Shown here: positions 1 to 43,280 of the stretch, in pieces
How the letters are laid out: the number at the start of each line of letters is the position of its first letter
Numbering within the stretch: the first letter of the stretch is position 1
Assembly (NCBI GenBank): GCA_017626035.1
Contig: JAGAJR010000003.1
Span: forward strand, 1 to 43,280
Length of the DNA: 43,280 bases
Reading direction: 5' to 3'
Source: Alphaproteobacteria bacterium
Lineage (GTDB): Bacteria > Pseudomonadota > Alphaproteobacteria > RF32 > CAG-239
Program-made: the position numbers and the translations under genes
The notes under the pieces: generated by a model
Told to the model about the DNA's origin: nothing
The model's database searches: none
Seen by the model: only the letters and a program-made list of their open reading frames with translations

Positions 1-1
1 T

Positions 2-613
2 GCCGGACAGGAAACTTTGAAATGCCCTTTCGATTATGAGTTGGTATACTGCAGTTCCCCACAAACCTTAACCGAAAAAACTTGTGCCGTCGGAGACACT
101 GTTTATTCTAACGGAAAATGTTATCAGGAAACTCCTTCTGGATTAACCGCTAAAGGTATTGTTTTTGACGCCCAAAACCGAAAAATGCTTGTTCAGGCTA
201 TTGTAAATGCTAAGCCAGCACAATGTTGGATTATTGAAAATGGAAAGAACTCAGGACTGACCACATGTGGAGATATTGACTACTGTTTAGCAACCGGACC
301 GGATGGAAAAACAGCAACTCAAAGAGCAAAAGATGCTATTTTTTCTACAATGACCGGCAATCAATCCGATTATGGTTTCTGGGGAAGTACAGGAACTATT
401 CCTAGTATTGCAGAACTGAAGCTAATGAACCAAAATATTGAAACATTAAACAACGCTGCCCAAAAAGCCGGTATTATAATTGGATTAACTTCATACACAG
501 GTTCATCATCCTATGCCGAAGGATGTAAGTTCCACTACTGGAGTTTTTCAAACCGAAGTGAAGATCAACCTGATCAGCTCAGAGGAACCATTCCTCAAAT
601 CAGTACTTACTAA
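2..613 (+). CDS. C-terminal part of a Cys-rich, probably secreted protein (partial)
   Basis: The reading frame is open from base 2, so the gene begins outside the window; the TTG at 17 is only the first possible start codon visible. About 203 residues remain, with several cysteines (CPF, YCSS, TCAV, KCYQ, QCW, TCGDIDYC, GCKFHYW) that suggest a disulfide-bonded extracytoplasmic protein. The segment GFWGSTGTIPSIAELKLMNQ followed by GCKFHYWSFSNRS resembles the 'LPTIAEL ... YWSSTE' pattern of Lcl/DUF1566-type C-terminal domains. That resemblance is by eye and the function is unknown. The gene ends at a strong bidirectional terminator. Confidence 0.6.
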   Translation, partial: AGQETLKCPFDYELVYCSSPQTLTEKTCAVGDTVYSNGKCYQETPSGLTAKGIVFDAQNRKMLVQAIVNAKPAQCWIIENGKNSGLTTCGDIDYCLATGPDGKTATQRAKDAIFSTMTGNQSDYGFWGSTGTIPSIAELKLMNQNIETLNNAAQKAGIIIGLTSYTGSSSYAEGCKFHYWSFSNRSEDQPDQLRGTIPQISTY

Positions 614-648
614 AAAATTAAGCCCCTCAAACGAGGGGCTTAATTTTT
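613..648. terminator. bidirectional intrinsic terminator
   Basis: A perfect 16-bp stem (613-628 with 633-648) has an AAAC loop, a GC core GCCCCTC/GAGGGGC, and A/T tracts on both sides. It therefore works for the plus-strand gene ending at 613 and the minus-strand gene ending at 647. It lies between two convergent genes. Confidence 0.9.
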
Positions 649-967
649 AAGTAATGCTGATTAAAACAATAAAAGATATCGCCAACAGACTGGAAAAAAC
701 CATTTTTATAACTGAGGTTATCGTATGCCCGATAATGGCTCCCCAATCCAATTCGTCTCCTCCGGCTTTATAAACACGTTTAATTGTGAAATTATAAGCT
801 GCGGCAACAATCAGAGCCAGAAGATACAATCGATAATTTTGATAAATTTCAGAAATTTGCTCGCCGTCAAATTTAATCCCCAGCCACAAACCAAAAACAA
901 CTCCGGTCAGAACCATCGGATTCCAAATAGCCCCGGAAGTAAATAAGGCTTTCAATCCCTTAAACAA
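647..967 (-). CDS. small three-helix membrane protein, unknown function
   Basis: The 106-residue product has about three hydrophobic segments (around residues 13-30, 46-60 and 83-104), so it should sit in the inner membrane. The start is TTG at 967: an AGGAG lies 7 nt upstream and no ATG is better placed. It follows the 71-residue gene by 27 nt and may be co-transcribed with it. No family is recognised. Confidence 0.6.
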   Translation of the reverse strand: MFKGLKALFTSGAIWNPMVLTGVVFGLWLGIKFDGEQISEIYQNYRLYLLALIVAAAYNFTIKRVYKAGGDELDWGAIIGHTITSVIKMVFSSLLAISFIVLISIT

Positions 968-994
968 TAAAATTCTCCTGAAAGATTAAAAATC

Positions 995-1210
995 TTAAGC
1001 TTCCCGTCCCCAAATACGACGGCTTAAAACTCTGGAGTCCCGTGCTTCTAACGATGTCGGCCAAACATACCGCTGTTTGCTTGCCGGCGTATTAACCAGC
1101 TCGCCGTTTCTGATGGTTGCTGTTGCAATCAAAGCTATATTCCCGCGTTGGCGGACATTCATCGCTTTATTTTTATACCAATCAAACCCGTTATTGACTT
1201 CGCTGTACAT
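995..1210 (-). CDS. small basic hypothetical protein (71 aa)
   Basis: The ATG at 1210 has a clear GGAGGC six bases upstream, which supports a real small gene. The product is Arg-rich, with segments MNVRQRGNIALIATATIRNG and SRVLSRRIWGREA, no signal peptide and no membrane segment. It lies downstream of glmM on the same strand and just upstream of the small membrane protein gene. No family or function is recognised. Confidence 0.55.
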   Translation of the reverse strand: MYSEVNNGFDWYKNKAMNVRQRGNIALIATATIRNGELVNTPASKQRYVWPTSLEARDSRVLSRRIWGREA

Positions 1211-1313
1211 CTCACGCCTCCATTATTGATGAAGTTTCTATTACCTATAACCTTAAGCTCTAAAGGTAAATAAAAACTTAACCAAATTTTCTAACCCCTT
1301 CTAATCTATGGTT

Positions 1314-2684
1314 TTATAACACATCTTTCTGAGAATCATATCCTTGAGCGGATAACAGAACGGAAGCCATACTTTTGTTAACCTCATCAACAAAAGAAGC
1401 CTCATCTCCCCAAACCCAAACCTGAATTTTAGGCTCTGTTCCCGATTTGCGAACCAACACCTTACCCTTGCCTTCAATTTTCTTTTCGGCATCGGCTATC
1501 GCTGATTTAAACTCTGGCAATTCAAACGCCGCAAGCATTTCTTCCTTAGACTTAAACTTTGTATCAACCCGCTTTTTCAACATCGGTTGAAACAAAGGAA
1601 AAATTTCGCTCATCTTTTTGCCGCTTTTTAACAAACCTAAACTGATAACCAGTGCCACAATCATGGCATCTCCGGTTTTTGAATAATCGGCAATAACCAT
1701 ATGTCCGGATTCTTCTCCGCCGATATTGGAACCAAGCTCCTTCATCTTGTCAATTACATGGCGTTCGCCGACCGCCGCTCTGACACAATCAACCCCGATA
1801 GACTTTAAGAAACGATCCAATGCCGGATTAGAAAGAATGGTTGCAACCACCGTATTGGCTCCAAGTTCTCTGGCCTCCTTAAAATACTTGCCCAAAAAAG
1901 CAATTATCTGGTCGCCGTCCAAACGGTTTCCCTGTTCATCACAAACAATAATACGGTCGCCGTCGCCATCGCAGGCAATACCCAGCTGTGCCTTGGTGTT
2001 TTTAACCGTATCAATCAGATTTTCCACATGCTGAGAACCGCAGTCTTTATTAATATTGTATCCGTCCGGCTCAGTAGAAAGAGCAATTACCCCTGCTCCC
2101 AAATCTTTGAAAACTTGAGGCATAATTTTAGAAAAAGCCCCGTTGGCACAATCCAAAACCACTCTCAATCCATGAAGAGGATGACCTTCCCCGGCAACAG
2201 ATTTTGCCGAAGCCACATAACATTCCAGAGCCTCGTCATTTTTATATACTTTGCCGATTTTATCCGGATTGAGAGAAAACTCTCCTTTCTGCACGGCAGC
2301 TTCAACTTCCGCCGTAACCGTATCTGAAAACTTATTGCCCACACTGTCAATCAGCTTAATGCCGTTATCATGGAAAGGGTTGTGTGAAGCCGTAATCATA
2401 ACAGCCATGTCTACCCCCAAACTGTCGGTAACCATTGTCAATGCAGGCGTCGGCAAAACACCGAGTTTTACCACATCAACCCCTTGAGATGTAAAACCGG
2501 CAATCATTGCTGCTTCCAACATATCACCGGAAACACGGGTATCTTTGGCAATTGCCGCTTTTTTTCGCTTTGTGCAAACCAAATCAGCACAAGCACGAGC
2601 CAAACTAAAAGCAAATTCCGCCGTCATCGGATAAACATTGGCAACACCGCGAACCCCATCGGTTCCAAACAATTTGTTTCCCAT
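1314..2684 (-). CDS. glmM: phosphoglucosamine mutase GlmM
   Basis: GlmM interconverts glucosamine-6-phosphate and glucosamine-1-phosphate, the step before UDP-GlcNAc for peptidoglycan and LPS. The 456-residue length is normal for the family. Visible motifs are the phosphoserine loop TASHNP (98-103, Ser100), the Mg-binding DGDGDR (239-244), the sugar-binding GGEESGHM (about 322-329) and the phosphate-binding RKSGTEP (412-418). The ATG at 2684 follows an ATGGAG Shine-Dalgarno-like stretch. It lies downstream of ftsH on the same strand, but a 334-bp gap with a long hairpin separates them, so it probably has its own promoter. Confidence 0.97.
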   Translation of the reverse strand: MGNKLFGTDGVRGVANVYPMTAEFAFSLARACADLVCTKRKKAAIAKDTRVSGDMLEAAMIAGFTSQGVDVVKLGVLPTPALTMVTDSLGVDMAVMITASHNPFHDNGIKLIDSVGNKFSDTVTAEVEAAVQKGEFSLNPDKIGKVYKNDEALECYVASAKSVAGEGHPLHGLRVVLDCANGAFSKIMPQVFKDLGAGVIALSTEPDGYNINKDCGSQHVENLIDTVKNTKAQLGIACDGDGDRIIVCDEQGNRLDGDQIIAFLGKYFKEARELGANTVVATILSNPALDRFLKSIGVDCVRAAVGERHVIDKMKELGSNIGGEESGHMVIADYSKTGDAMIVALVISLGLLKSGKKMSEIFPLFQPMLKKRVDTKFKSKEEMLAAFELPEFKSAIADAEKKIEGKGKVLVRKSGTEPKIQVWVWGDEASFVDEVNKSMASVLLSAQGYDSQKDVL

Positions 2685-3018
2685 AATTTAAAATCTCCAT
2701 AGATTAATCAATAACAGGCATTTTGACAGCATCACAACCAAAACACAACAAACAATCTAAAGATATTCACTTCAAGAGATGTTAAAGGATGTTACAAAGA
2801 ATTGAATAACTTGTATCAGATAAGCGTTAAAACGTTTAAGATTGATATATGTGGCTGGTACGCAGTGAATTTTTGACGATGTACACAAATAACACTTAAT
2901 TTAGCTTGGAGAATGAGTCATATAATAAGATTGAAGAGTGAAAGTACCGCAGCGTACAAAATAGTACGTGAGGAAACTTTCAACTCGACCAATCTGTATT
3001 AGATGACCATTATACAGG
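2685..3018. other. gene-free interval between ftsH and glmM
   Basis: No credible ORF is seen on either strand. The interval holds the long imperfect hairpin at 2928-2995 and, closer to glmM, AT-rich sequence that should contain the glmM promoter (not confidently placed). It is unusually long for this compact gene run. Confidence 0.6.
2928..2995. repeat. 68-nt imperfect inverted repeat (possible mobile palindromic repeat or structured RNA)
   Basis: The two halves fold on each other: AGATTG pairs with CAATCT; GAG-T-TGAAAGT pairs with ACTTTCA-CTC around one bulged base; CGTAC pairs with GTACG; the loop is 6 nt. Only a 7-base internal loop is poorly matched. There is no U-tract, so it is not an ordinary terminator for ftsH. 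It may be a dispersed palindromic element, or a processing or stability element in the ftsH 3' end. Confidence 0.5.
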
Positions 3019-4884
3019 CTAAATTTCGGGAATGGAAGAATGCGTCCTCCTCTCCTCCGCCACTGGAGATTCTTTAGACTTGTCTATCTTCTCTCCGGCA
3101 AGAAGGGATTTGATTTCATCCCCGGTAAGAGTTTCATATTCCAAGAGGGCTTCGGCAAGAGTTTCCCACTCTTTTTTCTTTTCGGTCAAAAGCTTGGTTG
3201 CTTCGGCATGGGCATCAGTAACCAATTTTTTGATTTCGGCATCAACGGCCCTGGCCGTGTCTTCACTCACATTTTTGCTTTGCGTTACCGACTTTCCTAA
3301 GAAAACCTCACCTGAATTTTCGGCATACAAAACCGGTCCGAGCTTATCACTCATTCCCCATTCCGTAACCATGGAACGAGCCAGATTTGTCGCCATCTGA
3401 ATATCCCCGGACGCTCCGGACGTAACCGCATCATAGCCAAACTTCAGTTCTTCGGCCACACGTCCGCCCATCAAAACCAACAAACGGGAATGCATTTGCT
3501 GACGTGACAAAGAATAACGGTCTTTTTCCGGAAGCTGTTGAACCATACCCAAAGCCCGACCTCTCGGAATAATCGTCGCTTTGTGAATAGGATCGGAACC
3601 TTCCGTAAACAAACTGCAAACAGCGTGTCCGGCCTCATGATAAGCCGTCAGTGTTTTCTCCTTTTCATCCATTGCCATAGATTTCCGCTCATTTCCCATA
3701 AGCACCTTATCTTTGGCATCATCAAAATCTTTGGAGGTTACTTTGTGCTTATTTTTGCGAGCCGCCAACAACGCGGCTTCATTAACCAGATTAGCCAAAT
3801 CCGCTCCTGAAAATCCCGGTGTACCGCGGGCAATAACCGTTAAATTAACATCTTTGGCCAAAGGCACGTTTTTAACATGAACTTTCAGAATTTCTTCACG
3901 CCCCTTAATATCCGGATTCGTAACCGTAACCTGACGGTCAAAACGTCCCGGACGCAGCAAAGCGGGATCCAAAACATCCGGACGGTTGGTTGCCGCAATC
4001 AAAATAATATTTTCGTTTGCTTCAAATCCATCCATCTCAACCAATAATTGGTTTAAGGTTTGTTCACGTTCGTCATTGCCGCCGCCCAAACCGGCTCCGC
4101 GATGACGTCCGACAGCGTCAATCTCGTCAATAAACAACAAGCACGGAGCATTTTTCTTCGCCTGAGCAAACATATCTCTCACGCGGGAAGCACCGACACC
4201 GACAAACATCTCCACAAAATCCGAACCGGAAATTGAGAAGAAAGGCACATTGGCTTCTCCGGCAACCGCTTTAGCCAATAAAGTTTTACCTGTTCCCGGA
4301 GGACCGACCAACAAAACGCCCTTTGGAATTTTACCGCCCAAACGTTGAAATTTTGTCGGATCCCGCAGAAAATCTATAACCTCTTCCAATTCCTGCTTGG
4401 ATTCATCACATCCGGCCACATCGGCAAAAGTAACTTTTTTGGTATTTTCAATCAGTCTGGCACGAGATTTTCCAAAACTCATCGCCTTGTTGTTCCCTGA
4501 ATTTGCCTGACGCATAAAGAAAATCCAAACACCAATCAACAAAATCATCGGAAACCAGGAAATAACCACGCCCCAAAACGTATTGGCTGAAGTATCCTCA
4601 GGTTCCGCCGTAACCTTAACGCCGTTTTTCCGCAGCGTTTCCACCATTTGCGGATCATCAGGGGCATAAGTGTAAAAACTTTTGCCGTTAGTCAGCTTTC
4701 CCGAAATATCCGGACCGGCGATTTTAACCTCGGCAATCCGTTTGTTTTCAGCTTCATTCATAAAATCCGAAAACGCCAAAGTTTCAGAAGAGGATCGTTT
4801 GGAACCCTCGGTAAAAGCGTTCATTACTGACGATAACAAGACAATGGCAACCAGCCAAAAAATAAGGTTTCTTCCCTGTTTCAT
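3019..4884 (-). CDS. ftsH: ATP-dependent zinc metalloprotease FtsH
   Basis: FtsH is the membrane-anchored AAA+ protease that degrades unassembled membrane proteins and short-lived regulators. The 621-residue protein shows an N-terminal membrane segment (about 7-24), an extracytoplasmic domain, a second membrane segment (about 104-124), Walker A GPPGTGKT (194-201), Walker B LLFIDEID (249-256), the second region of homology [18 protein letters not shown] (300-317) and the zinc site HEAGH (416-420). It begins 36 bp after the end of tilS on the same strand, the usual alphaproteobacterial order. Confidence 0.98.
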
Positions 4885-4920
4885 TTCGTTTCCTAAAAAT
4901 AATTTTTATACAACTTCCTA

Positions 4921-5988
4921 TTATATAGGTTTTGACATCATTAAACTCAACCTTAATTTATAAGGTAAAGCCATTTTTTTATATTGAGAATGTTTTTCCG
5001 TAAACTCTTCCCATTTCTGCCGGCTGATTTTTTCTTTAAGTTTCAGCTCCGGCACAATCCATATTTTTCCCCGAAAAGCAAAGACCTCACATCCACCGAG
5101 CGTACATCCGGAAAACCCGCCTTTCACATTTTTGCAAAGGCGTAAAACCTCATCCGCCTCCGGCGTATAAATTTTACCGCCGATTTTTTTAATCAGACGA
5201 GAAATTACCTGAAAACGGATTTCTTCATGCTGTCCGTCAAACGCCTTTTCAGACAAACTGACACCGGCATTTTCCCAAAAACGGACATTATTGCGAATAA
5301 ATTTATCGGTTTGTGTTTCCACATAGTCCCTTGTCCGGGAAAGAACAGCGGCAGTTCCGGCCAATCTTGCCACGGAAAGGGAAAGCTCTTTTTCTAAAAC
5401 GGGAAGAAACCGCCGGATTTTAACCCTGAAAAAATCTTCATTTTGGTTAGACGGATCTTCCACCCACTCGATTCCCTTTTGTTGCAAATACGCTTTGAGA
5501 CTTTGCGGCGTATCCTCCAGCTGCGGACGAATAACCGTCAAATTTTCCCTGCGGCTGACCGGTAAAATTCCGCTAAGCCCAAACACCCCGCTGCCTCGTT
5601 GCAGACGCAGCAAAAACGTTTCCGCCTGATCCTGCTGATGATGTCCCATCGCCAAGATACGAATACCATGCTCTCTACAATATTGTCCGATTAAATCATA
5701 TCTGGCCTGCCGGGCAGCTTCCTCAATTCCGGTCTGCGGCTTATCTCCGTCCCAAACCAAAACATGGTGCTCAATTCCTTCTTTTTTCATCAAACCGGCA
5801 ACATATTCCGCCTCACGGGACGATTCCTCCCGCAGTTGATGATCCACGGTCAAAGCAACAACCTTAATACCGTTTTTTTGCCCATACTCGTTTAACCTGT
5901 AAACAAGAGCCAAAGAGTCGGCACCGCCGGAAACTCCGACGGCAACCACCTTATCCTCCAGAGGATATTTCTCAAAAAAACGTTCCAT
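4921..5988 (-). CDS. tilS: tRNA(Ile)-lysidine synthase TilS
   Basis: TilS attaches lysine to C34 of tRNA-Ile(CAU) so that it reads AUA. The PP-loop ATP-pyrophosphatase signature SGGADS is at residues 20-25, with the downstream GHHQQDQAETFLLRLQRGSG region typical of the family. At 355 residues it is shorter than the roughly 430 of E. coli TilS, with most of the reduction in the C-terminal substrate-recognition part. The ATG at 5988 lies 17 bp downstream of cpoB, so the two are probably translated from one transcript. Confidence 0.95.
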   Translation of the reverse strand: MERFFEKYPLEDKVVAVGVSGGADSLALVYRLNEYGQKNGIKVVALTVDHQLREESSREAEYVAGLMKKEGIEHHVLVWDGDKPQTGIEEAARQARYDLIGQYCREHGIRILAMGHHQQDQAETFLLRLQRGSGVFGLSGILPVSRRENLTVIRPQLEDTPQSLKAYLQQKGIEWVEDPSNQNEDFFRVKIRRFLPVLEKELSLSVARLAGTAAVLSRTRDYVETQTDKFIRNNVRFWENAGVSLSEKAFDGQHEEIRFQVISRLIKKIGGKIYTPEADEVLRLCKNVKGGFSGCTLGGCEVFAFRGKIWIVPELKLKEKISRQKWEEFTEKHSQYKKMALPYKLRLSLMMSKPI

Positions 5989-6005
5989 CTGAAATTTATT
6001 CAGCC

Positions 6006-6854
6006 TTACTTACATTTAAGCTTATCAGCCTCAGCCTTGGCTTTAACTTTCAATGGCTCTGCGGCCTTTGGAAATTCTTTAGGGAGATTAACAAAAGCCA
6101 CGCAGGCTTCGTCTTTCTTATTCAGTTCCCGCATGGACATTCCCAGTTTCAAAAGGCTGTCTGGCCCCTTCGGACCGGTTTTATAATTTTCATACCCTTT
6201 GGCAAAAGCAACGGCTGCCTTAGCAAAATCCTTATTTCCGTAATAAACTTCGCCTAGCCAGTATTGAGCATTTCCGGCCAATTTATCAGATGAAAATTTA
6301 GTCAGTATCAAATTAAACTTCTCTTCGGCAAGGTTATTATCGCCGGCTTTCAAAGCATCTAACCCTTCCTGATAAATTAAACCGACATCCTGCCCCGGCA
6401 AAGGTTTCAAATCACCGCCCTGAATACTGTCCCCGACAAGTGATTTAGGAGCGTTATTGGCAACCGGAGCATTAAATTTTTCCGGCTGTGCGGAAACAGT
6501 TCCCGCCCCGGAATTAATCGGCTTTCCCTCAATCATTTTCAAACGAACGTCAATATCCTTATTAATCATGTCCAGACGTTCATCATACTTTTTTAATTTA
6601 AATTCCAACTGGTCAACTTTGCCGATAACTTCTCTGACCAACTCGTCCATCTGTCCCAAACGCACCTGAACGTCGGAAGCTGACGCGGAAGGCATTGCCC
6701 CATCGCTTTTATCCCGATAAAGCTGCCTTTGCAAAACCACAACATCTTCTTTTAAAGTATCAAGCTGACGTTGTAATTCCGAAGACGTTTGAGCAAAAAC
6801 CGGAGACGCCAAAATCAATCCCATAGACGCAATTGCAAAATTTCTGATTCTCAT
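6006..6854 (-). CDS. cpoB: Tol-Pal accessory protein CpoB (YbgF)
   Basis: CpoB is a periplasmic protein that links peptidoglycan synthesis with Tol-Pal-driven outer-membrane constriction at division. The 282 residues begin with a signal peptide (about 1-21, ending VFAQ), then a coiled-coil region (about 25-110) and C-terminal TPR-like repeats (about 155-275, with AQYWLGEVYYGNKDFAKAAV typical). It follows pal, with a strong terminator in the 156-bp gap, and precedes tilS. It is probably transcribed with tilS and ftsH rather than fully with pal. Confidence 0.93.
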   Translation of the reverse strand: MRIRNFAIASMGLILASPVFAQTSSELQRQLDTLKEDVVVLQRQLYRDKSDGAMPSASASDVQVRLGQMDELVREVIGKVDQLEFKLKKYDERLDMINKDIDVRLKMIEGKPINSGAGTVSAQPEKFNAPVANNAPKSLVGDSIQGGDLKPLPGQDVGLIYQEGLDALKAGDNNLAEEKFNLILTKFSSDKLAGNAQYWLGEVYYGNKDFAKAAVAFAKGYENYKTGPKGPDSLLKLGMSMRELNKKDEACVAFVNLPKEFPKAAEPLKVKAKAEADKLKCK

Positions 6855-6951
6855 TATTCCCCCGACAGTTAACAGATAGGTTAATTTTGTAAATACATTA
6901 GAATAAAAAGCATTGAATCACAAGCAATAAAGAAACGCTATTCACACCACA

Positions 6952-6984
6952 AAAAAACGTATCCCGAATAAGGATACGTTTTTT
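6952..6984. terminator. bidirectional terminator between pal and cpoB
   Basis: A perfect 13-bp stem (6952-6964 with 6972-6984, core CGTATCC/GGATACG) has a 7-nt loop and A/T tracts on both sides. On the minus strand it lies just after the pal stop codon, so pal transcripts should largely end before cpoB. Confidence 0.85.
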
Positions 6985-7010
6985 CAAACCTTCAGTTAAA
7001 ATTGCTAAGA

Positions 7011-7475
7011 TTAGTTAGCAGCTTTAACTACAGTAACTGAACGACGGTTTTGAGCCCAAGCTGCTTCGTTGTTGCCAAGAACAGCCGGTCTTTCTTTACC
7101 GTAAGAGATTGTAGAAATTCTGTCAGCGGCAATGCCTTGAGAAATCAGGTATTGTTTAACAGCATTTGCACGGCGTTCACCCAATGCCAAGTTGTATTCT
7201 CTTGTACCTCTTTCATCGCAGTAACCTTGAACGATTACATTAACGTTTTCATGTTTCTTCAACCATTTAACCTGAGTTTGAAGAACTTCAACAGCGTTGT
7301 CGGAAAGAGCAGAACTATCGAATGCGAAGAATACTCTGTCTTTAGCATTTGCCATGAAGTCACGAGCTTCTCTAGAATCGCATTCAGAACCACCGAACAA
7401 ACCACCGTTAGAATCGAAAGCTGAACAACCAGATAAAACAACGATTGCACAGAATAAACTTAAAAGTTTTTTCAT
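7011..7475 (-). CDS. pal: peptidoglycan-associated lipoprotein Pal
   Basis: Pal is the outer-membrane lipoprotein that binds peptidoglycan and TolB in the Tol-Pal system. The 154-residue precursor has a signal peptide with lipobox LSGC (Cys17) and an OmpA-like C-terminal domain, including FDSSALSDNAVEVL and the peptidoglycan-binding stretch GYCDERGTREYNLALGERR. The ATG at 7475 has a GGAG Shine-Dalgarno. tolB, the usual upstream neighbour, is absent; an unrelated gene lies there instead. The strong terminator after pal suggests it is mainly monocistronic. Confidence 0.97.
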   Translation of the reverse strand: MKKLLSLFCAIVVLSGCSAFDSNGGLFGGSECDSREARDFMANAKDRVFFAFDSSALSDNAVEVLQTQVKWLKKHENVNVIVQGYCDERGTREYNLALGERRANAVKQYLISQGIAADRISTISYGKERPAVLGNNEAAWAQNRRSVTVVKAAN

Positions 7476-7699
7476 TTTATTTTCTCCATATGGGTTACTT
7501 TTTTTAATTGCTAAACAACTAATACAGCATTAACTTAAGCAATAAAAATTTATTTTTCAATAACAAAAATAAAACAATTACAAAAAAATCAAAAAAATCA
7601 CCCGAAACAAGAAAAATTCATCCTCAAACAAGCTCCAAAAAACAATCAAACACCGGTTAAAGGCTAGCGATGCGATTCCTTTTGTCCGCTCCCGGACAC

Positions 7700-7730
7700 A
7701 AAAAAAGCAGTACCTTGGAGGTACTGCTTT
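7700..7730 (-). terminator. intrinsic terminator of the upstream hypothetical gene
   Basis: Read on the minus strand, AAAGCAGTACC (7720-7730) pairs with GGTACTGCTTT (7704-7714) around a 5-nt loop and runs into a T-tract. It lies 25 bp past the stop codon at 7755 and insulates pal from that gene. Confidence 0.88.
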
Positions 7731-7754
7731 AAATAAATTTGCAAAAGAGCACGA

Positions 7755-8486
7755 TTACTTCCGTTGCAGATTATCTCCGGCAACGATGAAACGATCATCA
7801 ATAACATCACCTCTTTCTTTGGGCATTCGTTCAAAGTCATCCGGATTGTAGTAATCCAAAAGACCGGGAACGCCGCTGTTCAAATCAAGAGCCAATACCT
7901 GCTTTTGAACGCCGGCCATCGGAACTGCCTTCCCGACCAGCAAAGAAAGCACCGGGTATTTCCTGCCTTTCAGAAAATATCCGCATGACTTCGAAGGCGT
8001 CAGCCAGAAACGCTTGCAACGGCTGAGTATTTGCAAATTAAGCTCACTGCAAATGCCGGAAAACAGATTTTCAACATTCTCCTTAACCAGCCATTCTCCG
8101 TCATACATTACCATTTCAAAACCGGTGTCATCGACAGCCCGATAAAGATTGCCCATTTCCAGATAGAGATCGTCGTCATATTCAGGGTGTTTCGGCATGG
8201 AGAAACCGACGAACAGACGTCCGTAACGGCGTTTATCTCCGGCAAAAGCCCCGTCTGAACTATGAGGGCGGTACCCCTGAACAAAAATGTTGGGATGAAT
8301 ATCACTCACGCGTTTTTTGCAAACATCATCCAAAACTCCGGCAACAAAATATGCCCCGTTCGGAATAACTTTTGTAAAACGCAATCCTTTCCAGTCTCGG
8401 AAAGTTTCAAACACCGCCAGATTAGAATTTACTGACGAACGCTTACTCCCCACCAAAGGTGGTCTTTTTGCTTCTCTTGTACTCAT
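7755..8486 (-). CDS. hypothetical protein (243 aa), no recognised domain
   Basis: The frame is intact, has its own strong promoter (8627-8655) and its own terminator (7700-7730), so it is a real single-gene unit. The product looks cytosolic and globular: no signal peptide or membrane segment, a basic start, a Tyr-rich middle (GNLYRAVDDTGFEMVMYDGE) and a charged end. The ATG at 8486 lacks an obvious Shine-Dalgarno, and no better start lies nearby. I do not recognise a family. It occupies the place where tolB would be expected upstream of pal. Confidence 0.7.
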   Translation of the reverse strand: MSTREAKRPPLVGSKRSSVNSNLAVFETFRDWKGLRFTKVIPNGAYFVAGVLDDVCKKRVSDIHPNIFVQGYRPHSSDGAFAGDKRRYGRLFVGFSMPKHPEYDDDLYLEMGNLYRAVDDTGFEMVMYDGEWLVKENVENLFSGICSELNLQILSRCKRFWLTPSKSCGYFLKGRKYPVLSLLVGKAVPMAGVQKQVLALDLNSGVPGLLDYYNPDDFERMPKERGDVIDDRFIVAGDNLQRK

Positions 8487-8626
8487 AAATAATACATTTA
8501 AAGTGTTAGTACTTCGTCGAGAAACTCCGCTTGAACAGAAATTTCCCTCCGGTTTTCAAACTCAAAATCAATTATGATTTTTTATTACACATTCGTAAAA
8601 CATAATTCTTAATAAATCTATTTGTC

Positions 8627-8655
8627 GTTATATCTTTGTCCGATTTTTTTGTCAA
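8627..8655 (-). promoter_or_regulatory. sigma-70-type promoter for the 243-aa gene
   Basis: On the minus strand there is a perfect -35 TTGACA (8650-8655), a 17-bp spacer, and -10 TATAAC (8627-8632). Transcription should start near 8620, leaving a leader of about 134 nt. Confidence 0.8.
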
Positions 8656-8685
8656 CAAAATTAACCAAACAATGCTCAACACAAA

Positions 8686-8715
8686 AAAAACGCCTGATTT
8701 TCATCAGGCGTTTTT
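8686..8715 (-). terminator. terminator of ppdK
   Basis: CGCCTGAT (8691-8698) pairs with ATCAGGCG (8703-8710), with flanking A and T tracts. It is about 20 bp after the ppdK stop codon on the minus strand. Confidence 0.88.
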
Positions 8716-8736
8716 CATTTCAAACAATGCTGTTAA

Positions 8737-11439
8737 TTAGCAAGCCTTGCAGCAGCAGGCAGAGTGAGAAGCGTTATCAACGTCTTTCTTCTCGCCTTTT
8801 TGCTTAACGGCAGCTTGAGCAGCAGCCAAACGTGCAACAGGAACACGATATGGAGAGCAAGATACATAATCCAAACCTACTTTGTTGAAGAATTCAATAG
8901 ATTTCGGATCACCACCGTGTTCACCACAAACGCCAAGGTGCAAGTCAGGGTTTGTCGCACGGCCTTCAACGGCTGCACGGCGAACCAATTTGCCAACGCC
9001 TTCAACATCGATAGAAGCGAACGGATCAGCAACATAAACGCCTTTAGCTCTGTATTCGTCAAGAATAGCACCTGTATCGTCACGGCTCATACCCAGAGTT
9101 GTCTGAGTCAGGTCGTTTGTACCGAAACCGAAGAAGCTTGCAGATTCTGCAATTTCTTCAGCCATCAGGGCTGCACGAGGCAACTCAATCATGGTACCGA
9201 CGAGGTAGTTAATCTTTTTGCCTTTTTCAGCAAATACTTTTTCAGCAGTTGCATCAATAACGGCTTTAACAATATCCAGTTCTTTCTTAGAACCTGTCAA
9301 AGGAACTTCGATTTCCGGAGTAACTTTAACACCGGCTTCCTGACATTCGATAGCAGCTTCGAGAATAGCACGAGCCTGCATTTCGGCAATTTCAGGATAT
9401 GTAACGGCCAAACGGCAGCCACGGTGTCCAAGCATCGGGTTAGCTTCATGCAAAGCGTTTGCACGATTCTTAACTTGTTCCAAAGTCATACCCATTTTGT
9501 TAGCCAATTCCTGCATTTCGGCATCTGTGTGCGGCAGGAATTCGTGCAAAGGAGGGTCCAACAAACGAACAGTAACCGGCAGACCGTTCATGATTGTGAA
9601 CAAGTCTTTGAAGTCCTGTTTCTGGTAAGGGAGCAGACGAGCCAAAGCTTTTCTGCGGCCTTCTTCGTTTTCGGACAAAATCATGGCACGCATGTCAGGA
9701 ATACGTTCAGCGTCAAAGAACATGTGTTCTGTACGAGCCAAACCGATACCTTCGGCACCGAAATCACGGGCTGTCTGAGCATCTTTAGGAGTTTCGGCAT
9801 TGGCACGAACGCTCATTGTGCGGATTTCATCAACCCAGCCCATCAATTTACCGAAGTTACCTGTACTGGTGTCAGCTTTAACGGTAGGAACTTCGCCTTC
9901 AATAATCTGGCCTTTTGCACCGTCAAGAGATACCCAGTCGCCTTCTTTAATAACAACCCCGGCTTTTGTGCTCATTGTTTTCTTAGCGTAGTCGATAGTA
10001 ATATCGTTAGAACCGGATACGCAAGGAGTACCCATACCGCGGGCAACAACGGCTGCGTGAGAAGTCATACCGCCGCGGGCTGTAATAACGCCTTGGGAAG
10101 CATGCATACCGCCGATATCTTCCGGAGAAGTTTCGTTACGGATAAGGATAACTTTTTCGCCTCTGTTAGCCCAAGCTTCAGCATCTTCTGCATTAAATAC
10201 GGCACGGCCGACGGCAGCACCCGGAGAAGCAGGAAGACCTGTAGCGATAACGTTTTTCTTGGCTTTAGGATCCAACATCGGGTGAAGCAATTGGTCTAAC
10301 TGGTCAGCACCGACACGCATAATAGCTTCTTCTTTGTTCAGCAGACCTTCTTCAACCATTTCAACAGCCATACGAACGGCAGCGGCAGCTGTCCGTTTAC
10401 CGTTACGGCATTGCAACATCCACAATTTACCGTGTTCGATTGTGAATTCCATATCCTGCATATCTTTGTAGTGAGCTTCGAGGTTGTTACGAACGTCAAC
10501 CAATTCTTTGTAGAGGTGAGGCCATTTTTCTTCAAGAGATGTACCGTCGCCTTTGGAAGCCATAGGCTGCGGAGTACGAATACCGGCAACAACGTCTTCA
10601 CCTTGTGCATTAACCAAATATTCGCCGTAGTAAACATTTTCACCTGTAGCAGGGTCGCGGGAGAAGCATACACCTGTTGCACAGTCATCGCCGGCATTAC
10701 CGAATACCATGGTCTGAACGTTAACGGCTGTACCCCAGTCGCCCGGAATGTTGTTCAATTTACGGTAAGTGATAGCACGGGCAGCCATCCAGGAACCGAA
10801 TACGGCACCGATACCGGCCCACAATTGTTCCCAAGGATCCTGAGGAACAACTTTGCCGAGTTTTTTACCGATTTCTTTATATTCGTTAACCAGTTCTTTC
10901 AGGTCTTCAGCGGTCAAATCCGTGTCAGATTTGTAACCTTTGGCTTTTTTCATAGCTTCCAAAGCACCTTCATATTCATCCAAATCGGCACCGAGAACAA
11001 CGTCGGAGAACATTTGCAGGAAACGACGGTAAGAGTCGTAAGCAAAACGTTCGGAACCGGAAGCTTTAGCCAAAGCTTTAACTGTTTCGTCGTTCAAACC
11101 GAGGTTCAAAACGGTATCCATCATACCCGGCATGGAAACGCGGGCACCGGAACGAACGGAGAAAAGCAATGGGTTGTTGGCATCGGCGAATTTCTTGCCC
11201 ATAATACCTTCAACATGAGCAACAGCAGCCTTAACCTGATCTTTCAGGTCAGCAGGATAAGTCTTGTTGTTATTGTAATAATATGTACAAACTTCAGTTG
11301 TAACCGTAAATCCCGGAGGAACAGGCAGACCGACCACGTTCATTTCTGCGAGGTTGGCACCTTTACCGCCGAGCAGATTACGCATGCTGGCATCGCCTTC
11401 GGCTTTGCCGTTACCAAATGTATAAACCCATTTACTCAT
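8737..11439 (-). CDS. ppdK: pyruvate, phosphate dikinase
   Basis: PPDK interconverts pyruvate, ATP and phosphate with PEP, AMP and pyrophosphate, working in glycolysis or gluconeogenesis of many fermenters. The 900-residue protein has the N-terminal nucleotide-binding domain (NLLGGKGANLAEM near the start), the swivelling phosphohistidine domain GGMTSHAAVVARGMGTPC (His461, with the regulatory Thr at 459), and a PEP/pyruvate barrel ending in LGVCGEHGGDP (catalytic Cys838). The ATG at 11439 has AAGGAGC upstream. The extreme C-terminus, SACCCKAC, is an unusual Cys cluster beyond the conserved fold. A terminator-containing RNA leader precedes the gene. Confidence 0.98.
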   Translation of the reverse strand: MSKWVYTFGNGKAEGDASMRNLLGGKGANLAEMNVVGLPVPPGFTVTTEVCTYYYNNNKTYPADLKDQVKAAVAHVEGIMGKKFADANNPLLFSVRSGARVSMPGMMDTVLNLGLNDETVKALAKASGSERFAYDSYRRFLQMFSDVVLGADLDEYEGALEAMKKAKGYKSDTDLTAEDLKELVNEYKEIGKKLGKVVPQDPWEQLWAGIGAVFGSWMAARAITYRKLNNIPGDWGTAVNVQTMVFGNAGDDCATGVCFSRDPATGENVYYGEYLVNAQGEDVVAGIRTPQPMASKGDGTSLEEKWPHLYKELVDVRNNLEAHYKDMQDMEFTIEHGKLWMLQCRNGKRTAAAAVRMAVEMVEEGLLNKEEAIMRVGADQLDQLLHPMLDPKAKKNVIATGLPASPGAAVGRAVFNAEDAEAWANRGEKVILIRNETSPEDIGGMHASQGVITARGGMTSHAAVVARGMGTPCVSGSNDITIDYAKKTMSTKAGVVIKEGDWVSLDGAKGQIIEGEVPTVKADTSTGNFGKLMGWVDEIRTMSVRANAETPKDAQTARDFGAEGIGLARTEHMFFDAERIPDMRAMILSENEEGRRKALARLLPYQKQDFKDLFTIMNGLPVTVRLLDPPLHEFLPHTDAEMQELANKMGMTLEQVKNRANALHEANPMLGHRGCRLAVTYPEIAEMQARAILEAAIECQEAGVKVTPEIEVPLTGSKKELDIVKAVIDATAEKVFAEKGKKINYLVGTMIELPRAALMAEEIAESASFFGFGTNDLTQTTLGMSRDDTGAILDEYRAKGVYVADPFASIDVEGVGKLVRRAAVEGRATNPDLHLGVCGEHGGDPKSIEFFNKVGLDYVSCSPYRVPVARLAAAQAAVKQKGEKKDVDNASHSACCCKAC

Positions 11440-11582
11440 GGTTAATTCAGCTCCTTAAGCTAATAGTGTTAAAAAACAAGTTACCGCACAGATTCCCGGC
11501 GGCAACCACTCAAACTGCTTGCGAATCTATAACACTTGAAAAGATTCTTCAAGCAAAAAATTTCTAAGTCCTTAATATACTC

Positions 11583-11675
11583 ACAAAAAAACGCCCGCAA
11601 CCCTGCGGACGCCGTTCCTGTCTCTGATAAAGACGCCATTGCCGCCTTTCAGCCCGGCGGACAATGCGATTTAAC
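11583..11675 (-). ncRNA. structured leader RNA or small RNA upstream of ppdK, ending in an intrinsic terminator
   Basis: A strong minus-strand promoter at 11682-11709 should start RNA near 11675. The first about 93 nt form a stable hairpin (11637-11666: CATTG and CCGCC pair with CAATG and GGCGG around one bulged base), then a small GUCU/AGAC hairpin. A terminator stem follows (11592-11611, CGTCCGCA with TGCGGGCG including one G-U) with seven Ts (11585-11591). ppdK starts 144 nt further on. It is either a cis attenuator of ppdK or an independent small RNA. I do not recognise a known riboswitch class, and SRP RNA is excluded because its GGAAGGAAGCAG core is absent. Confidence 0.6.
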
Positions 11676-11681
11676 GGTATT

Positions 11682-11709
11682 AGTATACACAAAAAACACA
11701 AAAATTCAA
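11682..11709 (-). promoter_or_regulatory. sigma-70-type promoter upstream of ppdK
   Basis: On the minus strand -35 TTGAAT (11704-11709) and -10 TATACT (11682-11687) are 16 bp apart. It drives the structured RNA and, if the terminator is read through, ppdK. Confidence 0.7.
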
Positions 11710-12036
11710 CACTTTTCTGACGCCGTTTTGTCCATAATTTCATGAAACCCGCAGAATAAAAAGCTTACGAAAAATCAAAAAAATTACCATAGATTCCGCC
11801 TTTTTTTATTGTTTGTTAACCTAAAATATGCTATTATCATAATTGACAAAATAAGCTTTATGTCACTTTACTAACATGTTTTATTATTTGAAAGATAGAG
11901 TTTTCGTATATCGAGGAATTAAAAAAAGTTTTCCTGATTGAGTTACGTCGATTCAATATCTTTTGAATATCATCATATTTTGCGGTATCCCCGCACTAAA
12001 CTTCATTCATAAACGATAAAAAAAATAAAAAAGCAT

Positions 12037-13638
12037 ATGAAAAGTATTAACAATCTGAAGGCTTACGCAGCTCTTCTCCTCACTATGATGATCTCCCTCG
12101 TGTTCACTTCTTGCTCTGACTATGATGGTCCGGAGACTAAGATATCAAACACCGAGACTGTTTTCTACCGCGTAATCAACGTTCACCCTGAAGAGGATGG
12201 ACGCTTGCACTACGATCTCGAGAACAAGTCCACCGGAGAAACCACCCCTCATTCCGTAGATATGTATCCCAGCTTGATGCTGCAGGATATCGACACTATC
12301 CGCGGTTTTGCTAAAGGGGGAATTGAATTGACCTCATCCAAGAAATTAGGTTGGATCAATGCCGACGAAAGCTACATTTTCGATCTGGCAAAGACCAAAA
12401 TCTACGCATCCGCAAGCATCCTGTTATCTCACACTGTAACACACTACAGTGAAGACTATCAGATTTCTGCCAAAGATGCACAAATTAACCTCATTTCTGT
12501 GGATACAATATCTGTTTCTGCAGATTCTCTGACTTGGAAATACCGAGCTAACGCCACTCTCACCGTAGAGAACGTGACCGTAAAAACCACTTCTGTAGAA
12601 TTCGTAGAAATCGTTGATCCACAAGGAGAACCGACCCCGGATCCGACTCCCGATCCAGAACCTCAGCCCGAAGACGAAGTTTCTTATATTCTTGACAACA
12701 TCCGCCCCATGGCAGATGGTTTCTTGTACTACGACTTTGCAGAAAACCACACGGTTAATGTAGAGAAGAACACAAAAAACACATTCAAGTTCAACATGGA
12801 ACCTTCGTTAAAAGGTAAGGCAGCTGGAACCAAAACCGTAAAGGCTCTTGGTGCAAAGGTTAACGGTGCTGCAACTCAGGCTTATACCGGAGCAAAGACT
12901 TACACATGGTCTTGCAATGGTGTTGAGAACATCTCTTTCGACGCTTCTGTAATCTTGTCTAAGGTTGTTAACCACGACAAAGAATACACAGTATCGGCTA
13001 AGAATGCCTCATTAAAGCTTGTAAGCTTTACCGAAACCAGTGGCAACGAGAAGACCCGCACCTATACAGCAACTTGCGAGTTGTATGTTGAGGGTGTGAA
13101 AGTCGCTTCGGCAACCACAACCCGCACTCAGGAACTGGAGGCAACTCCAGAGCCGGAACCCGACCCCGATCCCGAATACAGCACAACCTACACCTTTGTT
13201 TGCATGAGCCGTATCCTTAGTGCCGACGAGAAATCGTTCCACACCGGATACATTTTCAAGGCAGAAGGCAAAAAGAACGGTATCCAGGTTGTAATACCGA
13301 CATTGAATGTTGATTATTTCGCTCCTGCTTCTGAGATCAAAAACAGCCTTTCTAAGGTGAACTCAGCAGTTTGGAACGGCAAGAACTTCATTCCTTGCGA
13401 GGTTGTTGTAGATAACGCTACAAAGATGTTCATTTATGATGGCAAAAACACCACCGGTGACAAGTCAATCGTAATGAGCTTCAATGAGGCCGTTATCAAA
13501 GGGATTAAAAATTACTCATCCGATATTAACATTTCGGCAACCCCGATTGTTAACGGTGCAGAGGCTCGCATAGAGAATGGTGTGATGAACATCTACCTCA
13601 ACGGCAAGCTCTTCCACACCTATAAATTAGGCGAGTAA
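12037..13638 (+). CDS. Bacteroidota-like surface lipoprotein with two tandem domains and Pro/Asp linkers
   Basis: The 533-residue precursor begins with a lipoprotein signal peptide ending FTSC (Cys26), followed by SDYDGPE, an acidic stretch like the Bacteroidota lipoprotein export signal. Two similar domains follow (about 40-190 and 216-365). Both have a 'ILDN/VINV ... DG.L.YD ... SA..A...LVS' pattern and are joined by PTPDPTPDPEPQPEDE and EPEPDPDPE linkers. A C-terminal domain (about 382-533) is shared with the larger lipoprotein at 15623-19036. The ATG follows an A-rich leader with no Shine-Dalgarno, unlike neighbouring core genes. Function is unknown; horizontal acquisition from Bacteroidota is inferred. 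Confidence 0.75.
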   Translation: MKSINNLKAYAALLLTMMISLVFTSCSDYDGPETKISNTETVFYRVINVHPEEDGRLHYDLENKSTGETTPHSVDMYPSLMLQDIDTIRGFAKGGIELTSSKKLGWINADESYIFDLAKTKIYASASILLSHTVTHYSEDYQISAKDAQINLISVDTISVSADSLTWKYRANATLTVENVTVKTTSVEFVEIVDPQGEPTPDPTPDPEPQPEDEVSYILDNIRPMADGFLYYDFAENHTVNVEKNTKNTFKFNMEPSLKGKAAGTKTVKALGAKVNGAATQAYTGAKTYTWSCNGVENISFDASVILSKVVNHDKEYTVSAKNASLKLVSFTETSGNEKTRTYTATCELYVEGVKVASATTTRTQELEATPEPEPDPDPEYSTTYTFVCMSRILSADEKSFHTGYIFKAEGKKNGIQVVIPTLNVDYFAPASEIKNSLSKVNSAVWNGKNFIPCEVVVDNATKMFIYDGKNTTGDKSIVMSFNEAVIKGIKNYSSDINISATPIVNGAEARIENGVMNIYLNGKLFHTYKLGE

Positions 13639-13650
13639 TGGGGAAAATTC

Positions 13651-13692
13651 AATCATCATGGAGGGAAGCTCACAGAGCCCTCTATGATGATT
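13651..13692 (+). terminator. 15-bp hairpin after the first lipoprotein gene
   Basis: AATCATCATGGAGGG (13651-13665) pairs with CCCTCTATGATGATT (13678-13692), all bases paired with one G-T wobble and a 12-nt loop. It starts 12 bp after the stop codon. There is no T-tract, so it may act as a transcript-end stabiliser or a non-canonical terminator. Confidence 0.6.
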
Positions 13693-13746
13693 TCAAAAGA
13701 AATAAAGACTGTGGCAAAATCAAAAAACTTTTAAAAATTTCGAAAA

Positions 13747-14436
13747 ATGAAAACTGTAAAAAATATTTTCGCTCTCGTGATCGTTCTTCTTAGTGTAGCA
13801 ACCTCAGCATTCGCACAGGATGCTCCCAAAGCTGTCGCCCTCGACAGCATTCCGGAAGGATTCATCCTCACTCCGGAAGGCTATCTTAACTTCCGTGATA
13901 AGTCCCACCCGGGCTATCACAAAGGACAAATTAAAGATGGCCGCTATCAAGAAGAGAAACAGTATAACTACACAGGCTTCTATATGAGTGTAAAAGGTGG
14001 TTACTCACCCAAGCACGGAGCCCTTGGTGGTTTAACACTTGGCTACGAGCACAATTACGGACGCGTTGAACTGGAAGGAAGCTTTGAACAGCTTACTTTT
14101 GACGATATCGATGTTGCCGCTCCCGGTGCCGCTGTGAATGTTATCTTCGACCTTAACAAGTCCAGAAGATTCAACATCTACGCTGGTCCAAGAGTAGGTT
14201 ATATCGGCTTCAAGAGCGAGAAAAACGTGGAAGGTTATGACAAACCTTTCAACGTAAAATCAAACTCTTTCAAGTTTGGTGCACTTGCCGGATTTGATGT
14301 ACGAGTTTCTGATGGCGTTGCTGTTGGAGCCCGTTGCACTTATGACAACTTCCAAGTTGTTAAGTTCGGAGAAACCGTACGCGAAAATAAAATTAATGCA
14401 GAGGTGGTTCTGACGTTCCGTCTCGGCAGAAAATAA
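13747..14436 (+). CDS. outer-membrane beta-barrel protein, Bacteroidota-like
   Basis: The 229-residue protein has a signal peptide (cleavage after about residue 23, SAFA|Q) and then a stretch DSIPEGFILTPEGYLNFRDK. An eight-stranded-type barrel pattern follows (alternating strands such as FYMSVKGGY, LGGLTLGYEHNYG, FNIYAGPRVGYIGF, FGALAGFDVRV), and it ends in a strand VVLTFRLGRK. The start lies in an A-rich leader with no Shine-Dalgarno, as for the flanking lipoproteins. It follows the first lipoprotein by 108 bp and may assemble or present it at the surface (inference). It ends at a clear terminator. Confidence 0.7.
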   Translation: MKTVKNIFALVIVLLSVATSAFAQDAPKAVALDSIPEGFILTPEGYLNFRDKSHPGYHKGQIKDGRYQEEKQYNYTGFYMSVKGGYSPKHGALGGLTLGYEHNYGRVELEGSFEQLTFDDIDVAAPGAAVNVIFDLNKSRRFNIYAGPRVGYIGFKSEKNVEGYDKPFNVKSNSFKFGALAGFDVRVSDGVAVGARCTYDNFQVVKFGETVRENKINAEVVLTFRLGRK

Positions 14437-14486
14437 AAAGCAAGGAGAGATGCTCAGGTTCTCTCAGAGTATTATTAACCATTTAG

Positions 14487-14517
14487 AAACGGCTCCGCAA
14501 GGGGCCGTTTTCCTTTT
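14487..14517 (+). terminator. intrinsic terminator
   Basis: AAACGGCTCC (14487-14496) pairs with GGGGCCGTTT (14501-14510) with one G-T pair and a GCAA tetraloop, followed by a T-rich run. It closes the first lipoprotein/beta-barrel unit. Confidence 0.85.
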
Positions 14518-14632
14518 TAAACAACTTTCCCTTTTTCAATAGCTTTCCTCATTATTTCCCATCGCCTTCCTCATTAACGGGATATTAAACTATTCGTATT
14601 ACAACAAAAATAATAAAAATAAGAATTAACAC

Positions 14633-14660
14633 TTGCATTTTAAAAACATTAGTGTATAAA
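14633..14660 (+). promoter_or_regulatory. sigma-70-type promoter of the porin-like gene
   Basis: TTGCAT (14633-14638) and TATAAA (14655-14660) are 16 bp apart. The ATG at 14706 follows, with TTGGAGC as Shine-Dalgarno, giving a leader of roughly 40 nt. Confidence 0.65.
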
Positions 14661-14705
14661 TTTAGACAAAATTTAACAAATCTTATCTAACTTTGGAGCA
14701 AACTT

Positions 14706-15326
14706 ATGAATAAAAAACTTTTGATGGCTGCCTCCGCTTTTGTTATCGCAGCTTTTTCAACCCCTGCATTTGCCGGTTGCGACGGTATCTATCTGGCTGG
14801 CCGCGGCGGTATCATCAACCACAATGTCGGCGATAAAGAAAGCGACCTTTCGGACGAAAAACTTGAAATTGATGACAACGCCTTAATGCTGTCTGCCGCT
14901 TTGGGTTATCGTTGGGGTTACTTCCGTATTGAGGCTGAATATGTTTGGCGTGATGAAACGGATGATACAAAACGTTCAGCTATAATTAATGGAGCTTCCA
15001 TTAACTCTCAGTTTGAATCCTCTTCTTACATGGCTAACATCTATTGGGATTTGTCTCCTTACACATGGTTTACCCCTTATGTTTCAGCCGGTATCGGTAT
15101 GACCGAATTGGAATACAGCTTTAACAACCGCTATAACGGTGCTATCACCAACAAAGACTCCTTTGAAGAAACCAACTTCACATGGTCTGTCGGCGGCGGT
15201 TTGTCTGCTCAGGTTACCAACCGTTTCAACGTTGACTTGGGTTACCGTTACTATGATATGGGCGATATTGGCGAAGCTTCCATTCACGCTCACGAAGTTT
15301 ACGGCGGTCTGCGTTACGTTTTCTAA
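14706..15326 (+). CDS. porin-like outer-membrane beta-barrel protein
   Basis: The 206-residue precursor has a typical proteobacterial signal peptide (1-23, TPAFA|G) and an OmpA/OmpW-size barrel. The strands are amphipathic (IYLAGRGGII, LMLSAALGYRWGYFRIEAEYVW, TPYVSAGIGM, FTWSVGGGLSAQV, FNVDLGYRYYDMG) and the last strand VYGGLRYVF ends in Phe, the BAM recognition signal. Unlike its neighbours it has a good Shine-Dalgarno and a recognisable promoter and terminator, so it looks native. It sits between two Bacteroidota-like units. Substrate is unknown. Confidence 0.8.
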   Translation: MNKKLLMAASAFVIAAFSTPAFAGCDGIYLAGRGGIINHNVGDKESDLSDEKLEIDDNALMLSAALGYRWGYFRIEAEYVWRDETDDTKRSAIINGASINSQFESSSYMANIYWDLSPYTWFTPYVSAGIGMTELEYSFNNRYNGAITNKDSFEETNFTWSVGGGLSAQVTNRFNVDLGYRYYDMGDIGEASIHAHEVYGGLRYVF

Positions 15327-15351
15327 AAAAACAAACGTTTTTACCATTACA

Positions 15352-15382
15352 AGGCTCTTTCCTGCGAAAGAGCCTTTTTTTG
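15352..15382 (+). terminator. intrinsic terminator of the porin-like gene
   Basis: AGGCTCTTTC (15352-15361) pairs perfectly with GAAAGAGCCT (15366-15375), loop CTGC, followed by seven or more Ts. Confidence 0.92.
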
Positions 15383-15622
15383 ACGACCAAACCCCTGATT
15401 TTACTTATCTATCTCTCCAAAAGCCCCGAAATTTTCATCAAGTTTCTCTTGTCTAATTCTTCCGAATGTGTTATTCTAAAATTCGACAAAAAGTAATTAT
15501 GTCATACCTATAAATTTAGTAGTTATTATGGAAGGATATTCAGTCTAAAACATCTGATTGTGAATTCCATATCAATATATATCCCCTTTCTTATAGTAAA
15601 AAATAATAAAAACAATAAAGAC

Positions 15623-18600
15623 ATGAAAAGAGAATTGATTAAGAACATCTACGCGATGTTCATGTTCGCAATCGCGATGGTAGTAGTTTCAGTGACAATG
15701 GTGAGTTGCTCAGAATATGACGGCCCCGAAGTCCCTGGTAAACAAGACCCCGAACCTCCGCAGCAGGTAACCCTCGAGAAAGTAGAAAAAATCGCATGCA
15801 ATGCGGTATCTTCTACTTGGGATGGAGAGAACGCTGTCCTCATGACCAGAGGTATCAGCGACAACTACGCTCCCAAATACCGTACCAACGCATGGTGGGC
15901 AGTAACGAACACAGAGTATCAGGCCAAGCTTATCTACACCGACGGCACAAGTCAGGAAGAAAGCAAATACTTCAATGTAACCAACAACGCCAATGTTTTC
16001 CTTGGTAAAGGAACTCAGTTTGTTAAGAGCATTGAGACGATTATGGCCAAACCCGAGGAAAGCATAACCGACCTCGGATCTCTGGGTGAACTTACTGTTT
16101 ACTCGTTCGAAGGATACTCCTTCGGAATTGTTACCAGCTCTCAGAAATCTCCCGAGGTTCTCACTTTCGACAAGATAAGCAAAAACGATCTCTGCACTCC
16201 GCAGATGACCAACACTTATCTGAAAGCCGAGAAACACTTCGTCAAAGACTCTCTGGAATACAAGCTCTACGACGTAGAGTTCCACTTCCAGTCTATGATT
16301 GAAGCCGGCGACAACAACCAACGTGAAGTTGTCATCACCAAGAGATTCGCTGAAAGCAAGAATGGAACAACTCCCGGCGGAAACGACCCCGAACACGTTT
16401 GCTACGTCCTGAGAAACAGCGGTTTTGATTTCGTTACCGAAGAAACATCCACATCCTACGCGACTGTGTATGAAATCTTCAGCGACGGTTCCGAAAAGAA
16501 GGTGGAAGACATTAATACTATCGTTTACAACTGGCACAAAGCCAGCGAAGACTATGAGTTAATCGTATCATCCTTTGCTTATACAGAAGTTGAGGATATA
16601 GTTTATCGCATGGTTGCCGACGGCACAAGCCGTGTAAGCGATGAAAATGCCAACATCTTCCTCACCGGATATCAGACCACTGCCCTGACCGGCACTCAGA
16701 CCTTCACATACCGCTTTGACGGACATTTCGAAATTCCCGTGTATACCGATCCCGACGGAAAGGCTCACACAATGGAATATCGCGAATACAATCCTTCAAA
16801 CAACGGCTTGAAAGAAGGCCAGAAAACAAGCGACGGCGTTTTTGAAACTCTTCCGGTAACCTCTCCCGTAACAATGGAGTTCAACCAGAAGAATTATGAA
16901 TTGGAAAGCACCGTTACTTTGAAAGTCCCGACAGGAAGCATTCAGGATCGCCTCAGCGGTTTGAAAGCTATCAACATTCGTGTTGAAGGTGAATATATCA
17001 AATACGACCTCGTTCGTTATTTCACCCAGTCTCCGAGCACAACCACTCCGATGGAAGTGCTTCACATGGCAGAACAACACGCTGAAGAGCTCAAGACCAC
17101 AGAGAAACGTTCTTACACTGCGACATCGACTCAGACTGACACCATCAGTTCAACCCCGTTTACCGACGGACGTCATACCGGAGATTACGTTGAGTTCAAC
17201 AAGACGTATCACTATGCCGATTTTGACGTTGTCGTAAACAACAAAGTAAGACAAAACATCGTCTATACCGAAGGCGGCTTCACGGCTTACATCTATGCCG
17301 GAGAAACCAGCTGCAACCAAAACGGTTACACCTTCGGAACAGTAGATAACGGCGACGACAAGAAGCACGTTTATACGGACGAAATTTCTTATGGTTTGAA
17401 CATTGGTGCCTTTGAGACTGCTAACAGTGTTCAGTTGGTTCGCTACACCGAACTGATCCCCGAGGAGAAGCATCTTGTTGATGTGAAGGAAGTTAAAGTA
17501 GAAGGCAACAGACACTTCATGTATATCACTTTCAGTGATGGCTCTTTTGATCGCGACACAGTAACCGTTGAAAAACCGGTTGCTCTGATTGGAAAGACCT
17601 TGGCTGAACTGAACAGAAGTGATCTTGATTTTGGCAAAGGCCAGGTTGACCACAGCCAGAAGCCCGCTGAAAAAACTTCTTCCATGAACGGACGCGTTGT
17701 TACAACCCCGTACGAACAGACTTATCCGGTAAGCTATAATAACCATAATCATAGCATAACCGGTCAGTATGAAACGTATTACTACGCCTACACCTACAAA
17801 GGCGTAACCAAGGGATGTGACTTGACTTCTCCGACTCTCAAGGTGGAAAACACCAACTTCGAGCTGGGTACTGCAAAAGAGGAAACCGTTGGCAACAAAG
17901 TATACAAGGTAACTCCCGTTACCTTCAACTACAAAGGAACCTACGGCTCTCAGAACCCGACCTGCAAAGTGACCACATCTGTTCGTCAGTACCTTCGCGA
18001 TATCGTAACCAAGAAGGTGTTGACAAGCGTTGAGGAAATCGGAACCAAGGGAGACAATATTCACTACATCAAGATTACTTTCGATGACAACTCCTTCATT
18101 AAAGACACTGTTACAGTCAACAAACCCGTAACTTTGGTCGGAGGAACCGTTGAAGATATGTATCGTGATGACGTGAATTTCGGTAAGGGTAATGTCAATC
18201 ACTCAAGCACTCCTACAGCTGGAACTAAGACAACCAACGGACGCGTAACGGCCACAGCTTATACTCATAACTATCCGGTTGCTTACAATGGCCACGACCA
18301 CAAAGTAACAGGAACGTATAATAAGTATATATACACCTACACCCACGAGGGCGTAAGCAAAAGCTGCAACCTTACAACTCCGACTCTGAAAGTTGAAAAC
18401 ACATCTGTTGTTCCCGGAACAGGCAACGAGCAGACCATTGGCCAGAAGATTTATGAAGTAATCCCCGTTGTATTCAATTACACCGGCACTTACGGATCTC
18501 AGACCAAAACAGCCAAGGTAACCGGTAATGTATACAAGTTCGTCAAGAACGTTGAGGATCCCAAACCTCAGTACAAGACCGAATACTCTTTTGTTGCTGC

Positions 18601-19036
18601 CAGCCGTGTCCTGTCAAAGGATCAGAAGACCTTCCACAACTGCTACCTGTTCAAGGCCAGTGGTGAGGAAAACGGATTGCAGGTTGTAATTCCTGACCTC
18701 GGCGTGGATTGGTTCTGCGACGCTTCAACAATCGGAGGCAATATGGACGCTTGTGCCAGTGCAATCTGGAACGGAACCTATTTCATCCCGTGTGAAGTAT
18801 TGGTTGATAACAGTGCTAAAATGTTTGCTTATGACGGTAAAAACACCTCCGGTGACAAATACCTGCTCATGAGCTTCAACGAAGCAGTTATCAAAGGTAT
18901 CAAGAACTACAGTTCTGATATCAATACTTCAGCTACACCGATAATGAACGGTATCAGCTCAGCGGATGAAAACGGCGTGATTACTGTTTACCTGAACAAG
19001 GGCAGTATCTTCACTTACCATTCCGGAAAGAACTAA
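15623..19036 (+). CDS. large Bacteroidota-like surface lipoprotein with tandem repeats
   Basis: The ATG at 15623 is chosen over an in-frame ATG at 15560 because it places a lipoprotein signal peptide at the N-terminus, ending MVSC (Cys29), then SEYDGPE. The precursor is 1137 residues. Two similar segments of about 175 residues lie at about 618-793 and 798-975; shared motifs are FSDGSF/FDDNSF, DTVTV.KPV, DFGKG.V.HS, NGRV and FNY.GTYGSQ. A C-terminal domain (about 983-1137) closely matches the end of the lipoprotein at 12037-13638. The A-rich leader lacks a Shine-Dalgarno, and Pro codon CCC is frequent. Function is unknown; adhesin or surface-binding protein is a guess. Confidence 0.75.
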   Translation: MKRELIKNIYAMFMFAIAMVVVSVTMVSCSEYDGPEVPGKQDPEPPQQVTLEKVEKIACNAVSSTWDGENAVLMTRGISDNYAPKYRTNAWWAVTNTEYQAKLIYTDGTSQEESKYFNVTNNANVFLGKGTQFVKSIETIMAKPEESITDLGSLGELTVYSFEGYSFGIVTSSQKSPEVLTFDKISKNDLCTPQMTNTYLKAEKHFVKDSLEYKLYDVEFHFQSMIEAGDNNQREVVITKRFAESKNGTTPGGNDPEHVCYVLRNSGFDFVTEETSTSYATVYEIFSDGSEKKVEDINTIVYNWHKASEDYELIVSSFAYTEVEDIVYRMVADGTSRVSDENANIFLTGYQTTALTGTQTFTYRFDGHFEIPVYTDPDGKAHTMEYREYNPSNNGLKEGQKTSDGVFETLPVTSPVTMEFNQKNYELESTVTLKVPTGSIQDRLSGLKAINIRVEGEYIKYDLVRYFTQSPSTTTPMEVLHMAEQHAEELKTTEKRSYTATSTQTDTISSTPFTDGRHTGDYVEFNKTYHYADFDVVVNNKVRQNIVYTEGGFTAYIYAGETSCNQNGYTFGTVDNGDDKKHVYTDEISYGLNIGAFETANSVQLVRYTELIPEEKHLVDVKEVKVEGNRHFMYITFSDGSFDRDTVTVEKPVALIGKTLAELNRSDLDFGKGQVDHSQKPAEKTSSMNGRVVTTPYEQTYPVSYNNHNHSITGQYETYYYAYTYKGVTKGCDLTSPTLKVENTNFELGTAKEETVGNKVYKVTPVTFNYKGTYGSQNPTCKVTTSVRQYLRDIVTKKVLTSVEEIGTKGDNIHYIKITFDDNSFIKDTVTVNKPVTLVGGTVEDMYRDDVNFGKGNVNHSSTPTAGTKTTNGRVTATAYTHNYPVAYNGHDHKVTGTYNKYIYTYTHEGVSKSCNLTTPTLKVENTSVVPGTGNEQTIGQKIYEVIPVVFNYTGTYGSQTKTAKVTGNVYKFVKNVEDPKPQYKTEYSFVAASRVLSKDQKTFHNCYLFKASGEENGLQVVIPDLGVDWFCDASTIGGNMDACASAIWNGTYFIPCEVLVDNSAKMFAYDGKNTSGDKYLLMSFNEAVIKGIKNYSSDINTSATPIMNGISSADENGVITVYLNKGSIFTYHSGKN
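17475..18550 (+). repeat. two tandem repeat units within the large lipoprotein gene
   Basis: Units of about 530 bp (roughly 17475-18003 and 18016-18550) encode matching segments: DTVTVEKPV/DTVTVNKPV, DLDFGKGQVDHS/DVNFGKGNVNHS, TSPTLKVENT/TTPTLKVENT and FNYKGTYGSQ/FNYTGTYGSQ. The similarity is clear in protein but diverged in DNA, so the duplication is not recent. Confidence 0.7.
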
Positions 19037-19065
19037 GCCAAGTTCCAACTGAATATTCAAAAAGA

Positions 19066-19095
19066 GGGCGGTGCTTCGTGCACCACCCTTTTTTT
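19066..19095. terminator. terminator between the large lipoprotein gene and fliP
   Basis: GGGCGGTGC (19066-19074) pairs with GCACCACCC (19080-19088) with one mismatch, flanked by A-rich sequence and a run of eight Ts. It serves the plus-strand gene and could also serve fliP on the minus strand. Confidence 0.75.
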
Positions 19096-19161
19096 ATGCA
19101 AAAACAGAAAATCCATCTTTTATCCGCAAGTTCTGTATTAGTTTCCAATAGAACGAGCATT

Positions 19162-19908
19162 TTAATGGAAGGAGTTTACCAACGACCCAGCCAATACATA
19201 CCAACCGTCTACCAAAACAAAGAAAATCACTTTAAATGGAAGTGCGAGAACTGTTGGCGGCAACATCATCATACCCATGGACATTAATACGGAAGCTATT
19301 ACCATATCTATAATCAAAAACGGCACAAAGATTAAAAAACCGATTTCAAAAGCCCGCCGCAGTTCACTAATCATAAACGCCGGAACCGCTACTTTCAAAG
19401 ATGTTTCGGCAACGCTTTCCGCCGACTTCTCTTTTGCCAAATCCGTAAACAGAAGCAAATCTTTTTCCCGGGTATTGCGAACCATAAACTCTTTCAGCGG
19501 GGCAATCGCTTTTTCCAACCCTTCTTCAATCTCCACCTTTTCTTCATACATCGGCTTAACTCCTTCTTCCCAGGATTTTTCCAATACCGGAGACATAATA
19601 AAAAAGGTCAGAAACAAAGCCAAAGAGAGCAAAACCATATTCGGAGGCGTTGCCTGAGTCGCCAAGGCACTCCGGGTAATAGAAAAAACAACGATAATCC
19701 GGGTAAAAGAAGTCATCATAACCAAAATACTCGGAGCAATCGACAACACCGTTATCATCAAAATAACATTAAAGATTCGGGCGGTTACCGAACCGCTCGG
19801 AGATGCCTCGCCCACATTCAGGGTCAGACTCTGAGCCATTGCCGGGTCTGCAAAAAGCAGACACCCGAAAACAACCAAACCGAACAGAACATAAAACCTT
19901 TTAAACAT
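19162..19908 (-). CDS. fliP: flagellar export apparatus protein FliP
   Basis: FliP is a core inner-membrane component of the FliPQR export gate. The 248-residue protein carries a cleavable signal peptide (ending AMAQ, about residue 26), then four membrane segments and the family signature MVIASVLMSMGMMMLPP. It directly follows fliO with no intergenic space. No other flagellar gene is in the window, so the rest of the flagellar set must lie elsewhere. Confidence 0.96.
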   Translation of the reverse strand: MFKRFYVLFGLVVFGCLLFADPAMAQSLTLNVGEASPSGSVTARIFNVILMITVLSIAPSILVMMTSFTRIIVVFSITRSALATQATPPNMVLLSLALFLTFFIMSPVLEKSWEEGVKPMYEEKVEIEEGLEKAIAPLKEFMVRNTREKDLLLFTDLAKEKSAESVAETSLKVAVPAFMISELRRAFEIGFLIFVPFLIIDMVIASVLMSMGMMMLPPTVLALPFKVIFFVLVDGWYVLAGSLVNSFH

Positions 19909-20196
19909 TTATTTTTTTACCTTTTTAATTTCGCTGTTTTCCAAAACCAGATTTTGAGAGGCTCCCAGCAAAAGCAAATATTCCTTATCGTCCTTGGTTA
20001 CCAAAACCAAAGAATTTTTTGCATCGATTCTTTTAAACTCGACAATACCCAGCCTTTGATTTTGTGCCAATTTTTTCATAAAACCGCACTTGCCGCCCTT
20101 AACCTCGCAATATTTTACAAACCACAGGGTAACCAGCAGCAGGCCGATAACAAAAGCCAATGACAGCAAGGCTTGCAAAACCATTCCCAAGTCCAT
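19909..20196 (-). CDS. fliO: flagellar biosynthesis protein FliO
   Basis: The start is ATG 20196, not an upstream in-frame ATG at 20250: AAGGAG lies at the right distance and the N-terminus becomes a membrane anchor, MDLGMVLQALLSLAFVIGLL. The 95-residue protein has one membrane segment and a short cytoplasmic domain (RLGIVEFKRIDAKNSLVLVT) typical of FliO, which assists FliP assembly. It abuts fliP. Confidence 0.85.
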   Translation of the reverse strand: MDLGMVLQALLSLAFVIGLLLVTLWFVKYCEVKGGKCGFMKKLAQNQRLGIVEFKRIDAKNSLVLVTKDDKEYLLLLGASQNLVLENSEIKKVKK

Positions 20197-20303
20197 CAAA
20201 CTCTCCTTTATTTTTAGCTGATTATATCCGTATTCCAAGTTATGAGTCAATCAAACGACAATGCTTGTTGATATTTAAGCCGCAATATGTTAGCTTGCCG
20301 GTT

Positions 20304-20834
20304 ATGAAAAAGGCAAGTTCTCAAAATCCGGACAATCGCACTTGCGGCGTGTCCAGCATTTCGCAAGCTATGCTCCCTCTTGTTAAACAGGTTTTGGGAC
20401 AAAAAGGCTTTGTCGAAATTGACGTCTTAAGCAATTGGGACAGTATTGTCGGTGAGGAACTGGCTCAATTCAGCTTTCCTCAGAAAATAGATTTCAAACG
20501 CGGAGAAAGAAACAACGGCACACTGAATTTAAGTGTTCCGACCGGTGCTTTTGCCGTGGAAATTCAACACCGGGAAAAATTTATCATCGAAAAAATCAAC
20601 ACTTATTTCGGGTACAATGCCGTTTCAAAGCTGAAAATCATTCAAAACAACGACATATCCGTTGACGACATCAAGGAAATTAATCAACGTAAACAACATA
20701 AAACTCTTGTAACTGCCGAAGAACAAAATTATATTAACGACTTAGCGGAAGATTTAAATAATCCGGCTCTAAAAGAAATTTTAATAAAATTAGGGCAAAG
20801 TGTATTTGACAACAACAAAAAAGATGAGAAGTAA
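20304..20834 (+). CDS. DUF721 (DciA-like) family protein
   Basis: The start at 20304 (MKKASSQNPDN) is preferred over an upstream ATG at 20160, which would overlap the fliO coding region. The 176-residue protein has the DUF721 pattern VLSNWDSIVGEELAQFSFPQ and then a beta-rich stretch GTLNLSVPTGAFAVEIQH. Related proteins (DciA) load the replicative helicase, but this remains inference for this branch. DUF721 next to a DsbA-like gene is a common alphaproteobacterial pairing; the dsbA-like gene starts 5 bp later. Confidence 0.8.
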   Translation: MKKASSQNPDNRTCGVSSISQAMLPLVKQVLGQKGFVEIDVLSNWDSIVGEELAQFSFPQKIDFKRGERNNGTLNLSVPTGAFAVEIQHREKFIIEKINTYFGYNAVSKLKIIQNNDISVDDIKEINQRKQHKTLVTAEEQNYINDLAEDLNNPALKEILIKLGQSVFDNNKKDEK

Positions 20835-20839
20835 ACACT

Positions 20840-21598
20840 ATGAAATTTGAAAATACCATAAAAAAATTAAGTGCGTTTGTCGCAAGCTTTTTCTTGTTTT
20901 TCTTATGTGCGGGAATGTATTTGCAGATTAAAGGCTTCATTATGACCCCGGACGGAAAAATTGTTCTTGTCAACCCCGCTCAGGCCCAGCAAACCGCCGA
21001 AAACGAAACAAGTGTTCCGGTTCCCGGAGAAATCAGCACCAAAGTAGACCCTCAGGTAAACATCATTTTGCCGAAAGGCCACATTCTGGGACAGGAAAAT
21101 GCCCCGATAACCATTTACGAATATTCATCTTTCGGTTGCTTCCATTGTGCGGATTTTCATTTGGATACACTCCCTCAGCTGGAAAAAGATTTCATCAACA
21201 CCGGCAAAGTTAAACTGGTTTTCGCCAGTTTCCCTCTGGATAAAAAATCCATGCAGGCAGCCATGCTTTCCGAATGTATTCCGCAGGAAAATTACCACGC
21301 TTTTTTAAATACCGTTTTCAAAAATCAAAGAGAATGGGGATTGTCCTTACGCAGCGATAAAATTTTGTCTGAATATGCGTCTCTCAACGGAATTACCAAA
21401 GAAAAAGCCCTTGAATGTATGAAAGACGATAAAATCGCCAAGGAAATCGTTGAAGGACGGCAGGAAGCCATTGATAAGCTAAAAATTCAGGGTACTCCGG
21501 CCTTCTTAATCATTTCCGACGAAGGAAAAGAAGTTATTCACGGAGCTCCAAGCTATCAGGCCTTAAAAGCTCTTCTCGAAAAAAGATTAAAAAACTGA
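20840..21598 (+). CDS. DsbA-family thiol oxidoreductase
   Basis: The 252-residue protein has an N-terminal signal anchor (about 9-30) and then a thioredoxin-like DsbA fold with active site CFHC (Cys100-Cys103) in SSFGCFHCADFH, and the cis-Pro loop GTPAFLI. It should act in the periplasm on protein disulfides. The CxxC middle residues FH differ from the PH of classical DsbA. It is translationally close to the DUF721 gene upstream and 37 bp ahead of atpI. Confidence 0.9.
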   Translation: MKFENTIKKLSAFVASFFLFFLCAGMYLQIKGFIMTPDGKIVLVNPAQAQQTAENETSVPVPGEISTKVDPQVNIILPKGHILGQENAPITIYEYSSFGCFHCADFHLDTLPQLEKDFINTGKVKLVFASFPLDKKSMQAAMLSECIPQENYHAFLNTVFKNQREWGLSLRSDKILSEYASLNGITKEKALECMKDDKIAKEIVEGRQEAIDKLKIQGTPAFLIISDEGKEVIHGAPSYQALKALLEKRLKN

Positions 21599-21635
21599 AA
21601 AGTTTTAATAAGTCGGTAATATTTTATCATATATA

Positions 21636-21947
21636 GTGAAAACAATGGATAAGATTCCTGAAGACATAAAGCTGATTGATGAACGCATCAAAAAGCTTAA
21701 AGCCAAAGAAGCTAAAGCCAGAAAAGACAAACCTGAATCTCAGTTTGCCCATGCGACAAAAACCGGATTCAGAGTCGGAACGGAGTTAGTTTCGGGAGTT
21801 ATTGTCGGAGCGGCATTCGGCTATATACTGGATAAGATATTGGATACCCGTCCCCTGCTCTTGATAATCTTCTTATTCTTTGGCGGTATCGCAGGTTTCT
21901 TAAACGTTTACAGATTTGTAAAAAGTGAAGAAACAAACAAGGAGTAA
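21636..21947 (+). CDS. atpI: ATP synthase accessory protein AtpI
   Basis: AtpI is a small membrane protein that helps c-ring assembly. The product has a charged N-terminal half (KKLKAKEAKARKDKPE) and two membrane helices (about 50-66 and 72-90) with the AtpI-type GAAFGYILDKILDTRPLL region. The start is GTG 21636 or ATG 21645; neither has a strong Shine-Dalgarno. It heads the Fo cluster as in other Alphaproteobacteria. Confidence 0.88.
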   Translation: MKTMDKIPEDIKLIDERIKKLKAKEAKARKDKPESQFAHATKTGFRVGTELVSGVIVGAAFGYILDKILDTRPLLLIIFLFFGGIAGFLNVYRFVKSEETNKE

Positions 21948-21952
21948 CTACA

Positions 21953-22675
21953 TTGTCCAACCCTATGGAACAATTCAGCGTCAAACCTATTATCCCGCTG
22001 AAAATAGGCAATATTGACGTATCCTTTACCAATTCCGCCTTATTTATGGTTATAACCGTTGTGGTTTCTACCCTGATTTTCGCATTCTGCCTGAGAAAGA
22101 GAACGATTGTTCCTTCCGTGTCGCAGTCCATTCCCGAAACCATATACGAATTCATTTCTTCACTGATTAAAGAAAACGTGGGAGTTGAGGGATTAAAATA
22201 CTTCTCCTTCATCTTCACTTTATTCCTTTTTGTCGCGTTCGGCAATATGCTCGGCTTGTTCCCTTACGCTTTCACTTATACTTCACACTTGGCAGCTGTC
22301 GGCGGCTTGTCTGTCATCGCCCTGCTGTTCAATGTCTGCATCGGCATAAAAAAGAAAAAATGGGGATACTTGCGAACCTTCCTGCCAAAAGGGATTCCGG
22401 CAGCTCTTGCCCCGTTGATTATTCCGATTGAAACAATTTCGTTCTTATCAAAACCTTTCAGCCTGACAGTCCGTCTTGTCGCCAATATGACGGTCGGACA
22501 CATCATGCTTAAAATCATTGCCGGATTCATTCTGGCATTAGGTATCGGCGGTATCGTACCTCTGGTATTTGACGGATGTATTGTCGTATTCGAAATTTTT
22601 ATCGCTCTGCTGCAAGCATTCATTTATACAGTTCTAAGCTGTATTTATCTGAGTGACGCCATACATAGTCACTAA
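21953..22675 (+). CDS. atpB: ATP synthase Fo subunit a
   Basis: Subunit a forms the proton half-channels. The TTG at 21953 is taken as start because AAGGAG lies 9 bp upstream; an ATG is four codons on. The 240-residue protein is strongly hydrophobic with about five to six helices, and the essential Arg is in the conserved SLTVRLVANMTVGH segment. It starts 5 bp after atpI. Confidence 0.97.
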   Translation: MSNPMEQFSVKPIIPLKIGNIDVSFTNSALFMVITVVVSTLIFAFCLRKRTIVPSVSQSIPETIYEFISSLIKENVGVEGLKYFSFIFTLFLFVAFGNMLGLFPYAFTYTSHLAAVGGLSVIALLFNVCIGIKKKKWGYLRTFLPKGIPAALAPLIIPIETISFLSKPFSLTVRLVANMTVGHIMLKIIAGFILALGIGGIVPLVFDGCIVVFEIFIALLQAFIYTVLSCIYLSDAIHSH

Positions 22676-22753
22676 ATATAATTATGTCGAATTAACAATG
22701 ACTCATAAACAAAAATTTTGTTTTGAACTTAAATTTTGAAAAGGAAGAAAATT

Positions 22754-22975
22754 ATGGAACCTATGGCTTATATCGGAGCCGGTATGTGTGCTCTCTCTAT
22801 GATGGTCGCCGCTTGGGGTGTGTCTCAGGTTTGGACAACAATCATTTCCACGGTAGGACGCAATCCTCAGGTAAAAAAAGATGTAGATATTTATGGCTGG
22901 GCCGGTTTTGCGGCTGTTGAAGCTATTGCTCTTTACGCATTGGTTATCGCTCTTGTAATGCTTACAGGAAACTAA
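22754..22975 (+). CDS. atpE: ATP synthase Fo subunit c
   Basis: The ATG at 22754, with AAGGAAG upstream, gives a 73-residue hairpin protein. The polar loop is GRNPQ (35-39), including Arg36, and the ion-binding carboxylate is Glu56 in AAVEAIALYA. The first helix reads ALSMMVAAWGVSQVW, so the usual GxGxGxGxG packing motif is largely replaced. Ala57 after Glu56 and no Gln at the sodium-ligand position suggest proton coupling. A long hairpin follows the gene. Confidence 0.96.
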   Translation: MEPMAYIGAGMCALSMMVAAWGVSQVWTTIISTVGRNPQVKKDVDIYGWAGFAAVEAIALYALVIALVMLTGN

Positions 22976-22985
22976 AAACCATTAA

Positions 22986-23031
22986 AACCGCTTCAGATAG
23001 TGAGCCTGTCTCACTGTCTGAGGATGCGGTT
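22986..23031 (+). promoter_or_regulatory. intercistronic hairpin after atpE
   Basis: AACCGC (22986-22991) pairs with GCGGTT (23026-23031), and inside it CAGATAGTGAG (22994-23004) pairs with CTCACTGTCTG (23010-23020) with one G-T and a 5-nt loop. No T-tract follows. Such a structure could stabilise the 3' end of atpE mRNA or lower downstream expression, helping the high c:b ratio (inference). Confidence 0.65.
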
Positions 23032-23050
23032 AAATTAAAAGGATAAGAAT

Positions 23051-23536
23051 ATGCCTCAGTTAGATACTTCTACTTTTGCATCGCAGCTTTTCTGGCTGTG
23101 TATTTGCTTTTTTACGATGTTGTTTATCATGTCTAAAATCATCATTCCTAAAATCGCAGACATACTGGAACAGCGGCAGCGGAAAATCGACAGCTATTTA
23201 AACAAGGCATATCAAATCAAGCTTCAAGCCGAAGAAGCCCTGAAAAAATATCAGGACGCTTTGACTGATGCCGCACAAAAGGCCAACGCTTCTCTTGCCG
23301 AAACCCAAAACGAACTCAACCAACTTGTTGAGAAAAAACAGCAAGACCTAGACCTCCGCCTCCACAAAAAAATTATGGAAGGAGAAGCCGAAATCGAACA
23401 AAGCAGAGAAGACGCTTTAAATAAAGTTAAAAGTATCTCTGAAGAATTAGCCTTAGAGATTATCAAGAAAATCGGAATAGACGGTATCAATAAAACAGAT
23501 ATCAAAAATGCAATTAAAGACGCCGAGGGACAATAA
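23051..23536 (+). CDS. atpF': ATP synthase Fo subunit b'
   Basis: The 161-residue protein has one N-terminal membrane helix (about 11-33, FWLCICFFTMLFIMSKIIIP) and a long charged coiled coil forming half of the peripheral stalk. Two b-type genes in a row (b' then b) are typical of Alphaproteobacteria and photosynthetic bacteria. The stop codon overlaps the next ATG by one base (TAATG), indicating coupled translation. Confidence 0.92.
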   Translation: MPQLDTSTFASQLFWLCICFFTMLFIMSKIIIPKIADILEQRQRKIDSYLNKAYQIKLQAEEALKKYQDALTDAAQKANASLAETQNELNQLVEKKQQDLDLRLHKKIMEGEAEIEQSREDALNKVKSISEELALEIIKKIGIDGINKTDIKNAIKDAEGQ

Positions 23537-24156
23537 TGACAACAGAAACCACCACAACCGGAAACGACATTATCGACGCAACCCAAAACGCGGTTATCAG
23601 TGCTGCGGAAAACGTTTCTGAAATTATTGAAAAAACTTCGGAAAACATTCACGGACACGGACCATTTTATCACAATCCGGAATTTTGGGTCGGATTGGCC
23701 TTTATTCTGGTTGTCCTCTGCCTGGCAAAACCGGTCGGAAAAATCGTTCACGCCATGCTGACCAAAAGAATAGACAACATTACCAACCGTATTCATGAAG
23801 CGGCCAACCTTCAGGACGACGCTCAAAAACTTCTGTCCGAATATGAAAAGAAATTCAAAAACGCTCAGGCAGAAGCTGATGCAATACTTGAAAAATCTCA
23901 AAAAGAAATTGAATTTCTGAAAAAAGAAAATATGGCTAAACTTGAAAAAGAAATGAAAATAAAAGAAAAAGAAGCCGCCGACAGATTAGAAAGTTCCAAA
24001 GAAAAAGCAACTCAGGAAATCACCGCTTTAGCCAGCAATCTAACGATTAAGGCTATCAAAACGGCGGTTGCGGCAAAACTTGACGAGAAAACCAAAGACC
24101 GGCTGATTGACGCCTCAATCAACTTGATAACAACATTAAAAGAAAAAGCCTCCTAA
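23536..24156 (+). CDS. atpF: ATP synthase Fo subunit b
   Basis: The 206-residue protein has an unusual N-terminal extension of about 45 residues, rich in Thr, Glu and Asn, before the NPEFWVGLAFILVVLCLAKP membrane helix (about 47-65). A long coiled coil follows. The start overlaps the atpF' stop. The gene ends inside a bidirectional terminator, closing the Fo cluster; the F1 genes are elsewhere. Confidence 0.93.
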   Translation: MTTETTTTGNDIIDATQNAVISAAENVSEIIEKTSENIHGHGPFYHNPEFWVGLAFILVVLCLAKPVGKIVHAMLTKRIDNITNRIHEAANLQDDAQKLLSEYEKKFKNAQAEADAILEKSQKEIEFLKKENMAKLEKEMKIKEKEAADRLESSKEKATQEITALASNLTIKAIKTAVAAKLDEKTKDRLIDASINLITTLKEKAS

Positions 24157-24170
24157 GAGGCTTTTTCTTT
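24139..24170. terminator. bidirectional terminator between atpF and pheA
   Basis: AAAGAAAAAGCCTC (24139-24152) pairs perfectly with GAGGCTTTTTCTTT (24157-24170). The loop CTAA contains most of the atpF stop codon. The A/T-rich arms allow use from both sides of the convergent pair. Confidence 0.88.
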
Positions 24171-24188
24171 TACCTTTTAACTTTGTCC

Positions 24189-25025
24189 CTACAAATAACG
24201 ATAAGGATGGGCCTGATATGTTCCCAGCACATGAACATGCTCGGAAAAAAACTTCAATTCCTCAAACGCATTTTTAAAAGACTGCTGAGACGGATGAGCC
24301 TCTATCTCCACATAAAACTGAGCCGAAACAAACTTGCCTTCCAACAAATAGCTTTCCAGTTTGGTAATGTTAATCCCGTTGGTGGCAAAACCGCCCAAAG
24401 CTTTATACAACGCCGCCGGAATATTTTTGGCTTTGAAAATAAAAGAAGTGATAAACTTCTCTCCGTCATCCTCAGGAATAACCGGGGTTTTAGACATTAT
24501 CAGAAAGCGGGTCGTATTGTTAGACGCATTCTCAATATTGGAAGCCAAAATATCTAAACCGTAAATTTCCGCCGCCAGTTTGGAGGCTATCGCCGCTTTA
24601 GTATTATCCCCTTCTTCCAAAACAAATTCACAGGATTTTGCCGTATCAATCCGAGCCACCGGCTTAATATTGTGCTTTTGCAAAAAATCAGCACATTGAG
24701 CCAAAGCCTGCGGATGAGAAAGAGCCTGCGTAATATCCTCAATCCGGCTGCCTTTTAATCCTAAAAGCTGATGTTCAATCCTCAGAAAAAACTCTCCGAC
24801 AATGGAAAGCCCCGTTTGCGGCAGCAAAAAATGCACATCGGCAACTCGCCCGGCATTTGAGTTTTCAACCGGAATCATTGCAAAATCGACAAAACCTTTC
24901 TGCACCAAATCCATTGCGTTTTCAAAGGTATCACAGGCTATGTATTCCTGATTCGGATAAACCGACATGGCGGCAATATGAGAGTAAGCTCCTGCCACTC
25001 CCTGATAGGCTATTTTCAGTTTCAT
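24189..25025 (-). CDS. pheA: prephenate dehydratase
   Basis: The enzyme converts prephenate to phenylpyruvate for phenylalanine synthesis. The start at 25025 (MKLKIAYQGVAGAYSH) gives a normal 278-residue monofunctional enzyme; an in-frame ATG at 25061 would add 12 residues. Visible are the GVAGAYSH N-terminal motif, IPVENSNAGRV, the catalytic Thr-Arg-Phe in NTTRFLIMSK (about 172-181) and a C-terminal ACT domain with TKLESYLLEGKF for Phe feedback. It has no chorismate mutase domain. Confidence 0.95.
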   Translation of the reverse strand: MKLKIAYQGVAGAYSHIAAMSVYPNQEYIACDTFENAMDLVQKGFVDFAMIPVENSNAGRVADVHFLLPQTGLSIVGEFFLRIEHQLLGLKGSRIEDITQALSHPQALAQCADFLQKHNIKPVARIDTAKSCEFVLEEGDNTKAAIASKLAAEIYGLDILASNIENASNNTTRFLIMSKTPVIPEDDGEKFITSFIFKAKNIPAALYKALGGFATNGINITKLESYLLEGKFVSAQFYVEIEAHPSQQSFKNAFEELKFFSEHVHVLGTYQAHPYRYL

Positions 25026-25105
25026 TTCAAACTCTTCTCTTAAAATAAACTTGCTAATCATGCAACTTTATACTATAACGACAAAAAATTAAAGGATTAA
25101 GAAAA

Positions 25106-26173
25106 ATGAAAGTGGATATTTTTGACTTTGAACTGGATAAAGATTTAATCGCCAGCCAGCCGGCCGAACCGAGAGACAGCTGCCGTTTGCTCGACTTATC
25201 TGTCGAAGGAGAAATTTCCGACCGCATTTTCACCGAACTTCCCGAGTTGCTCAATGAAGGAGACGTCCTTGTTTTTAACGACACCAAGGTTATCCCGGCC
25301 AAATTGTATGGACGACGCGGAGAAGCCGAAGTAGAAGTAACCCTTTACCGCCCGATTGACGCTTTAAACTGGTGGGCGTTCATCAAAAATGCCAAACGCC
25401 TCCGCCCGGAAGATACCGTAACCTTCTATGCCGAGGGAATTACTCCTGAAAATTCCAAATTTTCTGCCCGTGTCATTGAGAAAAAAGGCGAGGAAGGTGT
25501 CCGGCTTTCATTTAACTGCCGTCCCGAGGAACTAAACAATCTCCTCGAAGCATACGGATCCATGCCGCTTCCTCCTTACATCAAACGCGAAAAACTTGAA
25601 AACCGCAATGACAAGGAAAACTATCAAACCGTCTACGCCAAACATGACGGAGCCGTTGCCGCTCCGACAGCCGGATTGCATTTTACCCCGTCTATTATGC
25701 AGAAAATCGCTGACAAAGGCGTAAAAGAAGTCTTTTTAACGCTCCACGTCGGTGCCGGAACTTTTCTTCCTGTTAAAGTGGAAGACACCAAAGACCATAA
25801 AATGCACTCCGAGTACGGCATCATCACTCCAGAAGCGTGTGAAATCATTAACAAAGCCAAAGCTGACGGAAAACGGATTATCGCCGTCGGAACAACCTCA
25901 CTCCGGCTTCTGGAAAGTGCTGCCGACGAAAAAGGCGTTCTTCATCCTTTTGCCGATGATACGGACATTTTTATCACTCCGGGATATAAATTCAAAATTA
26001 TTGATATGCTGATAACCAACTTTCATCTGCCGAAATCAACCTTGTTTATGCTTGTTTGTGCCATTGCCGGCATTGATCGCATGAAAGAAGCCTACCAACA
26101 CGCCATGAAAGAAAAATACCATTTTTATTCTTATGGCGACAGCTCGATTTTGAAATGCGTAAATAAAATTTAA
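25106..26173 (+). CDS. queA: S-adenosylmethionine:tRNA ribosyltransferase-isomerase
   Basis: QueA adds the epoxycyclopentane ring from SAM to preQ1 in tRNA, the penultimate step of queuosine synthesis. The 355-residue protein is full length with the conserved segments LPELLNEGDVLVFNDTKVIPA, APTAGLHFT, LHVGAGTFLPV, GTTSLRLLES and LITNFHLPKSTLFMLV. The ATG at 25106 follows AAGGATTAAG. The partner gene tgt, commonly adjacent, is not here. Confidence 0.97.
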   Translation: MKVDIFDFELDKDLIASQPAEPRDSCRLLDLSVEGEISDRIFTELPELLNEGDVLVFNDTKVIPAKLYGRRGEAEVEVTLYRPIDALNWWAFIKNAKRLRPEDTVTFYAEGITPENSKFSARVIEKKGEEGVRLSFNCRPEELNNLLEAYGSMPLPPYIKREKLENRNDKENYQTVYAKHDGAVAAPTAGLHFTPSIMQKIADKGVKEVFLTLHVGAGTFLPVKVEDTKDHKMHSEYGIITPEACEIINKAKADGKRIIAVGTTSLRLLESAADEKGVLHPFADDTDIFITPGYKFKIIDMLITNFHLPKSTLFMLVCAIAGIDRMKEAYQHAMKEKYHFYSYGDSSILKCVNKI

Positions 26174-26217
26174 ACTCTTAAATTATAAACTACCTCTGAT
26201 TAACCAAGAGGAACAAA

Positions 26218-27393
26218 GTGTTCAAATTTTCATTTAACATAAAAGAAAGCATTTCTCTGATAAAAAACAGCTTCATTCCGGCATTGTTTTTTGCCGGCGG
26301 ATTACTGAGTTTTTACGGTTATGTTGACATTTCCGAAAATGCCATGCTGTCATTACACTACGCATTTTACATTCTCAATTTTGCCAGTTTTTTGATTTTA
26401 TTATATTTCAACCGCCGGAAACCCGCTTTTTTTATCCTCATTACCCTGTTAAGTTATATCCTGATTAACTATCTCAAACGAACTTACGGCGAAACCTATC
26501 TGACAACGCCGGCTTTTGTTAACTTATGTTTTTTCGTTCCTCTGAATCTGGCTTTTTTCTGTTTTTATCCGTCCAAACAACTGCTGATAAAAGAAAACGT
26601 GTATTTTTTGCTCGGACTGTTTATCCAATATGCCGTTGCTGAAAAACTCTCTACAGCAAACATCGCCTTAGGATATGACTTCTCCTCCCAAACAAACAAT
26701 GGCTTAAACAACCTCAGCCTTTTGCTTTTTTCAGCTTTGATAATTGCCGCTTTCATCCGGGCATCATTCAACGGATACATTCTCTCCTCCGCTTTGTTTT
26801 TTACAATTATAAGCATCTTTTTCGGCTTCTACTATTCCTCGTCCCCAACAGCACTGACGCTCTTCTTTTCATCAGCAGCCCTGTCTTTGGCAACCGCTGT
26901 CGGCCGCAATATTCATTACACAACCTACAAGGATATCCTGACCGGACTTCCCAGCCGCAACTCCTATATGGTGGATGCAAAAAAATTTCCGCTGAAATAC
27001 AGTATCGGCATCATCTGTATTGATGATTATGAACGTCTTCGGAGAATATTCGGACATTCCGGCATCAATGCTTTAACTTGTATGATTACCCAACGGATTA
27101 CGGAAACAGAAACTGAAGAACCTGTTTATCGGTATACTGAAGACGAGTTCGTCGTCATCTTTAAAAACGAAGATAAAAATACCGGCTATGAACGATTGGA
27201 AAAAATCCGCCGGGCTGTCGCCTCCGCCGAATTTATCCTTAAGGGCAATTCAAAACCGCTCAAGCTTACCGTTTCATGCAGCGTATCCGAAAAGAAACGC
27301 AGCGATGCCAATTCTTACGAAGTTTTGGTGCGAGCACACAAAGCAATGCAGAAAACCCACCAATTCAGCCAAAACGTAACCTCTAAGGCTTAA
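26218..27393 (+). CDS. multi-pass membrane protein with degenerate GGDEF domain
   Basis: The GTG start at 26218 has AGAGGA upstream. About seven or eight hydrophobic segments fill residues 18-230, followed by a GGDEF-type domain (about 235-380) that begins DILTGLPSRNSYM (239-251). The signature is RYTEDEF (305-311), with both glycines of GGDEF replaced by Thr and Glu, so diguanylate cyclase activity is doubtful. It may be a sensor that binds GTP or c-di-GMP or a partner. It lies 44 bp after queA, perhaps in the same transcript. Its 3' end overlaps that of lgt by 11 bp. Confidence 0.85.
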   Translation: MFKFSFNIKESISLIKNSFIPALFFAGGLLSFYGYVDISENAMLSLHYAFYILNFASFLILLYFNRRKPAFFILITLLSYILINYLKRTYGETYLTTPAFVNLCFFVPLNLAFFCFYPSKQLLIKENVYFLLGLFIQYAVAEKLSTANIALGYDFSSQTNNGLNNLSLLLFSALIIAAFIRASFNGYILSSALFFTIISIFFGFYYSSSPTALTLFFSSAALSLATAVGRNIHYTTYKDILTGLPSRNSYMVDAKKFPLKYSIGIICIDDYERLRRIFGHSGINALTCMITQRITETETEEPVYRYTEDEFVVIFKNEDKNTGYERLEKIRRAVASAEFILKGNSKPLKLTVSCSVSEKKRSDANSYEVLVRAHKAMQKTHQFSQNVTSKA

Positions 27394-28183
27394 CCTTTCT
27401 ACGGCTTGAAATAATTAACACCCATATTCCGACAATGACTAACGGCAAAGATAAAATCTGCCCCATGGTAAAATAATTAAGATAAAATCCCATATGAGCA
27501 TCCGGCTGCCGGAACTGTTCCATCGAAATCCGAAAAACACCGTAACACAAAACAAACAGGGATGAAACAAAACCGGTATGTTCCCTAACCCATTTTTTAC
27601 GCCATAACACGTTTAACACAATAAACGTCAGCAAGCCCTCCAATAAGGACTCATATAACTGGGAAGGATGCCTCGGCAAATATCCGCCGTTAGGAAAACG
27701 AACAGCCCAAGCCACATCGGTAACCCTTCCCCATAACTCATCATTAATAAAATTGGCAATACGCCCCAAAAATACACCGACAGGCACAACCAAAACCACC
27801 AAATCGGTAATTCCTAAAAACGGATACTTTATTTTGCGGGAAAACAAATAAATCGCGGTAATAACACCGATAATACCGCCGTGGAAAGACATTCCGCCCT
27901 GCCATATTGCCAAAATCTGCAACGGATTATGCCAAAAAGAAGACGTCCCGTAAAACAAAACATACCCCAAACGCCCCCCGAGAATAATTCCAAGGGTAAT
28001 ATAAAAGACCAAATCTTCAATATCTGTTTTGGATAAATTTATTTTATATTTTTCAATATAACGGTTTACCAAAAACCACCCAAACAAAATCCCAAACAAA
28101 TAAGCCATTGAATACCAGCGAACGGAAAATGGTCCAATGGAAAAAATAATCGGGGAAATATCCGGAAAAGCCAATCCTGTCAT
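27383..28183 (-). CDS. lgt: phosphatidylglycerol:prolipoprotein diacylglyceryl transferase
   Basis: Lgt transfers diacylglyceryl to the lipobox Cys of prelipoproteins in the inner membrane, the first step for Pal and any other lipoproteins encoded here. The 266-residue protein has about seven membrane helices, SFHGGIIG with the essential His, and the signature GRIANFINDELWGR (Gly to Ala at one position). The start at 28183 (MTGLAFPDISP) is preferred over an in-frame ATG at 28237, which would add an unlikely 18-residue extension. Confidence 0.96.
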   Translation of the reverse strand: MTGLAFPDISPIIFSIGPFSVRWYSMAYLFGILFGWFLVNRYIEKYKINLSKTDIEDLVFYITLGIILGGRLGYVLFYGTSSFWHNPLQILAIWQGGMSFHGGIIGVITAIYLFSRKIKYPFLGITDLVVLVVPVGVFLGRIANFINDELWGRVTDVAWAVRFPNGGYLPRHPSQLYESLLEGLLTFIVLNVLWRKKWVREHTGFVSSLFVLCYGVFRISMEQFRQPDAHMGFYLNYFTMGQILSLPLVIVGIWVLIISSRRKVKP

Positions 28184-28452
28184 TTTTGTTCTTTCTAAAA
28201 ATGCTGTTAAATAAAGCACTTGGCAAACCCAAGCCATCTATTGGTAAAGATTATATTAATATAAAAAAATATATCCACACCTAAAAATTTTTACAAACAA
28301 AGTAATTTTATATAGGATTGTTTTTTCACAAAAAAAATAGATGAATAAAAATTTTTAGATAATAAAAGTGGAAAACTTGTCTTTGTTGATTGTCTTCTGC
28401 GACTCGGGATGTCAATCTAACCTCGACCCAAAAAACTACAGGAGCAACCAGT

Positions 28453-28950
28453 ATGCAAGCGGCAAAGAATTTCGCCTTGACTTTTAACCCGATCGACACT
28501 GTCGAAAATATTTTCAGCACCCAATCTTTTGAATTGGAACGCCGTAACGCTAACGAAGTAGTCGTTGAAGTTCAGGGAAAATGGAACAATATGCTCCTGT
28601 TCTTCGCTTGGGAAGCCAATATGCAATGCTTGCACATTTCCTGTTTAATGGATATTGAATCCGAAATTGAAGATCGTTCAAAAATCTTTGAATTATTGGC
28701 TCTTGCCAATGAAGAACTCTGGGTCGGGCATTTCTCTTACTGGACCGAACAAAAAATGCCTGTTTTTAAACATTCGGTTCTTTTAAACGACAGCGAAAAC
28801 ATTTTTGAAAACAAAATTTCCCAAATCATTGATATTGCCATCAAAGAATGTGAACGGATGTATCCGATATTTAAAGTGGTTCTCTCCAAAGGAATGGACC
28901 CGAAACAAGCCCTTTATCCGATGATGATGGAAACAGTCGGACAAGCCTGA
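28453..28950 (+). CDS. YbjN domain-containing protein
   Basis: The start at 28453 is set by AGGAG eight bases upstream; an earlier in-frame ATG at 28390 lacks one. The 165-residue soluble protein matches the alphaproteobacterial YbjN/type III chaperone-like family: NPIDTVENIF at the start, VEVQGKWNNMLLFFAWE in the middle and a LANEELWVGHFSYW helix. Function in this family is not well defined. It is convergent with mltG with only 13 bp between, and no clear terminator is seen. Confidence 0.8.
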   Translation: MQAAKNFALTFNPIDTVENIFSTQSFELERRNANEVVVEVQGKWNNMLLFFAWEANMQCLHISCLMDIESEIEDRSKIFELLALANEELWVGHFSYWTEQKMPVFKHSVLLNDSENIFENKISQIIDIAIKECERMYPIFKVVLSKGMDPKQALYPMMMETVGQA

Positions 28951-28963
28951 TTTCCTCGTTTTT

Positions 28964-29923
28964 TCAGTTTTTGAGTTTCCGATAGTTCTGAACATTGGTA
29001 TTATGTTCATTTAAGCTTGCCGCAAAATTATGGCCGCCTTTACCGTTCGCCACAAAATACAAAAAATTAGTCTGCTCCGGCTGTATCGCAGCCAAAAGAG
29101 CCTCTTTGCCCGGATTACAGATTGGTCCTGGCGGCAACCCGTAGTTTTTATACGTATTATAAGGGCTGTCAACCTGCAAATCGGTACGGCTCAGCTTTCT
29201 GCCAAAATCACTTTCCCCTTCGGTCAAAGCATAAATAACCGTCGGATCCGTCTGCAAACGCATTCCTTTTTTCAAACGATTGATAAAAACGGAGGAAACC
29301 AAGCGGCGTTCTCCGGGGATTCCGGTTTCTTTCTCAATAATTGAAGCCAAAACCAGCATTTCCTCTTCATTTTTAATCGGGAGTTTTTCATTTCGCAGCT
29401 GCCAAATTTCTTCTTTGGCTTTTTTCATCGCCGTTTTGGCCTGCAGCAAAATACTGTTTCGGGTTGCTCCGAGTTCAAAACTGTATGTTTCGGGCAGCAG
29501 CTCCCCTTCTTTGATGTCAAGGTCAATCTCTCCGCTTAATCCCGGATAAGAGGAAATCATATACATAATCTGCCCCGAAGTCAGTCCTTCGGGAATGGTT
29601 ATCTTATGATAATAAACTTCCCCGTTGGCAATTTTTTCCAAAGTGTCAATAATGGCAACTCCGGGCAGAAACTGATATTCTCCGGCCTTTAACTGCTTGT
29701 CCAACCCGACAACTCTTGCATAAATCCGAAAAATCAGCGGATGAGAAATAACACCAGCCTCAGATAGATTTTCGGCAACAAGAGCCGATGAAGCCCCCTT
29801 GGGAATAACAACATTAACAACATCAAGGAGCGGGCCTTGTTCAAAGACCCACTCCTTAATTTGATAGTAAGAGATTGCCGAAACAATCGCTAATAATAAA
29901 ATGACCTTTCGTAAAAGACGCAT
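28964..29923 (-). CDS. mltG: endolytic murein transglycosylase MltG
   Basis: MltG cleaves nascent glycan strands at the inner membrane. The 319-residue protein has an N-terminal anchor (about 5-20), a LysM-like segment (VVNVVIPKGASSALVAENL) and the YceG catalytic domain with LASIIEKETG, where Glu197 is the predicted catalytic residue. The conserved NTYKNYGLPPGPICNPGK is also present. It lies 6 bp after fabF in the common acpP-fabF-mltG order. Confidence 0.96.
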   Translation of the reverse strand: MRLLRKVILLLAIVSAISYYQIKEWVFEQGPLLDVVNVVIPKGASSALVAENLSEAGVISHPLIFRIYARVVGLDKQLKAGEYQFLPGVAIIDTLEKIANGEVYYHKITIPEGLTSGQIMYMISSYPGLSGEIDLDIKEGELLPETYSFELGATRNSILLQAKTAMKKAKEEIWQLRNEKLPIKNEEEMLVLASIIEKETGIPGERRLVSSVFINRLKKGMRLQTDPTVIYALTEGESDFGRKLSRTDLQVDSPYNTYKNYGLPPGPICNPGKEALLAAIQPEQTNFLYFVANGKGGHNFAASLNEHNTNVQNYRKLKN

Positions 29924-29929
29924 TTATCC

Positions 29930-31207
29930 TTATCCGACATATTTTTTGAAAACCAAAGAAGAGTTTGTTCCGCCAAACCCAAAAGAGTTAGACATAGCGG
30001 CTTTGATTTCTCTCTTTTTGGCCTTTAACGGAACCAAATCAAAATCAGCCAATTCTTCTTCCGGATTCTCCAGATTTAATGTCGGAGGACAAATCTGGTC
30101 TTTAATCGCCATAATGGAATAAACGGCTTCTACGGCACCGGCAGCACCTAACAAATGGCCGATAGCCGATTTTGTAGAAGACATGGAAACATTTTTAATG
30201 CCCTCATCCCCAAACAGGCGTTTAACAGCCATAGCCTCGCCGACATCACCGGCCGGCGTAGATGTTCCGTGAGCATTAATATATCCGATATCGCTGAGTT
30301 CCACACCGTTTTCTTTAGCATGGTCGGCGGCCATTTTCATGGCTCTGTAAGCACCGTCGCCGGAAGGAGCCGTAATATGATAAGCATCGCCGCTCATTCC
30401 GTAACCGACTACTTCGGCATAAATTTTTGCACCGCGGGCTTTTGCATGTTCCAGTTCTTCCAAAACCAAAGCACCTGAACCTTCACCCATAACAAAACCG
30501 CTGCGGCCTTTATCCCAAGGGCGGGAAGCTTTTTCAGGAGCATCGTTAAAATCGGAAGTAACAGCCTTCATTCTGGCAAAACCGGACAATCCGAGAACAT
30601 TCACGGCAGATTCGGCGCCACCGGCAACCATCAGGTCAGCATCGCCGCGGGCAATCATGGCAGCCGCATCACCAATGGCGTGCGTTCCGGTAGAACAAGC
30701 CGTAACACAAGAATGGTTCGGGCCTTTAAGGCCGTATTTAATGGATAAATTACCTGAAATCAGGTTAATTAAAACAGAAGGAATAAAGAACGGAGAGATT
30801 TTTTTCATACCGACTTCATTAAAAGAAATCGCATTGTCATAAATCGCCTGCAAACCGCCGATACCGGATCCCATCATAACACCGGCACGGTATTTTTCTT
30901 CTTCGCTGGCCGTTTCAGGATTCCACCCGGCATCTTCAAGAGCATCGCTCCCTGCTGCCATACCGTAAAGAATAAATTTATCATTCTTTTTCTGATCTTT
31001 CGGAGCCATAACCGTATCCGGATTGAATTCATGCTCACCTGTTCCCCAAGGTACCTGTCCGGCGATTTGAACTGGAATATCTTTCAAATCAATATTTTCA
31101 ATTTTACGAACGCCTGATTTTCCTTCCAACAGGCATTTCCAGTTATAATCAACGCCTCTTCCCAGAGGAGAAACGACACCAAGACCGGTTACAACAACTC
31201 TTCTCAT
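29930..31207 (-). CDS. fabF: 3-oxoacyl-ACP synthase II
   Basis: FabF condenses malonyl-ACP with acyl-ACP in fatty acid elongation. The 425-residue protein has the Cys-His-His triad: Cys171 in VTACSTG, His in INAHGTSTPAGD, and His in KSAIGHLLGAAGAVE. The ATG is preceded by AGAGGTAA. acpP lies 94 bp upstream on the same strand, with a hairpin in between. Confidence 0.98.
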   Translation of the reverse strand: MRRVVVTGLGVVSPLGRGVDYNWKCLLEGKSGVRKIENIDLKDIPVQIAGQVPWGTGEHEFNPDTVMAPKDQKKNDKFILYGMAAGSDALEDAGWNPETASEEEKYRAGVMMGSGIGGLQAIYDNAISFNEVGMKKISPFFIPSVLINLISGNLSIKYGLKGPNHSCVTACSTGTHAIGDAAAMIARGDADLMVAGGAESAVNVLGLSGFARMKAVTSDFNDAPEKASRPWDKGRSGFVMGEGSGALVLEELEHAKARGAKIYAEVVGYGMSGDAYHITAPSGDGAYRAMKMAADHAKENGVELSDIGYINAHGTSTPAGDVGEAMAVKRLFGDEGIKNVSMSSTKSAIGHLLGAAGAVEAVYSIMAIKDQICPPTLNLENPEEELADFDLVPLKAKKREIKAAMSNSFGFGGTNSSLVFKKYVG

Positions 31208-31246
31208 CCAATTACCTCTTAGTTTATTGTTCTTTTTTATAAGACA

Positions 31247-31277
31247 AAACTCGCCTAAATGAATTTAAAGCGAGTTT
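31247..31277 (-). promoter_or_regulatory. hairpin between acpP and fabF
   Basis: AAACTCGC (31247-31254) pairs with GCGAGTTT (31270-31277) with a 15-nt AT-rich loop. On the minus strand it follows the acpP stop codon, with no clean T-tract. It could be a partial terminator or an mRNA-end stabiliser that lets acpP be expressed far above fabF. Confidence 0.5.
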
Positions 31278-31301
31278 CATCAATCACATAGTCAGTAAGA
31301 C

Positions 31302-31535
31302 TTAAGCATTCTTAGAAAGATAGTCGATAGCATCTTTTACAGTAAGAATTTTTTCAGCAGCTTCATCAGGAATTTCGCAACCGAATTCTTCTTCGAAAGC
31401 CATAACCAATTCTACTGTATCTAAGCTATCTGCGCCTAAATCGTCAATGAAACTAGCTGTATCTGTTACTTTTGATTCTTCTACGCCAAGGTGCTCTGCT
31501 ACGATTTTCTTAACGCGATTAGCTGTATCAGTCAT
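31302..31535 (-). CDS. acpP: acyl carrier protein
   Basis: The 77-residue acidic protein has the phosphopantetheine site [10 protein letters not shown] with Ser37. It carries growing acyl chains for FabF and other synthesis enzymes. The ATG at 31535 has AGAGGT upstream. It is the first gene of the acpP-fabF-mltG unit. Confidence 0.98.
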
Positions 31536-31854
31536 ATGATAAACCTCTAAAATATTAAAACAAATTATTCAAGCCACAATGGCTGTGATTGACTAGTTAT
31601 CACAATTTTATCCTATTTGACAAGCATTATTTTAAAAAAACCGACAGGCAAAACTTTCCAAATCCGCAAAAAAGCCCGCAATTTCTACACTTTCAGGCTT
31701 GTATAAAAGTGGATAAATATTCTCTTCCGCACAAAAACGGCATACTTAATATCTGATTATTTTTTTTGAATAAAACCTCTGATTGTCGTTGACAAATATT
31801 AAAGACATTCATATCTTTATGAAAGAATACTAATGATATGCAAAGAGGCGTGAA
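31536..31854. other. gene-free divergent interval upstream of acpP
   Basis: This interval separates acpP (minus) from the small acidic protein gene (plus). It holds the likely acpP promoter at 31596-31623 and A/T-rich sequence. No RNA gene or ORF is evident. Confidence 0.5.
31596..31623 (-). promoter_or_regulatory. possible acpP promoter
   Basis: On the minus strand TTGTCA (31618-31623) and GATAAC (31596-31601) are 16 bp apart, and a TG two bases before the -10 resembles an extended -10 element. The hexamers are only fair matches. Confidence 0.4.
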
Positions 31855-32112
31855 ATGAAAAAAATTTTTTATATTGTGCTGGTAATTGTCGCTCTTATGG
31901 TTATCAGTCGTTTTGTGAAGGAAAACAACAAAGAGGAAGCAGCTCCTGTCGTTGTTGAAACCATTGACACGGAAGCCGTCGGCAATGCTGAAATCGCCGC
32001 ACCTGAAGAAAATGCTGTCGAAGAGGAAGAAACCGTTGTTGAAGGCGTTGATGACAACGGCATGGAAGAAGAAACCGTAATCGAAAGTGAAGAAACTTCC
32101 GAAAAAGAATAA
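31855..32112 (+). CDS. small single-pass membrane protein with long acidic tail
   Basis: The ATG at 31855 follows AGAGGCGTGAA, a usable Shine-Dalgarno. The 85-residue product has one hydrophobic segment (about 4-20, FYIVLVIVALMVISRF) and then a tail of about 60 residues that is very rich in Glu with almost no hydrophobic core. It is therefore an anchored, probably disordered protein. No family is recognised. It has its own terminator just downstream. Confidence 0.65.
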   Translation: MKKIFYIVLVIVALMVISRFVKENNKEEAAPVVVETIDTEAVGNAEIAAPEENAVEEEETVVEGVDDNGMEEETVIESEETSEKE

Positions 32113-32131
32113 CATTTTATATGTTTACCCC

Positions 32132-32160
32132 AAGGCCGTTAAAATTAACGGCCTTTTTTA
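32132..32160 (+). terminator. intrinsic terminator
   Basis: AAGGCCGTTA (32132-32141) pairs with TAACGGCCTT (32146-32155) around a 4-nt loop, followed by Ts. It separates the small acidic protein gene from ldh. Confidence 0.9.
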
Positions 32161-32226
32161 TTGCTTTCTGAAAAAAAATTCCTATATTAAGTTCGGCTAA
32201 AAAATTGTATTAACATATAACTGGGA

Positions 32227-32258
32227 AAACGGCTTAAGAATATTCCCGAAAGCCGTTT
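32227..32258 (+). promoter_or_regulatory. leader hairpin touching the ldh ribosome binding site
   Basis: AAACGGCTT (32227-32235) pairs perfectly with AAGCCGTTT (32250-32258), directly next to the Shine-Dalgarno GGAGGG (32259-32264). A competing pairing GGGAA (32223-32227) with TTCCC (32243-32247) cannot form at the same time. The arrangement may tune ldh translation. Confidence 0.5.
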
Positions 32259-32267
32259 GGAGGGAAC

Positions 32268-33227
32268 ATGAAAGTAGGAATAGTAGGTGCCGGTTCGGTC
32301 GGCAGTGCGACAGCTTTTGCTCTGGTTATGAGAGGTGTCGCCCGGAAAGTTGTATTAATTGACGCAAACGAAAAAAAAGCGGAAGCTGAGGCCATGGATC
32401 TCGCCCACGCCACCCCGTTTGCCTATGCCAATAAAGTAAAATGCGGAACTTACCAGGATTTGGCCGGCTGCGAAGTCGTCATTGTTACTGCCGGTGCCAA
32501 CCAAAAACCGGGAGAAACCCGCATCGACCTCCTCGGCCGCAACGTTAAAATATTTGAAAGCATCATTCCGGAAGTGGTTAAAGCCGCACCGAACTGCATT
32601 TTGCTGATTACGGCCAACCCGGCTGACATTATGACCGAAGTTGCCCTTCGTCTTTCCGGTTTCCCGAAAGAAAGAGTCATCGGCAGCGGAACCGTTTTGG
32701 ACACTTCCCGCTTCCGCACCCTGCTCGGCTATCATTTGGGCGTTTCGCCAAAATCAATTCACGCCAACGTTCTCGGCGAACACGGCGACAGCGAAGTTCT
32801 GGTCTGGTCCAACGGCGATGCCGGAACCGTTCAGATTGAAGAATTGGCTCGCATGGTAAACAAACCTTTCACACCGGAAGTCAAAGCCTCCATTGATGAT
32901 TGCGTCCGCAACGCCGCATATAAAATTATCGATGGCAAAGGAGCAACCTTTTACGGCATTGCCGGAGCTTTGTGCAGAATATGCCAGGCAATTACCACCA
33001 ACGAATATGCCATTTTAACGGTTTCTTCACACCACGAAAACGTTGAAGGTGTTGAAAACGTCTGCGTATCTCTGCCGACCGTTGTCGGAAAAAGGGGGAT
33101 TCACAACGTTATCTATCCGAGATTATCGGAAAGCGAACATCGTGATTTGAAGTTCAGTGCCGAAAAAATCAAAGAATATTCGGACAAAGCCGTCGAAATG
33201 ATAGAAAAAAACGCAAAATCTGCTTAA
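32268..33227 (+). CDS. ldh: L-lactate dehydrogenase
   Basis: The enzyme reduces pyruvate to L-lactate and regenerates NAD+. The 319-residue protein has the Rossmann motif GAGSVGSA (7-14), the substrate loop AGANQKPGETR (75-85), and the catalytic pair around DTSRFR (145-150) and GEHGDSE (His172). Gln79 in the loop is the lactate-dehydrogenase residue; malate dehydrogenases have Arg there, which is why I call it LDH rather than Mdh. GGAGGG precedes the ATG. Together with PpdK it points to fermentative metabolism. Confidence 0.9.
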   Translation: MKVGIVGAGSVGSATAFALVMRGVARKVVLIDANEKKAEAEAMDLAHATPFAYANKVKCGTYQDLAGCEVVIVTAGANQKPGETRIDLLGRNVKIFESIIPEVVKAAPNCILLITANPADIMTEVALRLSGFPKERVIGSGTVLDTSRFRTLLGYHLGVSPKSIHANVLGEHGDSEVLVWSNGDAGTVQIEELARMVNKPFTPEVKASIDDCVRNAAYKIIDGKGATFYGIAGALCRICQAITTNEYAILTVSSHHENVEGVENVCVSLPTVVGKRGIHNVIYPRLSESEHRDLKFSAEKIKEYSDKAVEMIEKNAKSA

Positions 33228-33243
33228 AAACTTAACAGACGAT

Positions 33244-33272
33244 TTGATTTTATCCCTCTCTTGCCTTATATT
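33244..33272 (+). promoter_or_regulatory. likely mtaB promoter embedded in the ldh terminator
   Basis: TTGATT (33244-33249) and TATATT (33267-33272) are 17 bp apart. The -10 lies in the loop of the ldh terminator hairpin, so transcription would start near 33279 and omit the left arm of the stem. Confidence 0.55.
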
Positions 33273-33301
33273 GCCAATATTATCAAGAGAGGGATTTTTT
33301 T
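33252..33301 (+). terminator. ldh terminator overlapping the mtaB ribosome binding site
   Basis: ATCCCTCTCTTG (33252-33263) pairs perfectly with CAAGAGAGGGAT (33284-33295), followed by a T-tract that runs into the ATG at 33302. The right arm contains GAGAGGG (33287-33293), 8 bp before that ATG, so the stem hides the mtaB Shine-Dalgarno in read-through RNA. Confidence 0.75.
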
Positions 33302-34345
33302 ATGGTAGAAGTTATCACGCTCGGCTGCCGGATTAACAGCTATGAGTCGGAAGTGCTGAAAGAAAAACTGTCGGAACTCGACAACGTTATCGTTATTAAC
33401 ACTTGTGCCGTTACCGGGGAAGCCGAACGCCAATGTCGCCAAACCATTCGCAAACTCCGCAAAAACAATCCCGAAGCCCGCATTATCGTAACCGGCTGTG
33501 CCGCTCAGATTAATCCCCGCCGGTTTGCCGAAATGCCTGAAGTCGATTTGGTTCTCGGCAACAAAGAAAAAAACGAGATTGAAAAATTTATTACCGGAGA
33601 ACTGAGTGAAAAATCCATTGTCGGCGACATTTTCAAATATGAAGATTACGACCATTACCTCATTACCGGTTTTGAAGGAAGACAGAGAGCTTTTGTGCAA
33701 ATACAGCAAGGCTGCAATCATCGCTGCACTTATTGCATTGTCCCTTATGCCAGAGGAAACAACCGCTCCGTTGCCGAAGAAGCCATTCTTAAGCAGATAA
33801 AAGAACTTCTCAATCAGGGATTTAAGGAAATCTGTCTGACCGGAGTTGACGCTTGTTCCTACCAACCGTCATTCAGTTCCTTAGTCCAACATATTCTTGA
33901 AACCTTTCCTGAACTTCCGAGCCTGCAGTTCGGCTCCTTGGATCCGGCTGCCGTAGATGAAGATTTCATCAATCTGGTCGGAAAATACCCGAACATCCAT
34001 CCTCATTTTCATCTTTCCATCCAATCTGGAGACAATCTGATTTTAAAAAGAATGAAAAGACGCCATTCCAGAGAAGATGTTATCAATCTCTGCAACAATA
34101 TCAGAAAACAACGCCCGGAAGCCACTTTCGGAGCAGACTTCATCTGTGGTTTTCCGACCGAAACCGAAGAAAATTTTCAAAACACCTGTAAACTGGTTGA
34201 CGAAGCAGGAATTTCCAAGCTTCACGTTTTCCCGTATTCGGAACGTCCGGGAACGCCGGCCGCATTAATGCCGCAGCTTCCAGTCGAAACGAGAAGAGAA
34301 CGGGCTCGTATTTTAAGAGAAAAAGGAGACGCATCCGATGAGTAA
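33302..34345 (+). CDS. mtaB: tRNA t6A37 methylthiotransferase MtaB, short form
   Basis: MtaB converts t6A37 to ms2t6A in tRNAs reading ANN codons. The 347-residue protein has the auxiliary [4Fe-4S] cysteines Cys9, Cys35 and Cys66 and the radical-SAM CNHRCTYC motif (Cys138, Cys142, Cys145). The family is usually about 420-450 residues; this one stops where the C-terminal TRAM domain would begin, right at the overlap with ftsY. LGCRINSYES at the N-terminus supports MtaB over MiaB. It shares 8 bp with ftsY. Confidence 0.88.
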   Translation: MVEVITLGCRINSYESEVLKEKLSELDNVIVINTCAVTGEAERQCRQTIRKLRKNNPEARIIVTGCAAQINPRRFAEMPEVDLVLGNKEKNEIEKFITGELSEKSIVGDIFKYEDYDHYLITGFEGRQRAFVQIQQGCNHRCTYCIVPYARGNNRSVAEEAILKQIKELLNQGFKEICLTGVDACSYQPSFSSLVQHILETFPELPSLQFGSLDPAAVDEDFINLVGKYPNIHPHFHLSIQSGDNLILKRMKRRHSREDVINLCNNIRKQRPEATFGADFICGFPTETEENFQNTCKLVDEAGISKLHVFPYSERPGTPAALMPQLPVETRRERARILREKGDASDE

Positions 34346-35252
34346 CTTCTTCCAAAAATTGGGATTCGGTTTAAAGAAATCCTCCTCCAAAATCACCGGC
34401 GGCCTGTCCGGCATCTTTACACAAAAGAAAGTTGACGAACAAACGCTTGAAGAATTGGAAGAACTCTTAATCACAGCGGACTTAGGCATAAAAGCCGTTA
34501 CAAAAATCATCACGGCCTTTTCCAAACGGCGTTTGAACAAAGACAGCACGGACGAAGAAATTCGTAAAGAACTGGCCTCTGACATTGAAAACATTCTGAA
34601 ACCTTGTGAAAAAAAACTGGACTTCCATAGTTCGCAAAAACCTTTTGTTGTCTTAATGGTCGGCGTCAACGGTGCCGGAAAAACCACCACAATCGGAAAA
34701 CTGGCTTCAAAATTACAAAAAAGCGGAAAACAAATCTCCTTTATTGCCGCAGATACTTTCCGGGCTGCCGCCGTCGAACAGCTTCAAGTCTGGGGAAACC
34801 GTTGCAAAATCCGTGTTTACAACGGCCCGAACGGCTGCGATTCTGCCGGATTATGTTATGACGGATTAAATGAAGCCATTCGCCAAAAAGACGACATCGT
34901 TTTTATTGACACTGCCGGTAGATTACAAAACAAATCCGGTCTGATGGATGAACTCAAAAAAGTGGTAAAGGTCATCAAAAAAGTCATTCCTGACGCTCCT
35001 CATGCCACCTTGCTGACTATCGACGCCACAACCGGACAAAACGCCCTTTCTCAAGTAAATATATTTAAAGAAATCGTCGATGTGTCCGGTTTGGTTGTTA
35101 CCAAACTTGACGGTTCGGCAAAAGGCGGAATACTCGTGGCCGTCGCCGAAGAAACAAACACGCCGGTTCACTACATCGGTATTGGCGAAGGAATTGATGA
35201 CTTAGACGAATTTAATGCCGCTGATTTTGCAAAAGGATTGTTGGAACTATGA
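34338..35252 (+). CDS. ftsY: signal recognition particle receptor FtsY
   Basis: FtsY docks SRP-ribosome complexes at the membrane. The 304-residue protein has the NG domains: GVNGAGKTTT (G1, about 109-118), DTFRAAAVEQL, DTAGR and TKLDGSAKGG. The acidic N-terminal A domain of E. coli is missing; a short amphipathic start (MSNFFQKLGFGLKKS) likely binds membrane. The ATG overlaps the mtaB end, and the stop overlaps the xseA start (ATGA). Confidence 0.97.
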   Translation: MSNFFQKLGFGLKKSSSKITGGLSGIFTQKKVDEQTLEELEELLITADLGIKAVTKIITAFSKRRLNKDSTDEEIRKELASDIENILKPCEKKLDFHSSQKPFVVLMVGVNGAGKTTTIGKLASKLQKSGKQISFIAADTFRAAAVEQLQVWGNRCKIRVYNGPNGCDSAGLCYDGLNEAIRQKDDIVFIDTAGRLQNKSGLMDELKKVVKVIKKVIPDAPHATLLTIDATTGQNALSQVNIFKEIVDVSGLVVTKLDGSAKGGILVAVAEETNTPVHYIGIGEGIDDLDEFNAADFAKGLLEL

Positions 35253-36556
35253 TGGAACAAATACCTGAATTCAGTGTCAGCGAAATCTCCTTTGAAATTA
35301 AACGCTTTGTAGAAACGGCATTCAACAAAGTCCGTGTCCGAGGAGAAATCTTCGGAGCCAAGAGAGCCGATTCCGGACACTGGTATTTATCGCTCAAAGA
35401 TGAAAATGCCGTTCTTTCCGCCGTCATCTGGAAAGGCGTTGCCAACACCCTTCCCATCAAACCGGAAGATGGTCTTGAAGTTGTTGCCACCGGCAAAATC
35501 ACCACATTTCCGGGCAAATCCTCCTACCAGATTGTTATTGAGCAAATGGAAGTGGCCGGAACGGGTGCCCTGCTGAAATTATTGGAAGAAAGAAAACAAA
35601 GATATGCCGCCGAAGGACTGTTTGACGCAATTCATAAAAAGAAGATTCCCTTCCTTCCGGAAACCATCGGCGTTGTTACCAGTGCCAGCGGAGCCGTTAT
35701 CCGTGACATCATCCATCGTGTCAGCGACCGTTTTCCGAGCCATATTTTGCTATGGCCGACACCGGTTCAGGGCGAAGGTGCCGCCGAAAAAATAGCGGCA
35801 GCAATTGAAGGTTTTAACAAATTGTCCAAAGACGGACCGATAAAACGTCCGGATGTAATTATTGTTGCCCGGGGCGGAGGAAGTTTGGAAGATTTATGGC
35901 CGTTCAACGAGGATGTCGTTATCAGGGCTGTCTTTGCTTCCGAAATTCCGTTAATTTCAGCCGTCGGACACGAAACCGACACCATGCTCATAGATTATGT
36001 TTCCGACAAACGGGCTCCTACCCCGACAGGTGCCGCCGAATTTGCCGTTCCGGTCAGAAATGAACTTTATTCTCAACTGATGACCACGCAAAGCCGCTTG
36101 GTAAACGGAACACACCGTTATCTGGAAGAACTGAAAAACCGAATTGAAGGATTGGGACGAGGGATTCCCAAATTAGATCAGATTTTAAATGAAAATACCC
36201 AGAAACTCGACGATCGCATTGAACGACTTAAACTCGCTTTTCAAAACTTTCTGACTAATAAAAAAAATCAGGTGGAAAGAACCGGCCTGCGTCCGTATTA
36301 CATTTTGAACATATTTGAAAAAAAGCAAGAAAATTTAAAGAACTTGGCGATTAGACTGGATTCTGTTTCAATAGATTCGGTTTTGAAACGGGGCTTTGCC
36401 TGGGTTAGGAATGAACAGCAAAAAACCGTTTATGACACAAAACAGGCCAAACAAAGTTCCTCGCTGGAAATCAAATTTATTGACGGAAGCATTAAAACAA
36501 AGGTGGTATCAAAGAAAAATGACTCATTACAAGGCGATTTGTTCGATTTTATGTAG
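35249..36556 (+). CDS. xseA: exodeoxyribonuclease VII large subunit
   Basis: XseA with XseB degrades single-stranded DNA from both ends. The 435-residue protein has an N-terminal OB-fold (FSVSEISFEIKRFVE...VRVRGEI) and the catalytic domain with GVVTSASGAVIRDIIHRVSDR, RGGGSLEDLWPFN and AVGHETDTMLID. A coiled coil (about 270-375) follows. The start is ATG 35249 (4-bp overlap with ftsY) or ATG 35252. xseB is not in the window. Confidence 0.97.
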   Translation: MMEQIPEFSVSEISFEIKRFVETAFNKVRVRGEIFGAKRADSGHWYLSLKDENAVLSAVIWKGVANTLPIKPEDGLEVVATGKITTFPGKSSYQIVIEQMEVAGTGALLKLLEERKQRYAAEGLFDAIHKKKIPFLPETIGVVTSASGAVIRDIIHRVSDRFPSHILLWPTPVQGEGAAEKIAAAIEGFNKLSKDGPIKRPDVIIVARGGGSLEDLWPFNEDVVIRAVFASEIPLISAVGHETDTMLIDYVSDKRAPTPTGAAEFAVPVRNELYSQLMTTQSRLVNGTHRYLEELKNRIEGLGRGIPKLDQILNENTQKLDDRIERLKLAFQNFLTNKKNQVERTGLRPYYILNIFEKKQENLKNLAIRLDSVSIDSVLKRGFAWVRNEQQKTVYDTKQAKQSSSLEIKFIDGSIKTKVVSKKNDSLQGDLFDFM

Positions 36557-37361
36557 TTTAGGCGTATTGGGAACAATCTCTCCCGCAGCGGCAGTTCAAC
36601 TTTGCGGCAAAACGGCTCAGGGAGAAATCCTGTCCGGCCATGCCCCAAACGCAGACAAAGTAATTTTTAACCAAAAAGAATATGCTCTTGCTCCGGACGG
36701 AAGATTTATGATTGCTTTCGGACGAGACGATACCAAACAACAATCATTTACAATCATAGATAAAGAGGGAAAAACGCACTCTTATAATTTGGAAATCGCT
36801 CCGACAAAATGGAATATTCAAAAAATAAACGGTGTTCCGCAAAAAAAAGTAACTCCGTCCAAAAACGATCAGAAAGAAATTGACCGGGAAAGAGCCTCCG
36901 TCCGCAAGGCTTTGAGTTATGACATTACTCAGCCTTATTGGCAAACCGGATTTATTAAACCGGTTACCGGACGCACCAGCGGAGAATTCGGCGGACAAAG
37001 AATCATGAACGGGCAAAAGAAAAATCCGCATCAGGGTTGGGATATTGCCGCCCCTCAGGGAACCAAAATAAAAGCTTCTGCCGGCGGTGTCGTTACATTG
37101 AGCGGCGGAGATTATTTTTACTCCGGAAATATGGTTGTGATTGACCACGGACAAAACCTTACCACCATATATGCCCACATGAGCAAAGTTTTCGTAAAAC
37201 CCGGAGATATTGTCAAACAGGGCGATATCATCGGCGAAGTCGGAAAAACCGGACGGGCAACCGGACCGCACTTGCACTGGGGAGCGTCTCTGAACGGAGT
37301 CCGGTTTAATCCGCAGTCATTATTATCTATGAATAACGCTGATTTTTGTTTTAATTTATAA
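36519..37361 (+). CDS. secreted M23 family peptidoglycan endopeptidase
   Basis: The start at 36519 is chosen because it follows AGGTGG and begins a good signal peptide (MTHYKAICSILCSLGVLG...SPAAA, about 1-25); the open frame extends further up only inside xseA. The 280-residue precursor has a C-terminal LytM domain with zinc-ligand motifs HQGWDIA and HLHWG and the central VVIDHGQNLTTIYAHMS. It likely cleaves peptide crosslinks in the periplasm, or acts as a Lyt-type activator. It overlaps xseA by 38 bp. Confidence 0.93.
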   Translation: MTHYKAICSILCSLGVLGTISPAAAVQLCGKTAQGEILSGHAPNADKVIFNQKEYALAPDGRFMIAFGRDDTKQQSFTIIDKEGKTHSYNLEIAPTKWNIQKINGVPQKKVTPSKNDQKEIDRERASVRKALSYDITQPYWQTGFIKPVTGRTSGEFGGQRIMNGQKKNPHQGWDIAAPQGTKIKASAGGVVTLSGGDYFYSGNMVVIDHGQNLTTIYAHMSKVFVKPGDIVKQGDIIGEVGKTGRATGPHLHWGASLNGVRFNPQSLLSMNNADFCFNL

Positions 37362-37408
37362 ATGATTGATATAAACTTGAAACAATTAGGGATAAAAAGA
37401 GGTAATTT

Positions 37409-37831
37409 ATGCAGACACCACTTAAACAAATCGTCTGGGAAAATGTAACCTGTCTGATTGTCGACGACGACAAATTCTCCAGAACATTTATCAAAACGGC
37501 TCTTTACCAAATCGGGATTAAAAACGTCAAAGAAGCCGCCACGGCCAAGGAAGCATCGGAACAAATAAGCAATTTCAAAATTGACATCATTCTGCTGGAT
37601 CAGCAAATGCCGGAAACCAGCGGAATTGAATTTGCCCGCAAATTAAAGAATAATCCTCTGAACAATGCAGGAGAAATCCCGATTATTATGATTACGGTTG
37701 ATACTAAAGAAAAAACCGTTCTGGATGCCAAGGAACTTGGTATCAAAGAATATCTGGTAAAGCCGATTTCTCCTCTGGCTTTGAAAAAAAGAATCAGCAG
37801 TGCTTTCGGCATAAAACAAGAAAGAGTATAA
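37409..37831 (+). CDS. stand-alone CheY-like response regulator
   Basis: A 140-residue single receiver domain: acidic pocket VDDD (Asp19-21), phosphoacceptor Asp64 in ILLDQQMP, switch Thr96 and Lys118 in LVKPIS. No output domain is present, so it works by protein contact, in motility or cell-cycle phosphorelay. The ATG at 37409 follows AGAGG. No histidine kinase is adjacent. Confidence 0.9.
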   Translation: MQTPLKQIVWENVTCLIVDDDKFSRTFIKTALYQIGIKNVKEAATAKEASEQISNFKIDIILLDQQMPETSGIEFARKLKNNPLNNAGEIPIIMITVDTKEKTVLDAKELGIKEYLVKPISPLALKKRISSAFGIKQERV

Positions 37832-37835
37832 TCAA

Positions 37836-38651
37836 GTGACTAGCCTACATATTTTACTGTTATCAATTTTGCAGGGATTAACAGAATTTTTACCTGTTAG
37901 TTCATCGGGACACCTTATTTTATTTTCAAAATTTACAACATTTCCGGATCAAGGATTGGATTTGGACGTTGCCGTGCATGTCGGTTCAATCATGGCCGTT
38001 ATGATTTATTTTTCCGAATATATTCACGAAATGATTGTCGGGGTCTTAAAAACATATTGTATTCCAAGCTTTAAAAATAAAGGCAGCAAACTCTTTTGGC
38101 TGATTGTCCTAGGAACAATCCCGGCAATAATTGCCGGATTGGCACTCAAAACCTACGGTATGGAATGGCTGAGAAATCCGAAAATTATCGGTTGGACAAT
38201 GCTTGGTTTCGGAATTGTCTTATATATAGCCGATAAAGTCGGAATGACAATCCGTAAAGTAGACCATTTAACTGCCCTGGATGCCATATTAATCGGCTTA
38301 GCTCAGTGTCTGGCTCTGATACCGGGAACCAGCCGTTCGGGAATAACCATAACCATGGGACGATTCTTGGGAATGGAACGCCGTGAAGCCGCAAAATTTG
38401 CCATGCTGCTGTCAATCCCGACCATTGCCGCTGCCGGACTTCTGGTAAGTTATGAACTTTATCAACAGGACAACTTAGGCCTTATCATAAATGCCATTGA
38501 CGGTGTAACCTATTCATTTATCGCATCTATTTTGGCAATTTACATCATTATGTGGTGGTTAAAAAAATCAACATTCCTTCCTTTTGTAATTTATCGATTA
38601 TTTTTAGGAAGTTTCTTGATTTTAAATTCATATGGATATATAAAGTTCTAG
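37836..38651 (+). CDS. uppP: undecaprenyl-diphosphatase UppP
   Basis: UppP recycles undecaprenyl pyrophosphate to the lipid carrier for peptidoglycan and other glycans. The 271-residue integral membrane protein has LPVSSSGHLIL near the start and IPGTSRSGITITMGRFLGM in the middle, the two conserved phosphatase regions. The start is GTG 37836, 4 bp after the response-regulator stop codon. Its end is 11 bp before tRNA-Leu, and the serine-recombinase frame overlaps its 3' end in antisense. Confidence 0.96.
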   Translation: MTSLHILLLSILQGLTEFLPVSSSGHLILFSKFTTFPDQGLDLDVAVHVGSIMAVMIYFSEYIHEMIVGVLKTYCIPSFKNKGSKLFWLIVLGTIPAIIAGLALKTYGMEWLRNPKIIGWTMLGFGIVLYIADKVGMTIRKVDHLTALDAILIGLAQCLALIPGTSRSGITITMGRFLGMERREAAKFAMLLSIPTIAAAGLLVSYELYQQDNLGLIINAIDGVTYSFIASILAIYIIMWWLKKSTFLPFVIYRLFLGSFLILNSYGYIKF

Positions 38652-40209
38652 AAAAGAGATTCGCCCTGGTGGTGGAATTGGTAGACACGTATGCTTCAGG
38701 TGCATATGACCCCAGGTCGTGGAAGTTCGAGTCTTCTCCAGGGCACCAATCTTTACAAGCTCCTATTTTTGATAGGAGCTTGAAGTTTTTTCTCATTGAT
38801 ATTTCAGGATTTTTTCCATCCATAAAAAAGTTCGCAAAAACGATATTTAAAATACGCCGTTTTTCTTCAATTTGCGAACTTTTGAAAATTGCAAAAGAAT
38901 TTTGACTAAAATTCAATACCTTATCAATAGCCCTTTCCACCGAGGTATCAGGCATCTGTAATTTCTCAATTTTGGCTTGGAGTTCAATTTTAGCTGTTTC
39001 ATATTCGGAATTCTTGCTGCGATACACCTCGGCAGGAACTGTTCCTGCAATCAGCAAATCCAAAAGTTTCTTCTGATTTTCCTCAACATCAGCGAGTTCA
39101 TTGCGATTCTTTTCTAATTGATAATAAGTATTACCGTGAGTTGCTTCATACTGCTTTTTCAAGCGAATAGCCAAAGCAGATTTCAAATCATCATCAAAAT
39201 GGATTGATGAAAGGGATTTCTCAACTTCTTTCAACAAAACCTTTTCGCTGACATTGTTGCAATGTTCGCAGTTTTTCAGGTCAGTATGTCGCAAATAGAC
39301 ATACTTATCCTTCTTGGTGTATGGCGAAAGCAAACAACCACAATGTTTGCAACGAACCAATCCCCGAAAAATGTAGGGTTCTTTGGTATGTTTTGAAGTT
39401 CGTTTGAATTTTCCCGTCCTTATTTCAGTGCACTTGTCAAACAATTCCTTTGAAATGAGCTTCTCATAACGGTGAGGATAATAATCTTTGTTGTAATACA
39501 TTACCCCATAATAAAATGGGTTTTTCAGAATATTCGCAAACTGGGATTTCGTGATAGGGTTATGAGCAGTAGTTTTATTCCGCAACCCCCAACCTTTGGA
39601 TTTCTTGACTAACTCATCCATAGAAAACAGCCCTGTGGAATATTCTTCAAATAATTTCTTAATCAAAGGACCTCGGACAGGGTCAATAATAATAGTCTTA
39701 TTACCCCGTTCATCTCCGGCATTTAAATAGCCAATCGGTGCAGGAGCAGGTAAAAGTCCCTCATTAAGCATTTTTTCTTCGGACCGTTTAACATTATCAG
39801 AAAGAGCTCCAACATAAGCTTTTGCCATCAACACACACATATCCCACATCACTTTTTGGGTATTCTTGGTCCTATCGTTAACGACCATTGCTTCTCGCAA
39901 AAAGTGCAGTTCTATTTTTCCTTGTTCAATCAAGTCATTTAAAACGGGTGTTTCCTTGAAAGAGCGTTGCAACCTATCAACAGCATCTACAACAACGGCT
40001 ATTTTTTCCCGTTGTTTTTTAACAAAGGTCAGCATTTCATTAAACTGTGGTCGCTTTCCTTTGGTTGAACTTTCGGTAATGTTATATTCTTGAATAATAT
40101 CAAGATTGTGTCTTTCGCAATACTTACGCAGCCTGTCTAACTGGGCATCCAGAGAAAACCCGTCTTCCTGCATCTCTGTTGAAACTCTTGCTAAAATAAC
40201 TGCTTTCAT
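38548..40209 (-). CDS. large serine recombinase (integrase), frame running through tRNA-Leu
   Basis: The start at 40209 (MKAVILARVS) has TAGGAG 7 bp upstream; the frame could begin earlier without a Shine-Dalgarno. The 553-residue product has a resolvase catalytic domain (ARVSTEMQ, Ser10), a recombinase domain (NAGDERGNKTIIIDPVRGPL...NPFYYGVMYY), a zinc ribbon (RCKHCGCLLSPYT...NCEHCNN) and a coiled coil. About the last 70 residues come from antisense tRNA-Leu and uppP sequence (DWCPGEDSNFHDLGSYAPEA), so the native C-terminus depends on integration. Large serine integrases use tRNA genes less often than tyrosine integrases. Confidence 0.88.
   Translation of the reverse strand: MKAVILARVSTEMQEDGFSLDAQLDRLRKYCERHNLDIIQEYNITESSTKGKRPQFNEMLTFVKKQREKIAVVVDAVDRLQRSFKETPVLNDLIEQGKIELHFLREAMVVNDRTKNTQKVMWDMCVLMAKAYVGALSDNVKRSEEKMLNEGLLPAPAPIGYLNAGDERGNKTIIIDPVRGPLIKKLFEEYSTGLFSMDELVKKSKGWGLRNKTTAHNPITKSQFANILKNPFYYGVMYYNKDYYPHRYEKLISKELFDKCTEIRTGKFKRTSKHTKEPYIFRGLVRCKHCGCLLSPYTKKDKYVYLRHTDLKNCEHCNNVSEKVLLKEVEKSLSSIHFDDDLKSALAIRLKKQYEATHGNTYYQLEKNRNELADVEENQKKLLDLLIAGTVPAEVYRSKNSEYETAKIELQAKIEKLQMPDTSVERAIDKVLNFSQNSFAIFKSSQIEEKRRILNIVFANFFMDGKNPEISMRKNFKLLSKIGACKDWCPGEDSNFHDLGSYAPEAYVSTNSTTRANLFSRTLYIHMNLKSRNFLKIIDKLQKEGMLIFLTTT
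38663..38748 (+). tRNA. tRNA-Leu (anticodon CAG)
   Basis: Acceptor GCCCTGG (38663-38669) pairs with CCAGGGC (38738-38744), and ACCA is encoded (38745-38748). The anticodon stem TATGC/GCATA encloses the loop TTCAGGT with CAG at 38697-38699. The long variable arm (type II tRNA) and the T-arm GGAAG-TTCGAGT-CTTCT confirm Leu. Its 3' end is the apparent insertion site of the adjacent element. Confidence 0.96.
38756..38792 (+). terminator. terminator downstream of tRNA-Leu
   Basis: CAAGCTCCTA (38756-38765) pairs perfectly with TAGGAGCTTG (38773-38782), followed by a T-rich run. It ends the uppP/tRNA transcript and lies inside the recombinase frame, which is transcribed the other way. Confidence 0.8.
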
Positions 40210-40219
40210 ATCCATACTC

Positions 40220-40342
40220 CTAACAAACCTGTTTCTGCATTTCAATTTCTAACAACAGAAACAACAACTGGAAAATATCTTCACTAGATTCAACTGCTTT
40301 TTTTGTTTCTTTATTTTGATTTTGGTAATTTGTGCAAATCAT
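40220..40342 (-). CDS. 40-codon ORF immediately upstream of the serine recombinase
   Basis: ATG 40342 follows AGGGGATAAC, a strong Shine-Dalgarno. The product is a 40-residue peptide beginning MICTNYQNQNKETKKAVESS and ending in a Leu-rich helix and MQKQVC. Its TAG stop overlaps the recombinase Shine-Dalgarno, so the two are translationally linked. Candidates are a recombination directionality factor or a leader peptide; there is no recognised family. Confidence 0.5.
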   Translation of the reverse strand: MICTNYQNQNKETKKAVESSEDIFQLLFLLLEIEMQKQVC

Positions 40343-40522
40343 AGTTATCCCCTATACGAGTTGAAACTATATTTGCAATTCTGAATATAAATATGGATAT
40401 GTATTTTAAGAATAGAGGATAACACCACCTCATTGAACGAAATAGATACTACATTCAAAGTTTTTAAAAGTCAAATTTCTGCGAACTTTTTTTATTAAAT
40501 AAAATCAATATATTGCATCTCA

Positions 40523-40570
40523 TTATCAAAAAAATTAAATTTTTGGGTATTTTGATAAATAAATTTATCA
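40523..40570. repeat. clustered TTTGATAA half-sites upstream of rep
   Basis: TTATCAAAA (40523-40531) and TTTTGATAA (40550-40558) form one inverted pair. TGATAAAT (40553-40560) and ATTTATCA (40563-40570) form a perfect 8-bp palindrome with a 2-bp centre. The same half-site appears at 43094-43124 before the small recombinase gene. Confidence 0.65.
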
Positions 40571-40694
40571 GAATAATTTTGCATCAGGAAAAGCTGATGT
40601 GATATTATTCATCATTGCTGATAAAAAATTATAAATAATGGAATTTGCTGGACTTTTAGACATCACATTCCCTACTTTTCACAATTTTATGCTT

Positions 40695-40711
40695 CCTCTT
40701 AAAAAAAGAGG
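40695..40711 (+). repeat. short hairpin upstream of rep
   Basis: CCTCTT (40695-40700) pairs with AAGAGG (40706-40711) around an A5 loop, about 40 bp before the rep ATG. It is a candidate nick-site hairpin for an HUH initiator, but no known origin sequence is recognised. Confidence 0.3.
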
Positions 40712-40751
40712 GGCATTAGAATTTTATTATCTAAATTATTAAGGATATATT

Positions 40752-41465
40752 ATGGAAACAAGCAGATTAAACAATTTCAAAAAACAATTAAAACAATATA
40801 ATGAGAAATTTCTCATAACAAATGATGATAACCTCATAACAGCAACCTCAACGAAATTTATAGAACCAACCATTGAAGAAAAAGAGCTGGATTTAATTAA
40901 ATTTCATCAACAGATGTTAAAAAATAACAATATTCAATTAATGAATAAATTTAAAGAAACCAAAAGAAATGAAATAAAAAAATACAAAGAAACTCATTCT
41001 AAAAAAGAAGCTAATAAACCAATTACTCCATATCGGCAGGAAATCATCAATACATTAAATAATTCAGCAAATGGATTTAATTTAGCTCTTACCCTAAATT
41101 TCAATCCTGTTAATTTATCTGGGTTATTTAACTTACAAATGGTTCAAAATAAAGTGAATGAATGGTGGAAGTTATACTGTTCCTATACTTTTGGAAGAGA
41201 TGCTTCCAAATATAAGACGATGAATTATATTGGAACTGTTGAACATTTTGATAGCAATATCCACGCACATTTATCCATTAAACATCCCCAAAAATTAATT
41301 ACTGATGAATTCATATACGATGAGGAACAAACAATAAAAATCCTCTGGAAAACAGTTCAAATGAGTGGAACAGTTTTTCTGGATAGGATTTTTAGTGATG
41401 GCTGGTTTTATTACCAGACAAAATGTTCTGACTTTCAAAATCGGTTAATTTTTTCTCCAAATTGA
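40752..41465 (+). CDS. HUH-type replication initiator / endonuclease (probable)
   Basis: The 237-residue protein has the three HUH motifs in order: motif I LALTLNF (111-117), motif II HAHLSI with His171-U-His173 in EHFDSNIHAHLSIKHP, and motif III GWFYYQTKCSD with candidate nucleophile Tyr220/221 and a Lys three residues later. A Lys-rich, probably helical N-terminus precedes them. Such proteins nick one strand to start rolling-circle replication or transfer. The ATG follows AAGGATATATT. The call rests on motifs seen by eye; the subfamily is not assigned. Confidence 0.65.
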   Translation: METSRLNNFKKQLKQYNEKFLITNDDNLITATSTKFIEPTIEEKELDLIKFHQQMLKNNNIQLMNKFKETKRNEIKKYKETHSKKEANKPITPYRQEIINTLNNSANGFNLALTLNFNPVNLSGLFNLQMVQNKVNEWWKLYCSYTFGRDASKYKTMNYIGTVEHFDSNIHAHLSIKHPQKLITDEFIYDEEQTIKILWKTVQMSGTVFLDRIFSDGWFYYQTKCSDFQNRLIFSPN

Positions 41466-41497
41466 TAAATACTTATATCAATAATCAAGGAGATTTG

Positions 41498-41770
41498 ATG
41501 AATAACAGCAAGAAAAATCAATATTTAGAGATGTTTTTAAACATTGCTGATGAATTACTACAAGAACAAAAGATAAAAAGTCGTAGAGATTTCAGTAGCC
41601 GATATTTGAATAAATGCTCCAACTATATTGGCTCTTTGGTTTATCAAGATAAGCAACCAAGTATAGCATCAGGATGGACTTTATTTGTAAATTTGAGCAG
41701 ACAGAAACAACTTCCACACTGGCAAGAAAAATTATCTGAAACTTTATATAATATGGCATTAAAGGATTAA
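41498..41770 (+). CDS. small protein with possible helix-turn-helix (90 aa)
   Basis: The start is ATG 41498 with AAGGAG 7 bp upstream; an upstream TTG overlapping rep is less likely. The pattern RRDFSSRYLNKCSNYIGSLVYQDKQPSIASGWTLFVNLSR (about 29-68) resembles small alphaproteobacterial proteins of the DUF6626 kind, in which a Ser/Arg-rich turn is followed by QPS and a helix. DNA binding is inferred only. It begins 32 bp after rep and ends one base before the ankyrin gene. Confidence 0.5.
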   Translation: MNNSKKNQYLEMFLNIADELLQEQKIKSRRDFSSRYLNKCSNYIGSLVYQDKQPSIASGWTLFVNLSRQKQLPHWQEKLSETLYNMALKD

Positions 41771-41771
41771 A

Positions 41772-42440
41772 ATGAGAGAAGATATAAATTTTGATGAACT
41801 AATAGATAAAATAGATTTTATATTAAATTCTTCTAAACCTCTGCCTCATTATATGAAAGAGGAACGAGAATTGGCTGAATTGGTAAAACATTTGAAAGAA
41901 ATTCCAAAATATGAAACTTTAAAACAGTTTGAACTTCTTTTTGATGTAGACCCCTTTTTAATGCATTTTTTAGCAGGAACAGATTTTACAAAGTTACTTA
42001 AAATTATTGATAGAACCACGATGAAATATAAGCATCTTGATGGATATACCCCCTTGATGATGATTGTGGTTAATCCGAATATTACAAATTTTGAGAAAAC
42101 AGTTGTGATTGACAGATTGATAGAAATGGGCTGTGATGTTAACAGACCAAATGATTTTGGAGAAACAGCTCTGATGATGGCGGTGAAGAGAAATAATCGT
42201 AAAATGATGGAGTATTTGTTGGAAAATGGGGCAAGTCCTAATATTTCTGATAATTTAGGAGTCACACCGTTAATGATTGCTACTTTTAATTCCCAACTCT
42301 ATAATATGGCAGTTCTTCGTTTTTTCAATGCTCAACTTGGAGCAACCTGTTCATCTTATGAATTTGATGTTTTTGACATAGCAGAAATAACAAAAATATC
42401 AAATACGATGGAAGTCTTGAAAGATTTCCAAAGACATTAA
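41772..42440 (+). CDS. ankyrin-repeat protein
   Basis: The 222-residue protein has an unrecognised N-terminal part (1-85) and about three ankyrin repeats (about 88-123, 127-158 and 161-195), with hallmark segments DGYTPLMMIVV, FGETALMMAVKRNNRKMMEYLLENGASPN and LGVTPLMIAT. No signal peptide is present. It overlaps none of its neighbours but starts 1 bp after the upstream stop codon, with AAGGATT as Shine-Dalgarno. Protein-binding cargo of unknown target, possibly immunity or host interaction, is inference. Confidence 0.75.
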   Translation: MREDINFDELIDKIDFILNSSKPLPHYMKEERELAELVKHLKEIPKYETLKQFELLFDVDPFLMHFLAGTDFTKLLKIIDRTTMKYKHLDGYTPLMMIVVNPNITNFEKTVVIDRLIEMGCDVNRPNDFGETALMMAVKRNNRKMMEYLLENGASPNISDNLGVTPLMIATFNSQLYNMAVLRFFNAQLGATCSSYEFDVFDIAEITKISNTMEVLKDFQRH

Positions 42441-42459
42441 TTTAACATATATGTTTGAT

Positions 42460-42487
42460 AAAACCAGAGTTTAAAAGCTCTGGTTTT
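42460..42487. terminator. bidirectional terminator
   Basis: AAAACCAGAG (42460-42469) pairs with CTCTGGTTTT (42478-42487) with an 8-nt loop and A/T flanks. It lies between the convergent ankyrin and small recombinase genes. Confidence 0.85.
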
Positions 42488-42490
42488 TGA

Positions 42491-43084
42491 TTAATTAGCA
42501 ATACATTCATTTATATATCTGTGCAGAGTTTGCCACGTGCATCCCATTAGACGAGCGATTTCAGCCTTACTGATGCCTTTTCCCAATAATTCAACAATTT
42601 TATTGTGTTTCTTTTTGAGTTTTTTGTAAGTAAAGCCGTATGGTCTGCCAAGGTGTTTTCCCTCATTTTTCAATCGTTTTAAGCATTCTGTGGTTCGTTG
42701 AGAGATGAGTTGTCTTTCAATTTCAGCTGCAAGAGAGAATGCAAACGCTAAAACTTTACTCTGTATATCCGCCCCGAGATGATAATTCTCTTTTATGGTA
42801 ATGATTTCACATTCTTTTTCTAAACATTGTTGAAGGATGCTCATCACTTCAAGCATATTTCTGCCTAATCTTGATATTTCCGTAGTGATTATTAGGTCTT
42901 TCTCTCCAATTTTATCTAATAATTTGCCTAATTTTCTATCTTTTAATGGCTTCCTTGAAGATATTGTTTCTTCTATATATTCATTGATTTTTATATTGTG
43001 TTTAGCCGCATAACATTCTAATTCAAATCTCTGATTGGCACAATTTTGTTGGTCAGAACTGACCCTGATGTAAGCAAAATTCAT
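42491..43084 (-). CDS. small serine recombinase (Mpi/Hin/resolvase type)
   Basis: The 197-residue protein has a catalytic domain beginning NFAYIRVSSDQQN (Ser9), ISRLGRNMLEVMSIL and an E-helix SLAAEIERQLISQRTTE. A C-terminal Hin-like helix-turn-helix (GISKAEIARLMGCTWQTLHRYI) follows. Sizes and motifs fit DNA invertases such as Mpi of Bacteroides or Tn3-type resolvases. An 11-bp-arm palindrome lies 9 bp upstream of its ATG and is a plausible crossover or operator site. It could resolve element dimers or invert a segment. Confidence 0.88.
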   Translation of the reverse strand: MNFAYIRVSSDQQNCANQRFELECYAAKHNIKINEYIEETISSRKPLKDRKLGKLLDKIGEKDLIITTEISRLGRNMLEVMSILQQCLEKECEIITIKENYHLGADIQSKVLAFAFSLAAEIERQLISQRTTECLKRLKNEGKHLGRPYGFTYKKLKKKHNKIVELLGKGISKAEIARLMGCTWQTLHRYINECIAN

Positions 43085-43093
43085 TATCTAATC

Positions 43094-43124
43094 CTTTGAT
43101 AAATATTGTATTTATTTATCAAAG
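43094..43124. repeat. perfect 11-bp inverted repeat upstream of the small recombinase gene
   Basis: CTTTGATAAAT (43094-43104) and ATTTATCAAAG (43114-43124) are separated by 9 bp. Total length 31 bp matches the size of a resolvase subsite I. It shares its half-site with 40523-40570. Confidence 0.75.
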
Positions 43125-43208
43125 ATATATAAAATAGACGCCCTTTTAGATTACATAGCAAAATCATAAGAGCTAAATCTTAAAATTTAAATAAAAATAG
43201 ACTCTAAA

Positions 43209-43240
43209 CCCACAGAATTATTGGAAATTGTGGGCTTTAT
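43209..43240 (+). terminator. possible terminator near the window end
   Basis: CCCACA (43209-43214) pairs with TGTGGG (43229-43234), with AAA before and a short T run after. The remaining sequence from 43125 to 43280 shows no gene. Confidence 0.35.
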
Positions 43241-43280
43241 ATAAAATGATATGAATGTGGCGAATTAAACTCTCCATAAA

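Follow-up and report, generated by a model that had tools for sequence, protein, structure and literature searches.

The DNA analysed here, a stretch of 43,280 nucleotides (the window), raises the question of how an alphaproteobacterial chromosome came to carry, between ppdK and fliP, lipoprotein and outer-membrane genes that look as though they belonged to the Bacteroidota. The window is one complete contig of a 1.64-Mb assembly (G000; 27 contigs, estimated to be 100% complete and 0.34% contaminated). The initial annotation proposed an "interdomain" transfer, a term that should read interphylum, since the Bacteroidota and the Alphaproteobacteria are both Bacteria. The features concerned are as follows.

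8737..11439, minus strand: ppdK, native anchor, an ORF whose product we take from its sequence to be pyruvate,phosphate dikinase; most full-length relatives are 85-95% identical.
12007..12036, plus strand: A-rich initiation region of lipoA, without Shine-Dalgarno (SD) sequence, recognised from the sequence and the class-wide pattern.
12037..13638, plus strand: lipoA, a 533-amino acid lipoprotein with SPII signal, CSDYDGPE, two related beta domains and a C-terminal domain in common with lipoB.
13651..13692, plus strand: strong hairpin in the spacer that separates lipoA from the barrel gene, with no T tract after it, recognised by folding energy and recurrence in relatives.
13747..14436, plus strand: the partner gene of lipoA, for a small outer-membrane beta-barrel of 229 amino acids with a signal peptide ending AFA-Q.
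14486..14511, plus strand: terminator-like hairpin 3' of the barrel gene.
14706..15326, plus strand: native porin-like outer-membrane protein gene with SD, a neighbour outside the lipoprotein family (OMP_b-brl, 6e-18).
15351..15376, plus strand: terminator-like hairpin 3' of the porin gene.
15593..15622, plus strand: A-rich initiation region of lipoB, without SD.
15623..19036, plus strand: lipoB, a 1137-amino acid lipoprotein with CSEYDGPE, an all-beta N region of ~560 amino acids, repeats and a C-terminal domain in common with lipoA.
19065..19089, no strand assigned: terminator-like hairpin between lipoB and fliP.
19162..19908, minus strand: fliP, native anchor on the other side; best matches are 68-86% identical.

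The three foreign-looking genes (12037-13638, 13747-14436 and 15623-19036) are open at these coordinates, each with an ATG that leads at once into a signal peptide. The product of the second is a signal-peptide-bearing outer-membrane beta-barrel and no lipoprotein. The gene between them at 14706-15326 had been considered native, and its SD sequence together with porins of 50-60% identity elsewhere agree with this. The sole Rfam match in the window was a tRNA-Leu (38663-38748). The contig end (38548-43280) is low in GC (28-33%). Besides an ORF resembling ankyrin repeats and what may be a replication protein, it holds two recombinase-like ORFs (38548-40245 and 42491-43084); the first of these two overlaps the tRNA-Leu in antisense orientation, suggesting that a mobile element has inserted at this tRNA.

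Searches for relatives gave matches to lipoA in 10 of 126 family genomes, and to a lipoB-like profile in 28 of 152, spread over 7 of the 16 genera; since profile homologues are found in just this fraction, losses or gains must have been many. Inspection of the gaps on the ppdK side added members that the profile had missed and showed genera without the locus. At the level of the order, presumably the gut lineage RF32 of GTDB, the profile added one genome and no further match, and among 398 genomes of the phylum Pseudomonadota it matched its own genome alone (none of 397 others). An alignment scan of 84,980 species confirmed 10 loci, all in uncultured Proteobacteria/Alphaproteobacteria; its prefilter consisted of two degenerate motifs, through which the Bacteroidota were covered and by which distant relatives can be missed. 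Best matches confined to Alphaproteobacteria had been set in advance as the outcome speaking against transfer, and every confirmed relative is indeed proteobacterial within the reach of that scan. lipoB was absent from the phage and plasmid collections searched, as were two other lipoproteins of the family from the plasmid collection, and two scans of viral contigs gave no confirmed relative. Our literature search found no paper on the lipoprotein/barrel locus.

At E 1e-3 all 41 lipoproteins collected fall into a single BLAST cluster, and 27 of the 28 paired barrels form another, in an unmasked clustering where repeats may help some links. Thirty-one of the lipoproteins were collected by sequence similarity alone and the rest by position; the leader was no formal criterion for the positional picks, yet the leaders had been seen beforehand by the selector.

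Chromosomal position was mapped by fliP and ppdK searches across the family together with gene maps. In genera g1, g7, g9, g10, g12 and g16, large lipoprotein genes point away from ppdK and are commonly followed by a small barrel gene; in g10 and g16 the far side of the block is occupied by the native porin and fliP. Most homologue sets adjoin ppdK, and several sit between ppdK and fliP with the native porin alongside; the gene order is lipoA-barrel-porin-lipoB in the window and lipo-barrel-lipo-porin in G044. No locus lay beside ppdK in the inspected representatives of g3, g4, g6, g11 and g14, nor in several g12 genomes. The interphylum import, interleaved with a native gene, that was first proposed is not supported, given that other genera of this order have homologous sets next to ppdK as well. 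A recent import was rejected: homologues are resident in at least seven genera of the order, at ~25% identity and often at the same site. Members away from ppdK (L111, L112 and L113) were located beside an efflux operon in G020 and G038 and near ribosomal protein genes in G032. Presence of fliP goes by genus (9/16 genera, 76/152 family genomes), and its genus-wise absence suggests repeated loss of flagella. G012 has two ppdK-like genes 69-71% identical to that of the window, one of them matched over just 510 residues.

The genes of this region differ greatly in their rate of divergence. Between G000 and other genera, identity is mostly 85-95% for ppdK, 68-86% for fliP and 50-60% for the porin; it is 23-28% for lipoB and 22-29% for the barrel. 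The lipoproteins nevertheless retain a conserved domain order and scattered invariant residues. In their tree each genus is a clade (support 99-100), with inner between-genus branches of 0.4-2.4, for which the tool warns that long branches meet; the inner branches of the ppdK tree are below 0.1, too flat for a comparison of co-inheritance. Where a genome has two lipoproteins, these have their C-terminal part in common (61% identical in G000, 35-40% in g16), and such same-genome domains resemble each other more than their counterparts in other genera, as might result from conversion or from binding to one and the same partner.

What makes the block look foreign begins with its translation starts. 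The three leaders ('cgataaaaaaaataaaaaagcatATG', 'caaaaaacttttaaaaatttcgaaaaATG' and 'aaaaaataataaaaacaataaagacATG', respectively) are A-rich, as had been noted, and a 4-mer search found in them no SD-like site (AGGA, GGAG or GAGG within -20 to -4), versus 51% with SD among host genes of at least 200 amino acids. Across the family such a site occurs in 0/41 lipoprotein genes and in 127/248 host genes (Fisher p 6e-12, the related sequences not being independent), its absence being seen in each of seven genera, and in 0/28 barrel genes. Adenine is present in 98% of the 41 lipoprotein genes at -13, 93% at -12, and 80% at both -6 and -3, and G is at 0% at all 13 positions from -21 to -9. Scored with a start-region matrix trained without the genus in question, most family members lie above 0, host genes average -24.7, and one of 571 other genes, drawn from the sampled genome and the relatives' loci, exceeds 10 bits. 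The lipoB start scores 10.6 with the matrix from other genomes. The lowest scores are those of two g12 members (-6.3 and -4.3), and lipoA itself reaches -1.3; the initiation class is therefore not uniform.

The spacer between lipoA and the barrel gene (108 nt) folds with an MFE of -24.2 (z -3.7). Hairpins were found in 22 of 25 lipoprotein/barrel spacers (z -2.0 to -6.5), without sequence conservation, and the three g16 spacers that lack one have an A-rich stretch of 44-45 nt instead.

The lipoprotein N-termini are the second peculiarity. A lipobox is present in 41/41 members, and both lipoproteins of the window carry C-S-[DE]-Y-D-G-P-E from the lipobox Cys onward, as first reported. Acidic residues at +2 to +8 after the Cys average 2.49, versus 0.90 in 10 candidate host lipoproteins (p 1e-5), a set that includes false candidates such as the porin and fliP. 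The Bacteroidetes lipoprotein export signal consists of polar then acidic residues (QKDDE, SDDDD, SDDFE; PMC5080379), and here too such residues follow the lipidated Cys (CSPDDEF, CSKDEE, CSQDDE). The family sequence is more variable than that signal, many members having a single acidic residue or a broken series of them (CSGSEIYG, CSEYDGPE); the motif is compositional and degenerate, and its function in Alphaproteobacteria is putative.

Beyond the N-terminus the proteins resemble little that has been named. Pfam and NCBIfam contained no convincing family above the curated cut-off for lipoA, lipoB, the A1 members (Pfam) or ten divergent relatives, and a PDB sequence search returned nothing for the lipoproteins and chance-level matches for the barrel. 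The latter is like the small barrels of OMP_b-brl and Opacity (PF13505, PF02462) in size, signal peptide and strand-rich barrel; it differs in matching them below the cut-off (OMP_b-brl, E 9e-5) or at it (Opacity), and in being paired with a lipoprotein gene. AlphaFold predicted an all-beta N region for lipoB, reliable only over residues ~48-612 (block means mostly 65-90 for 90-610), and performed poorly on the remainder and on lipoA. Foldseek gave one match below 1e-3, a protocadherin with a TM of ~0.1, and VIA gave no Z above 5.1, with weak Ig/cadherin-like beta-sandwich matches. The tandem all-beta domains are reminiscent of surface adhesin rods with Ig/cadherin-like repeats (Z ~5 to cadherins, alpha-2-macroglobulin and SraP), although the lipoproteins have neither a significant sequence match nor a confident structural match to these.

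Codon usage is the third peculiarity, judged against a host background of ~370 kb in stretches plus the window (~23% of the genome). CCC makes up 38% of the Pro codons of the block versus 7% in this sample, confirming the frequent CCC first remarked upon; lipoA is the most codon-atypical gene of at least 200 amino acids in the sample, the barrel gene and lipoB falling at the 3rd and 6th percentiles. The bias is foreign-looking only in part: the block differs from the host's ppdK in CCC, CTC, GTA, AAG and CGC, but matches it in the C-ending two-fold codons TTC, CAC, AAC and TAC. The shift is alike across six genera (r 0.63-0.90; 0.38-0.76 with ppdK), the CCC excess being strong in g1, present in G022 and absent in several others. 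In G000 it correlates about equally with the shift of ribosomal protein genes (r 0.48) and with that of Bacteroides plasmid genes (0.52), which leaves the codon evidence ambiguous. A model built on a Bacteroides plasmid, itself a poor reference, gives the block's codons a lower likelihood than the host model does. High-expression bias of the host was rejected as the whole explanation; it fits partly and does not explain CCC and GTA. As the initial annotation held, the block stands apart from its host in its start regions, its codon usage and the N-termini of its lipoproteins; its import into native surroundings is unsupported.

Could the locus nonetheless have come from the Bacteroidota long ago? 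The ancestor of the order would have taken up a lipoprotein/barrel locus that stayed by ppdK and diverged fast, while its Bacteroidota-like start regions and acidic lipoprotein N-termini were retained because they served it well. Baez et al. (PMC6847099) report that initiation in Flavobacterium johnsoniae is favoured by A at -3, -6, -12 and -13, and in E. coli, too, by A at -3 and -6; the initiation regions of F. johnsoniae and Prevotella (PMC6847099, PMC3155529) likewise lack SD and are enriched in A at -14 to -11, -6 and -3. These positions, the missing SD and the polar-then-acidic residues after the Cys all match the Bacteroidota at once, and the codon shift is in part like that of Bacteroides plasmid genes. 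Against such an origin, the species scan, within the reach of its two motifs, confirmed no Bacteroidota relative, and Bacteroidota-type promoters (TTTG / TAnnTTTG) do not accompany the leaders: TANNTTTG occurs in 2 of 41 upstream regions (8.1 expected), and once with a spaced TTG (0.9 expected). The leaders are, moreover, more extreme than those of 86 Bacteroides plasmid/phage genes, with higher A and lower G; in the latter the A peak at -14 to -11 is present but weaker (57-67%), and the median matrix score (-11.0) lies between host and family. The leaders are Bacteroidota-like in kind but stronger, and they can be explained by selection within the host, through which A-rich leaders can also arise, without any transfer. 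We regard the ancient transfer as possible but unlikely; it concerns origin alone and is compatible with a locus now resident in the order.

Among the sampled genes, and unlike in the Bacteroidota, the A-rich start type is limited to one gene family of an SD-using alphaproteobacterium. Perhaps, and we put this forward tentatively, this organism keeps a second, SD-independent initiation class that, among those genes, serves a single surface lipoprotein family and that selection has maintained from genus to genus at the same A positions as in the Bacteroidota. The leaders, which read like AAT-AAT-AAC-AAT-AAA, might instead be regulatory sites. Hfq binds runs of A-R-N triplets such as these with its distal face, and it was found in all 49 family genomes searched. 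Small-RNA control of this type, in place of SD-free ribosome loading, would on its own leave the A peaks at -13/-12 and -6/-3 and the complete loss of SD unexplained, and a protein universal in the genomes searched does not discriminate by its presence; we consider the Hfq reading unlikely.

The strong divergence between genera, the patchy presence and the variable copy number and order could also be accounted for if the ppdK site were a hotspot that had repeatedly received different lipoprotein loci from the Bacteroidota. This appears improbable, for the proteins are homologous, with the domain order and invariant residues described above, the genera are clades in the lipoprotein tree, the codon shift is consistent among genera, no integrase was noticed at most sites and no donor was found. 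That a Bacteroidota fragment was joined to an alphaproteobacterial contig in assembly or binning is very unlikely in spite of the fragmented assembly and the foreign look of the block, because the arrangement recurs in independent assemblies of other genera (G044, G051, G083, G034, G022 and G039), several joins would have been required to place two separate pieces on either side of a native gene, contamination is low and the genome has no SusD domain (Bacteroides control positive).

From its distribution, location, start-region statistics and divergence, the block is probably a locus resident in a single order of host-associated Alphaproteobacteria, encoding rapidly diverging surface lipoproteins together with a small beta-barrel as their partner, and subject to selection for initiation without SD. 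Transcription would proceed from a host-type promoter, and ribosomes would load without SD pairing, aided by an unstructured A tract near -13 (a bS1 contact) and by A at -6 and -3. The lipoprotein would be lipidated at its Cys, moved outward with the help of the acidic N-terminus, and may project as a rod built from beta-sandwich domains. Its outer-membrane partner, either as anchor or as exporter, would be the barrel, whose coding region lies 3' of the intergenic hairpin. The fast divergence suggests an ecological role where the cell meets hosts, phages or competitors.

The locus adds an unnamed, fast-evolving surface lipoprotein/barrel system to what is known of these poorly studied gut Alphaproteobacteria, and illustrates how codons and leaders of foreign appearance can lead one to infer a transfer wrongly. 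It also offers a natural test, within one genome and one gene family, of SD-using ribosomes starting on G-free, A-rich leaders, and bears on whether the A-rich initiation of the Bacteroidota is an ancient shared option or an acquired one. A second initiation class, if it exists, could uncouple the translation or the regulation of these mRNAs from that of the remaining proteome.
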